From Deltaproteobacteria bacterium (GTDB lineage: Bacteria > Bdellovibrionota > JACOXK01), in assembly GCA_016186995.1 (NCBI GenBank), contig JACPKQ010000003.1:1-64000 (forward strand): a DNA stretch of 64,000 nucleotides. Direction: 5' to 3'. Made by a program: the position numbers and the translations under genes. The first letter of the stretch is position 1. Each line of letters begins with the position of its first letter. A model generated the notes under the pieces. The model had not been told where the DNA came from. It saw only the letters and a list, made by a program, of their open reading frames with translations, and ran no database searches. Shown one piece after another: positions 1 to 64,000 of the stretch.

Positions 1-525
1 GAATGGAAGAAGGGTGAAAAAGAAGATGGGAGTGATTGTGAAGCTTTTCAAATAGCGCCCCATTCTCATTGGAATTTACATTGTGTAATACTTGTTATTC
101 AAGAACATGAAAAATTAGTTTCTTCTACGGAAGGTATGAAGCATGCAGAGAAAACTTCGCCTTATTTTTTAAAGTGGAGTGAAGAAGCAGAAAAAGATTA
201 TTTAGAAATTAAAAAATTTGTTTTAGAAAAAGATTTCGAAATGCTCTCTAAAACGGTGGAAGCAAATTGCTTAAAAATGCATAAAACATGCTTAACTTCT
301 ATACCTCCAACCCTTTATTGGAGTGGAAAAACGCTTGAGATATTGGACAAAATTCGTGATTGGCAAAGAGGGGGATTAAGGGCTTTTTTTACAATTGATG
401 CAGGTCCTAATGTAGTTATTTTTTGTGAGGAATCTTCAAAAGACAGTCTTTTTGAGTTGGCTTCAAAACTCCCCTACGTGAGCCCTCTTTTGACAAAAAT
501 AGGCACGGGTCCCGTTTATTTTTAA
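1..525 (+). CDS. mvaD: Diphosphomevalonate decarboxylase, 5'-truncated by window edge
   Basis: Frame +1 is open from base 1; C-terminal motifs ...WQRGGLRAFFTIDAGPNVVIFCEE typical of MvaD; adjacent to other mevalonate genes. Confidence 0.88.
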   Translation, partial: EWKKGEKEDGSDCEAFQIAPHSHWNLHCVILVIQEHEKLVSSTEGMKHAEKTSPYFLKWSEEAEKDYLEIKKFVLEKDFEMLSKTVEANCLKMHKTCLTSIPPTLYWSGKTLEILDKIRDWQRGGLRAFFTIDAGPNVVIFCEESSKDSLFELASKLPYVSPLLTKIGTGPVYF

Positions 526-1469
526 GAAGAGGAATAAAAACCTCTTTCTGACCATTGTATTTTATATATTTCAAGTTTATTTCTTTTAAGAAAATCTTTT
601 AGTTTTTCTTCTTCTTTTTTTTTATAAAGTATCAGAAGAGAGTCTCCTCCTTGCGCGCCACTTCCTTTACAACCATAAACAAAGGGTAAACTTTGAATGG
701 ACTCAATAAGAGAATGATAAGAAGTAGAAACAAGTGAGGTGTGAAGTACTTGCTGGTATTGATTTATTACTTTTCCAAGGAGTTCTGGGTTTTCTCTTTC
801 CCAAGCGGAAATTCCGTTTAAAACAAGATTGTCTAGTCGTGAGAGGGTGGGGGCATACTTGTGAGGGAACCCCTTTTGGTAAAGCTCTTTAAGCTGCTCA
901 TGAGTTTTTACTTTTTCGCCGGTAAAAGCAAGAAGGAAACTAGATGATTCATCTCTCCAGAGAGGAACACTTTTTGTTTTAAGAGGTTCATTTTTAATAA
1001 CTGTTATACCTCCGATGAGTTGAGCCATAACATCGCATCCTGAAGGCTTATAAATATGTGTAGGATTGTAATGCCAATATTCTTTTAAAATATCTTCTTG
1101 TGAAGAAAGTTTTTTTTTCTTAAGGTCACGCACCGCATTGAGACTTAAAAGAAATTGAGCGCTAGAAGACCCTACTCCGATAGGAGTTTTGTAAGGATCC
1201 ATCCATTGTAATGTGTATTCAGAAAGGAGCTCTTGATTGTTGAGAAGAAGTTTTCCGGCAGGAGAATCTTTATGAAAAGGAATAAGAATTTTTATTTCAT
1301 GTTTTTTTTTTCTTAAGAGTTTTAATTCAAAGCGTGGAAGAAATGTACCAACGAGGGCAGAGGTCCCTTTGAGACATGCATATTCTCCAAGGATAAAAAC
1401 TTTTCCAGGACAACTATAGATTTTGTTTTCCACGTCGAATGTCGTCCAAGATTTTTTGTGCCATGCCAA
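522..1469 (-). CDS. GHMP-family kinase, probable mevalonate/phosphomevalonate kinase
   Basis: N-terminal CPGKVFILGEYACLKG, PIGVGSSSAQ ATP-binding motif, C-terminal GCKGSGAQGGDSLL; neighbours mvaD and mvaA. Confidence 0.8.
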   Translation of the reverse strand: MAWHKKSWTTFDVENKIYSCPGKVFILGEYACLKGTSALVGTFLPRFELKLLRKKKHEIKILIPFHKDSPAGKLLLNNQELLSEYTLQWMDPYKTPIGVGSSSAQFLLSLNAVRDLKKKKLSSQEDILKEYWHYNPTHIYKPSGCDVMAQLIGGITVIKNEPLKTKSVPLWRDESSSFLLAFTGEKVKTHEQLKELYQKGFPHKYAPTLSRLDNLVLNGISAWERENPELLGKVINQYQQVLHTSLVSTSYHSLIESIQSLPFVYGCKGSGAQGGDSLLILYKKKEEEKLKDFLKRNKLEIYKIQWSERGFYSSS

Positions 1470-2676
1470 TTGTTTTATGTTTGTGTTTTTGAAGCTCAGT
1501 TTGAACCATAGGAAGCTCCTGTTTTGTGGCCCCAGCTGCTAGAGCCAAATTGCTCGCATGTAATTTCATATGCCCGTGAGATATTCCTTCTTGGCATAGG
1601 GCTCGTAAAGCGGCAAAGTTTTGAGCTAATCCTACTGAAGCGCATATGCGTGCTAATTCATGAGCTTCTCGAATACCCATAATGCGAAGGGCTAGTTTTG
1701 CTGTAGGGTGTATTTGAGTCACACCCCCTACAATACCAAGTTGAAGTGGTACTTGAAGTGTGCCTTGCAACTCTTTATTTTTATAGACCCAACTTGAAAG
1801 AGATTGGTAGTGACCTTTAAGTGACGCATAGGCATGGGCACCTGCTTCAACAGCGCGCCAATCATTTCCAGTTGCTATCAGTACAGCATCAATTCCATTC
1901 ATAATACCTTTATTATGAGTGGTTCCACGATAAGGGTCGAGGTTGGCAAACAGGGTTGCTTCTTCAATGTGGAGGGCAAGTGACTCATCTAAATTTTGTA
2001 TTGTACAACGTGCCTCTACAAGTCTACTGTCAGTAAGATTTGAGAGAATGCATAATCCTCCTTGACTCCCAGTGACTTCTTCTAAAAGAGGTTTGAGGAA
2101 TTCACATATTTGATTGATGGTGTTTGCACCCATAGCATCACACGTATCACACAGAATGTGGAGAACCCCCATCCATTTTTGATCAGGTCTTTTGAGTTTT
2201 CTTATCTTTATATCTTGAACGCCTCCCCCTCTTTCTGTAAGACGAGGAACGAGTTGATTAGCTTGATTGATAAGAGTTCCTTTGTTGTTTAAAATATCTT
2301 TTTCAAATTTTTCAATTTCAAAAACAATAGGAAACTGGATTTGTCCAACACTTAAAGATCCTAAGATTTGTGTATGGAAGCCCCCATTTTTTTGAATCAA
2401 TTTTGCAGCTTTTGAAACAGCTGCCACAACAGAGGTTTCTTCAATAGCCATGGGCACAAGAACGTTTTTTCCATCTATTTTAAAGTGGGGAGCTATGGCT
2501 AAAGGAAGAGAATAAAACCCAATAACATTTTCAACAAACTGTTCTGCAAGGTGAGGGTCCAGTATTTCTGTAAGAGTTTTAAGATCAGCTTGGGAAAGGC
2601 CGCAGAAGTCTTTTAAGATTTCATGGCGTTCTTTAAATGTAAGTCTAGAAAATCCTTCAAAAGGGCTTTCTTTCAT
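1414..2676 (-). CDS. mvaA: Hydroxymethylglutaryl-CoA reductase (class II-like)
   Basis: 420 aa with ERGGGVQDI, DTCDAMGANTINQI, NKGIMNGIDAV, GGVTQIHPTAKLAL motifs. Confidence 0.93.
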   Translation of the reverse strand: MKESPFEGFSRLTFKERHEILKDFCGLSQADLKTLTEILDPHLAEQFVENVIGFYSLPLAIAPHFKIDGKNVLVPMAIEETSVVAAVSKAAKLIQKNGGFHTQILGSLSVGQIQFPIVFEIEKFEKDILNNKGTLINQANQLVPRLTERGGGVQDIKIRKLKRPDQKWMGVLHILCDTCDAMGANTINQICEFLKPLLEEVTGSQGGLCILSNLTDSRLVEARCTIQNLDESLALHIEEATLFANLDPYRGTTHNKGIMNGIDAVLIATGNDWRAVEAGAHAYASLKGHYQSLSSWVYKNKELQGTLQVPLQLGIVGGVTQIHPTAKLALRIMGIREAHELARICASVGLAQNFAALRALCQEGISHGHMKLHASNLALAAGATKQELPMVQTELQKHKHKTIGMAQKILDDIRRGKQNL

Positions 2677-2752
2677 GCTAATCTCCTCAAGTTAAGTAAC
2701 TTGTTGATTTTTAAGTTGTTATTTGGCATAGCATGGAGAGGAATTGAAGTAA

Positions 2753-4357
2753 ATGAGTATCTTTACATCTCAAATTAAAACAAGTGCTTCAGATTTTAAA
2801 GAGAATCAAAAGTACTATTATTCCCTTCTTCAAGATTTTTGTCAGAAAGAAGCTGAAGTTGAAAAAGGGAGCGACGAAGCACGACGCATCCACGAAACGC
2901 GAGGCAAAGTTTTTGTTCGAGGGCGAATTGAACTTCTTTTGGATTCAGGCTCTTCTTTTTTAGAGATCTCAAAATTAGCTGCTTATGGAATGTATGATAA
3001 TTTAGCACCTTGTGCTGGACTTGTTGCTGGTGTTGGAAAAATTCATGCTCGAGATGTTATGATTGTTGCAAATGATGCTACTGTGAAGGCGGGAACTTAT
3101 TTTCCAATGACAATTAAAAAACATCTTCGTGCTCAGGAAATTGCAGAGCAAAATCATCTACCCTGTATTTATTTGGTGGATTCAGGGGGTGCTTATTTAC
3201 CACTTCAGGCAGAGGTTTTTCCTGATAAAGAACATTTTGGAAGAATTTTTTATAATCAAGCCCAGATGTCTGCAAAAGGAATTGCGCAACTTGCCGTTGT
3301 GATGGGTTCTTGTACAGCAGGTGGAGCTTATGTTCCTGCCATGTGTGATGAGTCTATCATTGTAAAAGGTCATGGTACGATTTTTTTGGGAGGCCCTCCT
3401 CTTGTTCAAGCAGCCACAGGTGAAGAGGTAACAGCCCAAGAATTGGGAGGCGCAGATCTTCATTGTAAAAAGTCAGGTGTTACAGATCATTTTGCAGAAG
3501 ATGATAAAGAAGCATTAAGAATGACTAGAGACATTGTAAGACGTCTTAATAACCATCACCGAGCGCATTTACAAAAATATGCTGTTGAAGATCCTATTTA
3601 TGATCCGGATGAAATGTTGGGGATTGTTCCAACAACTCTTAAAAAACCCTTTGATATGAGGGAGATTATCGTTCGTATTGTGGATGGAAGCCGTTTTGAA
3701 GAGTTTAAGCCCCTGTATGGAAAAACACTGACGTGTGGTTTTTCTTATTTAAATGGATATCCTGTAGGTATACTTGGAAACAATGGCATTTTATTTTCAG
3801 AAAGTTCTTTAAAAGCAACTCATTTTATTGAACTTTGTTGTCAGAGAAAGATTCCACTTATTTTCTTTCAAAATATACCTGGTTACATGGTGGGTAAACA
3901 TTACGAAGAGGGTGGTATTACAAAACATGGAGCCAAGATGGTGATGGCTGTAGCCAATGCCGAGGTTCCTAAATTTACCGTTGTTGTAGGTGGTTCTTAT
4001 GGTGGTGGTAATTATGGTATGTGTGGTCGGGCTTATAATCCAAGGTTTTTGTGGATGTGGCCCTCTGGGAAAATTGCTGTTATGGGTGGACAATCTGCAG
4101 GAACTGTTCTTGCAAGTGTTTATCAAGAAAAAATGAAAAGACGTGGAAAAGCTACTTCTTTAGAAGAGCTTGAAAATATTAAAAGACCTATTCAGAAAAA
4201 AATAGAAGATGAATCGAGTGCTTATTACAGTACAGCTCGTTTATGGGATGATGGTGTTTTAAATCCCCTTGATACGCGCAGATATTTAAGTATGGCACTG
4301 GAGGCTTCTCTCAATGCACCCATACCGGAGACAAAGTTTGGTGTATTCCGCATGTAA
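2753..4357 (+). CDS. Acyl-CoA carboxylase carboxyltransferase subunit, methylcrotonyl-CoA carboxylase beta-like
   Basis: 534 aa; [28 protein letters not shown] and [24 protein letters not shown] motifs; followed directly by an enoyl-CoA hydratase. Confidence 0.88.
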
Positions 4358-5137
4358 ATGCTTAAAGTAAATCATCAAAAAAATGTTTTAACGCTTACTT
4401 TAAATAGGCCAGAAGTTCGGAATGCTTTAAGTGAAGCGCTTGTTGAAGCTCTTATTAAAACATTAACAGAATATAAAAATCATAAAGATGTAAGAGCAGT
4501 TATTTTACAGGGTGCAGGACAAAGTTTTTGTAGTGGTGGAGATATTGCATGGCTGAAAGAAATTGGTCAAAGCACATTTCAAAAAAATAAAGAATCTGCA
4601 CAACTCTTAGAATCTCTTTTTCACCTTATCAATCATTATCCAAAACCTGTTTTAGGAATTGTCCATGGTGTTGCTATGGGGGGTGGTTTTGGGCTTATCT
4701 CTGTGTGTGATTATGTGTTAGCAGAGCACCACACACAATTAAGTTTAAGTGAGCTTAAAATAGGTATTGTTCCTTCTGTTATTATGCCCTACGTTATTTC
4801 AAAAATTGGAGAATCTTGGGTCAGAGCGCTGATGCTTACAGGACGAAAATTAAGCGCCTTAGAGGCTTTAAAGATAGGGCTGATCCATGATACTTTTCAA
4901 ACTCTCCAAGAAAAAGAAGAGAAAAAAAATGAAATCATGCGTGGTTTTTTAAGTTCAGGCCCTCAGGCTATTATACAGGCAAAAAAGTTACTTCATGATC
5001 TTAAGTTTTTACCTCACGATAAAATAAGAGAACATGTTATTCACATTTTGGCTGAAGTCAGAGCCAGTGGTGAGGGGCAAGAAGGTCTTTCCGCTTTTCT
5101 TCAAAAAAGATACCCTCGTTGGATCGAAGAGCTTTAA
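4358..5137 (+). CDS. Enoyl-CoA hydratase/isomerase family, methylglutaconyl-CoA hydratase-like
   Basis: Crotonase motifs (GAGQSFCSGGDIAWL, GVAMGGGFGL); ATG abuts upstream TAA. Confidence 0.85.
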   Translation: MLKVNHQKNVLTLTLNRPEVRNALSEALVEALIKTLTEYKNHKDVRAVILQGAGQSFCSGGDIAWLKEIGQSTFQKNKESAQLLESLFHLINHYPKPVLGIVHGVAMGGGFGLISVCDYVLAEHHTQLSLSELKIGIVPSVIMPYVISKIGESWVRALMLTGRKLSALEALKIGLIHDTFQTLQEKEEKKNEIMRGFLSSGPQAIIQAKKLLHDLKFLPHDKIREHVIHILAEVRASGEGQEGLSAFLQKRYPRWIEEL

Positions 5138-5285
5138 GGTTCTTGAAATGGCCCTCATGAACAACCTTGGTTCTGGGATTCTCTCATGGATATGTAGATT
5201 GAAAATTTCTTGACGCTTTTTTGCTCGAGGCGTAATTAAAAAAGTGTAAGTTCTGAAGCACTACCTTTTCAAAAGGAGAGAGTCC

Positions 5286-7094
5286 GTGTCACAAAAACAA
5301 AAAATAATTAATAATTTTAGTGTGCGTATTGCAACTGCTAATGGAACGGGGAGCCAATCTGCTAATAACACCCTTTTTAAAGCGCTTTTTAGAATGGGTG
5401 TGTGTGCAAGTGCTAAAAATTTATTTCCTTCAAATATTAAAGGACTTCCTACGTGGTATCAGATTAGAACAAGTCAAAAAGGTTACACTGCCATGAATCG
5501 CGGTGCTGAAGTCAATGTTCTTGTGAATAAAGATACTTATAAAAAAGATTATGAAGAATCAAAAGAAAACTCAGTTGTCATTTATGACAGTAATATTATG
5601 TCAGAGTCTGATTTTCACAGGGATGATATTACCCATTATCCACTTCCTCTTACAAAACTTGCTTCAACACACTTTGAAAAGCCAAGACTCCGAGTTCTTT
5701 TAAAAAATATTATTTATTTAGGAGCTATTTGTGAACTTTTTAAATTAGATCAAGAAGTAACAGAACAAGTTATTAAAGATTCTTTCTCTCATAAACCTAA
5801 AGTTGTCGAATCTAACTTAAGTGCTCTACGAATAGGGGTTGATTATGTTAAACAGAACATCATAAAAAAAGATCCTTATTATTATGAGAAAGAAAATGAT
5901 AGTAAGAATAAAAATAAAATTGTGATTGAAGGAAATGCAGCTTGCGCTTTGGGAAGTGTATATGGTGGATGTACGGTCGTGGGTTGGTATCCTATTACTC
6001 CTTCTAGTTCTTTAGCAGAAAGTTTTATTAGTTATTGTGAGAAGTATCGTGTGAGTCAAGATGGAGAACATAGATATGCCATTGTTCAAGCTGAGGATGA
6101 GATGGCTTCTTTGGGAATTGTAGTAGGGGCAGGATGGGCCGGGGCTCGCGCTATGACAGCAACTTCAGGGCCTGGTATTGCTCTTATGACAGAAATAACT
6201 GGGCTTGCTTATTATGCTGAGGTTCCTGTTGTTATTTTTGATGTTCAAAGGGTGGGTCCTTCAACCGGGTTACCTACACGAACGCAACAATCTGATCTTA
6301 CGATGATTGCAAACTTGGGACACGGAGATACAAAGCAAATCATGCTTTTCCCAAAGTGCCCTAAAGAGTGTTTTGAGTTATCAGCTCAAGCTTTTGATAT
6401 AGCTGAAGAGCTTCAAACACCTGTTTTCGTGATCAGTGATTTAGATTTAGGAATGAACCAATGGCCTAGTGATGACTTTGATTATCCTCTCCACCCATAC
6501 AACCGAGGTAAGGTTCTTCGAAAAGAAGATTTAGCTGAAATGGACACCTTTCGCCGTTATTTTTCAGGGGATGAAAGTCATGGTATTCCAAGTCGAACTC
6601 TCCCAGGAACAGACCATCCGTTAGCTTCTTATTTTACTCGTGGTTCTGGACATGACGAAGATGCACGTTATACAGAAGATCCAGATGCTTATCGTAGGAA
6701 CATGATGAGACTTCTTAAAAAATTTCAAGAGGCTTATCGTGTGCTTCCAAAACCTGTGATTGAAGGAAATAAAAAAGCGAAAATAGGTATTATTGGGGTG
6801 GGAAGCACATATGATGCTATTCGAGAAGCGCGGGATTACTTGAGCGAAGCTGGAATTAAAACAAAGTATTTAAGACCTAAATCTTTTCCTTTTCATCCTG
6901 AAGTAAAGGAGTTTATTGATTCTTGTGATAAAGTTTTAGTGGTTGATCTCAATCGTGATGCACAACTTAAAGAATTGATTCAAGTGAATATTCCTAACTC
7001 AGAACCTAAATTAAGATCGTTTGCTTATTCTGATGGAATGCCACTTTCGGCACTTTATTTAACTCGAAAAGCAAAGGAGTTGCTCAATGTCTAA
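5286..7094 (+). CDS. korA: 2-oxoacid:ferredoxin oxidoreductase, fused gamma/alpha subunit
   Basis: GTG start; N-terminal gamma domain then GWYPITPSSSLAE, QAEDEMASLG, TATSGPGIALMTE. Confidence 0.9.
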   Translation: MSQKQKIINNFSVRIATANGTGSQSANNTLFKALFRMGVCASAKNLFPSNIKGLPTWYQIRTSQKGYTAMNRGAEVNVLVNKDTYKKDYEESKENSVVIYDSNIMSESDFHRDDITHYPLPLTKLASTHFEKPRLRVLLKNIIYLGAICELFKLDQEVTEQVIKDSFSHKPKVVESNLSALRIGVDYVKQNIIKKDPYYYEKENDSKNKNKIVIEGNAACALGSVYGGCTVVGWYPITPSSSLAESFISYCEKYRVSQDGEHRYAIVQAEDEMASLGIVVGAGWAGARAMTATSGPGIALMTEITGLAYYAEVPVVIFDVQRVGPSTGLPTRTQQSDLTMIANLGHGDTKQIMLFPKCPKECFELSAQAFDIAEELQTPVFVISDLDLGMNQWPSDDFDYPLHPYNRGKVLRKEDLAEMDTFRRYFSGDESHGIPSRTLPGTDHPLASYFTRGSGHDEDARYTEDPDAYRRNMMRLLKKFQEAYRVLPKPVIEGNKKAKIGIIGVGSTYDAIREARDYLSEAGIKTKYLRPKSFPFHPEVKEFIDSCDKVLVVDLNRDAQLKELIQVNIPNSEPKLRSFAYSDGMPLSALYLTRKAKELLNV

Positions 7095-8133
7095 TACAGC
7101 TCAACCAGTCAAAACCGAAGAAACAAATCGAATAGGTCTTACTAAAAAAGATTATAAAGGGTTGCCTTCTACTATGTGTCCTGGTTGTGGGCATAATTCT
7201 ATTTCTGAAGGGATCCTTACTGCTTTTTATGAATTAGGTGTTTCTCCTTATCAGGTTGCTAAGATGAGTGGGATCGGATGTTCGAGTAAAACTCCAGCTT
7301 ATTTTTTGCACTCTTCTCATGGTTTTAATGCTGTTCATGGAAGAATGCCTTCGGTTGCAACGGGGGCGGCTTTGGCAAATCGAAATCTGATTGTTTTAGG
7401 GGTGAGTGGTGATGGAGACTCAGCAAGTATTGGAATAGGGCAGATGATTCATTCCATGAGAAGAAATACAAAGATGATTTATATTGTTGAAAATAACGGG
7501 ACTTATGGTCTTACAAAAGGTCAGTTTTCAGCAACAGCAGATGTAGGATCTACAGATCACTATGGACTTCCAAACGATCAATCAGCTCTTGACCTTCCTA
7601 TGCTTGCTATTATTTCAGGTTGTAAATTTGTTGCGCGTGGGTTTTCTGGAGATAGAAAGCAAATGTTAGCACTTCTTAAAGCGGCTATTCACCATGATGG
7701 CTTAGCTTTCTTAGATATTATGAGCCCGTGCGTTACTTTTAATGACCATCCTGGAAGTACAAAAAGTTATGAATATGTAAAAGCTCATGATGAAAAACTT
7801 CATGAAATTGATTTTATTGAAGAAAAAACAGAGATTAACGTTGAGTTTGAAGAAGGAACTTATCGGGATGTTTCCCTTCATGATGGAAGTATTATGCGAC
7901 TTAAAAAACTTGATAGAGATTATGATCCTTCTAGTAAGTTACAAGCTTTAGGAGTTCTTCAAGAAGCTTTTGATAAGAAAGAAGTTGTAACAGGGCTTAT
8001 TTATTATGATAAAAACTCAGTTGATCAGGCAGAAGCACTTAAACTACCTCAAGTGCCTCTTCATGAGTATGGGGCTAAAGAGTTGCGACCTTCTAAAGAG
8101 GCGTTGACAGAGTTTTTAAAATCTTTTAAATAG
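7087..8133 (+). CDS. korB: 2-oxoacid:ferredoxin oxidoreductase beta subunit
   Basis: MCPGCGHNSI, GIGCSSKTPAY, GVSGDGDSASIG TPP-binding motifs; overlaps korA. Confidence 0.92.
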   Translation: MSNTAQPVKTEETNRIGLTKKDYKGLPSTMCPGCGHNSISEGILTAFYELGVSPYQVAKMSGIGCSSKTPAYFLHSSHGFNAVHGRMPSVATGAALANRNLIVLGVSGDGDSASIGIGQMIHSMRRNTKMIYIVENNGTYGLTKGQFSATADVGSTDHYGLPNDQSALDLPMLAIISGCKFVARGFSGDRKQMLALLKAAIHHDGLAFLDIMSPCVTFNDHPGSTKSYEYVKAHDEKLHEIDFIEEKTEINVEFEEGTYRDVSLHDGSIMRLKKLDRDYDPSSKLQALGVLQEAFDKKEVVTGLIYYDKNSVDQAEALKLPQVPLHEYGAKELRPSKEALTEFLKSFK

Positions 8134-8152
8134 GGTTTAAAAACGTAAACCC
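8133..8152 (+). terminator. Hairpin with T-rich tail after korB
   Basis: GGGTTTAAAAACGTAAACCCttt, 7-bp stem. Confidence 0.5.
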
Positions 8153-8267
8153 TTTACTTCAATAGTGTTACCTTTTCCTGAATGAGTCTCCTTAAAAGCT
8201 TACTTCAGTTTTAAAAAGAAAAAGACGATATTGGATGTGTTAGGAAAAAATGGATGGAGGTCCAAAT

Positions 8268-8531
8268 ATGCAAGAAGCGAAATTATATGTCGGAAATCTG
8301 AGTTATTCTGTAACGCAAGAACAATTACAAGAATTGTTTGCACAACATGGTACAGTGGTAGAAGCAACTGTTATCGAAAGCAAAGGTTTTGGGTTTGTAA
8401 AATTTGACACACCTGAAGCAGCAGAAAAAGCAAAAGAAGCTTTGAATGGTCAAGAATTTCAAGGCAGAGCTTTGAGAATCGATAATGCTCGCCCACCTAA
8501 GCAAAGAGAGCAATCAGGAAGAAGATGGTAG
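8268..8531 (+). CDS. RRM-domain RNA-binding protein
   Basis: KLYVGNLSYSVTQEQL (RNP2) and KGFGFVKF (RNP1); GGAGG Shine-Dalgarno before ATG 8268. Confidence 0.9.
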   Translation: MQEAKLYVGNLSYSVTQEQLQELFAQHGTVVEATVIESKGFGFVKFDTPEAAEKAKEALNGQEFQGRALRIDNARPPKQREQSGRRW

Positions 8532-8546
8532 TTTGAACGATACTCT

Positions 8547-8567
8547 GGGAGGGTGTTACACCCTCCC
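8547..8567. terminator. Likely bidirectional hairpin terminator between convergent genes
   Basis: GGGAGGGTG TTA CACCCTCCC, perfect 9-bp stem, T-run at 8575-8581. Confidence 0.6.
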
Positions 8568-9169
8568 TAGAAAAGTTTTTTGGGAAGAAATCGGCCTGTG
8601 GTTTTCATGTATTCCTCATACCGAAATTTATATCGAGATAAGAGAAACTGTTCTTCAAAGTGAGCTTCTAAAAGAACCCCAAGTCCACAGCATAAGGAAA
8701 GAAAGAGACTTACAATATTAGGAAGAATGAGAAGAGAGCCTAAAAGCATCAAAAAAACCCCTGTATAAATAGGGTGTCTGATATGCTTATAAAGTCCTTT
8801 CATAACTAAAGGCCCAGGTTCTTCGTTATCAATACCAATACGCCAAGAGTCCCCAAGGCTTATGATGGAAGTGACAAATAAAATGAGCCCTGCATAAAGA
8901 GCCACATAACCTATGGGGTCAAAAATAAAAAAAGCAGAATAAATAGACGGAAATAAATCTAAAATAAAAGTAGGAGCTAATGAATAAAGAAAAAGCTGGA
9001 GCCACCACAAACAAAAGCATATCTCATAAAAAACTTCATTTTTTCTTTGAAAGGAGTCAGGTTTTGTTTGAATAAGAGGGCTGTGATGAATTTTTTCTCT
9101 AACGCGAATCAAATTACCTATAAATCCTAAGGCAAGAACAAGTACAAATATTAAAAGTCCTAGTTCCAT
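8567..9169 (-). CDS. ICMT/PEMT-like membrane methyltransferase
   Basis: GLYKHIRHPIYTGVFLMLLG and C-terminal EEQFLLSRYKFRYEEYMKTTGRFLP typical of isoprenylcysteine methyltransferase family. Confidence 0.8.
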   Translation of the reverse strand: MELGLLIFVLVLALGFIGNLIRVREKIHHSPLIQTKPDSFQRKNEVFYEICFCLWWLQLFLYSLAPTFILDLFPSIYSAFFIFDPIGYVALYAGLILFVTSIISLGDSWRIGIDNEEPGPLVMKGLYKHIRHPIYTGVFLMLLGSLLILPNIVSLFLSLCCGLGVLLEAHFEEQFLLSRYKFRYEEYMKTTGRFLPKKLF

Positions 9170-9204
9170 TTGATGAGTCTCGGTTATGAATACGTGGTTG
9201 TCAA

Positions 9205-11550
9205 TTATTGTGGGTTCAAGACATCATGAAAGACAAATTCAAGTGTTTTTTCTTCACTCCAAACCTCTTCTTTTGTGAGGTAGGCAAAATGAATAGCATA
9301 AAGACCCTCTTCTTCAAAAATTTCTTTTAAATTAAATCCTTCTTGTTCAAAATTAAGAGAAACAACATCACCCTGAATGCTAAACAATTCTTGACTTAAG
9401 AGTGAATGTCCAAAACGATTACTTTCATACACAGTGATATCAGCTAAGGTTTTTATTTTTTGAACTTTGATATAGAGTTTTTGGATGTTTTCACCTGAAA
9501 CGTTAGTTTTGAAGTTGAGTGTGAGTGGAGATTCTTTATTATTTTTATAAAGAACAGCCTCTGTGATAACAGATCTATTGATTTTTTGAGGGCCTTCTTC
9601 AAACTCACGACCTTGATTCAATGTTTCTTCATAAGGAGAACTATTAATTTCACGTCCCCAGGTTTTATGAATGGAGAGAATATCTTTACCTGCTATGCCG
9701 AATTCTTGATACGTATTTTCTCGAGAGGCAAGAATTGTAAAAAGTTGTAAAAGAGAAAATTGAAGTGTGGGATATGAAAATGCTTTTGTGAGAGAAAGCA
9801 TTTTTTCTTGAACATTGGGTTTATTTTTAAGTTGAAGTAATCTTTCTTTAATATCTTTTAAACCCTCTTTAACTTCTTTATGTTTTAAGTATCTTCTTAT
9901 ATCAAAAATTTTCTCTCCTTGAATTTCTACATAGACAGAGTCATGAAGTGATTTTTCTAGTTGGCTGATCTCATCTTCAAAAACAATTTGAAAAACATGT
10001 TGAAGCACATCATTGGGTGTTTGAATAATATTGTTAATGGCATCTGTAGAAAATCTAATTTCATAGTGAGTGTTCGTTTTTCCATAATATTCATAAGGGT
10101 GAAAAAGTGTTCTGTACTTTTTAACAATAGGCTCAGGAAGTTGTGCTAGAAAGCTGCGTACTTCATAGCCTCTTGTTTTTTCAGAATTGAAGTTAATTTT
10201 AATAATAAGGTTTGGATTATAGCCAAAACCATTTTCGTCAATATCCACCTGTCCTGAAAGAGTGAAGTTCACAAGATCAGAATGGGTGAATAAATTATGA
10301 CTCTTATCAGAGTATTGTGTTATTGTTTGAAGAAATTGTGCCTTATCATTATTGTCAGGATCTTTATGCCAATGTGAAGAAAGTTCAAGTTGATTTGTTT
10401 TTTTAAATAAAATAACATCAAGATTGTTTTTTGAAAGATCATATTTAGATTCAACTTTTCTTTTTAAAATTTTTTTAACTCCTCGTCCTTCATTGGCATA
10501 TTGTTCGCTTGTAATAAAATCTCTTTGCATGGCAAGATCATAGGCTTTAATACCATCTGGGTTTTCTAAATCGTATTCATAAGCTTGATCAAAAGCATCT
10601 GCTCTAGATTGAGCAACGGTCATTTCAAAAGGTTTTTGGGCAAATTTCACAGTTGTTGAAAGATCAAAAGCTGTCACTTTATAATCAAAAAGTGGGTATT
10701 TACCTGAAGATCCTTTTGAAAAGGTTTTACTCCAAATTTTTTGGACTTTAACCTTTGCTTTTTTTGGGGCTGATTTAAGCACAGAAATTCTAAACTCATC
10801 ACGAATATAAACTCCAATACTGCCTAAAGCTATAAGCCCACCTGGAACTCCAAGACCAAGCGTTGAAAAAATACCACCATAAGTAGTGAAGCTAAAAAGC
10901 TCATTAACTTGAATATCATCAACCAATGTTTGGGCTGTGTAGGGTAAGTCGAAAGGAATGGTTACTTGCTTCCAATAGTTTGTGTAACGGGCTCTATCTT
11001 GAGAAAGAACCCCTAAAAGAATAGCGATTTCATCTAAAAGGTGACCTACTCCTTGAAATAAACTTTTAACACCAAACCAATTATTGGGAGAAAAAACAGT
11101 GTAAACTTTCTCCCATTTTGTTTGATGAGATCTTTTTTCTTTCCATTTTTCAAATTGGAGAAGTTTATCTTTATTATCCACTGTAAAGGTGTGCGCATAG
11201 CGGCGACCTATTTCACTACCAATGGTAAAATCAATTCCATATTGAGTTGAAATGGGCTGTGAGAAAACAACTCTTCCCTGAACATCAAAAATATCCACAA
11301 TGGTGTAGGAGCCATCGCGATTATCAAAAAAGCGTCTTCGTACGGTTCCTATTCCTGAAACATAATCATTTAAGCTAACTTTGAAATTTTGTGTTCCTAT
11401 AGCATCAAAAATTTCATCAGAGACACGCTCTTGTCCTGTTGTTCTCCAGTCTAAAATGAGAGAAGAAAGCTCCTCAATATCCAGTTCAATCCCGGCATAA
11501 CTGAGTGAATGTATTGAAAAAATAAGAATAAATGAAAGTAAAAAACGCAT
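9205..11550 (-). CDS. Large secreted protein of unknown function
   Basis: Signal peptide MRFLLSFILIFSIHSLSYA; about 780 aa from internal Met; no family recognised. Confidence 0.65.
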   Translation of the reverse strand: MRFLLSFILIFSIHSLSYAGIELDIEELSSLILDWRTTGQERVSDEIFDAIGTQNFKVSLNDYVSGIGTVRRRFFDNRDGSYTIVDIFDVQGRVVFSQPISTQYGIDFTIGSEIGRRYAHTFTVDNKDKLLQFEKWKEKRSHQTKWEKVYTVFSPNNWFGVKSLFQGVGHLLDEIAILLGVLSQDRARYTNYWKQVTIPFDLPYTAQTLVDDIQVNELFSFTTYGGIFSTLGLGVPGGLIALGSIGVYIRDEFRISVLKSAPKKAKVKVQKIWSKTFSKGSSGKYPLFDYKVTAFDLSTTVKFAQKPFEMTVAQSRADAFDQAYEYDLENPDGIKAYDLAMQRDFITSEQYANEGRGVKKILKRKVESKYDLSKNNLDVILFKKTNQLELSSHWHKDPDNNDKAQFLQTITQYSDKSHNLFTHSDLVNFTLSGQVDIDENGFGYNPNLIIKINFNSEKTRGYEVRSFLAQLPEPIVKKYRTLFHPYEYYGKTNTHYEIRFSTDAINNIIQTPNDVLQHVFQIVFEDEISQLEKSLHDSVYVEIQGEKIFDIRRYLKHKEVKEGLKDIKERLLQLKNKPNVQEKMLSLTKAFSYPTLQFSLLQLFTILASRENTYQEFGIAGKDILSIHKTWGREINSSPYEETLNQGREFEEGPQKINRSVITEAVLYKNNKESPLTLNFKTNVSGENIQKLYIKVQKIKTLADITVYESNRFGHSLLSQELFSIQGDVVSLNFEQEGFNLKEIFEEEGLYAIHFAYLTKEEVWSEEKTLEFVFHDVLNPQ

Positions 11551-11603
11551 TGAGAGAGGTTTTTTAGCCCTGTTTAGGGCAAAATTCAAGCTTAAACAAT
11601 AGA

Positions 11604-11742
11604 GTGTCATTGCGAGTGAAGCGAAGCAAACGCCTAGAATTTCTAATAGAAATTCTAGGAGATCCTTCAGTTGTTTACTTTGTAAACTACTTCAGGATAA
11701 AAATATTTAAGCCTGGCGTTGCATAAATATTTTTATTTTTTT
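11604..11742. repeat. Intergenic palindromic repeat cluster
   Basis: GTCATTGCGAGTGAAGCGAAGCAA followed by a 13-bp perfect palindrome and two further hairpins. Confidence 0.7.
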
Positions 11743-12473
11743 GACATGATTCGATAGATGTTGTGAGCAAAGGCTTCGGCTACCTTTTGAAGATGAGGAG
11801 TTTCAGTATCAGAGGATGTAATATGATGAGGGTTCACTTTATAGTTATCTGCGTAAAAAAGTGCAAAAACTTTCTTTTTGATAAGAACAGGAATCACAGT
11901 AATATCATCAGTACGTGTAACCCCAAGTGATTCATAAAAAAGATGATCTCCATGTTTATGGTTCCACATGCCTGTATAGTGGTTCTGTTTCTCAATACAA
12001 TATTTAAAAACAGATTCATCGACAAGTGGAATGCTGACATTTGCAATATTGTGTGAAAATTCAGGACTTCCAGCGCCACGCCATCCTACAATGTAGGTAC
12101 GGGTTACAAGAAGAAGAGCAGCTCGTTCAAAAAAGGAAGTGAGTTCATCCAAAATAATACTGGCTAACTCCTCTTTGGTTTTCGCTGCTTGTAGAGCTTC
12201 TATTATTTTTTTTACACCATCCCCTTTGTCCCCTCCCATCGAGGGAGGGGAAGTAAGGGGTGGTTTTTCATTTATAAATTTTAGTTTTTTCTTTTTTAAA
12301 CTTATTTTTTGAGAGGGTTCTTTTTTGGGTGAAGCTTCTTCTTGTTTTTGAGGAGGCTCTGATGGAATGTGGGTTTTTTCCTTTTCTCTTTGCAAAGCCA
12401 CTTCACGGGCTCTACGTGCTGAAAATTCGTGTGGGAGAGTAAAATCGAATTCGAGATTTTGTGATCTCTTCAT
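11733..12473 (-). CDS. GAF-domain-like protein with basic, low-complexity N-terminus
   Basis: C-terminal half (LDELTSFFERAALLLVTRTYIVGW...VIPVLIKKKVFALFYADN) reads as a GAF-type fold. Confidence 0.55.
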   Translation of the reverse strand: MKRSQNLEFDFTLPHEFSARRAREVALQREKEKTHIPSEPPQKQEEASPKKEPSQKISLKKKKLKFINEKPPLTSPPSMGGDKGDGVKKIIEALQAAKTKEELASIILDELTSFFERAALLLVTRTYIVGWRGAGSPEFSHNIANVSIPLVDESVFKYCIEKQNHYTGMWNHKHGDHLFYESLGVTRTDDITVIPVLIKKKVFALFYADNYKVNPHHITSSDTETPHLQKVAEAFAHNIYRIMSKK

Positions 12474-12508
12474 TGACTCTAACTTATTAATATCATAAAT
12501 ATTTTTTT

Positions 12509-13663
12509 ATGGAAAGAATCTATTTAGATCACAATGCCACAACTCCTATTGATGAAAGTGTTTTAGAGGCGATGCTTCCTTATCTCAAGGATCGATTTGG
12601 AAACCCTTCGAGTATTCACTCTGAGGGGCAGGTAGTGAAAGAAGCTTTAAATCGTGCCAGAGAGCAGGTTGCAGAATATTTGGGGGCAGAATCTTCAGAA
12701 ATTGTTTTTACAAGCTGTGGTACTGAGAGCGATAACATGTCTTTGATAGGTATTTATGATTATGTAAGAGGAAAGGGAAATCATATTATTACAACTCAGG
12801 TGGAACACTCAGCCATTATGCAGTCTTGTAAATATCTTGAAAGCCGTGGAGCAGAGGTGACTTATCTACCGGTCAATAGGGATGGTGAACTTGATCTTGA
12901 AGAGTATAAAAAGAGTTTTCGTGAAGGAACGCTCCTTGTTTCAGTGATGATGGCAAACAACGAAACAGGCGTTATTTTTCCTATTGAAGAAATGGTAACA
13001 ATAGCCCATGAGAAAGGTGTTCTTTTTCATACCGATGGAGTTCAAGCGGTTGGGAAGCTTGCTTTTAACGTCAAAGAGCTCGATGTGGATTTGCTTTCAC
13101 TTTCCGGGCACAAAATTTATGCCCCTAAGGGCGTGGGTGCTGTCTATATTAAAAAAGGGGTTCCTTGTATGTCTGTGGTCAAGGGTGGCACACAAGAAAA
13201 AGGTCGCCGGGGTGGAACAGAAAATCTGGCAAGTATTGTAGGCTTAGGGCAGGCTATGGAAAGACTTTTCCACCACCAAGAAGAAGAAAATAAAAAAATA
13301 AAAAAATTACGTGATTTTTTTGAAGAAAATATTGTGGCAAAGGTTCAAGGAAGTTATGTGAATGGTGTGAGAGAAAAGCGTGTTCCTAATACCTCAAATA
13401 TTTGTTTTAAAGGGGTTGAAGGCGAGGGTGTTATTTTATCTCTAGATCTTAAAGGTATTTCTGCTTCAAGTGGCTCAGCCTGCAGTTCTGGAGCTATTGA
13501 GCCTTCTCGAATCCTGCTTTCCATGGGCAGAAGTAAAGAAGAGGCGGGGGCTAGCGTTCGGTTTTCTTTTGGTAAAAGCAATACCCAAGAACAAGTTCGT
13601 AAAACAGTTGAAATCATCCCTCACGTTGTTGAAAAATTAAGAGCCTATTCCCCATTCGCTTAA
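12509..13663 (+). CDS. iscS: Cysteine desulfurase
   Basis: YLDHNATTPID, LSGHKIYAPKGVGA, SGSACSSG motifs. Confidence 0.93.
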   Translation: MERIYLDHNATTPIDESVLEAMLPYLKDRFGNPSSIHSEGQVVKEALNRAREQVAEYLGAESSEIVFTSCGTESDNMSLIGIYDYVRGKGNHIITTQVEHSAIMQSCKYLESRGAEVTYLPVNRDGELDLEEYKKSFREGTLLVSVMMANNETGVIFPIEEMVTIAHEKGVLFHTDGVQAVGKLAFNVKELDVDLLSLSGHKIYAPKGVGAVYIKKGVPCMSVVKGGTQEKGRRGGTENLASIVGLGQAMERLFHHQEEENKKIKKLRDFFEENIVAKVQGSYVNGVREKRVPNTSNICFKGVEGEGVILSLDLKGISASSGSACSSGAIEPSRILLSMGRSKEEAGASVRFSFGKSNTQEQVRKTVEIIPHVVEKLRAYSPFA

Positions 13664-13694
13664 AAAACGTTTATATGTTAAAGAGTCAAAATCT

Positions 13695-14744
13695 ATGAGT
13701 CCTAAAAAAAGAGTTGTTATGGCTATGAGTGGTGGGGTGGATAGCTCTGTTGCTGCCTATCTTTTAAAAAAAAAAGGGTATGATGTTGTAGGCATTGCCA
13801 TGAAGCTTTACGAGCAAACCAAACAAGATCGAAGTTCAGGTTGTTGTTCTCCTGAAGATTTTGAAGATGCCAGACGTGTGGCAGAAAAAATTGGAATCCC
13901 TTTTTATGTTATAGACCTTCAAGAGAGTTTCAAACGAGCTGTTATTGATTATTTTATCAGCGAGTATAAAAAAGGTCGCACACCCAACCCTTGTGTGATG
14001 TGCAACGAAAAAATGAAATTTGATGTGCTTATTAAAAAGGGTTTGGCTCTTGATGCTGATTATGTAGCCACAGGACACTATGCTCAAATCAAACATGGAG
14101 AGGAACCAGAACTTTTTATTTCGAAGGATAAAAATAAAGATCAAACTTATTTTCTTTTTTCAATTCAAAAACAAGCACTGAATCGAATGCTTTTTCCTGT
14201 AGGGCATCTTGAAAAAGGTGAAGTGAGGAAAATAGCAGAAGAGCAGGGGTTTGTTACGGCCCATAAGCCTGAATCTCAAGAGATTTGTTTTGTAACTAAC
14301 GACGATTATAAATCTTTTTTAAAACCTTATATTGAAGCACAAGTTGGGAAAATTAAAGACGAAGCTGGAAATATTGTTGGGGAACATCAAGGTTACATGA
14401 ATTATACAAAAGGGCAGAGAAGGGGGTTGGGGATAGCTCATTCCGAACCACTTTATGTAAAAGAAATTGATTCAAAAAATAATGAAGTCAGGGTCTCTCA
14501 GAGAGGATCTCTTTTTGAGAAGGGTTTTGTTTGTGAAAAAATGAATTGGTTTACAAGCCATCACAATAGAATATTAGAAGTTAAAACAAGGTATCGGCAA
14601 AAAACAGTTCCCGTTCATATTGTGGAAGAAAAAGAAGGTTTTTTACATGTTAAGCTTCAAAAACCTTTATTTGCTATTTCTCCTGGACAGGCAGCTGTGT
14701 TTTATGAAGGGGATCGTCTTATTGGCGGCGGATGGATCCATTAG
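13695..14744 (+). CDS. mnmA: tRNA-specific 2-thiouridylase MnmA
   Basis: AMSGGVDSSVAAYLL, NPCVMCNEKMKF, ESQEICFV motifs. Confidence 0.95.
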   Translation: MSPKKRVVMAMSGGVDSSVAAYLLKKKGYDVVGIAMKLYEQTKQDRSSGCCSPEDFEDARRVAEKIGIPFYVIDLQESFKRAVIDYFISEYKKGRTPNPCVMCNEKMKFDVLIKKGLALDADYVATGHYAQIKHGEEPELFISKDKNKDQTYFLFSIQKQALNRMLFPVGHLEKGEVRKIAEEQGFVTAHKPESQEICFVTNDDYKSFLKPYIEAQVGKIKDEAGNIVGEHQGYMNYTKGQRRGLGIAHSEPLYVKEIDSKNNEVRVSQRGSLFEKGFVCEKMNWFTSHHNRILEVKTRYRQKTVPVHIVEEKEGFLHVKLQKPLFAISPGQAAVFYEGDRLIGGGWIH

Positions 14745-15493
14745 GGCTGTGTTTGAGTAATTTCAAAAAATATGTTAAAAAACAGGCGATTATGCCTCTT
14801 TCTAAAACCGATACATTAAATGAACTACAAGCACAAATAGGGTATTTTTTTAAGGATCTCGAGCTTCTTAAAAAGTCTCTTACCCATGGTTCTTATTATC
14901 ACGAGAATAAAGATCACTCTTCCCATAACGAAAGGTTTGAGTTTTTAGGAGATGCTATTTTGGGTTTTGTGATTTCTGAAATTTTAATGGATGCTTTTCC
15001 ATTGAAAAGAGAAGGGGATTTATCTCAAATGAGAGCCGCTATTGTGAACCAAAAAACACTAGCAGAGATGGCATCTCAACTCAACTTAGGTGAGTATCTT
15101 TATTTAGGAAGAAGTGAAGAAAAAACAAATGGTAGAGAGAAGCCCTCTATTTTGGCTTCTGCTGTTGAGGCTCTTATAACAGCTATTTATAAAGATGGTG
15201 GATTTGAAGAAGTAAAGCTGTGTATCCAAAACTTGTTTTTAAATATTGTTAAAAAAATTGAGACAGAGTATGAAGTTATGGACTCTAAATCAAAGCTTCA
15301 ACAACTTTTACAAGGACGTTTTAGAATGGTTCCTTCCTATCACATTGTATCTCAAGAGGGGCCTGATCATCAAAAAACTTTTGAAGTGAAGCTTACGTTC
15401 CAAGGCAAAGAGTTAGCAAGAGGTAAAGGTAAAAATAAAAAAGAAGCAGAGTGCCAGGCAGCACGCCTTGCACTTGAGAGTATAGAAATATGA
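14732..15493 (+). CDS. rnc: Ribonuclease III
   Basis: HNERFEFLGDAILGFV signature; C-terminal dsRBD; true start may be the Met at about 14792. Confidence 0.93.
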   Translation: MDPLGLCLSNFKKYVKKQAIMPLSKTDTLNELQAQIGYFFKDLELLKKSLTHGSYYHENKDHSSHNERFEFLGDAILGFVISEILMDAFPLKREGDLSQMRAAIVNQKTLAEMASQLNLGEYLYLGRSEEKTNGREKPSILASAVEALITAIYKDGGFEEVKLCIQNLFLNIVKKIETEYEVMDSKSKLQQLLQGRFRMVPSYHIVSQEGPDHQKTFEVKLTFQGKELARGKGKNKKEAECQAARLALESIEI

Positions 15494-16824
15494 TTTACCC
15501 AAAGGTGGCTATTATCGGAAGACCTAATGTCGGCAAGTCCACCTTATTCAATCGTATGGTTAAGGGAAGAAATGCTATTGTTGGAGCTGAGGCAGGCATT
15601 ACCCGAGACCGCCATGATGCTTTTGTTTTTTGGAAGACAAAAAAATTTCAGATCATGGATACTGGTGGTATTGAGCCTACTGCGTCTCTAGATCTTGATC
15701 TTCTCATGCAAAAGCAAGTAGAACTTGCTTTAAACGAAGCAGAGCTTGTTTTATTTTTGCTTGATGGAAAGTTTGGAGTTCATCCTACAGATAAAATAAT
15801 TGCTCAGAGTTTAAGAAGAAAAAAGAAAAAAGTTTTGTGGGTTATCAATAAAGTAGATGTACCCAGGCTCGAACCAGATCTTTACGAGTTTTATGAGTTG
15901 GGAACCGATGCTTTTTATTATATTTCTGCAGAGCATGCTTTGGGTATTGAACAGCTTTTAGATGATATTGTAGAGGGACTTCCAGAAAGTAAGGAAGAGG
16001 AAAAGATAGAAGAAGAAGTGAAAATTGCACTTGTTGGGCGGCCTAATGTGGGTAAATCAACTCTTGTAAATAAGCTTTTGGGGCAAGAAAGATGTTTGGT
16101 AAGCCCGGAAGCGCTTACAACACGAGATGCTATTGATACTTATCTTGTACGAGACCATGTTCTTTTTACGCTTATTGACACAGCAGGTATTCGAAAAAGA
16201 AATAAAGTAAATACAGATTTAGAGTTTTATGCAACCACTCGAAGTGAAAAAGCGATCAAGAGAGCAGATGTTGCATTTCTTTTGATTGATGCAGAAGATG
16301 GTATTGTTGAACAAGATTTAAAAATTGCGAACTCTGCCATTGAAGCAGGAACTTCACTTATGATTCTTGTGAATAAATGGGATCTTATCCACAAAGATAC
16401 AAAAACCGCTCAAGAGTTTGAAAAGGACTTTCGATATAAGTATCCACAATTTCATTGGGTGCCTCTTATTTTTCTTTCTGCTTTAACAGGGCAACGTGTT
16501 CATAAACTTTTAGACATGTCCCTTGGAATTCTAGAAGAAAGAAGGAAGCGTCTTACAGGAGATGTACTTAAATTATTTTTAGAGAGAAAACTGGAAGAAC
16601 TTTCTCCACCTTTTTATCGTGGGAAAAAACCTCGTATTTCAAAACTTTCTCAAATGGATGTTTCTCCGCCTTTATTTTATTTTAAAACAAATCCAATCAA
16701 TAGTATTAAGGATTCTTATAAGCAGTATCTCCAAAATGCGCTTCGTGATGAGTTTGGATTTCGGGCTACGCCTTTAAAATGTGTTTTTCGAAAAACTATT
16801 CATCACCGTCCCTATCATTCTTAA
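15490..16824 (+). CDS. der: GTPase Der (EngA)
   Basis: Two G1 motifs (GRPNVGKSTLFN, GRPNVGKSTLVN), two DTAG/DTGG boxes, NKWD. Confidence 0.95.
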   Translation: MIYPKVAIIGRPNVGKSTLFNRMVKGRNAIVGAEAGITRDRHDAFVFWKTKKFQIMDTGGIEPTASLDLDLLMQKQVELALNEAELVLFLLDGKFGVHPTDKIIAQSLRRKKKKVLWVINKVDVPRLEPDLYEFYELGTDAFYYISAEHALGIEQLLDDIVEGLPESKEEEKIEEEVKIALVGRPNVGKSTLVNKLLGQERCLVSPEALTTRDAIDTYLVRDHVLFTLIDTAGIRKRNKVNTDLEFYATTRSEKAIKRADVAFLLIDAEDGIVEQDLKIANSAIEAGTSLMILVNKWDLIHKDTKTAQEFEKDFRYKYPQFHWVPLIFLSALTGQRVHKLLDMSLGILEERRKRLTGDVLKLFLERKLEELSPPFYRGKKPRISKLSQMDVSPPLFYFKTNPINSIKDSYKQYLQNALRDEFGFRATPLKCVFRKTIHHRPYHS

Positions 16825-16856
16825 CCATTTTCCCTGTCACGCCTCAAGTGCTTTCC

Positions 16857-16965
16857 CTGTCACCCTGAACAGCCCTTCTGTCACCCTGAACAGCCCTTCT
16901 GTCACCCTGAGTGTAACGAAGGGTATAATCATGAAGTATATTCTTCGCGTTGCTCAGAATGACAG
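16857..16965. repeat. 21-bp tandem repeat plus inverted-repeat element
   Basis: CTGTCACCCTGAACAGCCCTT about 2.6 copies (16857-16911), last copy folding with CTCAGAATGACAG (16953-16965). Confidence 0.8.
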
Positions 16966-17146
16966 CATTCGAGTCTATGTCAAAAAATGGTTGCCATCTG
17001 GAGCGTAAGTCAAGCGCAGCCAATGTTTTCAAATATTCAGAATTTCGGATCCCGGACAGTGCTTGAGCACTTACGGGATAATGAAGAATCCGGTATGACA
17101 AGTGTAGCGAGCCATGAAGCGGAAGATAGTAACCATTTTTAAGAAC
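16960..17146. repeat. Structured dispersed repeat, copy A
   Basis: Aligns almost gaplessly with 33189-33376; conserved hairpin ATCCCGGACAGTGCTTGAGCACTTACGGGAT (17049-17079); outer stem AAAAATGGTT../..AACCATTTTT. Confidence 0.85.
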
Positions 17147-17261
17147 TGACAACAGAAAATGCTGGGATGGCAGAGTACTTTTTGGATGCAACTAAGATTT
17201 TGACTTGCATCTCTGTGTTAAATTTGTAGAATGAAATCTTTTCTAGATTTTGGAGGCCTAT

Positions 17262-18740
17262 ATGTCTTTACGAGAACGTTGGGGAAGTCGATCTGCTTTT
17301 GTGATGGCAGCTATTGGAAGTGCTGTCGGATTAGGGAACGTATGGAGATATCCTTATGTTGTGTACAAAAGCGGGGGTGGGGCTTTTCTCATTCCTTTTC
17401 TTGTTGCCCTTTTAACGGCCGGAATCCCTCTTATGATTCTCGAATATTGGCTGGGTCAAAGAGCACAAGCAGGGGCTCCACAGTCACTTAAAAAAACACA
17501 CAAAAATTTTGAATGGGTGGGCTGGTGGGCTCTGATGGCTGCACTCATTCTTACTTTTTATTATGCGGTTGTAATGAGTTGGTGTTTTAATTATTTGTAT
17601 TATGCATGGAGTCTTCCTGAATGGTCCCCCAATGCTAAAGATTTCTTTTTTGCAAAAGTTTTACAAGTGTCTTCAGGGCCCTTTGATTTTGGCGAGTTTC
17701 CTTATGTGGCTTGGCCTGTTGTTATGGGTTTAGCCATTTCTTGGATTTCTGTTTATTTAATTATTTGTAAAGGGGTGGCACGAGTCGGAAAAGTTGTTTT
17801 GATTACTGTACCTCTGCCTGTGATACTTTTATTAATACTTGTCATCCGTGGTATGACATTGGATGGATCGGGGGAAGGGCTTAAGTTTTTTTTAGAACCT
17901 AATTTTGCTGCACTGAAGGATCCAACAATTTGGCTTTCTGCTTATGGGCAGGTTTTCTTTTCTTTAAGTCTTGGCTTTGGAACTTTAATTGCTTATGCAA
18001 GCTATACACCTAAAAATTCAGATATTACAAATAATGCTTTTATTGTTTCTTTAGCAGATTGCGGCATTAGTTACATGGCGGGTTTTGCTATTTTTAGTAC
18101 ACTTGGATATCTTGCTTTTTCTCAAGGCCTTCCTGTTCAAGATGTTGTTTCTAAAGGCCCTGGACTTGCTTTTATTGTTTACCCAACAGCTCTCAGTCTT
18201 ATGCCTTTGGGTGCTATTTTGGCTGTTCTTTTTTTCATTATGCTTTTGACCCTAGGAATTGATTCACTTTTTTCAATGGTTGAGGGTGTTATTGCAGGGG
18301 TACACGATAAATGGGGTTTTTCTAAAGGAAAGCTTGTGGGGCTTTATTGTATTTTTGCATTTATGATGGGGTTACTTTTCGCATCCAAGGCGGGGCTTTA
18401 TTGGTTAGATATTATTGATCATTTTGTGACTGAATACACACTTCTTCTTGTAGGACTCTTTCAGTGTGTTGCTGTTGGATGGTTTTCCAATATTAGCCAA
18501 GCAAGACAAGAAATTAACAAACAAAGTGATTTTTCGTTAGGAATCTGGTGGGAGCTTTGCATTAAATATATAGCTCCAGTGATATTGGTAGCTATTTTAG
18601 GATCGAGTCTTTATCAAGAACTTCAAAAACCTTATGAAGGTTATCCTTCTCAAGCTTTAGCCATTGGAGTGGCTATGACAGCATCGGCTTTTTTAGCCGG
18701 CTGGCTGTTTGCTTCACTCAAAGGAAGACATCATGAATGA
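17262..18740 (+). CDS. Sodium:neurotransmitter symporter (NSS/SNF) family transporter
   Basis: AIGSAVGLGNVWRYPYVVYKSGGGAFLIPF signature; start at MSLRERWGSR behind GGAGG. Confidence 0.92.
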   Translation: MSLRERWGSRSAFVMAAIGSAVGLGNVWRYPYVVYKSGGGAFLIPFLVALLTAGIPLMILEYWLGQRAQAGAPQSLKKTHKNFEWVGWWALMAALILTFYYAVVMSWCFNYLYYAWSLPEWSPNAKDFFFAKVLQVSSGPFDFGEFPYVAWPVVMGLAISWISVYLIICKGVARVGKVVLITVPLPVILLLILVIRGMTLDGSGEGLKFFLEPNFAALKDPTIWLSAYGQVFFSLSLGFGTLIAYASYTPKNSDITNNAFIVSLADCGISYMAGFAIFSTLGYLAFSQGLPVQDVVSKGPGLAFIVYPTALSLMPLGAILAVLFFIMLLTLGIDSLFSMVEGVIAGVHDKWGFSKGKLVGLYCIFAFMMGLLFASKAGLYWLDIIDHFVTEYTLLLVGLFQCVAVGWFSNISQARQEINKQSDFSLGIWWELCIKYIAPVILVAILGSSLYQELQKPYEGYPSQALAIGVAMTASAFLAGWLFASLKGRHHE

Positions 18741-18840
18741 TTTATCGTTACTAGCATGGGCAATTATGGGTGTTAACTGTCTTATTTTTTATGGTGGTCT
18801 TGCTTATTGTTTGACTGTTGCCATGAAAAAGAAGAAGTAG
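18733..18840 (+). CDS. 35-aa single-TM MetS-like NSS small subunit
   Basis: MNDLSLLAWAIMGVNCLIFYGGLAYCLTVAMKKKK, start overlaps stop of the transporter; absent from ORF track. Confidence 0.75.
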   Translation: MNDLSLLAWAIMGVNCLIFYGGLAYCLTVAMKKKK

Positions 18841-18846
18841 ATCACT

Positions 18847-19944
18847 ATGGGATTATCCTGTGGCATTGTAGGCTTACCCAACGTTGGTAAATCGACCATT
18901 TTTAATGCGCTGACTCAAAGTACAAATGCGCCCATGGCGAATTACCCTTTTTGTACCATTGACCCTAATGTAGGGATTGTTTCCATTCCCGATCCGAGGC
19001 TTCAAAAAATTGCTGCTATTTTTAAACCAGAAAAGGTGACCCCTAATATCCTTGAGGTTGTCGATATTGCTGGGCTCATTAAGGGTGCTAGCTCTGGGGA
19101 GGGTTTGGGAAATAAATTCTTAAGTCATATCAGGGAGGTACAAGCTATACTTCATGTTATACGTTGCTTTGAAGACCCTAACGTTATTCATGTGAGTGGC
19201 TCTGTGGATCCTTTGCGAGATATTGAGGTTATTAATACTGAATTAGCTTTGGCAGACCTTGAAACAGTTTCAAAGCGTTTGCAAAATGTAGAAAAAAAGG
19301 CAAAAAGCCAAGATAAAAAAATGATCAAAGAGCTTGAAGCCATAAAAAAAATTAAAGAAATTTTAGAAAAGGGCGAGCTTGTTCGAAAAGCACATCTTTC
19401 AGAAGATGAAAAAGTGATTGCTCAAGAACTTTGTCTTTTAACTTCAAAACCTGTTCTTTATGTAGCTAATGTTTCTGAAGAATTTCTTAATAAAGATTCT
19501 GAAGATTTTCTTATACTTAAAGAATATGCAGAAAAAGATCAGGCGGAGGTTTTGAAGATTAGCGGCAAAGTAGAGGCAGAACTTGCGAGTTTAACTCCAG
19601 AAGAACAAAATGAGTTTTTAAAAGATTTAGGAATTGAAGAGCCAGGATTGCACGTTCTTATTAGAAAGGCATTTAAACTTCTCAATTTAAGAACTTTTTT
19701 TACTGCTGGCCCTGAAGAGGTAAGGGCTTGGACAGTTCGAGGAGGTTTTAAAGCCCCTCAAGCAGCAGGTGTGATCCACTCTGATTTTGAAAGAGGGTTT
19801 ATTCGAGCTGAGGTTTATCATTACAATGATCTTCTTGCCCAAGGTTCTGAGGCTCAAGTCAAAAATAAAGGATTACTTCGTCTTGAAGGAAAAGAGTATG
19901 AAGTTCAGGATGGGGATATGATGTACTTTCGCTTTGCTACTTAA
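18847..19944 (+). CDS. ychF: Redox-regulated ATPase/GTPase YchF
   Basis: CGIVGLPNVGKSTIFNALT, FFTAGPEEVRAWTVRGG. Confidence 0.95.
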   Translation: MGLSCGIVGLPNVGKSTIFNALTQSTNAPMANYPFCTIDPNVGIVSIPDPRLQKIAAIFKPEKVTPNILEVVDIAGLIKGASSGEGLGNKFLSHIREVQAILHVIRCFEDPNVIHVSGSVDPLRDIEVINTELALADLETVSKRLQNVEKKAKSQDKKMIKELEAIKKIKEILEKGELVRKAHLSEDEKVIAQELCLLTSKPVLYVANVSEEFLNKDSEDFLILKEYAEKDQAEVLKISGKVEAELASLTPEEQNEFLKDLGIEEPGLHVLIRKAFKLLNLRTFFTAGPEEVRAWTVRGGFKAPQAAGVIHSDFERGFIRAEVYHYNDLLAQGSEAQVKNKGLLRLEGKEYEVQDGDMMYFRFAT

Positions 19945-20082
19945 TACACTGTAATTTTTATAATATTAAACGTTGTTCTTTTCAAAGTATTCTCAATTCT
20001 CAAGTAATAAGTTCTTTAAATAAATATAAAATTATTTTTTGAATGTGATGGTATGTATTTTGCTTAAGTAAGAAACGATTTT

Positions 20083-21393
20083 ATGAAGCGGTTTATCTTT
20101 CTTATTTTTGCAATTACTCTTTCACTTCAGTTAACAGCTTGCCATGATTATGTGAATACAGATTATCTTGATTCAGATTTTAATACTTATCTCTCAAATT
20201 TGAAAAGCGAGTGGATTCAGGGAAAATATTTTGATTCAAAAGAGAGGTATGTGAGTGGAGCCTTGTTAAAACTTCATATTCAAAAAATAAAAAAAACTAT
20301 TAATCATTTTCCAAATCTTGAAGGAAGAATAACTGCCAATCCACAGGAAACGGTTTTATGGATTCAAAAAAATAATCAGAAAATAATAGAATGGCATCAT
20401 GAAATTGCAGAAAGTGCCAAAGATGTTCGAAGTCTTATTTATGATATTTCTGAAAATGCTTATGAAAATAAGGGAAGTGAAAAAGGTGCTCGAGATTCAG
20501 TGCTTGTTTACTTTGGATTACACTATTATCGAGAGCTTCAGCAGAGTTTGGTTGAAATAGCTCTTCCAGTACTGCTTGTGTTAGGATCTGAAACTTTTCA
20601 GGGAGTTGAAAAAATTGAGCAATTTAAAAAGCTACTCTTGAACCGTTACTTTGAACAAGTGGGGCTTTCTTTTGTGATTCATGAAGATTTATTTAAAGTG
20701 GCACAAGAATTGAAGCTTTATCTTGAGAATTCTTTGATTCCTACTGATTTAAATGAAATTCTCTCAAATACATATAAAAAATTTGTTTATTCTAAAAAAG
20801 AGGATTCAGAAAGTTTATCTCAAACATTTTCACAGCTTTCAGAGAAAGACTTGATAGAAGTGAATCATACTATTCAAAAGTTCAAACAAGAATTTAGTAA
20901 GATAAGTCTTCTTTATCAGCCACAATCTGATCAAGCAGCTCTCCTAGAATTTTTTGGGATATTAGGTGGTATAGGCGTTCTTTCTTTATCTCAGTTGAAT
21001 CGGCGTACTTTTTTAGACTCGTTAGTTGTTTTAGGAAATTTGACTTGGGGGCTCGTCAACACTCTTGCAGGGGCTGGTATTATTTTAGCAACTGCTATAG
21101 CATCACCTTTTACAGATCGGATTGATTTTCCTACATTTCAATTAGCAAAAAATGGAAAACAAATTTATGTTGATGTGAGTGGAATGTATCTATTATCAGG
21201 AAAAATGAGTTTAGGGCTGTGGGAGTTAAGTAATGGGTATGGATGGTCTGCTGTGTCCGAGCATGAAGGCGGTCACGCTACACAATCAGCTGTTTTAGGC
21301 CCTTTATACATTCCCGTAGTTTTGGTTTCTTATGCCAGCGTTCAATCTCAGGGTGGTTTTGTTGAGGATTGGGCCGATATCTGGGCTTATTGA
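20083..21393 (+). CDS. Lipoprotein of unknown function with HExxH-like motif
   Basis: Lipobox LQLTAC; C-terminal SEHEGGHATQSAVLGPLYIP. Confidence 0.65.
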   Translation: MKRFIFLIFAITLSLQLTACHDYVNTDYLDSDFNTYLSNLKSEWIQGKYFDSKERYVSGALLKLHIQKIKKTINHFPNLEGRITANPQETVLWIQKNNQKIIEWHHEIAESAKDVRSLIYDISENAYENKGSEKGARDSVLVYFGLHYYRELQQSLVEIALPVLLVLGSETFQGVEKIEQFKKLLLNRYFEQVGLSFVIHEDLFKVAQELKLYLENSLIPTDLNEILSNTYKKFVYSKKEDSESLSQTFSQLSEKDLIEVNHTIQKFKQEFSKISLLYQPQSDQAALLEFFGILGGIGVLSLSQLNRRTFLDSLVVLGNLTWGLVNTLAGAGIILATAIASPFTDRIDFPTFQLAKNGKQIYVDVSGMYLLSGKMSLGLWELSNGYGWSAVSEHEGGHATQSAVLGPLYIPVVLVSYASVQSQGGFVEDWADIWAY

Positions 21394-21469
21394 ACACAAT
21401 CTATTTTAATACCGTATTGACATACGTCATTCTATATTTTTTACGGTTTGGGCTCAAGTTAATGTCTGA

Positions 21470-22642
21470 TTAATGGCGTTTATGTCGTCTCGATCTTCTT
21501 CGTTGGAAGCCTTGTCTAAAAGAATCAGATCTTTGTGGTTGTGGGAGAGTTGGGCCTTTAATTTTGTAGAGATCAGATATTTTTTTCCAAATATCATAAT
21601 CTTCTGGAACAAGAAGGCTTAAGGCTTCTCCGTGAGCTCCTGCACGAGCTGTTCTTCCAATACGATGAACATAATCTTCAGGAACTGCGGGAAGGTCATA
21701 ATTGATGACATGTCTAATGTGATCAATATCGAGTCCACGAGCTGCAAGATCTGTTGCTACAAGAATGCGATTTTTATTGTTTCGAAACTGTTCCATGGCT
21801 AGGTTGCGCTGTCCTTGGCTTAAACCCCCATGAATTCTTCCAACGGTATGTTTTTTGTCTTTCAAGAGTCGTGACAAACGATCGGTTCGGCGTTTAGTTC
21901 TTGTAAAAATGAGAATAGAGCCCTCTCTGGTACTGAGTTCATTGAGAAGGGTTTTATTTTTATCACTCTCGGTTGTTTGAATAGCAGATTGTCTGACTTC
22001 CATGACAGGTTTGTGAGCTTCCCCAACAGATACATGTACTGGATTTTTTAAATATTTTTGTGCTAAAGCTTCAATATGTTGTGGGAATGTGGCGGAGAAC
22101 AGAAGTGTTTGTCTTAGTTGTGGAAGATATTTAAAAATTTCTCTTAATTGAGGTTCAAACCCCATATCAAGCATTCTATCAGCTTCGTCTAACACCACTA
22201 TTTTAGTTGTAGTGACTTTTAGATTTTTTTTGTTGAGGTGGTCTATAATTCTACCAGGTGTTCCAACAATGATAGAGGGTTTTCTAGAAAGAGATTGGAT
22301 TTGTTTATACATTGAAGCTCCACCTACGATAAGGCTCAAAGAAAGCCTGGGGAATGGAGCTGTCATTTGTTTTAAAACATCTGCAATTTGGAAGGCTAGT
22401 TCACGTGTGGGGGCTAAAACAAGAGCTGACCCACCTGGTTCATTTCGGAGAAGATGAGAAATGAGTGGAACACAAAAAGCTACCGTTTTCCCCGTTCCTG
22501 TCTGAGCACACCCCAAGAGATCTCGTCCTTCAAGCAGTATAGGAATAGCTTTTGCTTGAATGGGTGTGGGGATAGAAAAACCCATCGACCCCAATACGTT
22601 ATGAAGTTTTACAGGTAGATCTATTTCTTTAAAGTTATTCAT
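21470..22642 (-). CDS. DEAD-box RNA helicase
   Basis: AQTGTGKT, PTRELAFQ, VLDEADRMLDMG, SATFP, HRIGRTARAG. Confidence 0.95.
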   Translation of the reverse strand: MNNFKEIDLPVKLHNVLGSMGFSIPTPIQAKAIPILLEGRDLLGCAQTGTGKTVAFCVPLISHLLRNEPGGSALVLAPTRELAFQIADVLKQMTAPFPRLSLSLIVGGASMYKQIQSLSRKPSIIVGTPGRIIDHLNKKNLKVTTTKIVVLDEADRMLDMGFEPQLREIFKYLPQLRQTLLFSATFPQHIEALAQKYLKNPVHVSVGEAHKPVMEVRQSAIQTTESDKNKTLLNELSTREGSILIFTRTKRRTDRLSRLLKDKKHTVGRIHGGLSQGQRNLAMEQFRNNKNRILVATDLAARGLDIDHIRHVINYDLPAVPEDYVHRIGRTARAGAHGEALSLLVPEDYDIWKKISDLYKIKGPTLPQPQRSDSFRQGFQRRRSRRHKRH

Positions 22643-22702
22643 AATACTTCACTATTTTCATTAGAGAAGGAGGAGGAAATTACTTGTATAACACAGTTAT
22701 AC

Positions 22703-23335
22703 TTAAAACAATACTTGTTTCATCATAAGGTGTTCAGAGATAAGCCCTGCTACACGCTCAAAATCCTCGCGGCTATTAACGACATCGATGTTTTCAGTAT
22801 CGATCACAAGAAGAGGGCCTTTTTTATAGTGTTCTGCCCAGTTTTCATAGTGTTCATTAAGTTGTTCTAAATACTCTTTTGGAATGTTTAATTCATAGCT
22901 ACGCCCACGCGTTTGAATTCTTTTTTGAAGAACAGGGACCGAAGCTCTTAAATAAACAAGAAGATCAGGTGGTTTAAGATAGCTCGTCATAATGGAGAAA
23001 AGTTCTTTGTAGTTTTGATAATCTCTTTCTTCAAATTGACCTTTCAAATAAAGATTTTTTGCAAAAATTTCAACATCTTCATAAATGCTTCTATCTTGAA
23101 TGACGGTTGTGTTTTGGCTGATCATTTCTTTATGATGTTTAAAACGTTTTGAAAGAAAAAATACCTGAAGATGAAAAGCCCATCTTCTCATTTCTCCGTA
23201 AAAATCAGAAAGATATGGGTTTGTATCTACAACTTCAAAGTAAGGTTTCCAACCAAATTTTTCTGAAAGAAGGGTTGTAATAGTTGATTTTCCAATACCA
23301 ATGTTACCAGCAATAGAGACCATTCTGTTTTTCAT
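22703..23335 (-). CDS. Deoxynucleoside kinase family
   Basis: GNIGIGKSTITT P-loop; DRSIYEDVEIFAKN; YLRASVPVLQKRIQTRGRSYE. Confidence 0.85.
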   Translation of the reverse strand: MKNRMVSIAGNIGIGKSTITTLLSEKFGWKPYFEVVDTNPYLSDFYGEMRRWAFHLQVFFLSKRFKHHKEMISQNTTVIQDRSIYEDVEIFAKNLYLKGQFEERDYQNYKELFSIMTSYLKPPDLLVYLRASVPVLQKRIQTRGRSYELNIPKEYLEQLNEHYENWAEHYKKGPLLVIDTENIDVVNSREDFERVAGLISEHLMMKQVLF

Positions 23336-24039
23336 GCTTGCACCTCTTTGGGATAAGTATTTTTTGGAGACCAGCCTAACTTTTCTTCTATTTTATTTTT
23401 AATGGCTAAATAATCATTTCTATGGGCCACAAAATCACGTTTTGAGATATCAATGACAAGTAGATTGCTTCCTTTGTATGTTTCAAAAAAAGCATCATAT
23501 TGACGGCACAGTGTTGCAATGTATTTGTGATCCATATTTCTCTCAAAAGGGCGGTCTCTGTGTGCAATTCTTTTCATGAGATTTTCAGGCGTGTTTCTTA
23601 AGTAAACGACAAGATCAGGACTTAGGATTTTAGAATGAATACCATAAAAAACGAGAGAAAAAGTCCTAAAATCGTCAGCATTTAAGGTGATTTGAGCAAA
23701 AATTTTATTTTTATCGAAGAGATAATCACTAATAACCATGTCTTTAGAATCTTTTCTGTAATGCTCAAGTTCTCTTTGTTGGCGAAATCTGGAAAGAAGA
23801 AAATAAATCTCAGTATCAAAGGCGTATTTGCTTTTATTTTTATAAAAATCGCTTAAGAAGGGATTGTCTTCAACAATTTCGTAGTAGTCGCGAGCATTGT
23901 AATTTTGGGCGAGACTGCGAGTCAGTGTTGTTTTCCCTACTCCAATCACACCTTCGACAACGATATACCTCACAGTGGCCTCCATAGATCCCATCGGCTC
24001 GGTCCCGGGATTCGTCAATTTGAATCTGGCGTTACCCAA
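23332..24039 (-). CDS. Deoxynucleoside kinase family (second paralogue)
   Basis: VEGVIGVGKTTLTRSLA; YLRNTPENLMKRIAHRDRPFE; start probably at internal MEATVRYIVVEG. Confidence 0.83.
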   Translation of the reverse strand: MGNARFKLTNPGTEPMGSMEATVRYIVVEGVIGVGKTTLTRSLAQNYNARDYYEIVEDNPFLSDFYKNKSKYAFDTEIYFLLSRFRQQRELEHYRKDSKDMVISDYLFDKNKIFAQITLNADDFRTFSLVFYGIHSKILSPDLVVYLRNTPENLMKRIAHRDRPFERNMDHKYIATLCRQYDAFFETYKGSNLLVIDISKRDFVAHRNDYLAIKNKIEEKLGWSPKNTYPKEVQA

Positions 24040-24153
24040 ATTTACTTCATCTTAAGAAGTATTCTTTTATTGGCAAGGAAAAATATTAGAAATGAATTTT
24101 CTTTGGGCAAAAAATGAAAAAAAGTTGAATTTTAGAGATCTCTCATATTTTCA

Positions 24154-25581
24154 TTAACCTTTGATACAGCCGAGAGGTTTTATTTTGGCAACTTTAAGTG
24201 TAATACCCTCTTCATCCATGGAGTTCACTACGTCTGAAACGTCCTTATAAGCAAAAGGCATTTCTTCTGCCATTGTGCGTCTTCCTTGTGACATAACAAA
24301 AACACCTTGTTCTTCCATTTCTTTGTGAAGATCATGTTTCTGAAATTTTTTTCTTGATTGAGTTCGTGAAAGTTCGCGTCCTGCTCCATGACACGAGCTT
24401 CCAAAGGTTTCTTGCATTGCTTTGTGAGTGCCAACAAGAATAAAAGAATATCGCCCCATATCTCCAGGTACTAAAACAGGCTGACCAATCTCTTGGTAAG
24501 GTTTTGGGGTTTTAGGATGGTGAGGAGCAAAAGCACGTGTAGCTCCTTTTCTGTGAACGCAGAGTTTTTTAAGCTTTCCATCAATTTCATATTCTTCAAA
24601 CTTTGCAATGTTGTGGCATACATCAAAAATAAGATGCATTTCATCGTAGGGAATAGAAAAAATCTTTTCTATGACTTCACGGGTTCGGTGCATCATGAGT
24701 TGCCTATTAGCCCAAGCATAATTAGCTGAAGCACTCATAGCACCCAAGTAGGCTTGTGCCTCAGGTGAAGAAAGTGGTGCACAGGCTAATTGTTTGTCAG
24801 GGATGTTGATTTTGTATTTGTGAAGGGCCTTTTGCATGACACGAAGATAATCGGTACAGGTTTGGTGACCAAACCCTCGAGACCCGCTGTGGATCATCAC
24901 AGTGACTTGCCCTAGGAAAAGCCCCAAAACCTCTGCTTCTTTTTCACGATAAATTTCGGTAATGTTACCCACTTCTAAAAAGTGGTTACCAGAGCCTAAG
25001 GTTCCTAATTGCGATTTTCCTCGTTCGTAAGCCCTCTCACTTATGTGAGAGGGGTCTGCCATTGGAAGACAACCATTTTCTTCGATGAACTCTATGTCTT
25101 CCTTTTTTCCAAACCCTTGCTTAATAGTCCAACGTGCGCCTTCTTCTGCAATACGAGACAGTTCTTTGTGTGTCAGTTTATAGGATTGCTCTCTTCCTAC
25201 TCCACAAGGAATATTTTGAAAAAGAAGTGTGACCAGCTCTTTTATTTTTGACTGTACATCTTTTTTGTGAAGTGGAGTTGTCATCAATCGCACACCACAG
25301 TTGATATCAAAACCGATACCACCGGGTGAAATAACTCCTTCATGAAGGTCCATCGCTGCAACACCACCAATAGGGAAGCCATATCCCCAATGAATATCTG
25401 GCATAGCTAAAGAATATTTTTGAATACCTGGAAGATGTGCCACATTGATAACTTGTTCTATGCACTTGTCATTTTTGATATGCTGCATCAGTTTTTCACT
25501 GGCATAGATGCGACCAGGAACTCTCATATCCCCATGCTTTGGAATTTCCCAAACACATTTAGAAATTTTTTTGATTTTCAT
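24154..25581 (-). CDS. rtcB: RtcB RNA ligase
   Basis: GFDINCGVRLM, LGSGNHFLEVG, HSGSRGFGHQ, GSSCHGAGRELSR. Confidence 0.96.
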   Translation of the reverse strand: MKIKKISKCVWEIPKHGDMRVPGRIYASEKLMQHIKNDKCIEQVINVAHLPGIQKYSLAMPDIHWGYGFPIGGVAAMDLHEGVISPGGIGFDINCGVRLMTTPLHKKDVQSKIKELVTLLFQNIPCGVGREQSYKLTHKELSRIAEEGARWTIKQGFGKKEDIEFIEENGCLPMADPSHISERAYERGKSQLGTLGSGNHFLEVGNITEIYREKEAEVLGLFLGQVTVMIHSGSRGFGHQTCTDYLRVMQKALHKYKINIPDKQLACAPLSSPEAQAYLGAMSASANYAWANRQLMMHRTREVIEKIFSIPYDEMHLIFDVCHNIAKFEEYEIDGKLKKLCVHRKGATRAFAPHHPKTPKPYQEIGQPVLVPGDMGRYSFILVGTHKAMQETFGSSCHGAGRELSRTQSRKKFQKHDLHKEMEEQGVFVMSQGRRTMAEEMPFAYKDVSDVVNSMDEEGITLKVAKIKPLGCIKG

Positions 25582-25991
25582 ATGTCAAAGATAATGTTTG
25601 TCTGAAAGTTATTTTTAATTTTTTTTATTTCAAGTTCATGATAGGTCACTGCTTTAATGTCATTATGAATGGTATGAAGTTTTGGATTGTAGGCTACAAA
25701 CCCAACTTGGCATCTTAGGTGAGTAGGAGAGAGTTGTAAAACTCTAAAGTTTAAAGGAATTTTTCTGTCACTTTCAAAAATGTAAACAAGCTCTGAAAGC
25801 CATGAAACAAGAAGATCTTCATAATCTTCTCCTTCAACTTGAATAATGAGATCTTCAGTTGAGCTCCATTTTTGATGGTTTATTATAAGATAAAGATAAG
25901 CTTTGGCTGCTTCTTCAAAAAGCTTGGGGCGAGATGTGGCTTTAATCTGAACAGCCAAGTCTGCTGTATGTTCCATAATTTTAAAAACCAT
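25578..25991 (-). CDS. Archease
   Basis: MEHTADLAVQIKA...LVSWLSELVYIFESD; overlaps rtcB start. Confidence 0.92.
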   Translation of the reverse strand: MVFKIMEHTADLAVQIKATSRPKLFEEAAKAYLYLIINHQKWSSTEDLIIQVEGEDYEDLLVSWLSELVYIFESDRKIPLNFRVLQLSPTHLRCQVGFVAYNPKLHTIHNDIKAVTYHELEIKKIKNNFQTNIIFDI

Positions 25992-26015
25992 AGTCTCATG
26001 ATAGCATAAAATAAG

Positions 26016-27035
26016 GTGAAAGAAGCTAGTTTCTACCGAAAGCTAAGGTCTAAAAAAGTTCTTTGTGAGTTATGCCCTCACCTTTGTGAAATTGAAAATA
26101 AAAAGCTTGGTTTCTGTGAGGTTCGAGAGAATCAAGAGGGGGTTCTTTATTCTCTTAATTATGGAAGGCTTAAAAGAACCAAAGTGTTGAGAATTGAAGA
26201 GCTTCATCTTTTTCACTTTCTACCAGGAAGTAAGACGTTAGCAATCACAACAGTAGGATGTAATTTTAGGTGCGATTATTGTAATGTATCTGATATTGCC
26301 ATTGAAAAAATAAAACCTATCTTAGGAAGGACTCTGCATCCAAAAGATGTTGTGAAATTAGCACAGCATAATAAGTGTGACAGTATTACGTATGATTTTA
26401 CAGAGCCCACTATTTATTATGAATATGTTTATGAGATAGCAGAAGAAGCCCACAGGGTAGGTTTTAAAAATATTTTTGCAACCAATGGTTATATACAAGA
26501 AGAACCCCTTCAAAAAATTTTACCCCTTCTCGATGCGGTTGTTTTTTATCTTAAAGGTTTTAATGAAGAAAATTACAATTTTATTATGCGAGGTCATTTA
26601 GAACCTGTTCTTTTTTCTTTAAAAATAATTGCGGAATCGGATGTGTGGCTAGAGGTTAAAACGTCCTTTATTCCAAAATTGAATACAGATTTTCAAGAAG
26701 TTCAAAAGATCATTCTTTTTTTGAGAAGCCTGAGACCAGATATTCCTTGGCATATCCATAAAACAGACCCTCAATATAAGATGAAAGGTCGAGGCCCTAT
26801 GTTAAGAAAAGATTTAAAGCATATTTATGAATGTGCCCTAAAATTAGGTCTTTCTTATCCTTATGTTGCTAATATTGCACATAGTAAGTTTCAAAACACT
26901 CAGTGCCCTTACTGTGGAAGCATTGTGATTTATCGTGTCCACTATCAATTTAAAAAGAGCTATTTAAAAGATGGGTGTTGTCATACCTGTGGACATGTTA
27001 TCCCAGGAGTTTTTCAAAACCCCGCTAGTACTTAA
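26016..27035 (+). CDS. Radical SAM protein, AmmeMemoRadiSam-system-like
   Basis: GTG start; CNFRCDYCN cluster motif, CELCPHLCEI N-terminus, extra Cys pairs at C-terminus. Confidence 0.82.
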   Translation: MKEASFYRKLRSKKVLCELCPHLCEIENKKLGFCEVRENQEGVLYSLNYGRLKRTKVLRIEELHLFHFLPGSKTLAITTVGCNFRCDYCNVSDIAIEKIKPILGRTLHPKDVVKLAQHNKCDSITYDFTEPTIYYEYVYEIAEEAHRVGFKNIFATNGYIQEEPLQKILPLLDAVVFYLKGFNEENYNFIMRGHLEPVLFSLKIIAESDVWLEVKTSFIPKLNTDFQEVQKIILFLRSLRPDIPWHIHKTDPQYKMKGRGPMLRKDLKHIYECALKLGLSYPYVANIAHSKFQNTQCPYCGSIVIYRVHYQFKKSYLKDGCCHTCGHVIPGVFQNPAST

Positions 27036-28287
27036 TATAAGAAATACCTTCAATGGGGGTAATTTGAGAAGCTCGCTTAGAAGGTAAATAAGAAGAAAAA
27101 AACGAGATAAAAAGAGCAACGCACCCAATAAGAATATAATAAGTATAGTTAATATCAACAGGAATGCTTGTTTGATAATAAATATCAGGCAGCTCAAAAG
27201 GTTTAAGATATTTAATAACCAAACATACTATACTTCCGAGTAGTAGCCCCACAAGAGTGCCTGAAACACCAATTAAAAGGCCCTGTATTTGAAATATTCT
27301 TTGTACAGATTTTTTAGGAAGGCCTAAGGCCTGAAGAATAGATATTTGTTTTTGTTTATGGGCGACCAACATGAACAAAGTTGCAATCATGCTAAAAGAG
27401 GCAATGATAAGTACAAAGCACAGGATGAAAAACATAGCTATTTTTTCAAGCCGGAATGCATAAAAAAGATTTTCATGCATGATTTGCCAATCTTCTATTT
27501 TAAAATCGTTACTAAAAAAAGGTTTTAAGAGGATCATTGTATTTTCTGTTCTCAGTGGATTTTCAATTTGTATTTCATATCCATGAATCATTTTTGAATT
27601 TTCTAAAAATTTTTGACCCTCTTGCAAATGAATATAGGAATATTCAGAATCCACTTCAAAAATGCCTGTTTCAACAACACCCGTTACTTTAAATTTTTTT
27701 GTTTTAGGTATTGCTCCCAGTGGGCCCATAGAGGAAAAAGGTGAAACAATATTAATTTCTTCGCCTTCAAAAATTCTTAAACGTTTAGCTAACTCACTTC
27801 CTAAAAAAAGTGAGGGTTGTTCATTGTGGGGTTCGAGATCTGTGAGGGTTATTTTCTTTTTATCTTTTAAAGATAAGGGTTTTAATTTATTTGAAAAGGG
27901 AATGACAGTATCAATTGTATTTGGATCAATCGCCTTAAGTTGCGTTCCAAGGGTTGCATACGTTGTTGAAATCATCATTTCAGAAGAAACAAAAGAAGAG
28001 ATACCTTTAATGTGAGGTAGTACTTTTATTTTTTGGAAGATGTCATTGTTAGGAAGGAAGCCTTCATGATTTTTTTTTTGAATAACAATGTGTGAGTGGC
28101 TATTAATGAGCTTCTGGGTGAGATCTTTTGTAAAGCCACTCATGATAGAAAGAACAATCAGTAAAGCAGCCACACCAATACCCACACCCAAAAGAGAAAT
28201 AATGGTAAGAAAAGAAAGGGTTCCTTTGTGCTTTTGAGAAAGTAAAAAGCGTAAGCTCAAGAACCATTCTGAATTGTGAAATATCAT
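27025..28287 (-). CDS. Lipoprotein-releasing ABC transporter permease (LolC/LolE type)
   Basis: N-terminal RFLLSQKHKGTLSFLTIISLLGVGIGVAALLIVLSIMSGF; C-terminal FtsX-like TM segments. Confidence 0.88.
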   Translation of the reverse strand: MIFHNSEWFLSLRFLLSQKHKGTLSFLTIISLLGVGIGVAALLIVLSIMSGFTKDLTQKLINSHSHIVIQKKNHEGFLPNNDIFQKIKVLPHIKGISSFVSSEMMISTTYATLGTQLKAIDPNTIDTVIPFSNKLKPLSLKDKKKITLTDLEPHNEQPSLFLGSELAKRLRIFEGEEINIVSPFSSMGPLGAIPKTKKFKVTGVVETGIFEVDSEYSYIHLQEGQKFLENSKMIHGYEIQIENPLRTENTMILLKPFFSNDFKIEDWQIMHENLFYAFRLEKIAMFFILCFVLIIASFSMIATLFMLVAHKQKQISILQALGLPKKSVQRIFQIQGLLIGVSGTLVGLLLGSIVCLVIKYLKPFELPDIYYQTSIPVDINYTYYILIGCVALFISFFSSYLPSKRASQITPIEGISYIKY

Positions 28288-28302
28288 GAGACAAGAAGTA
28301 TA

Positions 28303-29148
28303 TTAGAAACGCTCAAGAACGTAAAGCACAGGATTGATTTCATAAATATCAAAATGGGTGAGCTCATCTGTTTCAATATAGTTTTCTCGTGGTAATGGGC
28401 TCGTCAATATATTGAAAAATGACTTAAGCTCCCTGGGAAGAATATCTTTTTTAGGTTTTTTAATGATAAGGCGTCGTTTATCTTTTTGAAAAGAGTTTTT
28501 ATCTACAAGAAGTAATAAGCTTTCCTCTGAAACACTAGGTACAGAGGTCGAATGTAATTCACCGAGATATTCTTCTCCACCATCAATATAAACATGATAG
28601 GTCACTGTACGAGGAAAAAAGCTTTCAACTGTAAAAATAAGCTCCTCATCTGTAATATCAGGATCTACTTTATATTCTTGTCTAAATTGGCGTACTTCTT
28701 GTAAAAAATTTCTAGCAAAATCTCTTGTTTCAAAAGTAAAGATATAGAAATCAACGTTTTCAAGTATGGATTTGGACTGATTTGAAAAGTGCTCTGGTAG
28801 GTTTTCTGTTGTGGGATTGGGATCAAGAAGATCACTATTTTCAAAATCATGCGATAGAGGCTGTAAAAAAGGAGATTGAGAGGTTGGAATACGTGGAGCT
28901 AATTCAATATCTTTGATCTCTTCTGGTTTTGCTAAAGATTGTGTCTTTTCTTCAATTTTCTCTTCCTGAGTTTTTTGAATCACTTTTTCTGCTTGGGCTC
29001 TTTTTGTTAAGGTGGGCTTCCCGCTTACGGATTCAAACTTTTGTTCTTGATTTTGAGTTGAATAAAGTCCCGCATGGCTTCCTAAAGAATAGGATAGCCA
29101 CACAAGAAAAAGAGACAGCAAACTCACTTGAACAACCACTTTTTTCAC
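28303..29148 (-). CDS. Membrane-anchored periplasmic protein of unknown function
   Basis: N-terminal TM segment, acidic/polar linker; no family recognised. Confidence 0.55.
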   Translation of the reverse strand: MKKVVVQVSLLSLFLVWLSYSLGSHAGLYSTQNQEQKFESVSGKPTLTKRAQAEKVIQKTQEEKIEEKTQSLAKPEEIKDIELAPRIPTSQSPFLQPLSHDFENSDLLDPNPTTENLPEHFSNQSKSILENVDFYIFTFETRDFARNFLQEVRQFRQEYKVDPDITDEELIFTVESFFPRTVTYHVYIDGGEEYLGELHSTSVPSVSEESLLLLVDKNSFQKDKRRLIIKKPKKDILPRELKSFFNILTSPLPRENYIETDELTHFDIYEINPVLYVLERF

Positions 29149-29386
29149 AGGAACTCCGTTTATTTCCTTATATTACAAATGGAATGCCAAATCTAACCCA
29201 TTGATATAAGACATCTTTTTTAAAAATAGGGTGACAAAAAGGGTGTGAAAAGTGAACAGGATGTGAGGCGAGGAATCAAAGAAGGGCTTTAAGCTTTTGA
29301 AATTAAAGGAAAGTTTTATTGTTTAGAGCTTAAACAGTTGTTTTGACTTATTTTTTTTCTATTTCTATCCGATAAGTATGTGAGCT

Positions 29387-32300
29387 ATGGCTTCTTTTTC
29401 TTTAAATCATAAAAAAATTTTAGTGAGATCTCTCATTTTTGGGGGTGTGTTTCTTGCTATTATTTTTTCATTTCTTATTCTACTTAACATTCTAGTGAAT
29501 CCTGATCTTTGGAAGGGAAAACTAGAAACTTTTTTAAAAACTTATGTCACAGCAGAAATAAGTCTCGGTGATTTTAAGTTTCAAACACTCAAGGGTTTAG
29601 GGCTTGAAATTGATAATGTCGAGGTTGTTCAAAATGAAAAGAAAGTTTTTTCCACTCGAAAATTAAAGATTCTTCTCTCCCCACGTTCTGTTTTAAGATT
29701 TCGTCCATCATGGCGTATTGTCTTTGAAGAACCTCAAGCTTTTTTAAGTTTAGGACGGGACGACCGATTTAATTTTTCTGATCTCATTAAAATACAAAAA
29801 ACAAGAACAGAAGAAAATGAAGAAAAAAAAACAAGCCTTGTCATGAAGTTTTTGGCGGCCTCTGTTTTTGATTTTCATTTTAATAATGGAAAGTTTGATT
29901 TTGTGAATGAGAAAAAAAATCAAAGTGTACACTTAGAAAATTTTTCTTTGGATCTCACTCGAATGGGTATTGATCAGGAAATTGGAATTCAGTTGAAGGG
30001 GGTACTGAGTCCCTTTAAAGATTTTGGGGTGAGTTTAGCAGGAGAATCAGAATTTTCTGGAAACGTACGGTTGCTTTCGCTTTCCCCTTTGAAATTTCAT
30101 ACAGCAGGCTCTTTTAATTTAGATAAAGTAAATATCACTTATCAAGAAGAGCTTTTTTCAAAGCCACTAGGTAGTAAACTTTCTTTTTACTCTTCCTTGA
30201 CGGTGGAAGAATTTCAAAAATATTTAGGAGAATTTCATATTGGACTTGAAGGGGTGAATATTTTAGGAAAAATCGAAGAGGATGAAGTTCTTGTTGAGAC
30301 AAATTATTTTGTTGCCGAGAGTCTTAAAAAGTTTCTAAAACCTCTTGAAGTTCTTGATATTTCCGGAGGGGTGCAGCTTAAGCTTTCTTTAAAAGGAGAG
30401 GGATTTCAAAAAAGAAACCTTAACCTCATTACAGATAATGTTTATTTAAAAATACCACCTATTCTAAAAGGTGCTCACATTGAAGAAAAAGTGAAGGTTA
30501 ATGGCCACTATGAAGTAGATCTTGAAGGGGTTGAAATTCAGAAATTAAAAGGTACGGGTGGTGTTGATTTAACACGCGCAAAAATTGTTTACGAAGGTGA
30601 TCCTAAAAAAACTTATTTTAAAAAAGAACCTATGGTTCCCTTGTTCGCACAAGGGGAATTTCAATATACTCAAGAAAGTGGCATTTTTTTTAAAAAACTA
30701 GAAGCCCAGTTGGATCAGTTTTCTTTTCTTATTTCTAAGGAAGCTTATTTTAAAGATTGGAACCATAAAAAAATATCCCTTGAAACTTCACAGCTTGATT
30801 TTGAAAAACTTGCGCTCTTTTTCCCAACTATTCAGGGAATGAAGATAGAACAAGGTATTTTAGAACCCACGGTCTTTGAGTTTGATAATACTCAGTTAAG
30901 ATCTCATATTGTTTTTCATAATATAAGAGGAGATGTTTCTGCACTTCCAAAACTTTCTCAAAAAACTTTCATTCAAAAAGGATTCTTTGGCCTCACTGGT
31001 GAAGCCCACATTGAACTTGATGGAAATACACTTACTTATTTTGATGGCAAAGTTTACTCTGATTTAGACAAAGTTCATTTTCAATATGGCGACTATTTCC
31101 AAAAATCAGACAATCAATCACTTAAAATTGAATCAGAAGTTTCCTTGAAGGGAGAGAAATGGATGACCCAAGGAAAGCTTAAATTCAGGGATTTTGGGGT
31201 TTCTTTAAGTGGGGAAATGTTTAATGAATTTTTAAAAATTCATTTTGTAACAAAAGAAGTTCATGTTGAAAATGTTTCTCAATTAAGCCCTTTTTTGAAG
31301 GATTATGATTTAAGACAGGGGTTACTTGATTGTGAAGCGAGTATTACTGGAAATATTCGAGGTCCATTTGTTCAGATAGATGGGGCTCTTCATAAAGTTC
31401 AAGGTAAAATAGCCTCGAAAAAAGAATTGGCTCCAGGGCTTAACATACAAGGGCCTTTTTTTGTAAACTCTGATTTTAAAGTAGTAACAGATCAAAAAAG
31501 TACTCAGATCAAGTCTTTAAAAGTTGAACTTTTTTTAAATACTTCAGAGATTGAATATAAAAATTTATTTAAAAAGAAAAAGGATGAAGATTTAGAGTTA
31601 AAACTCATGGCTTCCCAAGAAAATGGAAAAACACTTATTCAGGAAGGAGATTTAAAATTTAAAAATATTCCTTTTAAGATTGGGGGTTCTATTACAGATC
31701 TTAAAAAAGGTATTTTTAATCTTTCAGTTGCTTCAAAAATTTCTGATATGAGTGTTTTGCATTCAACTATACCACAACTTAAAGAAATGGAAGCTCAGGG
31801 TGAAATAGTTTTTTCCGGGACGGTACAAAAAAAATCAGAGGAGGAAAAAATAAAGTTCAAACAGGATATCACTCTTCAAAAAGCTTCCTTAAAATTAAAA
31901 GGCTTGCAACCCCGACTTCACAATATTCAAGGTAGTTTTACTTTGGAAGATAAAGCCTTAACAATTAAAAACCTTCAAGTACGGGCAGCTGATTCTGATC
32001 TGACAGTTTATGGAGATTTAAAAGATATAGATCATCCTAAAGGAAGCTTTTCATTTCACTCAGATTTTTTTAATTTTGATAAAGTATTACAAGGTGACGA
32101 AAAAAGAAAACCCAGCACTCAAGAAAAAAGCGATAGCATGGGTATTGTCGAAACCCTAAAAACTGCACCTTTTTTCAAAAACCTAGATGTCTCAGGAAAA
32201 ATTGATTTTAAAAAAGGTATTTTAAGCCAGTTTCAGTTTGAAGATTTTTCTGCCTCGCTTTCTTTGAAGGGGCTTGTTTTTAATCTTACAAAATTGAGTA

Positions 32301-32923
32301 CTAAAACTTATGGTGGAAAGATAGCGGCAACTACAATGATTCGTTTTACAGATGTTAAGCCTTCTTATGTTTTTGAAGGTGCTGTAGCAGATTTAGATTT
32401 GCAAAAATTCATTGCTGTTAAAAATGAGAAATTGAGTGATGAAATTCAAGGAAAGTTTTTTACACGCTGTATTGTAAGTGGAGAGGGTGTCCTTTGGGAA
32501 CATTTTGTAAGCAATGCCCAAGGTAGTGGGGAGCTCATCATTAAAGATGGTAAGTTTTCACATCTTAACATTATAAAATCTGTTTTAGATACTTTAAAGG
32601 TTTTTGGAGCCCAAATTCCTTCTGATTTAGATATCTCTGGAAATTATGAAAAGTTACAGGGCAATTTTGTTTTAGAGAAAGGAAATATCAAAACTGATAA
32701 TCTGCGTTTAGATGCAAGAGATTATTATGTTACTTTAGATGGTATTTATAATTTAGATACAAGTTTGGATTATAAAGGAAGATATAATTTTAAAAGAAGA
32801 GGATTTGGGTTTCCTATCTATGTCGACATTACAGGAACTTTAAACAAACCCGAAGTTCACCCCGATGTTCAGGAGTACCTTAAAAACATCATTACCAACG
32901 TCATTACAGACATCTTTAACTGA
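29387..32923 (+). CDS. AsmA-like envelope protein
   Basis: 1178 aa, N-terminal TM, beta-rich repeats, AsmA-type C-terminus (SGELIIKDGKFSHLNIIKSVLDTL). Confidence 0.8.
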   Translation: MASFSLNHKKILVRSLIFGGVFLAIIFSFLILLNILVNPDLWKGKLETFLKTYVTAEISLGDFKFQTLKGLGLEIDNVEVVQNEKKVFSTRKLKILLSPRSVLRFRPSWRIVFEEPQAFLSLGRDDRFNFSDLIKIQKTRTEENEEKKTSLVMKFLAASVFDFHFNNGKFDFVNEKKNQSVHLENFSLDLTRMGIDQEIGIQLKGVLSPFKDFGVSLAGESEFSGNVRLLSLSPLKFHTAGSFNLDKVNITYQEELFSKPLGSKLSFYSSLTVEEFQKYLGEFHIGLEGVNILGKIEEDEVLVETNYFVAESLKKFLKPLEVLDISGGVQLKLSLKGEGFQKRNLNLITDNVYLKIPPILKGAHIEEKVKVNGHYEVDLEGVEIQKLKGTGGVDLTRAKIVYEGDPKKTYFKKEPMVPLFAQGEFQYTQESGIFFKKLEAQLDQFSFLISKEAYFKDWNHKKISLETSQLDFEKLALFFPTIQGMKIEQGILEPTVFEFDNTQLRSHIVFHNIRGDVSALPKLSQKTFIQKGFFGLTGEAHIELDGNTLTYFDGKVYSDLDKVHFQYGDYFQKSDNQSLKIESEVSLKGEKWMTQGKLKFRDFGVSLSGEMFNEFLKIHFVTKEVHVENVSQLSPFLKDYDLRQGLLDCEASITGNIRGPFVQIDGALHKVQGKIASKKELAPGLNIQGPFFVNSDFKVVTDQKSTQIKSLKVELFLNTSEIEYKNLFKKKKDEDLELKLMASQENGKTLIQEGDLKFKNIPFKIGGSITDLKKGIFNLSVASKISDMSVLHSTIPQLKEMEAQGEIVFSGTVQKKSEEEKIKFKQDITLQKASLKLKGLQPRLHNIQGSFTLEDKALTIKNLQVRAADSDLTVYGDLKDIDHPKGSFSFHSDFFNFDKVLQGDEKRKPSTQEKSDSMGIVETLKTAPFFKNLDVSGKIDFKKGILSQFQFEDFSASLSLKGLVFNLTKLSTKTYGGKIAATTMIRFTDVKPSYVFEGAVADLDLQKFIAVKNEKLSDEIQGKFFTRCIVSGEGVLWEHFVSNAQGSGELIIKDGKFSHLNIIKSVLDTLKVFGAQIPSDLDISGNYEKLQGNFVLEKGNIKTDNLRLDARDYYVTLDGIYNLDTSLDYKGRYNFKRRGFGFPIYVDITGTLNKPEVHPDVQEYLKNIITNVITDIFN

Positions 32924-32956
32924 TTAGATAAAAACTTTAAGTTCTTGGTGGTCACC

Positions 32957-33191
32957 TCATATAAAGTTACCTAGTATATTTTTCAGGCACAGCGGTTGTT
33001 TTTCCCTGCGAGAAAAACACCGCACGCCTCTCGGCCTCGCTCTTTTTTACTGTATAGGAAAGGCTAACTTAACTACAGGAGTCACTTTTTTATGAATCAT
33101 TTTTGTGAAACTAAAAAATGATTCATAAAAGCCTAGGGCCCGCTTAGGCCTCCGAGACGGCCTTCAAAACATACTAGGTAACTTTATGTGA
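32957..33191. repeat. MITE-like element with about 26-bp imperfect terminal inverted repeats
   Basis: TCATATAAAGTTACCTAGTATATTTT at left, AAAACATACTAGGTAACTTTATGTGA at right; internal hairpins 32992-33023 and 33092-33126; no ORF. Confidence 0.75.
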
Positions 33192-33376
33192 CAGAATTTG
33201 AGTTTATGTAAAGCTAACCTTTCAAATTTTGCGGAAGTAAAGCGCAGCCTACGGTTCGTAAATATTCAAAACTGTGTATCCCGGACAGTGCTTTAGCACT
33301 TACGGGATCAAGAAGAGTTCATGTTGGATAACTACAGCGAGCCATGAAGCAAAATTTAGGAAGGTTAGCAAGAACC
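33189..33376. repeat. Structured dispersed repeat, copy B
   Basis: Aligns to 16960-17146; inner hairpin ATCCCGGACAGTGCTTTAGCACTTACGGGAT (33278-33308); outer stem GCTAACCTT..AAATTTTGC / GCAAAATTT..AAGGTTAGC. Confidence 0.85.
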
Positions 33377-33464
33377 TAAGTATCGGAAACAAAACACCCA
33401 GTCCCAACTCTCTCATGGATAACTGTAACTTGAAAAGTTGTGTAAATTATGAAAGATATAAAGC

Positions 33465-34307
33465 ATGCCTTCATGGTTTAAAGAGATCCAAACCCCCAAA
33501 ATCAAAACCCGAAATGAAGTTTCAAAAATACCTCAAGGAGTGTGGGTTAATTGTTCTCGTTGTCGAGAGATCATTCATAAAGAAGATTTAAAAAAACATC
33601 TTTTTGTGTGCGTGAAGTGCAATTATCATTTTCGTGTTTCTGCTTATCAAAGAGTAGAAATGCTTTTAGATAAAAATTCTTTTCAAGAATATGATCAAGA
33701 TTTAACCTCACCTAATCCACTTAATTTTGAAGATAGTATGACTTATGAAGAGAGGCTTCAAAAGTCAGAGAAAAAAACAGGGTTAAAAGATGCTATTGTA
33801 ACAGGGTATGGCACAATTAATGGGGGAGAAGTTCTCATAGGCGCTTTTGATTTTAGTTTTATGGGCGGCAGTATGGGGCTTGTTGTAGGTGATAAAATTG
33901 CACGTCTTTTTGAAAAGGCAATACTCACAAAACTTCCTGTTATTATTATTTCTTCTTCAGGAGGAGCGCGTATGCAGGAAGGGATTATTTCTCTTATGCA
34001 AATGGCAAAAACACTGGCTTTATTGTCCCAATTTCGAAAAGCAAAAAGGCCTTTTATTTCTGTTTTAACAGACCCAACAACAGGGGGGGTGGCAGCAAGT
34101 TTTGCAATGAGAGGAGATATTATTTTAGCAGAGCCTGAAGCTCTTATTGGATTTGCAGGGCCTCGAGTCATTGAACAAACAATAAAACAAAAGTTACCTC
34201 AGGGTTTTCAACGGGCTGAGTTTTTGCTTGAACATGGCATGATTGATATGATTGTTGACCGAACTGAGCTTAAAACTCAACTTTCAAAACTTATCAAAAT
34301 GCTGTAG
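33465..34307 (+). CDS. accD: Acetyl-CoA carboxylase carboxyltransferase subunit beta
   Basis: C4 zinc motif CSRC...CVKC; SSSGGARMQEGIISLMQMAKT; DPTTGGVAASFAM. Confidence 0.95.
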   Translation: MPSWFKEIQTPKIKTRNEVSKIPQGVWVNCSRCREIIHKEDLKKHLFVCVKCNYHFRVSAYQRVEMLLDKNSFQEYDQDLTSPNPLNFEDSMTYEERLQKSEKKTGLKDAIVTGYGTINGGEVLIGAFDFSFMGGSMGLVVGDKIARLFEKAILTKLPVIIISSSGGARMQEGIISLMQMAKTLALLSQFRKAKRPFISVLTDPTTGGVAASFAMRGDIILAEPEALIGFAGPRVIEQTIKQKLPQGFQRAEFLLEHGMIDMIVDRTELKTQLSKLIKML

Positions 34308-34317
34308 TTTCACTTTC

Positions 34318-35565
34318 ATGACGAGTGAAAAAAGTTATTCTTTAGACCAATATTTTCTTCAGTACCCACCTCAAAAGCAGGATTATTCTCTTAAAGCAAT
34401 AGAAAATCGTTTGGATGAATTGGGTGGATTTCATAAGGATCTAAAAGTTATCCATGTTGCTGGTACTAATGGTAAAGGTTCTGTATGCGCTTATTTAACA
34501 TCCATTTTAAATAAAGCTCACTATTCTGTTGGAACTTATACTTCACCCCATCTCCTCAATATTAAAGAGCGGATTCAAATAGATAGACAAATGCTTTCTG
34601 ATGATGAGTGGTGGAGTGCTGTAGAAAAGTATCAATCTTATTTTCAAGGACTTTCTTATTTTGAGGTTCTCACATTTTTATCTTTTATTCTTTTTAAGCA
34701 GAGAAATGTTGATTTTGTCGTTTTAGAAACAGGAATGGGAGGGCGGCTTGATGCTACAAATGTGTGCCATCCACTTTTAAGTGTTATTACAAATGTAGAT
34801 TATGACCACATGGGTCATTTAGGAAATACTTTAGAAAAAATCGCGTTTGAAAAAATGGGTATTATTAAAAAAGATGCTCCTGTTGTCAGTGGCCTAACGC
34901 AAGAACCACTTCAAAATAGACTCAGAGAAAAAGCCTATTCTTTGAATTCGCCAAGTTATCTGTTACACAAAGACTTTCAGTATGAGTTTAGTGCTTTAAA
35001 ATATCCTCACAAAAATCAGTTTGTTTTTTATGGAGAAGAAAAAAAAACATTTGAAGATTTAAACATTTGGAATTTTTTCTTATTTGAGAATCTTTCACTT
35101 GTGCTTAAGTGCGTGGAGGTTTTAAGGGAAGAGGGGATTCTTATTTCAGAGGAAGCTTTGGAAGAAGGAGTGAGAGATTTTAAGTGGCCAGCAAGAATGG
35201 AAATCATTCAAAAAAAGCCTCTCATTTTATTTGATGTGGCCCATAATCCCCATGCGTTTCATTGTTTGAAAAAGAGCTTGCTTAGTTTCTTTGATTGGGA
35301 TCACATTTATTTTTTGCTCGGCATTGTACGTGATAAAGAGTGGTCTCAGATGATAGATATTATTCAAACTTTAAACCCTATTATGGGGGTTGCCTCTTTT
35401 GAATCTCAAAGAAGCTGGGATGTTCACGATATTAAAAACGTTGAGTTTAAATTTTCTTCTATGAAGGAAGGCTTTGATTTTTTTAAAGATAAACTTACTG
35501 AAAGTGATTTATTGTGTGTGACGGGTTCTCTTTATTCAGTTTCTGAAGTTAAAAAATATGTTTAA
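34318..35565 (+). CDS. folC: Folylpolyglutamate/dihydrofolate synthase
   Basis: HVAGTNGKGSVCAYL, ETGMGGRLDATN, FDVAHNPHA. Confidence 0.93.
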   Translation: MTSEKSYSLDQYFLQYPPQKQDYSLKAIENRLDELGGFHKDLKVIHVAGTNGKGSVCAYLTSILNKAHYSVGTYTSPHLLNIKERIQIDRQMLSDDEWWSAVEKYQSYFQGLSYFEVLTFLSFILFKQRNVDFVVLETGMGGRLDATNVCHPLLSVITNVDYDHMGHLGNTLEKIAFEKMGIIKKDAPVVSGLTQEPLQNRLREKAYSLNSPSYLLHKDFQYEFSALKYPHKNQFVFYGEEKKTFEDLNIWNFFLFENLSLVLKCVEVLREEGILISEEALEEGVRDFKWPARMEIIQKKPLILFDVAHNPHAFHCLKKSLLSFFDWDHIYFLLGIVRDKEWSQMIDIIQTLNPIMGVASFESQRSWDVHDIKNVEFKFSSMKEGFDFFKDKLTESDLLCVTGSLYSVSEVKKYV

Positions 35566-37777
35566 CCTAAAAAAAATCTTTTTTTTCATATTTTGTATTT
35601 CTTTCTTTTTTCATTATTTAAGCTATGCCGCCCTATCAAATAAAATTCACTATAAAGCTAAAAACTATTCATTTGATCCACTTACACAAAAACTGATTCT
35701 GTCAGGCGGAATTGATTTTGGTTATGGGGAAGATAAGGTTCAGGCAGAAAAAGCAGAAATTGATATTAAAAATAAAATTATTACAGTTGAGGGTCAGGTT
35801 CTTCTTAAAATAAGTGATGGAACTGAGATTTCTGCTCAAAAAGTTATTTACCATTATGATACCCAACTTGCTAAAATTTTTGAAGGAAGAGTGACTCAAG
35901 GCTCCAGCATTCTTGTTGCTTCAGAGGTTGATAAAGTAGGACCTAAAAAATACAAGCTTACAAATGGTTATTGGACATCTTGTCAGCATTGTGAAGATGA
36001 ATCACCTGATTGGAGGATATGGGGGCTTTCAACAACAGCTACCATTGAAGAATACGGTTTTGTAACAAGTCCTGTTTTATATATAAAAGGTTTGCCTGTT
36101 TTTTGGTTGCCTTTTCTTATTTTACCCATCAAAAATGAAAGACAATCAGGTTTGTTGTTTCCCAAACATTCTTTTAGTGACAACCATGGATGGGCATTTT
36201 TAAACCAGTTTTTTTTGGCTTTAACTCCTCATCAAGATATGACATTTTCTCATCATTGGTATGAAAAAAGAGGACAAAAGTATGGTTTGGAATATCGATT
36301 AACACCAGCACAAAATTTTTCAGCCGTGTTGAACTCTTATTATCTTAATGATCGTAAATATGGAAAAATCTTCCCTGAACGTCGAGGGGCTGCTTTTTAT
36401 AGACATTCATGGGATATTTCAAAAAATTGGAGCCATAAATTTAAAGCTGCATGGTTAAGTGATGCAGATTATCCAGATGATTTTTCTAAAGAAGTTTCTC
36501 ATTTTTCTGGTGAGACACCCTTAGAAAAGAGCTCAGCTTCTGAATCCAATTTTTTTGTATCTTGGCATACCCCTTATAGTAATCTAACAACTGAAGCTGT
36601 ATATTATCAAAATCTTTTGTCGGCTCACCCTCGCAATTCAAATCAAAATACAGTACATAAATTGCCAGAGCTTGGTTTGTTTATTCATTCGCTACCATTT
36701 TCACGTGATCTGCCTCTGTATTTTAACTTAGAAAGCTCTTATGCTCATTTTAGTAATTTAGGTAAAAATGATTTTATTGATGGTAATAATAATGGACAAT
36801 TCGATATTAAAAATGAACAAGATATTTTGTTGAAGGCTCATCGCCTCGATTTATTTCCAAGGCTTATATTGCCTTTTCATATGGGAAAAGCTTTTGAATT
36901 CATACCTGAAGTAGGGTATCGTGATACGCGTTATCTTAAAGGAGCCTCTCAAGGTTGGGGAACTCGTTCTCTTTTTCGTTTTAGAACAAATCTTTTAACC
37001 AATTTTGAAAAGATTTTTTATTTTCCAGAAGAAAAGGAAGTGAAGGCTTCAAGGCATTCTGTTGAACCACGTTTGGAGTGGACTTATATCCCAAGAATTG
37101 AAACCACAGGGTTGCCTCAGTTTGATAGTGTAGATCAGATTGAGGCTTCCCATAAAATAAGTTATTTTCTTTCAAGCTGGCTTCATTTTAAAAACGTTTC
37201 ACTAGATGAATCAAATAAGAAAGAGACCCATACTTACCCAAAGGCTTTAGAGTTTCGACTCTTTCAAACACTCGATTTAAAAAGGGTTTTTAATCATGAA
37301 AAAAATCCTTGGGAGGATTTAACAGCAAAATTACAACTTGATTTTTTACATTTTGATGCATCAATAGAAAATATTTTTGATGGAAACCGTTTATTTTTAA
37401 AAAATAATACAACAAGTTTTACTATATCAGATAGTTTTTCTAATTCTTATACGTTATCCCATAATTATGTTAGAGATACATCTCACAACGTCAGTTTTGG
37501 GGTTAACCTTAATTTTATAGAGTGGCTCAAACTTTATGGAACGAGTAATTACTCGTTAACGAGTCATCAATTTTTAGAACATAAGGCAGGTTTTCAAATT
37601 TTACCTACTTCACAGTGTTGGATGTTCAAAATGGATTTAATAAATACAAAAGATAGAGGATGGATTTATACTGTAGCTTTTGAGATTATTTTTAGCCCCG
37701 AAAGCAAAATTCTTCTTATTGATCCTGCGACTGAAAATCCTCATGAATTTTTAACAGGTTCGAAAAAACCAAAATGA
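35558..37777 (+). CDS. lptD: LPS-assembly protein LptD
   Basis: Signal peptide, OstA-like N-domain, YWTSCQHCEDESPDWRIW and PVFWLPFLILPIKNERQSGLLFP. Confidence 0.9.
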   Translation: MFNLKKIFFFIFCISFFFHYLSYAALSNKIHYKAKNYSFDPLTQKLILSGGIDFGYGEDKVQAEKAEIDIKNKIITVEGQVLLKISDGTEISAQKVIYHYDTQLAKIFEGRVTQGSSILVASEVDKVGPKKYKLTNGYWTSCQHCEDESPDWRIWGLSTTATIEEYGFVTSPVLYIKGLPVFWLPFLILPIKNERQSGLLFPKHSFSDNHGWAFLNQFFLALTPHQDMTFSHHWYEKRGQKYGLEYRLTPAQNFSAVLNSYYLNDRKYGKIFPERRGAAFYRHSWDISKNWSHKFKAAWLSDADYPDDFSKEVSHFSGETPLEKSSASESNFFVSWHTPYSNLTTEAVYYQNLLSAHPRNSNQNTVHKLPELGLFIHSLPFSRDLPLYFNLESSYAHFSNLGKNDFIDGNNNGQFDIKNEQDILLKAHRLDLFPRLILPFHMGKAFEFIPEVGYRDTRYLKGASQGWGTRSLFRFRTNLLTNFEKIFYFPEEKEVKASRHSVEPRLEWTYIPRIETTGLPQFDSVDQIEASHKISYFLSSWLHFKNVSLDESNKKETHTYPKALEFRLFQTLDLKRVFNHEKNPWEDLTAKLQLDFLHFDASIENIFDGNRLFLKNNTTSFTISDSFSNSYTLSHNYVRDTSHNVSFGVNLNFIEWLKLYGTSNYSLTSHQFLEHKAGFQILPTSQCWMFKMDLINTKDRGWIYTVAFEIIFSPESKILLIDPATENPHEFLTGSKKPK

Positions 37778-38358
37778 TTCTACTGATTGATAACTATGAT
37801 TCTTTTACTTTTAATCTTCTTCAGTATTTAGAAGAAAATAAGATTTCAGTTGCTGTTGTAAAGAATGATCACATTTTTTCAAATAAATTAATTCTCAATA
37901 AATGCCAGGCTCTTGTGATTTCGCCAGGGCCGGGAGTTCCAGAAACTTCCGGAGAAATTCTTCGACTCATTCAAGAATATGCTCAAAAAAAGCCTATTTT
38001 AGGTGTTTGTTTAGGGCATCAAGCACTTAATAATGCCTTTGGAGGAAGATTAAAACACGCGCAAAGAATTATGCATGGGAAAACATCACGCATGAGCCAT
38101 GATGGGCGGGGTGTTTTTTTGAACCTTCCTCAAGAAACACCAGTTATGCGTTATCATTCTTTTGTGGTTGATGAAGAGTATCTTCCAACTTGTCTTAAGG
38201 TGACCGCACGAGCAGAAGATGGAAGTATTATGGGGCTTCGCCATGAAAGCTTACCCTTAGAAGGGGTACAGTTTCATCCAGAGTCTATATTGACAAGTTT
38301 TGGAAAAGCGATTATCAAAAACTTTTTAGATTTCAATAAGTTAGTTAATTCTGTCTAG
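37774..38358 (+). CDS. pabA: Glutamine amidotransferase, anthranilate/aminodeoxychorismate synthase component II
   Basis: LIDNYDSFTFNL, GVCLGHQA, GVQFHPESILT; trpG vs pabA not distinguishable, folC linkage favours pabA. Confidence 0.85.
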   Translation: MILLIDNYDSFTFNLLQYLEENKISVAVVKNDHIFSNKLILNKCQALVISPGPGVPETSGEILRLIQEYAQKKPILGVCLGHQALNNAFGGRLKHAQRIMHGKTSRMSHDGRGVFLNLPQETPVMRYHSFVVDEEYLPTCLKVTARAEDGSIMGLRHESLPLEGVQFHPESILTSFGKAIIKNFLDFNKLVNSV

Positions 38359-38383
38359 AATTATATTCTTCCGGAGAGTTTTT

Positions 38384-39385
38384 GTGGTTAAAGTGGGTAT
38401 TAATGGTTTAGGGCGAATAGGACGTTCTATTTTTCGTGTTGCATTTCAAAATGCAAACTTTGAAATTGCAGCCGTCAATGGGTTAGATTCAGCTCTCACC
38501 AAGGCACATTTACTCCAATATGATTCTGTTCATGGGCGTTATCAACGCTCTGTTCAAGTGACTCAAAGGGGTTTTTCGGTTGATGGAAAAGAAATTTCTG
38601 TTTTAAACTTTTCTCATCCATCCTCCATTCCTTGGAAAGATTATGGGGTTTCACTTGTCTTAGAGTGCACCGGTGTTTTTCGAAAAAGAGAACAAGCAGC
38701 CTTGCATTTAAAAAGTGGTGCTAAAAAAGTTATTATCTCTGCACCTAGTTCAGATGCTGACCTTACAGTTGTTATGGGGGTTAATCACAAGGAATATAAG
38801 CCTCAAAGACATCATGTTATTTCAAATGCTTCTTGCACAACAAATTGTTTAACTCCTGTTTTAGCAGTTTTAGATAAAGAATTTGGAATTGAAAAAGCGC
38901 ACATGACAACCATTCACTCTTATACCGCTGATCAAAGATTGTTAGATTTACCCCATAAAGATTTAAGACGTGCGAGAGCTGCTTCTTTAAATATGATTCC
39001 AACCACCACAGGAGCTTCAAAAACTGCAACCCTTGTTCTTCCGCAGTTGAAAGATAAGGTGACAGGTTTAGCTATGAGGGTTCCAACACCTTGTGCTTCT
39101 TTGATTGATCTTGTGGCACATGTGAGAAAAACTGCAACCAAAGAAAGTGTCAATCAAGCCTTAGAGAGGGCCAGTGAAACCAGGTTTAAAAATATTTTAG
39201 GTTTTTCGAATAAACCACTTGTTTCTTCGGACTACATAGGAGACCCAAGATCTTCTATTGTAGATGGAGAGCTTACAGATGTTGTGGGTGAAAACCTTGT
39301 GAAAGTGATTTCATGGTATGACAATGAAATTGCTTTTTCACATCGAATGGTTGAACTGGCAGAGCTTGTTGCCGAAGGTCTCTAA
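38384..39385 (+). CDS. gap: Glyceraldehyde-3-phosphate dehydrogenase
   Basis: GINGLGRIGRSIFR, SNASCTTNCL, WYDNE; GTG start. Confidence 0.96.
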   Translation: MVKVGINGLGRIGRSIFRVAFQNANFEIAAVNGLDSALTKAHLLQYDSVHGRYQRSVQVTQRGFSVDGKEISVLNFSHPSSIPWKDYGVSLVLECTGVFRKREQAALHLKSGAKKVIISAPSSDADLTVVMGVNHKEYKPQRHHVISNASCTTNCLTPVLAVLDKEFGIEKAHMTTIHSYTADQRLLDLPHKDLRRARAASLNMIPTTTGASKTATLVLPQLKDKVTGLAMRVPTPCASLIDLVAHVRKTATKESVNQALERASETRFKNILGFSNKPLVSSDYIGDPRSSIVDGELTDVVGENLVKVISWYDNEIAFSHRMVELAELVAEGL

Positions 39386-39386
39386 A

Positions 39387-40595
39387 ATGCCGCTTCACTA
39401 TTTTAATCATATCATTAAAACAGTTGATGAACTTCCAATTCATGAGGGAGACCGAGTTTTTTTGCGATGTGATTTTAATGTTCCTCTTGATAAGAATAGG
39501 AATATACTAGATGACACTCGCATTCGAGCTTCACTCCCTACAATCCAATATCTTCTTGATAAAAAATCAAAACTTATTTTAGCCTCTCATTTAGGGCGCC
39601 CTAAAGATGCCCCCGCACAAGAGTTTAGCTTAGAGCCTGTTGGCAGACGCCTCTCAGAGCTTCTTAAAAAAGATGTTATTGTGGCAGATGATTGTATAGG
39701 TGAAGGGATTCAAAAAGTTTTAGAAGATGTGGGGCCTGAACAAATTCTTCTTCTTGAAAATCTGCGCTTTAATTCTGGGGAAAAGAAAAATAACCCTGCT
39801 TTTGCACACCACATGTCTTTATTTGTAGATGTTTATGTGAATGATGCTTTTGGAGTAAGTCATAGATCTGATGCTTCTGTAGAGGCTTTACCTCATCTTA
39901 TTAAAAGAAGAGGGTGTGGTTTTCTTATTCAAAAAGAGGTTGAAAATCTCACGCGTGTTTTGGAACACCCTGAAAGACCTTATGTAGCTATCATTGGAGG
40001 TTCAAAAGTATCTGACAAAATAGGGCTTTTAAGAAATCTTATGGTGAAAGCTGATATTGTGCTTGTAGGAGGAGCCTTGGCATATACCTTGTTGAAAGCA
40101 AAAGGGGTAGAGGTGGGAGATTCTTTGGTTGAGGATGAAAAATTACAATTAGCAAAAAATCTTTTCGAAAAAGCAGTTCAAGAAAAGGTAGAGCTTGTTT
40201 TACCCTGTGATCATATTGTGAAAAAAGAAAATGAGAAAGATAGTGAGTATATCATGACGGAAAACCAAAATATTCAAAAAGGTTTTTGTGGAGTTGATAT
40301 TGGGCCAAAAACAATTTCAAAATTTTCATATTATATTTCTCGTGCCAAAACTATTTTTTGGAATGGGCCTTTGGGTATTTATGAAAAACCTCCTTATGAT
40401 GCTGGAACACGTGCTATTGCTCAATTAGTGGGTGAAAGTTCTGTCTATTCTATTGTAGGAGGAGGAGATTGCGTTGCTGCGGTTGCCCAAGCAGGGGTTC
40501 TCCATAAAATTTCTCACATTTCAACAGGTGGTGGAGCAAGTCTTGAATTTTTAGAAGGGAAAATTCTTCCAGGATTAATGAGCTTAAAATCATGA
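39387..40595 (+). CDS. pgk: Phosphoglycerate kinase
   Basis: RVFLRCDFNVPLD, HLGRPKD, GGAL, IVGGGDCVAA; ATG at 39387 preferred over ORF-track start. Confidence 0.96.
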   Translation: MPLHYFNHIIKTVDELPIHEGDRVFLRCDFNVPLDKNRNILDDTRIRASLPTIQYLLDKKSKLILASHLGRPKDAPAQEFSLEPVGRRLSELLKKDVIVADDCIGEGIQKVLEDVGPEQILLLENLRFNSGEKKNNPAFAHHMSLFVDVYVNDAFGVSHRSDASVEALPHLIKRRGCGFLIQKEVENLTRVLEHPERPYVAIIGGSKVSDKIGLLRNLMVKADIVLVGGALAYTLLKAKGVEVGDSLVEDEKLQLAKNLFEKAVQEKVELVLPCDHIVKKENEKDSEYIMTENQNIQKGFCGVDIGPKTISKFSYYISRAKTIFWNGPLGIYEKPPYDAGTRAIAQLVGESSVYSIVGGGDCVAAVAQAGVLHKISHISTGGGASLEFLEGKILPGLMSLKS

Positions 40596-41398
40596 GAAAG
40601 CCACTTATTATTGCCAATTGGAAAATGAACCATCTTTTAGATGAGGCTTTAAAATTTCTTCAAGATTTTAAACGTGAAAGTGTTTTTTCAAGACTGGAAT
40701 CCAAAAATGCGCCTGAAGTTGCCATAGCGCCTAGTTTTGTTCTTTTAAGTGAGTTACATAAAAAACTTCAATTTAATTCCGTTAAACTTGTCGCTCAAAA
40801 TGTTCATTGGGAAGAGAGGGGTGCTTTTACTGGTGAGGTTTCTCTTTCAATGCTCATCGATGTTGGGTGTGATTATGTCATTATAGGGCATTCAGAAAGA
40901 CGCACTCTTTTTGGGGAAACCAATGCTTTGATTCAAAAGAAAGTTGCAGCAGCGTTAGGAAAACACATAGGGGTTGTTTTATGTGTTGGTGAATCTTTAG
41001 AAGAGAGAGAAAGTGGCAAAACTTTTGATATAGTAGGAGAGCAACTCACAACTGCGCTGTCTTGTCATTCTCTTGAAACTTCCTGTCATTCCCTTGAAAA
41101 AGGGAATCCAGAATTGCCCACAAAGCTTGCAATCGCTTATGAACCTGTATGGGCTATTGGAACAGGGAAAACAGCTCTTCCAGAACAGGCTGAAGAGGTA
41201 CATTTATTTTTGAGAAAACTTCTTTTAAAGCAGTATGGGGAGGTTGCAGATCAAATACGAATCCAGTATGGTGGCAGTGTTAAACCAGATAATATTGCAA
41301 GCCTCATGGCTCAGCCAAATATTGATGGTGCTTTAGTAGGAGGGGCTTCGTTGGAAGCTTCTTCTTTTGCTCACATCATTGAGAAGGCTTTTTTATAG
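40592..41398 (+). CDS. tpiA: Triosephosphate isomerase
   Basis: IANWKMN, IIGHSERR, AYEPVWAIGTGK, YGGSV; carries an unusual in-frame repeat-derived insert. Confidence 0.96.
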   Translation: MRKPLIIANWKMNHLLDEALKFLQDFKRESVFSRLESKNAPEVAIAPSFVLLSELHKKLQFNSVKLVAQNVHWEERGAFTGEVSLSMLIDVGCDYVIIGHSERRTLFGETNALIQKKVAAALGKHIGVVLCVGESLEERESGKTFDIVGEQLTTALSCHSLETSCHSLEKGNPELPTKLAIAYEPVWAIGTGKTALPEQAEEVHLFLRKLLLKQYGEVADQIRIQYGGSVKPDNIASLMAQPNIDGALVGGASLEASSFAHIIEKAFL

Positions 41399-41401
41399 GA
41401 G

Positions 41402-41722
41402 ATGAATATGGAAAGTTTTTTTATTTTTCTTCATATCGGAATATGCGTTTTCCTCGTTCTTTCTGTTTTACTTCAAGTAGGAAAAGGTTCTGATATGGGT
41501 GCTGTCTTTGGAGGATCGAGTTCTACTATTTTTGGTACAACGGGGGCTACAACTTTTATTACAAAGGTTACAACTGTGCTAGCTATTTTATTTGTTGTAT
41601 CCTCTGTATATTTAACAGTTTCAAAAAAACAGAAATTATCTGTTTTTGAAGGTGTCAAAACAGAAACAACTACACCTGTTGTCACACCTCCTGCTCCTCC
41701 AGAAGAACAGAAGAAAAATTAA
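41402..41722 (+). CDS. secG: Preprotein translocase subunit SecG
   Basis: LQVGKGSDMGAVFGGSSSTIFGTTGATTFITKVTT. Confidence 0.93.
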   Translation: MNMESFFIFLHIGICVFLVLSVLLQVGKGSDMGAVFGGSSSTIFGTTGATTFITKVTTVLAILFVVSSVYLTVSKKQKLSVFEGVKTETTTPVVTPPAPPEEQKKN

Positions 41723-41728
41723 ATTTTT

Positions 41729-41811
41729 GCTCGGGTGGTGGAATTTGGTAGACACGTACGCTTGAGGGGCGTATGGGGAAACCCGTGCTGGTTCGAGTCC
41801 AGTCCCGAGCA
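41729..41811 (+). tRNA. tRNA-Leu, anticodon GAG
   Basis: Acceptor GCTCGGG/CCCGAGC; anticodon stem TACGC-TTGAGGG-GCGTA; long variable arm; GGTTCGAGTCC. Confidence 0.93.
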
Positions 41812-41942
41812 TTTGTCATTCCCGCGACCCCCCATTCTTTTTAATTGATGCGAAGCAGCGCTCATATTTAGCTGCATCTTCAATGCAAATGTTTGTGTTG
41901 TAAAAAAAATAAAATCTTTATCGTTTAAGATTTGATAGGGAT

Positions 41943-42100
41943 TCATATTGACTTCAACATTTTTGAAATTTCTAACATAATTGTTTTCCATTGATTTTGA
42001 TTTCCAAATTGTTTTTGATGTTCTAAGTCTAAAAAATTGATAACATGTCCCTTAAAATCTTCATAGGATAGACTTTCAAGATTTTTCAATGCAGTCCGGC
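41943..42100 (-). pseudogene. Truncated coding remnant of unknown family
   Basis: Minus-strand frame ...RTALKNLESLSYEDFKGHVINFLDLEHQKQFGNQNQWKTIMLEISKMLKSI* with no plausible upstream start; ATGA overlap with a following MNPYQILNDKDFIFFTTQ... frame. Confidence 0.4.
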
Positions 42101-42243
42101 ATAGATGTATTATGTACTATTATTGATGTTTTTATCAATAGAAGAACATAATGACTTTTGAGGTAAAGATTTTATAGTCTTAGGTCGATATGCCTATAGT
42201 CGATATGGCCTATAGAAGAGCATATTTAAAAATGAGGGCTAAG

Positions 42244-42891
42244 ATGAAAAGAATCTTATTTGTACTGGTCATATTTACAGTGTTTTGCGCTATGAGCAGT
42301 TTCGCAGAGGATAAGGCAGAGTATGAAAAAGAAAAAATGCCGCCTGCTAAATTAGAGAAACAAAAGCTTGTCAAAGCGCTTCAGGACGGTGGTTATATCA
42401 TTTATTTTCGTCATCATATAACTGATGATAAAAAAGTCGACGAAGACAGAACAAATCTTAAAGATTGTTCAACACAGAGAAATTTGACAGCGGAAGGCAA
42501 AAAAGGTTCCATTGAGATTGGCCGGGCATTCAGAAAATTAAAAATAAAAGTATCATCTGTTATTTCAAGTCCCTACTGTCGCTGTCGTGATACAGCAGTT
42601 CTCGCCTTTGGAGCAACAGAACTTGATGATGATCTTCAATTTGCCATTTATGATGGGCCAGAAGAGCGCAGACGAAAGGGACAAGCGCTAAGAAAACTTC
42701 TATCTCAAAAACCAAAAGAAAAGACAAATTCTGTTATCGTATCGCATACTGCAAATTTAAAGGAAGCAGCCAATATTTGGCCTAAACCCGAAGGAGTGGC
42801 AATCATCTTTGAGCCAAACGGGAACGGCCAGTTTGAATTTGTTGGCATAGTATTGCCCGATGAATGGAAAAAATATTTAAAACCAAAATAG
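42244..42891 (+). CDS. Exported histidine phosphatase family protein
   Basis: Signal peptide MKRILFVLVIFTVFCAMSSFA; IIYFRHHIT, SSPYCRCRDTA, VSHTANL. Confidence 0.82.
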   Translation: MKRILFVLVIFTVFCAMSSFAEDKAEYEKEKMPPAKLEKQKLVKALQDGGYIIYFRHHITDDKKVDEDRTNLKDCSTQRNLTAEGKKGSIEIGRAFRKLKIKVSSVISSPYCRCRDTAVLAFGATELDDDLQFAIYDGPEERRRKGQALRKLLSQKPKEKTNSVIVSHTANLKEAANIWPKPEGVAIIFEPNGNGQFEFVGIVLPDEWKKYLKPK

Positions 42892-42904
42892 CCGGAGTTT
42901 AAGA

Positions 42905-44305
42905 TTGTTTTTTAAAAAAAAAAATTTTAGAAAGATTAAGCTTTTTTTGATTCCAGCTGTTGTAGTTGGTTTCTCAGCAGCACTCATTTTTATTGAGTTC
43001 AAGACATTCAAATTCCAACAAGAAAGCTTCGTTGCCTTCTCAAAAGACCAGATAAATTTAATTCAGATTTCAAAACAACTTGCACTCTTCTCTTCCCAAC
43101 ATATTTTAATGATTCAACTTTTAGCAAAAGCAGGCACTGAATTTGATGAGGAAGAAATATATGAAAATGGAAGACCTATTTTAGATAAAATTGAAAGACT
43201 GAAAATTAAAATTACTCCTTTATTTAAAAATACTTACTTGCAGTCCAAAGAGCCATTAGACGAAATTATGAGAAAAATCCACAACTATTCTGAATTTATT
43301 ACTTCAGTGGTGGCAATATCTTCAGTAAATTTAAAGTTGGCAAATAATTTTATGATAGAAGCCAATAAGGAATTCTCACTTCTTCATATTTCTTTTGACA
43401 ATTTACTGCTCTCATCTGGCTCGCGCAATCAAAATAAGTTTAATTCAATGTTAGAAAATATAAATAAGTCTACTGTTCAATTTGGTTTCTCCGTTATTTT
43501 ATTGGTGCTCATCATTTCACTTATAAGTCTCTGGCTTTCGCGTTCCATACAATCTCTAAGTGCGTCTAGAGAGAAATTACTGTTGGCAAAAAGTGATTTA
43601 GAGGAGAAAGTTGAGTTCTTGGAAATGGCTTCTCATGATATGAAAGCCCCTTTAGCGATCATTCAACTGGCTTCTAAAAGTTTAAATAAAATAAAAACAG
43701 ATAGAGAACAAAGGAAGCTTTGTGAGATGATAAGCAAACAAGCTGAGAGAGCTATAGTGCTTACTTCTGATTTGTTAGAGGTGAGCGCACTGGAAACACA
43801 AGAGCTTCATATTCAAAAAATAAGCATTAACGTCAAAGATTTATTAATAGAAATGGCTGATGACTTTAGGGAATTGGCAAAAGAGAAAGGCATTGGAATT
43901 TCAGTTGATGAAATTGAATCATCTTTGTCAGTTTATGCAGATGAATTACGTTTAGAGCAAGTTTTAAGAAATCTTCTTTCAAATGCTATTAAATTTTCAA
44001 ATAAAGGGACGATTACAATGTCTGCCCAAGAGGTTGCAAAGGATCATGAGAAATTTATTGCATTTTCAGTAAAAGATGAAGGACGAGGTATCCCCAATGA
44101 TAAAATTGGTAAAATCTTTATCATGTTTACTCAAATGAGTACCGAAGATCGCAAGCGCGGCATGGGTTTGGGATTAGCTATTTGTAAGAAAATATGTGAA
44201 AAACATAAAGGTGAAATATGGGTTGAAAGCGAAGAAGGAAAAGGGTCAAAATTTACTTTTATCATCCCAGTTTCTGGAAGCACTATGAGCAAAAACGCTG
44301 TTTAG
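42905..44305 (+). CDS. Membrane sensor histidine kinase
   Basis: Two TM segments; H-box MASHDMKAPLAII; N-box LLSNAIKFS; KDEGRGIP; GMGLGLAI. Confidence 0.9.
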   Translation: MFFKKKNFRKIKLFLIPAVVVGFSAALIFIEFKTFKFQQESFVAFSKDQINLIQISKQLALFSSQHILMIQLLAKAGTEFDEEEIYENGRPILDKIERLKIKITPLFKNTYLQSKEPLDEIMRKIHNYSEFITSVVAISSVNLKLANNFMIEANKEFSLLHISFDNLLLSSGSRNQNKFNSMLENINKSTVQFGFSVILLVLIISLISLWLSRSIQSLSASREKLLLAKSDLEEKVEFLEMASHDMKAPLAIIQLASKSLNKIKTDREQRKLCEMISKQAERAIVLTSDLLEVSALETQELHIQKISINVKDLLIEMADDFRELAKEKGIGISVDEIESSLSVYADELRLEQVLRNLLSNAIKFSNKGTITMSAQEVAKDHEKFIAFSVKDEGRGIPNDKIGKIFIMFTQMSTEDRKRGMGLGLAICKKICEKHKGEIWVESEEGKGSKFTFIIPVSGSTMSKNAV

Positions 44306-44323
44306 TATAATGAGGAGGGAGCT

Positions 44324-44878
44324 ATGAAAGGACATATATTTCAGTTGTTTGAGATCTTTGTTAAAGAAAAACATGGAGAAATGGTTCTGGATGAGCTTTA
44401 TAATGAAACAAGTATTCCGGAAAATGTTATTCCTTTTTTAAAGCCGCTCACTTACCCTGATGAGTATTTACTAGGAATGATTTCAGCGTTATCATCAAAA
44501 ACAGGACTCTCTGTTGATCAGATTGTTTATGACTATGGAAAACATCTGGTTCCAGGTCTGCTTGAAATGTATCCACAACTCATCAAGAGTATTCATTCTA
44601 CAAGTGGGATCTTAAAGAGGGTAGAGCATATTCATGTGACTGAAATCATGAAATTATATCCTGATGCCACACCGCCAGATATAAAACTTAAAGAATGGGA
44701 TGAAAGCAAACAGGAAGGAGTCCTTACTTATTGTTCTCCAAGGCATTTATGCAGGTTAGTAGATGGTGTGTTAGATGGTCTGGCCGATCGATATAAAGAA
44801 AAGATCACTTATCATCAGACTCATTGTATGAACAAGGGAGACAAAGAGTGTGTCTACAAGATTTCAATTATAAAATGA
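44324..44878 (+). CDS. H-NOX (heme NO/O2-binding) domain protein
   Basis: MKGHIFQLFEIFVKEKHGE N-terminus, candidate proximal His in HIHVTEIMKLYPDATPP, YxSxR as YCSPR. Confidence 0.85.
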   Translation: MKGHIFQLFEIFVKEKHGEMVLDELYNETSIPENVIPFLKPLTYPDEYLLGMISALSSKTGLSVDQIVYDYGKHLVPGLLEMYPQLIKSIHSTSGILKRVEHIHVTEIMKLYPDATPPDIKLKEWDESKQEGVLTYCSPRHLCRLVDGVLDGLADRYKEKITYHQTHCMNKGDKECVYKISIIK

Positions 44879-44906
44879 ATTTAATCTTATTTATGGACAT
44901 TTAATT

Positions 44907-46181
44907 ATGTTTAAATATTTTTTAAAAAAGATTTTCAAGTCTCGAGATGAGCAACTCAGGCTTTTGAGAAAGAAATTAGAAAAAGAACACAATGCAGTGA
45001 AAATCCTTGAAAACTTTATTGAAAATAAATCGCGCGATTTTTTTCAACAGAAAGAAAAATTCAGAGGATTATTAGAGGCTGCACCTGATGCCTTTGTCAT
45101 TGTTGATAAAGAAGGTAAAATCATCATGATAAATAATCAGGTGGAGGTGCTTTTTGGCTATGCTCGCGAAGAGTTGATAGGAAAGCCTGTTGAAATATTG
45201 GTGCCGGAACATTTGCGCACAAAGCATGTTGAGCACAGAAAAACATATTTTGAGCAGCCAAAAAAACGGACCATAGGGATCGGATTGGATCTCTATGGTG
45301 TGCGAAAAGATGGTAGCAGGTTCCCTGTTGATATTGCTTTGAGTCCTTTGAAAATAAACGGAGACTTCATTGTTACAGCGGCCATTCGAGACATTTCAGA
45401 ACATAAGCAGACAGAAGAAAAATTAAGACATGCGGCAGCTGTTTCATCTGAAGCAGCAAAACGAGAAAGAGAGATGAGCGAATTAAAATCGGAGTTTATC
45501 CAGATGACTTCTCATGAACTAAAAACACCGTTAACCCATATTAAAGCTGGGGTATCCAATTTAGAACATTTAAAGCTTGCTCCCAAAGTAAGAAAAAGAA
45601 TATTTAAGATAATAGATGGTTCGATTCATCGTCTCAGTACGCTGATTAGCGACCATCTTGATTTAGAAAAAATTGAAAAAGGAAAAATGGAATATATTAT
45701 TAAGCCTCACCACATTGCTCTGATGATTCGAAATGCGGTTGAATCATTTCATCTATTTTCAAAACAAAGAGGTGTAAGATTAGAGTATAAGATTTCGCAC
45801 ACAACTCCTGATGTTTTAGTTGATCCTGATAGATTTAATCAAATTATGACAAATCTTTTGCACAACGCACTCAAATTTACGCCAGAAGGGGGGGGTGTTA
45901 CGGTATTTTCAAATATCAAAGGGGATTATTTGGAAATCAGCGTCAAAGATACGGGTTATGGTATTCCAAAAGAGGAGCAGACAAAAGTTTTTGAAAAATA
46001 TAAACAGGTCAAAGATAGACTTAAGAAAGGACAAATTGGCGGAACAGGGCTTGGTTTGCCAATTGTAAAGGCTCTCGTAGAGGGTCTGGGAGGTAAAATG
46101 AGACTGGAGAGCGAAGTCAATAAGGGAAGTTGTTTCTCGTTTACTGTACCGCTTGCTAAAAAACAGAAAAAGGTAGCTTAG
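44907..46181 (+). CDS. PAS-domain sensor histidine kinase
   Basis: PAS (FRGLLEAAPDAFVIVDKEGKI...), H-box MTSHELKTPLTHIK, HATPase boxes. Confidence 0.92.
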   Translation: MFKYFLKKIFKSRDEQLRLLRKKLEKEHNAVKILENFIENKSRDFFQQKEKFRGLLEAAPDAFVIVDKEGKIIMINNQVEVLFGYAREELIGKPVEILVPEHLRTKHVEHRKTYFEQPKKRTIGIGLDLYGVRKDGSRFPVDIALSPLKINGDFIVTAAIRDISEHKQTEEKLRHAAAVSSEAAKREREMSELKSEFIQMTSHELKTPLTHIKAGVSNLEHLKLAPKVRKRIFKIIDGSIHRLSTLISDHLDLEKIEKGKMEYIIKPHHIALMIRNAVESFHLFSKQRGVRLEYKISHTTPDVLVDPDRFNQIMTNLLHNALKFTPEGGGVTVFSNIKGDYLEISVKDTGYGIPKEEQTKVFEKYKQVKDRLKKGQIGGTGLGLPIVKALVEGLGGKMRLESEVNKGSCFSFTVPLAKKQKKVA

Positions 46182-46183
46182 CG

Positions 46184-46555
46184 ATGAAAAAAATTAAAGT
46201 CTTACTTGTGGATGATGAAAAAGATTTTAGAGAAATTATGCGGCCTGTATTGGAGGTTGAGGGTTGGGAAGTGATAGAGGCTTCTTGTGGAAAAGAAGCG
46301 CTAGAAAAAGTAAAACAAGAAAGACCCAATATTATTATTTTAGATGTCATGATGCCTACTTTAGATGGTTTTACTATTTGTAAGGAATTAAAGACAGATG
46401 AGAAGTATAAAAATATTCCTATCATTTTACTCACTGTTAAATTTGGGAAGGCCGATCACGAGCGAGGGATTGAAGTTGGCGCGGATGCCTATATTACAAA
46501 GCCTTTTGAAACAGATGAACTGATAAAACAGATTAAGAGTTTATTGCAAGCTTAA
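46184..46555 (+). CDS. Single-domain response regulator
   Basis: LLVDDEKDF, IIILDVMMPTLDG, AYITKPFE. Confidence 0.92.
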   Translation: MKKIKVLLVDDEKDFREIMRPVLEVEGWEVIEASCGKEALEKVKQERPNIIILDVMMPTLDGFTICKELKTDEKYKNIPIILLTVKFGKADHERGIEVGADAYITKPFETDELIKQIKSLLQA

Positions 46556-46567
46556 AACACATTGGCG

Positions 46568-46783
46568 CTAGTCGCCATCTACGAGATCTCTTACACATAC
46601 ATTTAAGCCGCTAGCAAGTTTCTTAAGTGTCAGATAACGTATATTTCTCATTCCTTTCTCAATTTCACTCAGGTTGCCCTTGGACATATCATTTTCCCAC
46701 GCGAGTTTTTCAATGGTCATCCCCTTTTTAAGTCTCATATCACGGATTCTTTTCCCTAATCGTATTAAGTGCATATTGCTCAT
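46568..46783 (-). CDS. XRE-family helix-turn-helix regulator
   Basis: 71 aa; LGKRIRDMRLKKGMTIEKLAWENDMSKGNLSEIEKGMRN. Confidence 0.85.
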   Translation of the reverse strand: MSNMHLIRLGKRIRDMRLKKGMTIEKLAWENDMSKGNLSEIEKGMRNIRYLTLKKLASGLNVCVRDLVDGD

Positions 46784-46817
46784 ATTTTGAATATTACAAA
46801 GAATACTTAAGTTCTGC

Positions 46818-46833
46818 GTTCGGTATACCGAAC
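46818..46833. promoter_or_regulatory. Candidate operator palindrome
   Basis: GTTCGGTATACCGAAC, perfect 16-bp palindrome between divergent XRE and response-regulator genes. Confidence 0.5.
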
Positions 46834-46915
46834 TCTATTATAGAGACCAGGAGCCTTCATAGGCTTGACGATGCTATTAAGCAGGGAAATGAAACAAAAC
46901 TTTTGAGAAGGCTTT

Positions 46916-47371
46916 ATGAAAAAGGAAATGTTAGAAGAACACTTTACCAACAATAGTGTTCCTCATATTCTTGTCGTTGATGATGACGATTTGTTTCGTC
47001 AGGTGATGTTTAACTTTCTAAGTAAAAAAAAATATAGTGTTCAAATATGTAAAAGCGGAAAAGAAGCGATTAAATATATGAAAGAAAAGCGTTTCGATAT
47101 TGTATTCTGTGATATGGCCATGCCTGAAATGAATGGAATAAAGACAACCAAAGAGTTAAAAAAAATTGATCCAGAAGCTAAAATTATCATAATGACAGGT
47201 TACGCAGATGAAGATGATTGGCGCGAAATCCAAAAATCAGAAGCCTGTGGGGGGCTTCTTAAATCATTTAAAATGGATGATATTTGTTTAATAATTAAAA
47301 AATCTATAGAATTAAATAATAAAGAATTTAAAACATGGATTTTAAATTCTTTAAAAAATATCAAAAAATAA
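46916..47371 (+). CDS. Response regulator receiver protein
   Basis: HILVVDDDDLF, DIVFCDMAMPEMNG, IIIMTGYAD. Confidence 0.88.
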   Translation: MKKEMLEEHFTNNSVPHILVVDDDDLFRQVMFNFLSKKKYSVQICKSGKEAIKYMKEKRFDIVFCDMAMPEMNGIKTTKELKKIDPEAKIIIMTGYADEDDWREIQKSEACGGLLKSFKMDDICLIIKKSIELNNKEFKTWILNSLKNIKK

Positions 47372-47553
47372 TAGAAAAAATATCCCCGAGTCTTCTATAT
47401 TTTGTGATAACAGCCTTTTTATAAAATTTTTGTGACATAGTACGAGTGATTAAATAATATGCAAATACGTCTATAAAATGTGATTTTTATCTATAAATAT
47501 ATGAAAATACTCAAGGTTCTAACATTTGATGAGGTTGTACGTAGGCGTACCTG

Positions 47554-49092
47554 ATGATGAGATTCAAGATTTTAATTTATATGCCGATGAGACTTATGAA
47601 CATGAAACGTACAAAGAAACTCCTGTGGATGGCAGGAGTATCATTTGTTTTTATCATAACAGCAATTAATCTTACATCCTTGTTCTACCTTAAAGCTGTA
47701 GGTGTTTTTAATAATATAGATTCTGTTTCTGATGAAAAGATTAAGCAAGCGCTAGGGCAGATTGATAAGAATTTAAAAATATTTTCTGAAACAGCTCATT
47801 CTATAATAAAAAATAATCAAGTTCATCTTTCTTTGCATCAATTAAAAACAAAAGAGTTAACTGAATTTAAAAACATTTCTGAAGAAATAGATAAAAATCT
47901 CAAAAGCTTGGCTCGCGAAACAATACCTCATAAAAATATTTATAAGAAAATTCAAAATTTAAGAAAAATTATTTCAAATAGCGCCGCTTTCTTTTCTCAT
48001 CCACTTTTTTCGATATCGGAAACGAAATCTGAAGCGCACATGATAAAAAAGCTCTTAGCAATAAGAAATAATTTTAAGTTGGGCATGGATGTCTTTGATA
48101 AGAGATCAAAAAAAGTCTATAGCCAGCTATCTTTACCAACACATAAGAGTTTCCTTGAGAGAGCACAGATCTTAAGTAAGCACATGAGACAACTTGTGTT
48201 GTCTCGTCAGCAATTATTAGATCTCCATGAAAATGAGGTGGCACAATTAGTTGCTATTTGGAAAGGCATAGAGAATTTAAATGCTTCTTATTCTGAAGTT
48301 CAGAATACAGCAATGATCGTGTCAAACTTGTCCCATGAATCATTAAAGAGTGTTAACAGTACATTAAGCTCTCTTGGAAAGAAAAGTAGAGGTATGGTAT
48401 TAGCCTCACTTATTATTCTCATTTTAGCGGTGGTTGTAAGTGTTTTTATTTCAAAAAATAAAGAAAACAAAGAAAAGAGGGTGATAACGGTCTACAAAAT
48501 AAATCACGGGGAATTAGAATCAAAAAAAGTGACTACACCGATTGAGCTTAGTAAATCGCCTATAAAAATAAATGAGTTTAGTTTACTTGAGCTCATTAAA
48601 AATTGCTGGTCGACTACAATTGATGATGCTCTATTCAGTAGCAAAAATATTAAATTTTCAGAAATATTTCCAGAGACAGCATCTCTCTGCTATTCCGATG
48701 AAATTAAAATGAAACAATTGATTGATACCCTTTTAAATAACGCGATTAGATTCACAGAAAAAGGCACTATAGCACTCTCACTAGAAGAAAGAGGTAAAAA
48801 CTTTATTATTAGAATAAAAGATACCGGCATAGCGATACCTCCAAAAGACCTAAAAGATATTTTTGATGGGTATCACCGATCATTTGTTATGGCCACGGGT
48901 CTGTTGGACATGAGTATACGGACTCCTGCGTTGATTCTTGTTAACAACATGGTACACATGCTGAAGGGTTATATGAATATTGAATGTGATGAGGAAAACG
49001 GGAATCTTTTTACTATAATCCTCCCCGTTCGCTATGGCGAACAAGAACAAATCAGTGAACAAAGCGTGAAATTGTTTCCTCTGACCGTATAA
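47554..49092 (+). CDS. Membrane sensor protein with degenerate HATPase domain
   Basis: TM segments; LLNNAIRFTEKG and KDTGIAIP, but no recognisable phospho-acceptor H-box and weak G2. Confidence 0.65.
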   Translation: MMRFKILIYMPMRLMNMKRTKKLLWMAGVSFVFIITAINLTSLFYLKAVGVFNNIDSVSDEKIKQALGQIDKNLKIFSETAHSIIKNNQVHLSLHQLKTKELTEFKNISEEIDKNLKSLARETIPHKNIYKKIQNLRKIISNSAAFFSHPLFSISETKSEAHMIKKLLAIRNNFKLGMDVFDKRSKKVYSQLSLPTHKSFLERAQILSKHMRQLVLSRQQLLDLHENEVAQLVAIWKGIENLNASYSEVQNTAMIVSNLSHESLKSVNSTLSSLGKKSRGMVLASLIILILAVVVSVFISKNKENKEKRVITVYKINHGELESKKVTTPIELSKSPIKINEFSLLELIKNCWSTTIDDALFSSKNIKFSEIFPETASLCYSDEIKMKQLIDTLLNNAIRFTEKGTIALSLEERGKNFIIRIKDTGIAIPPKDLKDIFDGYHRSFVMATGLLDMSIRTPALILVNNMVHMLKGYMNIECDEENGNLFTIILPVRYGEQEQISEQSVKLFPLTV

Positions 49093-49121
49093 AAGGTACT
49101 CCACGGTTAAAGGTTTAGGAA

Positions 49122-49195
49122 TGCGCCCGGCAGGACTCGAACCTGCAACCCTGTGGTTCGAAGCCACATACTCTATCCAATTGAGCCACGGGCGC
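49122..49195 (-). tRNA. tRNA-Arg, anticodon TCG
   Basis: Reverse complement GCGCCCGTGGCTCAATTGGATAGAGTATGTGGCTTCGAACCACAGGGTTGCAGGTTCGAGTCCTGCCGGGCGCA. Confidence 0.94.
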
Positions 49196-49224
49196 ATCAT
49201 GAGATATTTACTTAAAGATCCTTG

Positions 49225-49683
49225 CTAATTCAATGGTTTTTGGCAGAATTCGCACATTCCCTTAATTTCACCTTTGATGGCAAAAAATTTGATACCCTTT
49301 TTTTCCAAGATAGTCTGAAAGAGATAAGTAAGTTCGTCATCTTCAACAGGATGATGTGTGTGGCATTCTGTACATTGAAAAAGAAGCCTGTTTTTTTGAT
49401 TAAATTCAGGTTCAAAACGAGAAAACCCATCCCCCAAATGCGAGCGTATTGCAAAACCATTTTTTTCAAGAAGTTTAATTGTTCTATAAACAGTGGCAAA
49501 ACCTATATTTGGAACTTTTCTCTTAACCTTTTTATAAATTTCTTCAACGTTCAGTTGATTTTCAAGTGTTGCAAAAATTTCAATAATAGCATTTCTTTGC
49601 TTAGTTGATTTAAATCCTTTTTTATTCAAAAAATCTTTGAGTATTTGAATTTTGTTTTCAACTATTTGTTCTCTTGTCATCAT
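49225..49683 (-). CDS. Fur-family metalloregulator
   Basis: KSTKQRNAIIEIF, IGFATVYRTIKLLEKNG, FQCTECHTHHPVED. Confidence 0.92.
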   Translation of the reverse strand: MMTREQIVENKIQILKDFLNKKGFKSTKQRNAIIEIFATLENQLNVEEIYKKVKRKVPNIGFATVYRTIKLLEKNGFAIRSHLGDGFSRFEPEFNQKNRLLFQCTECHTHHPVEDDELTYLFQTILEKKGIKFFAIKGEIKGMCEFCQKPLN

Positions 49684-49698
49684 GCCTCCATATATAAA

Positions 49699-49719
49699 TG
49701 AGAATGATATTCATTCTCA
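49699..49719. promoter_or_regulatory. Fur-box-like operator
   Basis: TGAGAATGA TAT TCATTCTCA, 9-bp perfect arms, just upstream of fur-like gene. Confidence 0.8.
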
Positions 49720-49862
49720 CTAAAATATCCATTTTTTATGCAATAGCAAGTGATTTTAAAATAAAATATTAACAAAAATTAACGGATTATTATTGAACAT
49801 AGATGAGTTTTTTTTCTGCGTCTTTTCTTGTGTAAAAAAAGCTTGTGATATAGCATAAAAGT

Positions 49863-51323
49863 ATGCCCCTTTATGTGCTGTTCCTGAGTTTGATTTTGTT
49901 TCTTTCTCCTTGTCTTTTTGCTGATTCGGCACAAAAAACTTCTTTAGAGGCATTGCTTCTAAGGGCTCTTAAAGAGAATTTTGATATACACATTTCTGAA
50001 AGTACAGCTCATCAATCCTATTTTGATATTAAGGCAAAAAAGTCAGTTTTTGATTGGACTTTGGATGGAGATTTTTCCTACAAAGATGATAAAGATGAAG
50101 CTGTCGCAGCTGCACTTGCAGCGAGTCGCTCAACACAATCGACCTATGGTCTAGGTTTAAGTAAAAGATTTTTATGGGGGACTCTTTTAGAATTAAAGCT
50201 CAATCATATTAAAACAAAAAGCAATTTTGCTGGGCTTGCACATAATCCTTATTGGGATTTAACTTACTCTTTTGGTCTCACACACCCTGTTTTAGAAAAT
50301 TTCTTTGGTTTTTCAGATCGAAATGCGGTTCAAGTTGCAGAACTCACCTCTCAATCACAAGATTTAAATGAGTTTAGAAATATTGAAGTTGTTTTAAGTA
50401 ATGTTGAAAAAGCTTATTGGGTTTTAATCTATAGTTATCAAAACGTAGAAATTAAAAAACAAGCTCTCGAGAAAGCTCGAAAATTATTAACCTCTCATGA
50501 AAAAAAAATAAAATCAGGCTTGATTGAAGAAACCGAGCTTCTTGCTTCAGAAGCTAATGTGGCAACACGCCAAAGTGATTTACTTTTAGTTCAAAAAGAG
50601 TTGATTTCGAGTGACGCAGCGTTTCAAAAGTTTTTTAAAAGGAGTCAAAAATTTACGTTTGAGCCAGATGAGGAGTTTGTATATGAGAAAAAAACTTTGG
50701 ATCTTGATGTAGGTATGGCTCAAGCTTTTCAGAAAAGATATGATTACTTAAGTGTTTTAGAGAATGCTAAGGCTCAGGATCTTAATCTTAGCGTTCAGAG
50801 TAATAAAAAGCTTCCAAAACTTGATCTTATTGCTACTCTTATTTCAAATGGTTTAGAAGGCCAGTTTCAAAATAGTCAGGATGAAGCCATGCGTTGGCAA
50901 CATCCTACTTATGTTGTTGGCTTTAATATAAGTGTTCCTCTTAATAACCGATTAGATCACAGTAATTTTTTAAAGGCTCAGGCGGAGAAGCAAAAAACTC
51001 TTTATCAGCTTAAAAAAACAGAACAAAATGTTTATTTTGAAGTGAAAGAGTCCTATGAAGCGTTGAAGAAATATGAAAAAATTGTGGCAAATAGTTTTAA
51101 GGTAGAAAAACTTCAAACACAAAAACTTGAACTTGAAGAAAAAAAGTTTAATCAGGGGCGTTCCTCACTTGATCTTGTGATTGATTATCAGGAAGATTTG
51201 TTAGCAGCGCAAACAAATAAATTGCAATCTATCTTGCAATACAAAGAAGCTTATATAAATTGGCAATTAGCTCAAGGTGTTTTTGTAAAGGATCACACAA
51301 TAGATTTAAAATTTAAAAGATGA
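49863..51323 (+). CDS. TolC-family outer membrane efflux protein
   Basis: Signal peptide, long coiled-coil repeats, ...KFNQGRSSLDLVIDYQEDLLAAQTNKLQS. Confidence 0.87.
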   Translation: MPLYVLFLSLILFLSPCLFADSAQKTSLEALLLRALKENFDIHISESTAHQSYFDIKAKKSVFDWTLDGDFSYKDDKDEAVAAALAASRSTQSTYGLGLSKRFLWGTLLELKLNHIKTKSNFAGLAHNPYWDLTYSFGLTHPVLENFFGFSDRNAVQVAELTSQSQDLNEFRNIEVVLSNVEKAYWVLIYSYQNVEIKKQALEKARKLLTSHEKKIKSGLIEETELLASEANVATRQSDLLLVQKELISSDAAFQKFFKRSQKFTFEPDEEFVYEKKTLDLDVGMAQAFQKRYDYLSVLENAKAQDLNLSVQSNKKLPKLDLIATLISNGLEGQFQNSQDEAMRWQHPTYVVGFNISVPLNNRLDHSNFLKAQAEKQKTLYQLKKTEQNVYFEVKESYEALKKYEKIVANSFKVEKLQTQKLELEEKKFNQGRSSLDLVIDYQEDLLAAQTNKLQSILQYKEAYINWQLAQGVFVKDHTIDLKFKR

Positions 51324-54300
51324 AATTTATTCAATTTTTTCTTTCGAAGTCTCTTCTTGTGAATCTTCTTTCAGTTTTTATTATTATAGCTGGGGGTTAT
51401 TCTTTTTTTACTATGAAGCGTGAGGCGTTTCCTCATGTTTATCTTGATATTATGCGTGTTGAAACAATCTATTCTGGTGCCAGTCCTAAAGAGGTGGAAA
51501 AGCTTGTCACTATTCCACTTGAAGATGCTGTTAAAGAAGTAGATGGCGTGAAGGAGATTAAATCTCTTTCTGCTGAAGGGTTTTCATTACTTGTTATCAC
51601 CATTGATGAAGATGCCAAAAATAAAGAAAAAATTAAAAATGATATCCAAAGGGCTATTGATCGAGTGACCGACTTACCAGAAGAGGTCGAAGATCCAAAT
51701 GTAAGAGAGGTTTCAACAAGCCAAACACCGGTTATTGAAATTGCTTTAAGTGGGGGGCTTTCTGAATTTGAATTAAGAAAAGTAGCCAAATATGTTGAAA
51801 ATCAAATTGATGATTTTCCAGAAGTGGCAAGCATTTTCAAAAGAGGATATCGAGAGAGGGAAATTTGGGTTGAAACAGATCCGCTCAAACTCCAGGCTTT
51901 TCATATTTCACTTTCGCAAATGATTGAAAGTTTAAGGCTTAAGAATATTAATCAGCCCGGGGGAACACTCGATGATAAAAAAAGTACTGAGTATCTCATT
52001 CGAACAGTGGGTGAATTTACAAATCCTCAAGAAGTTGAAAATGTGATTATTCGTTCGAATGATTTTGGATATTTAGCGCGTATTAAAGATGTTGCTACAG
52101 TCAAAGATAATTTTGAAAGAGAAACTTTGATTGAAAGAACAGAGGGAGAAAAATCTATTGGGCTTGTTGTTCTTAAAAAAGAATCAGGCGATATTATATC
52201 CCTTGTTCAAAAAATTAAGAAAAAAATGGAGGAGTTAAAACCTTTATTACCTCCTGGTTTAAATATTAAATATGCCAATGATATTTCTTACTATGTTCAA
52301 AGACGTCTTAATGTTCTTAAAAGTAATGCATGGGTTGGGATTGCTCTTGTTTTAGGTTGTTTGCTTCTTTTTCTTAATTTCGGAATGGCAACTATTACAG
52401 CCATGGGTATTCCTATTGCCTTTATGACGGCTGCCCTTGTTTTTGATTTTTTTGATTTGAGTATCAATCTTATTTCCATGTTTGGGCTTGTGATTGTTTT
52501 AGGAATGCTTGTAGATGATTCTATTGTGGTTGCTGAAAACATTTATTTTCATATTGAAAAGGGTGAAAACCCTTCTCGTGCCGCATTTTTAGGAACAACT
52601 CAAGTGATGAAACCTGTGCTGATGACGGTGTTTACAACTGTTGCTTCTTTTTTGCCCTTAGCCATGATGGAAGGCATTATGGGGAAATTTATCTGGCAGA
52701 TTCCAGCTGTTGTGATTATTTGTCTTGTTGCTTCTCTTTTAGAGTGTTTTTTTATTCTTCCCTCGCACTGTGTTGATCTCATCATACCTTTAAAAAAACT
52801 TTCCAGAAAAAAAGCAATGGTTAAAGAAACTCATTGGTTTGAGAAATTGCTTTCTTTTTATCTTAAATTTTTGAAATTAGCTCTTACCCATCGTTATAAA
52901 TTTATGGGAGGAGTGGTTGTAACTTTTATTTTCCTTGTTATTGCAGCTCTTACCCTTAAGAGTTTTGTTCTTTTTCCTTCCCATGGCATAGAGATCTTTT
53001 TTTTAAGGGCAGAGGTGCAAGTGGGAACTCCACTTGAAGTTACTTATGAAAAAATGAAACCCATTGAAAATCTTATTAGAAACTTACCAAAAAAAGAACT
53101 TGATACATTTGTGACCCAAGTGGGTATTGTGCAAGAAGATCCTAATGATCCTTTTGCTTTAAGGGGAAGTCATGTTGGGCAAATCATTGTTTATCTGACT
53201 CCTGAACAGAAAAGAAAAAGAACGGCAGCTCACATCATAGATGATTTAAGAGCCCAAACAAAAGAAATCTCTGGATTTCAAAGAATTTATTTTGATCGTG
53301 TGAATCCTGGCCCACCTATTGGAAAGGCAGTTGCAGTACAAGTAATAGGGGAAGAGATCTCTGTGCTTTCTCAGATAGCCTCTCAAGTAGAAAGCTATCT
53401 TCATACATTGAAAGGTGTTTTTGATGTTAAAAATGATTTTGAAACAGGGAAAAAAGAGCTTCAAATAGTTGTTGATGAAGAAAAAGCTTCTCAAGCAGGG
53501 CTTTCCATCACAGAAATTTCAAAAACAGTTCAGTATGCATTTGAAGGAGGGATCGCAACCATTATTAAAAAGCTTGATGAAGAAATTAAAGTAAGAGTTC
53601 TTTTGAGTGAACAATATAGAATAACACTTGAGAGCTTTGATAAAATTGTAGTACCTAATTCGAATGGAAGACTCATTCCCCTTAATAAAGTTTCGAAATT
53701 AGAAACAACCTCAGGAATTTTTAACATTAAACATCTAGATAAAGATCGCGTTGTGACTGTGAATGCTAATGTTGATAATAAAAAAACAAGTTCATCTTAT
53801 GCGAATAGTTTAGTTCAAGAAAAATTTAAAAATATTTCTCATGAATTTCCAGGATATAAAATTACATATGGAGGTGAACAAGAAGATACAGATAAATCTT
53901 TAAACAGTCTTAAAAAAGCTTTTTTATTTGCTTTTTGTGTTATTTTTATCATTCTTGCAACGGGTTTTAATTCACTTTTACAACCTCTTATTATTCTTAT
54001 GGCTATTCCGTTTGGTTTCATAGGTGTGATTCTTGCCTTTTTTCTTCATGGATTTTCCTTTAGTTTTATGGCCCTTCTTGGGATTGTAGGAATGATTGGT
54101 GTTGTTGTGAATGATGCCATTATTTTAGTTGAGTTTATTAATCAAAAGTTTGAGGAAACTGGAAACATGATGGAAGCTTTGCTTGAGGGTGGAAAGAGAA
54201 GATTTCGACCTGTTATTTTAACAACGATTACAACAGTTTTTGGATTAGCTCCTGTTGTTTATGGTATTGGAGGGAATGACCCCTTTTTAAAACCAGCTGC

Positions 54301-54448
54301 ACTTTCTATTACGTGGGGGCTTCTTTTTTCAACGGCTTTAACACTTCTTGTGATTCCTTGTTTTTATCTTATTTTAGAAGATGCAAAAAAATATATTCAA
54401 CATAGAACTCAAAAAAGAATATCCTCTCCCTTGACGGGAGAGGACTAG
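51320..54448 (+). CDS. RND-family efflux permease
   Basis: 1042 aa; FGLVIVLGMLVDDSIVVAENI, GIVGMIGVVVNDAIILVEFIN. Confidence 0.93.
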   Translation: MKFIQFFLSKSLLVNLLSVFIIIAGGYSFFTMKREAFPHVYLDIMRVETIYSGASPKEVEKLVTIPLEDAVKEVDGVKEIKSLSAEGFSLLVITIDEDAKNKEKIKNDIQRAIDRVTDLPEEVEDPNVREVSTSQTPVIEIALSGGLSEFELRKVAKYVENQIDDFPEVASIFKRGYREREIWVETDPLKLQAFHISLSQMIESLRLKNINQPGGTLDDKKSTEYLIRTVGEFTNPQEVENVIIRSNDFGYLARIKDVATVKDNFERETLIERTEGEKSIGLVVLKKESGDIISLVQKIKKKMEELKPLLPPGLNIKYANDISYYVQRRLNVLKSNAWVGIALVLGCLLLFLNFGMATITAMGIPIAFMTAALVFDFFDLSINLISMFGLVIVLGMLVDDSIVVAENIYFHIEKGENPSRAAFLGTTQVMKPVLMTVFTTVASFLPLAMMEGIMGKFIWQIPAVVIICLVASLLECFFILPSHCVDLIIPLKKLSRKKAMVKETHWFEKLLSFYLKFLKLALTHRYKFMGGVVVTFIFLVIAALTLKSFVLFPSHGIEIFFLRAEVQVGTPLEVTYEKMKPIENLIRNLPKKELDTFVTQVGIVQEDPNDPFALRGSHVGQIIVYLTPEQKRKRTAAHIIDDLRAQTKEISGFQRIYFDRVNPGPPIGKAVAVQVIGEEISVLSQIASQVESYLHTLKGVFDVKNDFETGKKELQIVVDEEKASQAGLSITEISKTVQYAFEGGIATIIKKLDEEIKVRVLLSEQYRITLESFDKIVVPNSNGRLIPLNKVSKLETTSGIFNIKHLDKDRVVTVNANVDNKKTSSSYANSLVQEKFKNISHEFPGYKITYGGEQEDTDKSLNSLKKAFLFAFCVIFIILATGFNSLLQPLIILMAIPFGFIGVILAFFLHGFSFSFMALLGIVGMIGVVVNDAIILVEFINQKFEETGNMMEALLEGGKRRFRPVILTTITTVFGLAPVVYGIGGNDPFLKPAALSITWGLLFSTALTLLVIPCFYLILEDAKKYIQHRTQKRISSPLTGED

Positions 54449-54471
54449 CAGGAGAGGGTAAGATTTAATAC

Positions 54472-54556
54472 GCCGGGGTGGCGGAACTGGCAGACGCGCA
54501 TGACTTAGGATCATGTGGGTTATCCCGTGAAGGTTCAAGTCCTTTCCCCGGCACCA
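54472..54556 (+). tRNA. tRNA-Leu, anticodon TAG, encoded CCA
   Basis: GCCGGGG/CCCCGGC acceptor, CATGA-CTTAGGA-TCATG anticodon arm, GGTTCAAGTCC T-arm, CCA encoded. Confidence 0.94.
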
Positions 54557-54588
54557 CTTCCGCGTTTTAAATTCACCTAGTTCTTCCT
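54531..54588. repeat. Direct repeat, tRNA 3' end plus element left end, copy 1
   Basis: Identical to 54739-54796. Confidence 0.93.
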
Positions 54589-54676
54589 CATATTTAAACA
54601 AACATCCCATACCGCCTTCTCTAGGTTCGATCTTCGCCTTTCAGGCTCGTTCTCACGAAGAGAAGGTCTCCAGCTG

Positions 54677-54764
54677 CTATTCTAAAATTCAGATGCTCTT
54701 ATTCATCGCATCTTCATTAAGAATAGCTACGCTTCCGTAGGTTCAAGTCCTTTCCCCGGCACCA
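54677..54764. repeat. Direct repeat, element right end plus tRNA 3' end, copy 1
   Basis: 86/88 identical to 59470-59557. Confidence 0.93.
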
Positions 54765-54780
54765 CTTCCGCGTTTTAAAT

Positions 54781-55002
54781 TCACCTAGTTCTTCCTGAAG
54801 TTTGAGATTTTTGGGCATCGCTATTATAAAGAGCAATCAAGCGATTTTTTTCTCTGTTAAAACGATCGATTAAATCGTTTTCTGTTATGCCTTCAAATGT
54901 AACTTGGTTTAGATCAATACCTGTATGATATAATTCAATAAGTAGCCCGGAAACAAATGACTGGGTGAAGGATCGAACGCCTTTGAAATCTAAATGTGTC
55001 AC
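54781..55002 (-). CDS. Small DUF4325/STAS-like protein
   Basis: LDFKGVRSFTQSFVSGLL pattern; preceded by an HATPase C-terminal fragment. Confidence 0.5.
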   Translation of the reverse strand: MTHLDFKGVRSFTQSFVSGLLIELYHTGIDLNQVTFEGITENDLIDRFNREKNRLIALYNSDAQKSQTSGRTR

Positions 55003-55205
55003 CTGATTCTATTCTCAAATAACCCGTATTTTTTTTAATAAACTGCCAGACTTCATTTAATCCGATCCCTCTCTCACCTCTGCCTGGTTCAGGATTGAGT
55101 GCGCTTTTCTGAAGCTGGGTTTCGGTCAGAATAATTTTGTCCTCAGCTATCTTTTTTAAGGAAAAGAAAACTTTTATGCGGGGCTCTGCTCTGGCGAGCA
55201 GTGAG
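54935..55205 (-). pseudogene. Truncated HATPase (histidine-kinase-like) remnant
   Basis: Minus frame ARAEPRIKVFFSLKKIAEDKIILTETQLQKSALNPEPGRGERGIGLNEVWQFIKKNTGYLRIESG; N-terminus missing. Confidence 0.55.
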
Positions 55206-55384
55206 GCGGGCAGCCTTCATTTTTACGCTTGGACGGGCGGATTTTTTGGCGGCAGTTTCTATTTTTCTTGCCCTTGCCCCACCACCCCCGTGCGCGGACA
55301 AGATTAAAGAACTCCCTAAAATCAATAAATCAATATGCTAACTATAGTATGTAGCATCAAAGTTAGCAAGTGGATATACTTCAG

Positions 55385-55612
55385 TTATCAATTATGAAAA
55401 GAGAAATCCTTATCAGATTTGGTCAAAAAGTCCGAGAAGAGCGTACAAGGTTAGGTTTGTCTCAAGAAGAACTAGCTGTACGCGCTGGTGTTCACCGGAC
55501 TTATATCGGCATGATTGAGCGCGCAGAAAAAAATATCACACTCGAAAATATCGAAAAAATCGCCAAAGCTCTTGAAATCTCGCTCGATAAGCTAATGAGC
55601 TTGGAAAAGTAA
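55385..55612 (+). CDS. XRE-family regulator, probable R-M controller (C) protein
   Basis: FGQKVREERTRLGLSQEELAVRAGVHRTYIGMIERAEKNITLENIEKIAKAL; immediately upstream of REase. Confidence 0.85.
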   Translation, partial: LSIMKREILIRFGQKVREERTRLGLSQEELAVRAGVHRTYIGMIERAEKNITLENIEKIAKALEISLDKLMSLEK

Positions 55613-55616
55613 ATCT

Positions 55617-56213
55617 ATGGGAACAAATGAATTAAGAAAAAGAAAAATTTGGCAAGATTCCAGCGGAAGAAAAGCAGGAGTCGCAGAAAAAAAATTTTAC
55701 GAAATATTGTCGAAAGAGTTTAAAGGCTCGAACTTTAGAGTGCGCTCAAAGCCAAAAGAATTTAAAAATATCTACTCTAAAATAAAACTCAGTGATGAAG
55801 TTTTAGCAAATATTTATAACCCAGATGAAACATGGATACATGGAGTAATTCCAGATTTCGCTATAGATAATCTCAAAACTAATAAAACACTATACGTAGA
55901 AGTCAAAAGGCAGGATGGGTGGGTAGAAGGAAAACCCCGTAAGGCGGGTAGAGGAAATGCGCATGAGAGATCATGTAAGTTCTTCACGCCAGGATTACTA
56001 AAAATACTGAGAGAACACGGGAAGCTTGGTAACGATGTTTTACCATTTTGGATTGTCTTTCAAGGTGATATTGCACGTGATCCAAAACGTGTAAGAGAAA
56101 TACATTGCTGGTACACTGGGTATTCTGCCAACTTTTTTTTGTGGAGTAATTCAGCAGATCACAAATCTCTAGTTAATCATTTTAATAAGAAACTAAAAAA
56201 TCTGTTAACTTAA
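55617..56213 (+). CDS. Type II restriction endonuclease, MunI-like
   Basis: PDFAI...EVK (PD-ExK spacing), KRQDGWVEGK, AGRGNAHERSCKFFTPGLLK, GDIARDPKRVREI resemble remembered MunI sequence. Confidence 0.88.
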   Translation: MGTNELRKRKIWQDSSGRKAGVAEKKFYEILSKEFKGSNFRVRSKPKEFKNIYSKIKLSDEVLANIYNPDETWIHGVIPDFAIDNLKTNKTLYVEVKRQDGWVEGKPRKAGRGNAHERSCKFFTPGLLKILREHGKLGNDVLPFWIVFQGDIARDPKRVREIHCWYTGYSANFFLWSNSADHKSLVNHFNKKLKNLLT

Positions 56214-56945
56214 GAAGCATTCATTACTTTTCTTAAGCATATCTAATCCCCACGCTGACCAACCCTTGATCTTTCTTCTTGCGAATAATTCAATGCGTTC
56301 CTGAGTTGGAAACATTTTTTCTATTGCTTGAATTACTTCTATTGGCTTCTCACTATGTTTTTTTCTTGGGCTTCGCACTAATTGTTGTATATTTCTTGCG
56401 CCTCTTGGTTTTGGTATTCTGCCTCGCTTGAACACCAAACATAACTCACAATTTGAAAGAGTATATTGCCCGGGATTATGGTTCATTTTGTCCCAAACAA
56501 ATGCGACTGTTTTGTATTCAAATCCCCATGCTTCGCCCAACTCTATGGCTTGGGCTAAATGCGGATTTGATGTCCACATGAACAAAAGGCAATCATCTTT
56601 TGCAATTTCGTGAACGGGAATCTTCATCAATTCACTAGTTTTTAATGTTGGGTACTTAAACGTAGCCGAACTTATGAATATTTTTCTTGAGAAATCAATA
56701 CTCTCTTTACTTTTGCTGCTTTTATCGAATTGCAATTTCCCATTATAGTACCAAGGTGGATCAGCATAAATTACATTAAATTTTTTATTTGGTAATTTAG
56801 GATAAAGACTCGACAATGTATTTTGCTTTGTTCGCTTCGTGGCGTCCTCATTATAAATCGAATACCCAGTTCGTTTATTCGATAAACCGACTTCAGTTTG
56901 TGGTTGAGATTTAGCCATAGTCATTGATAACTTTGGTATACGCAA
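56205..56945 (-). CDS. MT-A70-family adenine-N6 DNA methyltransferase
   Basis: YADPPWYYNG catalytic motif; MT-A70 layout; convergent with REase (ends overlap). Confidence 0.88.
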   Translation of the reverse strand: MRIPKLSMTMAKSQPQTEVGLSNKRTGYSIYNEDATKRTKQNTLSSLYPKLPNKKFNVIYADPPWYYNGKLQFDKSSKSKESIDFSRKIFISSATFKYPTLKTSELMKIPVHEIAKDDCLLFMWTSNPHLAQAIELGEAWGFEYKTVAFVWDKMNHNPGQYTLSNCELCLVFKRGRIPKPRGARNIQQLVRSPRKKHSEKPIEVIQAIEKMFPTQERIELFARRKIKGWSAWGLDMLKKSNECFLS

Positions 56946-57055
56946 AGTTTTTTATTCAAGCAAGCTAAATTTTCTCAATACGACGCAACTTAAAATGTGG
57001 TTTGTGTTCACATTTCGATCAAGAAAAACTCCAAAATTCCGAAAAGAAGAGAAGG

Positions 57056-58564
57056 ATGAAAAACCTCACAAAAACCAAATATGTGAAAGGTGTGCGGTGC
57101 TTAAAGGCACTGTATTTGAACGTTTATCAGCCTGAGCTTGGAAAAGAGCCTGATGAATCTCAAAAAATGATTATGGCGCAAGGACAAGCGGTGGGAGAGT
57201 TTGCAAAAAAAGAATTTAAAGGTGGGGTTGATATTTCAAAGTCGGATGGAAAGTTTGATGAACAGGTTCGCTTGACGAAAGAGGCTTTGAAAAAAGATGT
57301 ACCCGCTATTTTTGAAGCTACTTTTTTGCATGAGGGTGTGCTTTGTAAAGTGGATATTTTGGAAAGAACAAAAAAGGGCTGGAATTTAATTGAGGTGAAA
57401 TCTTCGACCAAAGTTACTGAAGAGCATATTCATGATGTAGCCGTTCAGTATGCTGTTTTAAAAGGGGCTGGGATTCAGGTTGAGCGCGCATATTTGATGC
57501 TTGTCAATACAGCGTGTATTTATCCTGATTTATCCAATTTTTTTAAAAAAGAAGATGTCACAAAAGAAGTTGAAATGAAACTTTCCGAAGTTAAAGGGAA
57601 TCTCAAAAAACAATTTGATGTTTTAAAATCTAAGCGTGAGCCCAAAATTGATATTGGGGAGTATTGCTTAAAATTTCCTGGGAATAAAAAGCCACGCGCG
57701 TGCGAATTTAAAGAACATTGTTGGAAGCATATCAAAGAAAATTCTGTGTTTGAACTTTATCGTCTTAAAAAAGAAAAACAGTTTGATTTGTACACTTCTG
57801 GCGTGCTTCAGATTAAGGCTTTACCCAAGGGGTATAAGTTAAATGCCATGCAGGAAAGACAAGTTGAGGCTGTTTTCTCCAAAGCGCCTTATATGGATAA
57901 AGCTGGAATCGGGGATTTTCTAAGTCAAATTGAATATCCCGTGCATTATTTAGATTTTGAAACTGCAAATCCAGCCATTCCCAGGTTTAAGGGCATACAC
58001 CCATACGAGCATATCCCTTTTCAGTTTAGTTGTTTTGTGCGTGAGGAAAATGGAAATCTTTTATATCGGGAATTTCTACAACTTGGAACAAACGACCCCC
58101 GTGAGGCACTTTTGAAAGCACTTTTAGAGGGTATTCAAAATCGAGGATCAATCTTTGTTTATAATGCCGTGTTTGAAAAAAGAATTTTAAAAAGTTTGGC
58201 AAAATCGTTTCCAAAGTATGAAAAAAAGATAAATGGGATTATTGAACGTATTGTAGACATGATGGATATTTTTTTGAACTATTATTATCATCCAGATTTT
58301 CATGGCTCCCTAAGCTTAAAAAAAATCGTGCCTGTTCTTGCCCCCTCTCTTTCATACGAAGGCATGGAAATTGCTGAAGGAGGATCAGCCAGCGCTGCTT
58401 ATATGCGAACGCTCACAGAAGACCTCTCCGAAATCGAAATCAGCGCGATTGAAAAGAATTTACGTGAATATTGTAAGAAAGACACGCAAGTCATGGTAGA
58501 AATCCACGACTTTTTTTTAAATCTTTTGTCAGATAAAAAGCAGAAAAAACAATGTCTAAAATAA
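57056..58564 (+). CDS. DUF2779-type putative nuclease (PD-(D/E)XK plus DnaQ-like exonuclease)
   Basis: KVDILERTKKGWNLIEVKSSTKV and VHYLDFETANPAIP...YNAVFEKRIL...YCKKDTQVMVEI; start after GAGAAGG. Confidence 0.8.
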   Translation: MKNLTKTKYVKGVRCLKALYLNVYQPELGKEPDESQKMIMAQGQAVGEFAKKEFKGGVDISKSDGKFDEQVRLTKEALKKDVPAIFEATFLHEGVLCKVDILERTKKGWNLIEVKSSTKVTEEHIHDVAVQYAVLKGAGIQVERAYLMLVNTACIYPDLSNFFKKEDVTKEVEMKLSEVKGNLKKQFDVLKSKREPKIDIGEYCLKFPGNKKPRACEFKEHCWKHIKENSVFELYRLKKEKQFDLYTSGVLQIKALPKGYKLNAMQERQVEAVFSKAPYMDKAGIGDFLSQIEYPVHYLDFETANPAIPRFKGIHPYEHIPFQFSCFVREENGNLLYREFLQLGTNDPREALLKALLEGIQNRGSIFVYNAVFEKRILKSLAKSFPKYEKKINGIIERIVDMMDIFLNYYYHPDFHGSLSLKKIVPVLAPSLSYEGMEIAEGGSASAAYMRTLTEDLSEIEISAIEKNLREYCKKDTQVMVEIHDFFLNLLSDKKQKKQCLK

Positions 58565-59211
58565 AAGGAATCCTCTTTGATCTCGACAATACGCTCATTG
58601 ATTTTATGAAAATGAAGCGGATGGCCTGTTCTGAAGCTGCTTCTGCCATGATTGGGGCTGGGCTAAAGATGGAGTTTGAGACGCTGGAAAAAGAACTCTT
58701 TGGTTTTTATCTAAATTACGGCATCGAAGGAGATTACCCTTTCACAGATTTTTTAAAGAAACATAATGCCTACACAGATGCAATACTTGCTTCGGCCATC
58801 AATGCATATCACCGTGTGAAAAGTGCGTTTTTGGAGCCTTACCCTGGTGTGATTCCAATGTTTGTAAAACTGATTAAACAAGGCATTAAGCTTGGCATTG
58901 TAACCGATGCGCCGTCTTTAAAAGCGCATCAACGCATTGATGCCATGAAACTGCATGGATTTTTTGATGTCGTTGTCACAGAAGCTAAAAAGCCAGATTC
59001 ACAAGGTTTTTTGAAGGCAGTTGAAAAATTTGGATTAAAACCCCAGGAAGTCATGATGGTGGGCGACTGGCCAGAAAAGGATATGGTGGGTGCAAAAAAA
59101 GCAGGTTTAATTGCATGCTTTGCAAAATATGGCCACTCTGTGGGTGTTGAAACAGCTACAGAACCAGATCATACGATCCATAAGATCGAAGAGCTATTAG
59201 AAATTTTATAA
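58552..59211 (+). CDS. HAD-superfamily hydrolase
   Basis: GILFDLDNTLIDF, GIVTDAPS, MMVGDWPEKDMVGAKKAG. Confidence 0.92.
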   Translation: MSKIKGILFDLDNTLIDFMKMKRMACSEAASAMIGAGLKMEFETLEKELFGFYLNYGIEGDYPFTDFLKKHNAYTDAILASAINAYHRVKSAFLEPYPGVIPMFVKLIKQGIKLGIVTDAPSLKAHQRIDAMKLHGFFDVVVTEAKKPDSQGFLKAVEKFGLKPQEVMMVGDWPEKDMVGAKKAGLIACFAKYGHSVGVETATEPDHTIHKIEELLEIL

Positions 59212-59250
59212 GTCTTGTCTTCGTTTCTGAGAAGATGAAAGATTTTATTT

Positions 59251-59403
59251 ATGATCGTGAAACGCGGAAATAAATACGTTTTGTATTCCAGAAGCAAAAG
59301 GAAGGGCAAGCGGCGACGCTTAGGTGTTTTTAAAACCAGAGAAGCTGCTTTAAAACGAGAGCGACAAATTCAATATTTTAAGCATTTGAAAAAGAACAAT
59401 TAA
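59251..59403 (+). CDS. 50-aa very basic small protein
   Basis: MIVKRGNKYVLYSRSKRKGKRRRLGVFKTREAALKRERQIQYFKHLKKNN*; resembles arm/AP2-type DNA-binding pattern; absent from ORF track. Confidence 0.6.
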   Translation: MIVKRGNKYVLYSRSKRKGKRRRLGVFKTREAALKRERQIQYFKHLKKNN

Positions 59404-59469
59404 ATTTTATTTATTCTTTTTTGAGCGGTATAATTCTGTCATGCGTTTGTGGCACTCGTAATCGCCACA

Positions 59470-59557
59470 CTATTCTAAAATTCAGATGCTCTTATTCATC
59501 GCATTTTCATTAAGAATAGCTACGCTTCCGTAGGTTCAAGTCCTTTCCCCGGCATCA
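59470..59557. repeat. Direct repeat, element right end plus tRNA 3' end, copy 2
   Basis: 86/88 identical to 54677-54764. Confidence 0.93.
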
Positions 59558-59560
59558 TTT

Positions 59561-60991
59561 TTATGGTTTCCAGATGTTGTCTTCATCCCCATTGACACCC
59601 ATAAGGTAGATAAGATCTTCCTCTTCTTCAAAGTTAGATTGAGTGAGGTTTTGGAGTATTTTTTGGTAAGAACGTGTTTTTCCTTCTAAGAAATAATCGA
59701 GAAAAGCAAAAGTATTAGGAACTGAAGTAGTGCTATATGTTGGAAGCCCTGATGTAATAATTTCTAAATTGTGAGTTCCCCCTTTTTTTGTAAAAAATTG
59801 TCCTTTGAAATAAGGATAGGTGCTACATCCGTTAAAAAAGTAAATTTGGTATTTGTCTTTATTAAATTGAATATCTTGAAAATCACGAGAGGTGAGATCA
59901 AGGTTACCCCCTAATCCTGAATGGCCATCATAAAGAATAATATCTGCATTTTCAAAAGCAGGTTTGACGTAATAGTGAAAAGTATAATCTTTAGATTCAA
60001 TAGAGGTATCTGTAAGAAGAATTTGTATTCTTATGTTTAAAGGTGTTTTAAGTTTGGAAGTGCTAGTTTTTTCTAACTGAGTTAAAAAATTAAGCCCTTG
60101 AGCAAAACTATTTTTTCCATCTCGGTTGCCATCTCTGTAAACGCGAAATAATTCTTTTTCAACAATTTTTTTAAACCCTCTTGATTGAAGTTCCTTAATG
60201 ATTGTTCGATAGGCTTTATAAGCATCATCTTTTTTTCTACGTTTGACCCTTTTTGAATTTTCAAAATTGTGAACATCCACATCATCCATGTATCCAAAGA
60301 AAAGTGCTATATCGAGTGTTTCCCCGTTTCCATTATCACTATAAAGTTTGTCATATTCTGGGTAAGAAAGTTTTGTGCTTTTTTTTCTCTTAAGCCTTCC
60401 TTGTGTGCGAACAACATTGATGTTGTCTTTTTTAAGCCGACATTGTGGTAAATCTGGGTCCCAAAAATACCAGAAATCTTCTTTTGAATTATACTCTCTA
60501 TCCGTGCAAGGATTGAACTTTTTAGAAAAACTGAGGTCATAAATTTTATCAGGTTCAAGGGGAAGTTTAATAGGAACTTTTCTTATAGCTCTCTTATAAC
60601 TTTTGCCTCCAAAAGCTTCTTTGTCGAAAACAACAGTTCCTTCAAAATCATAGTGAATTTTTTTACGTTGTGGATCACTCGTGTTTTCTATTTTTTTAAA
60701 AGTGACTTTATAGTGATGATTTTCTCCTAAAACACCCTTATAACCAAATTCTTTGTAAAATGATTCAGATTGAAACGCACCTACAAGGTAATCGAGTTGT
60801 TGTTCAATAATGGGAAGTGTTTCATGTCGATCGCCTTCGTTAAGTTTTAAAAAATTAATATCGCTTGCAAGCGCTTCAAGAACTGTACTAAAAGTAAGAG
60901 TTGCCTCTGTTGATCGCAATCCATAATAACTATGTGACAAAAAGGGAATCAAGCAAAGAATGAAGATACCTATGCGAAACATATACTTCAT
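59561..60991 (-). CDS. Secreted protein with caspase/gingipain-like His/Cys motifs
   Basis: Signal peptide; ADIILYDGHSGLGG and YQIYFFNGCSTYPYFKG resemble a clan CD dyad. Confidence 0.55.
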   Translation of the reverse strand: MKYMFRIGIFILCLIPFLSHSYYGLRSTEATLTFSTVLEALASDINFLKLNEGDRHETLPIIEQQLDYLVGAFQSESFYKEFGYKGVLGENHHYKVTFKKIENTSDPQRKKIHYDFEGTVVFDKEAFGGKSYKRAIRKVPIKLPLEPDKIYDLSFSKKFNPCTDREYNSKEDFWYFWDPDLPQCRLKKDNINVVRTQGRLKRKKSTKLSYPEYDKLYSDNGNGETLDIALFFGYMDDVDVHNFENSKRVKRRKKDDAYKAYRTIIKELQSRGFKKIVEKELFRVYRDGNRDGKNSFAQGLNFLTQLEKTSTSKLKTPLNIRIQILLTDTSIESKDYTFHYYVKPAFENADIILYDGHSGLGGNLDLTSRDFQDIQFNKDKYQIYFFNGCSTYPYFKGQFFTKKGGTHNLEIITSGLPTYSTTSVPNTFAFLDYFLEGKTRSYQKILQNLTQSNFEEEEDLIYLMGVNGDEDNIWKP

Positions 60992-61005
60992 TATTATTAA
61001 ATTTT

Positions 61006-61590
61006 TTATTTTTTTTTGTCAAACGGTTCTATACCACAAGCTTTGAGTGCTTGTATGACTTCTTCAATAGGCAGCCCTATAACATTTGTAAAAGATCCTT
61101 GCACTTTTTCTATAAAAGGGTCTTTTATTTCTTGAATGGCATAGCCTCCTGACTTATCTGTCACATCATTGTTATCTATATAATTTTTGATTTCTTTTGT
61201 ATTTAATTTTCTAAATCGTAGTCTCGTTAAAACAGTTTGAGAAATTTCTTTTTGTGACTGTGTATCTAAAATAGTAAAGCCCGTTATAACATCTTGAGAG
61301 ACTCCAGAAAAAAATTGAATCATGTGGAAAGCTTCGTTTTTATCTTTAGGTTTCTCAAATATTTTTCCTCGGCACACAACAAAAGTGTCTGCTGCAAGAA
61401 TAACTCCTTCTTTTTTTTGAGCACCATGACGCGCCTTATCTTTTGAAATCTGAGTCGCGTTTTCTTGGGGTGAAAGTGTAGGGTTTATAACCTCGTGAAT
61501 TCCACTTGGACACACTTCAAAATCAAAACCTGCTTTCTTAAGCAGTTCTACTCTGCGTGGTGAACTTGAGGCAAGAATCAATTTTTTCAT
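61006..61590 (-). CDS. maf: Maf-family nucleotide pyrophosphatase
   Basis: LILASSSPRRVELLKKAGFDFEV, LAADTFVV, DKSGGYAIQ. Confidence 0.95.
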   Translation of the reverse strand: MKKLILASSSPRRVELLKKAGFDFEVCPSGIHEVINPTLSPQENATQISKDKARHGAQKKEGVILAADTFVVCRGKIFEKPKDKNEAFHMIQFFSGVSQDVITGFTILDTQSQKEISQTVLTRLRFRKLNTKEIKNYIDNNDVTDKSGGYAIQEIKDPFIEKVQGSFTNVIGLPIEEVIQALKACGIEPFDKKK

Positions 61591-62567
61591 GCGGCTTTGG
61601 TTACTTCCAGGGTGTCAAAATATTGATGAATCATTTCATGTATTTGAGAAAGATCGAGAATGGTTTGAATGTTTTTTCTAAAAACATTGCTGTGAGGAAG
61701 GCCTTGGGAATACCAAGCAAAGTGTTTTCGCATAAGAATAATACCTTCTGGATGACCATATCTTTCAAGAGACCATTCTAAATGGTTGAGAATCTGATTT
61801 TTAATATAATGGGGTGTGGGTTCAAAAACATTTTCTTTATTTTGCATTCCAAGAATTTGCTTAAAAAGCCAAGGTCTTCCTTGAGCTCCGCGGCCAATCA
61901 TAACACCATCACACCCAGTTTCTTCAAGCATAGCTTTGGCTTTAAAAGCATCAGTCACATCACCATTCCCAATAACAACCATAGAAGTGTTTTCTTTAAG
62001 TTTTTTAATTTTTGCCCAACGCGCCTCTCCTCTAAAGCGATCTACTTTTGTTCGAGCGTGCATAATAATACCTACGCAACCTTCACCCTCTGCTATTTTT
62101 GCAATTTCCAAATAATTCATATGAAGGTCATCCCAACCCAGTCTTATTTTAATTGTCAGGGGTAGGGGTGTTGCTTTGTGCACAGCACGAATTATTTTTT
62201 GAACAAGAAGTGGATCGTTCATCAGTGCACAACCTGCTTTTGTTTTTGTAACTGATTGAGAAGGGCACCCCATATTGATATTAAGAATTTTAGCTCCGGC
62301 ATTATAGGCCATGCGTGCTGCATCTGCCATAATGTGAGGATCATCACCTGCTAATTGAATGCCTACAGGTTGTTCTTCAGGGTGAAGATCCATTTTTCGA
62401 AGGGTTTTGACCCCTCCGTGAAGGACAGAGTTAGAATTAATCATTTCGCTAAAAACGAGGCCACACCCGTAGCGTTTTGCATAAACACGAAAAATCATGT
62501 CCGTAATGCCTGCCAGAGGGGCAAGCATAAGGTTGTTTTCGAGTGTGAGATTTCCTATTTTAAGCAT
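61587..62567 (-). CDS. dusB: tRNA-dihydrouridine synthase
   Basis: LAPLAGITDMIFR, NINMGCPSQSVTKTKAGCALM, GNGDVTD, IGRGAQGRPW. Confidence 0.93.
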   Translation of the reverse strand: MLKIGNLTLENNLMLAPLAGITDMIFRVYAKRYGCGLVFSEMINSNSVLHGGVKTLRKMDLHPEEQPVGIQLAGDDPHIMADAARMAYNAGAKILNINMGCPSQSVTKTKAGCALMNDPLLVQKIIRAVHKATPLPLTIKIRLGWDDLHMNYLEIAKIAEGEGCVGIIMHARTKVDRFRGEARWAKIKKLKENTSMVVIGNGDVTDAFKAKAMLEETGCDGVMIGRGAQGRPWLFKQILGMQNKENVFEPTPHYIKNQILNHLEWSLERYGHPEGIILMRKHFAWYSQGLPHSNVFRKNIQTILDLSQIHEMIHQYFDTLEVTKAA

Positions 62568-62642
62568 AGACCAAAACCTCTATACCCTCATACCCTCCCT
62601 GTCATCCGGAGTATGTGTTCATGACAACTTCCTGAGTTTATC

Positions 62643-62825
62643 CTATTTTCTTTTTTTGGATTTTGTTTTTGATATTTTAAGCTTATGTCCACAGGTAGGG
62701 CATTGTTTAAGATCGAGAGATTCATTTACTAAAGCTTCCACAAAAGCATGGGGTGTTTTTGTTTTCCGAGTTAATTTTTTATAGGTTGTCTTATCAAGAA
62801 GGATGTTAAGATGAAATTTTTCCAT
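62643..62825 (-). CDS. Small zinc-ribbon-like protein
   Basis: MEKFHLNILLDKTTYKKL...CPTCGHKLKISKTKSKKRK. Confidence 0.5.
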   Translation of the reverse strand: MEKFHLNILLDKTTYKKLTRKTKTPHAFVEALVNESLDLKQCPTCGHKLKISKTKSKKRK

Positions 62826-62886
62826 ATCATGAGTATACCCAAAACTTGTGAGAAAAAAATCTATTTTTATGTGATATAATCTTAAC

Positions 62887-64000
62887 ATGGTTAAGGGGCG
62901 ACACAAAAGTTTAGGTATCGTTTTAACCGGTGGGGGTGCAAGAAGTGCCTATCCACTTGGGGTTCTCAAATTTATTTTTCATGATTTGAATGTTAATCCT
63001 CAAGATGTTGTTCTTGTAGGTTCTTCTGCAGGGGCTATTAACGCTCATTATCTTGCTCAGAATGCCCATCGAGGTTTTGGTGTCATCATTAATGAGCTTT
63101 GTGGTGTTTGGGAAGGTCTTCATGTTGAAAGTATTTATAAAACAAATATTTCGAGTATTTCAAAACTTGTAGGGCGTTGGCTTTACAATTCGACTATTGG
63201 AAAGCTGAGCCATAAACAAAAGATAGAATCTTTTTTAGATTCAACACCGCTTTACGAACTTTTAAAATCGCTTTCAGATACAAGACAACTTCACAAAAAC
63301 ATAGAAGAAGGTGTGATTAGTGGCTTGGGTATTACAGCGACCCAGTATGGTACGGGGCGAGCCATTACTTTTTATCATGCTTCCCCTACAAACCCCGTGA
63401 AGAAGTGGTGGTATCCAAAAAGAGAGGGTGTGCCTACAAAAATTGGTTTAAAACATGTTCTTGCTTCAGCTGCCATTCCTGTTCTTTTTCCTTCTGTACG
63501 AGTTGGTAAATATTTTTATGGTGACGGAAGTGTTCGGTTTACAGCCCCTTTAAGTCCAGCCATTCATATGGGAGCAAACAAGATTCTTGCTATTGGCTTA
63601 AGAAAGATTGAAACCTCAGAGCTTGTTCCAGCTCAAGAATATCCTTCGATTGCTCAAATTGGGGGTACACTTCTTAACGCTATTTTCCATGACTCTTTAG
63701 ATTATGATGTGCATACGCTGCGGAAGATTAATAAACTGGTACAAATTTCACGTGAGTCTTTAGAAGATTATGTTTTTATTAATACGATTCTTGTTCAGCC
63801 CTCAAGAGATTTAGGTATTTTGGCATTAGCTTATGAACAATCTATGCCACAAAAGCTTAAGTTTCTTTTAAAAAGTTTAGGTTCTCAAGGTAGGGGTAGT
63901 GCAGACCTTTTAAGCTATCTTCTCTTTGAAGGTATCTATATCAAAAAACTCATACAGCTAGGCTATGAAGACGCTAAAGCCAGAAAAATCGAAATTGAAA
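62887..64000 (+). CDS. Patatin-like phospholipase, 3'-truncated by window edge
   Basis: Open frame from ATG 62887 to end; GIVLTGGGARSAYPLGV, VGSSAGAIN (GxSxG), YFYGDGSVR; absent from ORF track. Confidence 0.88.
   Translation, partial: MVKGRHKSLGIVLTGGGARSAYPLGVLKFIFHDLNVNPQDVVLVGSSAGAINAHYLAQNAHRGFGVIINELCGVWEGLHVESIYKTNISSISKLVGRWLYNSTIGKLSHKQKIESFLDSTPLYELLKSLSDTRQLHKNIEEGVISGLGITATQYGTGRAITFYHASPTNPVKKWWYPKREGVPTKIGLKHVLASAAIPVLFPSVRVGKYFYGDGSVRFTAPLSPAIHMGANKILAIGLRKIETSELVPAQEYPSIAQIGGTLLNAIFHDSLDYDVHTLRKINKLVQISRESLEDYVFINTILVQPSRDLGILALAYEQSMPQKLKFLLKSLGSQGRGSADLLSYLLFEGIYIKKLIQLGYEDAKARKIEIE

What the first reader, a model, noticed from the sequence alone, without database searches (positions are those of the whole stretch)
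16960..17146. Structured dispersed repeat (about 187 bp) with a compensating outer stem
Aligns almost gaplessly to 33189-33376: TGACAG.ATT.GAGT.TATGT, AAGCGCAGCC, AAATATTCA, ATCCCGGACAGTGCTTnAGCACTTACGGGAT, GAAGA, AGCGAGCCATGAAGC. The outer stem arms differ between copies (A: AAAAATGGTT.C.ATCT with AGAT.GTAACCATTTTT; B: GCTAACCTT..AAATTTTGC with GCAAAATTT...AAGGTTAGC), yet each pairs internally. Divergent arms with retained pairing is what selection on a fold would leave, suggesting a structured RNA family or a hairpin-recognised mobile repeat. I do not recognise it.
Basis: seen in the sequence. Interest (0 to 1): 0.82.

Follow-up and report, generated by a model that had tools for sequence, protein, structure and literature searches.

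The report
REP-like mobile hairpin with invariant core
The repeat is one of about 41 copies in this genome of a hairpin-shaped DNA element, whose stem letters keep changing in matched pairs while a short internal core stays the same; the same core sits in 20 to 70 scattered hairpins in other, mostly uncultured proteobacteria, so this looks like an undescribed family of small mobile palindromes.

Summary
The two window copies belong to a family of about 41 copies in the 1.68 Mb source genome. The outer stem covaries strongly: 13 of 16 pairs change on both sides, and 98% of cells are paired.

The core GAAGTAAAGCG...GAGCCATGA, closed by an unrelated-looking but self-complementary stem, also occurs in two same-class genomes and in many Gammaproteobacteria. 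There the basic element is a sharply bounded hairpin of about 83 nt: roughly 24-27 bp of P1, the core, and a tip usually of three bases. Some genomes have 20-70 copies. Copies of one genome share only 40-65% of arm letters yet stay 86-95% Watson-Crick paired. G:T outnumbers A:C 169 to 20, so one named strand folds. In two well-sampled genomes copies sit at gene 3' ends, mainly between convergent genes (50 of 79).

It resembles REP elements but lacks the GTAG/CGTC tag, and no Y1/RAYT gene is needed or linked. It matches no Rfam family at gathering score. Best reading: a new REP-like mobile hairpin family, mobilised in trans by an unknown factor. A structured-RNA role is not excluded.

The parts
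16968..17151 (+). Copy A, whole element (composite form with long tip), between der (15490-16824) and a sodium-dependent transporter gene (17250-18740)
16983..16999 (+). Copy A, 5' arm of outer stem P1 (AAAAATGGTTGCCATCT)
   Evidence: sequence; covariation
17000..17021 (+). Copy A, 5' core strand (GGAGCGTAAGTCAAGCGCAGCC; family consensus GGAGCGGAAGTAAAGCGCAGCC)
17049..17079 (+). Copy A, inner hairpin in the tip (ATCCCGGACAGTGCTTGAGCACTTACGGGAT), an addition peculiar to this genome's family
17107..17120 (+). Copy A, 3' core strand (GCGAGCCATGAAGC)
17124..17140 (+). Copy A, 3' arm of outer stem P1 (AGATAGTAACCATTTTT)
   Evidence: covariation
33197..33381 (+). Copy B, whole element, between an AsmA-like gene (29387-32923) and accD (33465-34307)
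33213..33232 (+). Copy B, 5' arm of P1 (GCTAACCTTTCAAATTTTGC)
   Evidence: covariation
33231..33249 (+). Copy B, 5' core strand (GCGGAAGTAAAGCGCAGCC)
33278..33308 (+). Copy B, inner tip hairpin
33337..33350 (+). Copy B, 3' core strand (GCGAGCCATGAAGC)
33349..33369 (+). Copy B, 3' arm of P1 (GCAAAATTTAGGAAGGTTAGC)
   Evidence: covariation

Best explanation
A family of non-autonomous, REP-like mobile palindromes. SHOWN: the basic unit is about 83 nt. It has a P1 stem of about 24-27 bp with fast-changing but compensated sequence, then a nearly invariant internal-loop core (5' GAAGTAAAGCG / 3' GAGCCATGA), then two G-C pairs and a short tip (usually a triloop such as GCA, GTA or GAA). One named strand is the one that folds. 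Copies are dispersed, sharply bounded and intergenic. The window genome carries a composite form whose tip holds a further hairpin and which amplified to about 41 copies. INFERRED: the strand with GAAGTAAAG folds as single-stranded DNA, a trans-acting protein recognises core plus stem, and the hairpin is cut or copied and pasted, surviving best just behind stop codons. The protein was not identified.
For: About 41 copies in the window genome and 20-70 in several proteobacterial genomes. Patchy spread: 65 of 150 relatives of one Woeseiaceae genome, 4 of 387 of its class sample including that genome, 7 of 149 around a Coxiellaceae genome, 6 of 243 of the window's phylum, five of them in the window's own class. 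Conservation stops at the stem ends. Covariation in P1: 26 of 26 pairs change on both sides, 544 cells (whole structure) against 128 in shuffles, in 79 copies found without requiring an exact core. Within genome G059 arm identity between copies is 0.40-0.65 (0.22-0.32 when shifted) while 86-95% of pairs within a copy are Watson-Crick. G:T 169 against A:C 20 in P1. In two genomes 50 of 79 copies lie between convergent genes (108 of 657 adjacent pairs are convergent) and most ends lie within about 15 nt of a stop codon. A syntenic junction in a relative lacks the element and is 11 nt instead of 102. Composite forms with other repeats in the window genome.
Against: No transposase or other partner was found: Y1_Tnp and reverse transcriptase families do not track the element. 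No target-site duplication was identified. The element's strand shows no bias relative to GC skew (20 to 23). Gene pairs that carry the element in several genomes can be read as descent as well as repeated insertion. Stems stay paired even in copies with very different arms, which a decaying parasite would not show unless each copy is selected or its arms are repaired from each other. In the window genome copies prefer the upstream side of genes, not convergent gaps. No movement was observed.
Confidence: 0.55

Rival explanations
1. A structured RNA element: the core-bearing strand acts in transcripts (3' ends in Gammaproteobacteria, gene-upstream regions in the window genome), for instance as a processing, stability or termination signal bound by a protein; mobility is secondary.
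For: G:T pairs exceed A:C eight-fold and one stem position is most often U:G; the inner loops can be read as tandem G:A motifs, replaced by Watson-Crick pairs in variants (GAAATAAAG..CATTC); 24 of 32 window-genome copies lie upstream of a gene read in the same direction.
Against: In tandem gene pairs of G059/G067 the folding strand is antisense 18 times and sense 8 times. No conserved sequence, promoter or U-tract outside the stem. No Rfam family at gathering score; only weak sub-threshold hits to unrelated families with relaxed thresholds.
Confidence: 0.22
2. A host-selected boundary or terminator hairpin between convergent genes, kept at each site by selection, that only looks mobile because it is old and multi-copy.
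For: 50 of 79 between convergent genes, ends at stop codons; several orthologous junctions carry an element in two to four genomes; stems stay paired despite divergence.
Against: Only about 4-5 of 30 relatives carry a recognisable copy at each of two tested orthologous gene ends, the rest having nothing or other hairpin repeats. G095 and G062, whose flanking protein is 95% identical, carry copies with unrelated arms and opposite orientation at the same site, suggesting separate insertions. No U-tract.
Confidence: 0.13
3. A classical GTAG- or CGTC-tagged REP mobilised by a RAYT (Y1) transposase.
For: Same size class, strand-specific hairpin, stem irregularity and gene-3'-end location as described for REPs (PMC3733652, PMC8266576). 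Y1_Tnp is somewhat commoner in carriers (46 of 65 against 43 of 85, p=0.019, not corrected for relatedness).
Against: No GTAG or CGTC enrichment at either end. 19 of 65 carriers and the window genome lack PF01797. None of the 12 Y1 loci read has the core nearby.
Confidence: 0.05

Closest known systems
REP elements (GTAG/CGTC-tagged repetitive extragenic palindromes) with RAYT/TnpA_REP
   Same: Short intergenic hairpins in tens to hundreds of copies, mostly between convergent or co-directional genes, with a strand-specific fold and an irregular stem (PMC3733652, PMC8266576)
   Different: About 83 nt rather than 20-50; no GTAG/CGTC tag; conserved part is an internal core near the tip; stem sequence free to drift; no linked Y1 transposase
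REPINs / BIMEs (paired inverted REPs)
   Same: Close pairs in inverted orientation, always with 5' ends facing: 6 pairs, plus 5 further pairs in other genomes
   Different: Most copies are single; the pairs looked at have different arms and cores
MITEs / miniature inverted-repeat elements
   Same: Small, non-autonomous, palindromic, dispersed
   Different: Arms are not a constant transposase-recognised sequence; no target duplication found; no cognate transposase
Rfam structured RNA families
   Same: Nested helices with strong covariation and G:U wobble preference
   Different: No family reached its gathering score at these copies in the window

Membership tests
REP (GTAG/CGTC type) | Unpaired GTAG or CGTC tetranucleotide at one end | tested here: not met
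   7 and 3 of 85 for GTAG at the two ends, the same as in control windows; CGTC 1 and 5 against 7 and 3
REP (GTAG/CGTC type) | Short palindrome in many intergenic copies, favouring convergent and co-directional gene gaps | tested here: met
   50 convergent, 26 tandem, 3 divergent of 79 (length of about 83 nt exceeds the 20-50 nt of REPs)
REP (GTAG/CGTC type) | RAYT/Y1 transposase gene in the genome, often flanked by the repeat | tested here: not met
   absent from G000 and from 19 of 65 carriers; no core at the 12 Y1 loci read
REP (GTAG/CGTC type) | Strand-specific recognition of a folded single strand | tested here: inconclusive
   G:T 169 against A:C 20 shows which strand folds; protein recognition not testable here
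MITE | Target-site duplication and conserved terminal inverted repeats of a transposase | tested here: inconclusive
   arms are inverted repeats but variable; no conserved flank or ends beyond weak GGC/GCC; duplications were not searched systematically
Structured RNA family | Covarying helices | tested here: met
Structured RNA family | Expressed as RNA with consistent orientation to genes or its own promoter | tested here: inconclusive
   orientation mixed; no shared promoter outside the stem; no RNA-seq available
Any Rfam 15 family | Score at or above the gathering cut-off | tested here: not met
   only two tRNAs in the window; only weak sub-threshold hits in relatives' copies

The most novel reading that the evidence does not exclude
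A previously unknown hairpin replicator with its own, non-Y1 recognition protein: each round of movement or repair copies one arm from the other (snap-back synthesis), which would explain stems that are almost perfectly paired, have sharp ends and differ so much between copies around a fixed core. The core can also sit inverted between otherwise similar arms (L065 against L136).
Probability: 0.2. Interest if true: 0.8.

Novelty: new variant of a known kind. Interest (0 to 1): 0.56.

Why it matters
Known REP elements carry a fixed tag cut by a known transposase. Here a core near the tip is the fixed part, the stem is free to drift as long as it pairs, and no tag or known transposase accompanies it, in lineages ranging from Gammaproteobacteria to the window's own phylum. 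If movement is confirmed, it points to an unrecognised protein acting on folded single-stranded DNA; if an RNA role is confirmed, it is a sizeable undescribed RNA family. It also supplies a ready covariance model for annotating currently unexplained intergenic hairpins in many environmental genomes.

Tried and rejected
RAYT/Y1 link: rejected by presence, neighbourhood and tag tests. Reverse-transcriptase link (PF00078): present in 3 of 14 carriers and 3 of 12 other relatives, no association. Intrinsic terminator: no T-rich tail and no terminator-like site at either window copy. Arms taken wholly from the target site: suggested by several G004 copies, but arms in G059 and G067 share a weak consensus along their whole length, so not adopted. 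Phage or plasmid carriage: no match in phages, plasmids or viral contigs. Replication-strand bias: none. Literature: no held paper contains the core strings in a relevant context. The exact 18-mer scan forces core identity, so core invariance was judged on model hits instead.

Full report
WHAT WAS CHECKED. A blastn search of the source genome (G000, 1,683,499 bases in 30 contigs) with copy A gives 43 matches, E down to 5.6e-94, copy B among them at 2.6e-20. Collecting these gives 41 copies, a few truncated, and shows that the repeat runs from about TTCGAGTTTATGT to AAGAACTTAAG, i.e. 16968-17151 and 33197-33381 in the window. The leading TGACAG is not part of most copies. Neighbouring sequence differs and often consists of other repeats, so copies lie in mosaics.

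COVARIATION IN THE WINDOW'S OWN FAMILY. In 36 full-length copies a named structure (outer stem, a GC/GC pair block, inner hairpin) pairs 98.0% of cells; shuffles give 88.6% and slid partners 23-45%. Seventeen pairs change on both sides (7.5 in shuffles), 85 cells against 18, none of 500 shuffles reaching either. Stem variants include AAAATGGTTACTATCT, GCTAACCTTTCAAATTTT, GGAAATGGTCAGTGTCT, GGAAATGGTCTATGTCT and GAAATGGTCTCAAGTCT, each with its matching 3' arm.

THE SAME CORE ELSEWHERE. An exact 18-mer scan of GTDB genomes hit 66 contigs, and 45 hits also have the 3' core strand within 150 nt. Minimal example (L099, Woeseiaceae): gacacgcgcgctccggtaggtgttca-GCGGAAGTAAAGCGCAGC-gca-GCGAGCCATGAAGC-tgaatacctaccggagcgcgggtgtc. 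The plain element is thus a hairpin with a very short tip, usually three bases; the window genome carries a derived form in which the tip holds about 100 nt with a further hairpin (ATCCCGGACAGTGCTTTAGCACTTACGGGAT). Some window-genome copies instead carry ACTGGATCCCGGATAGTGCTTCGCACTTCCGGGATGACAG there, resembling other dispersed hairpins beside copies, which suggests one repeat nested in another (inference).

MODEL AND SPREAD. A covariance model R1 was built from 33 elements. Copies per genome at E<=0.001: 70 (G067), 62 (G059), 42 (G066), 40 (G071), 36 (G064), 34 (G063), 23 (G062), 16 (G004), 6 (G002). Only part of the candidates is scored, so these are lower bounds, and the long-tip G000 form is mostly missed by R1 (7 hits). 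Spread: 65 of 150 relatives of G062, 4 of 387 genomes of its class sample, 7 of 149 around G064, and 6 of 243 in the window's phylum, five of them in the window's own class. None in phage or plasmid records or viral contigs.

ANATOMY. Sequence conservation ends at the stem ends, about 24 bases from the core, with weak GGC/GCC ends and nothing beyond. In 79 copies found by the model, without requiring an exact core, in 40 regions of 20 kb, all 26 P1 pairs change on both sides (544 cells over the whole structure against 128 in shuffles) and 94.5% of cells pair. The core is nearly invariant; where it varies, partners follow: C27-G for G27-C, A-T or T-A for the tip pairs, G-C for the tip pair, and GAAATAAAG..CATTC in place of GAAGTAAAG..CATGA. 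In G059, 5' arms of different copies are 40-65% identical by position (22-32% when shifted), whereas 86-95% of positions within a copy are Watson-Crick pairs. In P1, G:T pairs number 169 and A:C 20; the ratio holds in the lower-scoring half (95 to 11), so it is not a score artefact. The strand bearing GAAGTAAAG is therefore the one that folds.

GENE CONTEXT. With a hexamer-trained ORF caller on these regions of G059 and G067, 50 of 79 copies lie between convergent genes (108 of 657 adjacent pairs there are convergent), 26 in tandem pairs (8 sense, 18 antisense) and 3 in divergent gaps; most ends lie 0-15 nt from a stop codon. The regions were picked because they hold copies. Six close pairs in these two genomes face each other with their 5' ends; five more pairs in other genomes do the same. 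In the window genome the habit differs: 24 of 32 copies lie upstream of a gene read in the same direction.

DESCENT OR MOVEMENT. Several orthologous gene junctions carry an element in two to four genomes. In one set (L065 and L136, arms similar) the core is inverted between the arms. On the other hand, G095 and G062, whose flanking protein is 95% identical, have elements with unrelated arms and opposite orientation at the same spot. Looking at the 3' ends of two genes, each first noticed beside the element, across 30 relatives each shows recognisable copies in 5 of 30 and 4 of 29, with a remnant or weak copy besides; the rest have nothing or other hairpin repeats such as TGTAGGAGCGG...CTCCTACA. 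One syntenic junction is 102 nt with the element and 11 nt without, the element beginning next to the stop codon. Both inheritance and repeated insertion at favoured sites are therefore likely.

WHAT IT WORKS LIKE, AND WHAT IT IS NOT. REPs are strand-specific hairpins with GTAG or CGTC tags, found mainly between convergent and co-directional genes and linked to RAYT transposases (PMC3733652, PMC8266576). This family shares size class, placement and strand specificity, but no tag is enriched at either end, PF01797 is absent from G000 and from 19 of 65 carriers, and the Y1 loci read hold no core. A modest co-occurrence (p=0.019, uncorrected for relatedness) is noted. Reverse transcriptases do not track it either. 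No Rfam family matches at gathering score.

VERDICT. A real, multi-copy, strongly covarying hairpin family, best read as an undescribed REP-like mobile palindrome with an unknown trans-acting partner. An RNA role remains the main rival; neither movement nor a binding protein nor transcription was shown.

Noticed in passing
window 16835-16965: A different repeat family abuts copy A: CCCTGAGTGTAACGAAGGGT and ATATTCTTCGCGTTGCTCAGAATGACA, short hairpins of the type stem-TGAG(C/T)GNA(A/G)CGAA-stem, with tandem TCACCCTGAACAGCCCTTCTG units. Their tip resembles the tip of the element reported here.
   Followed up: partly
window 32957-33191: Inverted repeat with arms of 32 nt, 171 nt apart (TCATATAAAGTTACCTAGTATATTTTTCAGGC), directly upstream of copy B; the CCTTCAAAACATACTAGGTAACTTTATGT part also precedes other copies (L036, L033, L023), so copies lie in composite repeats.
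   Followed up: no
window 54531-54803 and 59470-59596: Direct repeats of 65-91 nt that begin within the 3' part of the tRNA gene at 54472-54553 (AGGTTCAAGTCCTTTCCCCGGCACCA) and recur at 54739 and 59532, bracketing a MunI-type restriction enzyme gene (55617-56213) and a DUF2779/Cas4-like gene (57002-58564): possibly the scar of an element integrated at a tRNA.
   Followed up: no
L322, L324 (3' end of the gene tested): Orthologous gene ends without the element carry other hairpins such as TGTAGGAGCGGTTCCTGAACCGCGA...CTCCTACA, which look like GTAG-type REPINs using the same sites.
   Followed up: no
L184 1501-1582 and 1621-1698: A facing pair of hairpins that share AGCGCAGC-GNA-GCGAGC with the family but have a different outer core (CGACCATAGCG..GAGCACGGGGA): a possible sister family.
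   Followed up: no

Follow-up and report, generated by a model that had tools for sequence, protein, structure and literature searches.

The 3' side of the tRNA-Leu(TAG) gene in the window (a stretch of 64,000 nucleotides from a Deltaproteobacteria bacterium, JACPKQ010000003.1:1-64000) carries two units in tandem, the first of which is a member of a structured, non-coding repeat family of about 170–210 bp (family 1). With a probability of roughly two in three (0.68), unit 1 is a tRNA-edge repeat of the kind known as RtT in enteric bacteria, and unit 2 is a local tandem copy in which the middle was replaced by cargo.

Layout of the tRNA-Leu(TAG) locus

The intact tRNA-Leu(TAG) was located with ARAGORN at positions 54472–54556 (plus strand, as are all parts of the two repeats given in this section). 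Its last 26 nt are present three times: (i) within the tRNA (54531–54556); (ii) at 54739–54764; and (iii) at 59532–59557, where CCA has become TCA. An intact tRNA followed by two more copies of its 3' end is what the earlier note had described, and its coordinates for the tRNA copies and the unit ends were right to the base. Unit 1 without the tRNA copy spans 54557–54738 and is composed of a left flank (54557–54607) and a structured family-1 core (54608–54738); the family-1 covariance model, R1, scored 162.5 bits at 54608–54750. Covariation supports two hairpins in the core: H1 (54614–54667), in whose place unit 2 has the cargo, and H2 with internal loops (54675–54729), which is nearly complete in unit 2. 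The right-end motif that precedes the tRNA copy is CGCTTCCGT (54730–54738) in unit 1 and CGGCTCCGT, CGGCTCCGC and similar in other copies.

The left end of unit 2 (54765–54796) is identical to that of unit 1, and its right end (59470–59531; H2 and the right-end motif) has one mismatch relative to unit 1 and scored 58.8 bits with R1. With the tRNA copies included, the unit starts (54531–54588 versus 54739–54796) were identical at 58 of 58 bp and the unit ends (54677–54764 versus 59470–59557) at 86 of 88 bp, the mismatches being at 54712 and 54762. The shared ends are thus real, as proposed earlier, with the qualification that the 88-bp right end, taken to be the same in both units, is so at 86 positions only; they are not peculiar to the locus but represent the local version of a dispersed structured repeat. 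Chance is excluded, because the genome has related units elsewhere, with E-values as low as 1e-28 by blastn and 8e-45 by covariance model (those of home-made models being rough). No recombinase gene was found in unit 1 or unit 2, again in agreement with the earlier note.

Upstream of the tRNA, the RND/TolC genes are conserved in the sister genus (61% and 46% identity), and the region after the tRNA-Leu(TAG) unit of that genus is instead occupied by an AbiE pair, which adjoins the unit. The 3' side of tRNA-Leu(TAG) is therefore variable.

Cargo of unit 2

Unit 2 retains 32 bp of the left end and 62 bp of the right end, and 4,673 bp (54797–59469; GC content 0.375 versus 0.359 for the window) replace all that lies between, H1 included. 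The description of this cargo as defence-like was confirmed: it comprises a type II restriction-modification module and two other genes. The module consists of an HTH controller (55370–55612, plus strand; HTH_3; PADLOC Control_protein 9e-24), a MunI-type type II restriction endonuclease (55617–56213, plus strand; PF11407 7e-72; PADLOC REase_II 1e-66) and an MT-A70 DNA adenine methyltransferase (56205–56945, minus strand; PF05063 2e-22; PADLOC MTase_II 2e-63). The other genes encode a putative DUF2779/RecB-Cas4-like nuclease (57002–58564, plus strand; PF11074 1e-42; TIGR03491 3e-10, under the cut-off) and a HAD-family hydrolase (58552–59211, plus strand; PF13419; TIGR02253 1e-43, under the cut-off). 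A truncated and degenerate DUF4325/STAS-like remnant (54781–55002, minus strand), with a weak PF14213 match under the cut-off, reaches into the left end of the unit.

A MunI-family endonuclease, a methyltransferase and a controller are all present, and the endonuclease family, the controller and the divergent orientation of the methyltransferase are those of MunI type II systems. The same trio in the same order is found on a viral contig (L188), so the module occurs on other mobile DNA too; no MunI system was found on plasmids. The present module differs from other MunI systems in lying within a tRNA-linked repeat, and its sequence specificity is a prediction. CAATTG, the predicted MunI site, was rarer than expected (18 versus 35.9 in 148 kb), which is a weak sign because TAATTA, another AT-rich palindrome, was low as well (25 versus 45). 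The window presents a tRNA-edge repeat as the container of a restriction-modification module, suggesting that tRNA 3' ends may become defence hot spots by a recombinase-free route.

Distribution and structure of family 1

The genome that contains the window (1.68 Mb in 30 contigs, 93% complete) has at least nine family-1 copies, located at the edges of different tRNA genes and nearly all bounded by a copy of the end of their own host tRNA. Family-1 blocks lie directly 3' of tRNA-Sec (named by Rfam), tRNA-Met, tRNA-Ser(GCT) and tRNA-Arg(ACG), one lies on the 5' side of tRNA-Phe, and another is at a contig start (C23). The covariance model, built from six copies, added copies 5' of tRNA-Asp and tRNA-Ala(CGC). 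With the same model, 11 copies were found in the one other genome of the host's taxonomic family, which represents the sister genus, and none in 144 further relatives, for which stricter filters were used that may lose weak matches. Six of the sister-genus copies are at tRNAs, namely Leu(TAG), Phe, Ala, Glu, Thr and Gly (the last identified by its sequence); the other five lie away from tRNAs, inside a 40-bp REP family. In the comparison of tRNAs, tRNA-Leu(TAG) alone bears a family-1 unit in both genera on the same side, and tRNA-Met and tRNA-Ser(GCT) are hosts to family 1 in one of the genera and to family 2 (see below) in the other. That the copies of the sister genus are at mostly different tRNAs supports the proposal of the earlier note that the units originate by insertion at tRNA genes. 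Unit 2 was the only family-1 unit with cargo found across 146 genomes. Phages and plasmids gave no family-1 unit, nor did viral contigs when searched with one exact pattern.

The family-1 repeats share the order left flank, H1, long H2 with internal loops, right-end motif and tRNA copy, and their structure covaries strongly. In the six-copy alignment, two-sided changes with pairing kept were observed in 15 of 33 pairs. An alignment of 19 copies, which was fitted to the covariance model and hence favours the model's pairs, gave two-sided changes in 25 of the 33 pairs and 125 cells versus 39 in shuffles; the covariation signal was gone when the partners were shifted by one to three columns. No credible Rfam family was obtained for the units: hits to plastid families coincide with tRNAs, and a hit to SRP RNA falls outside the family-2 unit.

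tRNA copies and relatedness of the cores

At resolved junctions, the far tRNA copy of single family-1 units matches the unit's own host over 11–29 bp, and a right-end motif of constant kind precedes the tRNA copy at every one of them. In the window the far copy matches over 58 bp, since the left end of unit 2 comes next. The far copy of the tRNA-Asp unit, whose junction was not resolved by script, is shorter and imperfect as judged by eye. In the window's genome, some twelve or more tRNA genes have a terminal copy nearby, at one end or the other.

The cores group by genome rather than by tRNA. The core of the window unit shares 78% identity with that of the tRNA-Sec unit of its own genome and 52% with that of the sister-genus unit at tRNA-Leu(TAG); the tRNA-Asp and tRNA-Ala units are 96% identical, each flanked by the sequence of its own host. 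Since the cores group by genome while the tRNA copies follow the host, the cores pass from one tRNA to another and obtain the tRNA copy locally, at the new site. Own-host flanks around near-identical cores are more readily explained by duplication of the target than by a tRNA end that travels with the element; an element-borne attachment site does not predict own-host copies, unless gene conversion reset them. A simple target-site duplication is not proven, because some tens of non-conserved bases intervene between the tRNA edge and the core at tRNA-Asp and tRNA-Ala; the length of the left end differs among family-1 copies, and at these two tRNAs the duplicated target does not adjoin the conserved core.

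Families 2 and 3

Two other structured repeat families are present at tRNA edges of the window's genome. Family 2, with the anatomy of family 1, gave 46 matches in 14 of the 146 genomes of the phylum, mostly downstream of tRNAs, and its hosts include taxonomic families far from that of the window organism. A stretch within the repeat is, in addition, complementary to the T-arm of the tRNA that hosts it, with a mean longest run of 8.2 nt for the own host versus 4.9 nt for others (0 of 5000 permutations as high). In the predicted fold this stretch pairs with the tRNA copy. A comparable internal guide was sought in family 1 and rejected: the own-host match was no better than permuted, 92% of permutations being as high. 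Family 3 was found only in the window's genome, where it lies 5' of tRNA-Arg, Val, Gln, His and Ala.

Search for a mobilising enzyme

The 93%-complete genome was searched for three classes of candidate mobiliser (PF00589, reverse transcriptase and Y1 transposase). The PF00589 matches are the housekeeping XerC and XerD only, and an integrase of the genome was accordingly dropped as mobiliser. Reverse transcriptase and Y1 transposase, both present in the sister genome, had no match in the window's genome and were rejected as well. The idea of integron attC sites was abandoned upon finding own-host tRNA copies.

Origin of the two units

In the favoured reading, a family-1 unit, to judge from the distribution of the family, would insert at a tRNA edge in such a way that the terminal 11–29 bp of the host tRNA are repeated on its far side and the tRNA itself is preserved intact. 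The unit would probably be co-transcribed with the tRNA. A tandem duplication of the unit may then have arisen through the copies of the tRNA 3' end, by analogy with RtT arrays, after which the middle (H1) of one copy would have been replaced by the 4.7-kb restriction-modification cargo. A circle of 4,793 bp bearing the cargo would be lost upon recombination of tRNA copy 2 with copy 3. The ends of units 1 and 2 are 98–100% alike, and unit 1 is at most 78% identical to other units of its own genome; because the two are so much more alike than other pairs with unit 1, a local tandem copy is the best reading of unit 2. The route of tandem duplication and the order of events are those we infer, and they do not require an integrase. 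An alternative to local gain is homologous import between strains, in which a cargo element with ready-made ends came from a close relative by recombination through the shared ends; it would look nearly the same in data of this kind.

The earlier note had attributed the shared ends to one site-specific integrase, acting in trans or since lost, by which both elements were integrated alike. In this form units 1 and 2 would be integrative elements of one tyrosine recombinase, CIME- or tycheposon-like, with unit 1 emptied. The att-like direct repeats of the tRNA 3' end at both borders and the tandem array are, like recombinase-free cargo units, known from cis-mobilizable elements (15 ssrA islands of Dehalococcoides have no integration module; PMC3146451), and a genome that is only 93% complete leaves room for a missing enzyme. 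We nevertheless regard this explanation as unlikely. The same core occurs at many tRNAs, with own-host flanks, and near-identical cores bearing the end of their own host are hard to reconcile with an element-borne site; the core covaries as an RNA or a hairpin would, unlike arm-type binding sites. In the recombinase search, which covered PF00589, XerC and XerD are the only matches, and no cargo-bearing relative with these ends was found in the 146 genomes. The similarity of units 1 and 2 to each other, far above that to other units, points to local duplication rather than to two integrations. The refuting outcome named in the earlier note, local duplication with no element elsewhere sharing the ends, is borne out by half: elements with the same ends do exist elsewhere, but they are short gene-less repeats; an integrase-bearing element with matching ends was found neither in the genome (PF00589 search) nor in the relatives (family-1 units, 146 genomes).

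The strong covariation would also be expected if the units were functional RNA genes or regulators co-transcribed with tRNAs, for instance sponge RNAs or maturation controls, that were spread by gene conversion, the cargo being incidental. RtT is transcribed in the E. coli tyrT operon, and a role in the stringent response has been suggested for it (PMC2965389). A conserved function would, however, predict a stable tie to given tRNAs, whereas the occurrence is patchy even across sister genera, different families are found at one tRNA, and five of the sister-genus copies lie off tRNAs in a REP family; the explanation is accordingly quite improbable. Chance, or an assembly artefact in which tandem ends arise from collapsed or duplicated contigs, might be considered for an assembly of 30 contigs with one unit at a contig start (C23). 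It is extremely unlikely here, since two base differences distinguish units 1 and 2, the 4.7 kb between them are unique sequence within a 78-kb contig, and other units were recovered at many independent loci in two genomes. Local tandem copying of a tRNA-edge repeat, followed by gain of the cargo, remains the preferred reading.

Comparison with known systems

Tandem units with copies of an RNA-gene 3' end, some of them without integration genes, are also known from cis-mobilizable elements and from tandem islands at tRNA and tmRNA genes, such as the ssrA islands of Dehalococcoides (PMC3146451). There, integrase-bearing islands share the site; none were found here, and the core is that of a structured repeat with dispersed copies. 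Other elements at tRNAs are additive flexible genomic islands and tycheposons (PMC10872708); the tycheposons are 4–200 kb in size and have a tyrosine recombinase, whereas the family-1 repeats are small and gene-less, with a covarying structure. REP/BIME sequences with RAYT transposases are likewise short, dispersed and structured, and some BIMEs are similar to RtT (PMC2965389); tRNA-end copies, however, are not a REP feature. Copies of the REP family of the sister genus flank a Y1 transposase gene on both sides, and five family-1 cores are inside such REPs; in the window's genome there is neither a Y1_Tnp match nor any of these REPs.

The closest likeness is to RtT (Rfam RF00391). Three tandem 178-bp repeats of this family are present in E. 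coli K-12 at the tRNA-Tyr locus (tyrT/tyrV), and each of them contains GGGGAAGGAT, complementary to the T-arm, together with a copy of the tRNA 3' end. RtT also follows tRNA-Pro (proK) in E. coli and Salmonella, where GAGGAT matches that tRNA. There are 1 to 14 RtT places per E. coli genome (median 3), and tandem arrays occur. RtT has long been an E. coli oddity, to our knowledge without agreement on its function and origin, and we know of no cargo-bearing RtT. In E. coli it is a transcript of the tyrT operon (PMC2965389).

Like RtT, family 1 is structured and non-coding, lies at a tRNA edge, ends in a copy of the host tRNA end, occurs in tandem and is found at more than one tRNA. It differs from RtT in having no host-matched internal complement and in using both tRNA ends, whereas RtT is directly downstream of the tRNA. 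The RF00391 covariance model gave no match in the window units at E up to 5 and none in the 146 relatives, the window's genome included (0/146), and the family-1 model R1 found nothing in register on RtT loci. Family 1 is thus of RtT's kind by anatomy and a separate sequence family, and it is not filed as RtT. Family 2 shares with RtT the closing stem between the internal T-arm complement and the tRNA copy. On the tyrT locus, the three best matches of its model, R2, are the three RtT repeats in register (E 0.06–0.14), and on the proK locus RtT is the best match (E 0.12), E-values again being rough; from these sequence comparisons, homology of family 2 with enteric RtT is suggested.

A bolder and rather doubtful proposal treats the repeats at tRNA edges as small mobile elements that would be steered into tRNA genes by their own RNA or single-stranded DNA in folded form. 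If so, the T-arm complement of family 2 and of enteric RtT would be the targeting guide, RtT would be the first-seen member of a widespread, nucleic-acid-guided and gene-less mobile class, and unit 2 would show that such elements can bear defence cargo. Repeats of the RtT design at many tRNA isotypes in distant bacteria, with host-matched T-arm complements, make the origin of RtT repeats testable over many insertions rather than at a single locus.

Structured repeats at tRNA genes

Family 3 is a covarying repeat, distinct from the other structured repeat families, and the genome that the window comes from (G000) was the only one with matches. Eight copies are present, three of which are not at tRNAs; the family is found on the 5' side of tRNA-Arg(TCT), Val(CAC), Gln, His and Ala(CGC). 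The tRNA-Ala(CGC) gene occurs twice at G000 C24:7097-8461 (loci L037/L038), with a spacing of ~1.3 kb, and repeats are present 5' of both genes. In the sister-genus genome (G001), a tRNA cluster on contig C115 (L118) has the order Gly-Tyr-Thr-Trp, and three of the four tRNAs are each followed by a family-2 unit of their own. Directly beyond the tRNA-Leu(TAG) unit of G001 lies an AbiEi/AbiEii toxin-antitoxin-type pair (C70, L083:8045-9390), which is not enclosed by an additional tRNA copy.

A transposase gene, xerC and the protein beside unit 2

A Y1 transposase gene (G001 C117:1293-2044) is located between two inverted copies of the palindromic REP AACCTGCCTGACGGTTTTC, of which G001 has ~20 copies. 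The xerC gene that precedes hslV-hslU in G000 (C1:10001-10427, L043) is interrupted: a frameshift or stop breaks it in two, which could reflect real decay or an assembly error.

The minus strand of the window at 59561-60991 encodes a secreted-looking protein of 476 residues, for which an NCBIfam search gave no match. The protein contains DGHSG and FNGCS motifs, which judged by eye look caspase/gingipain-like.
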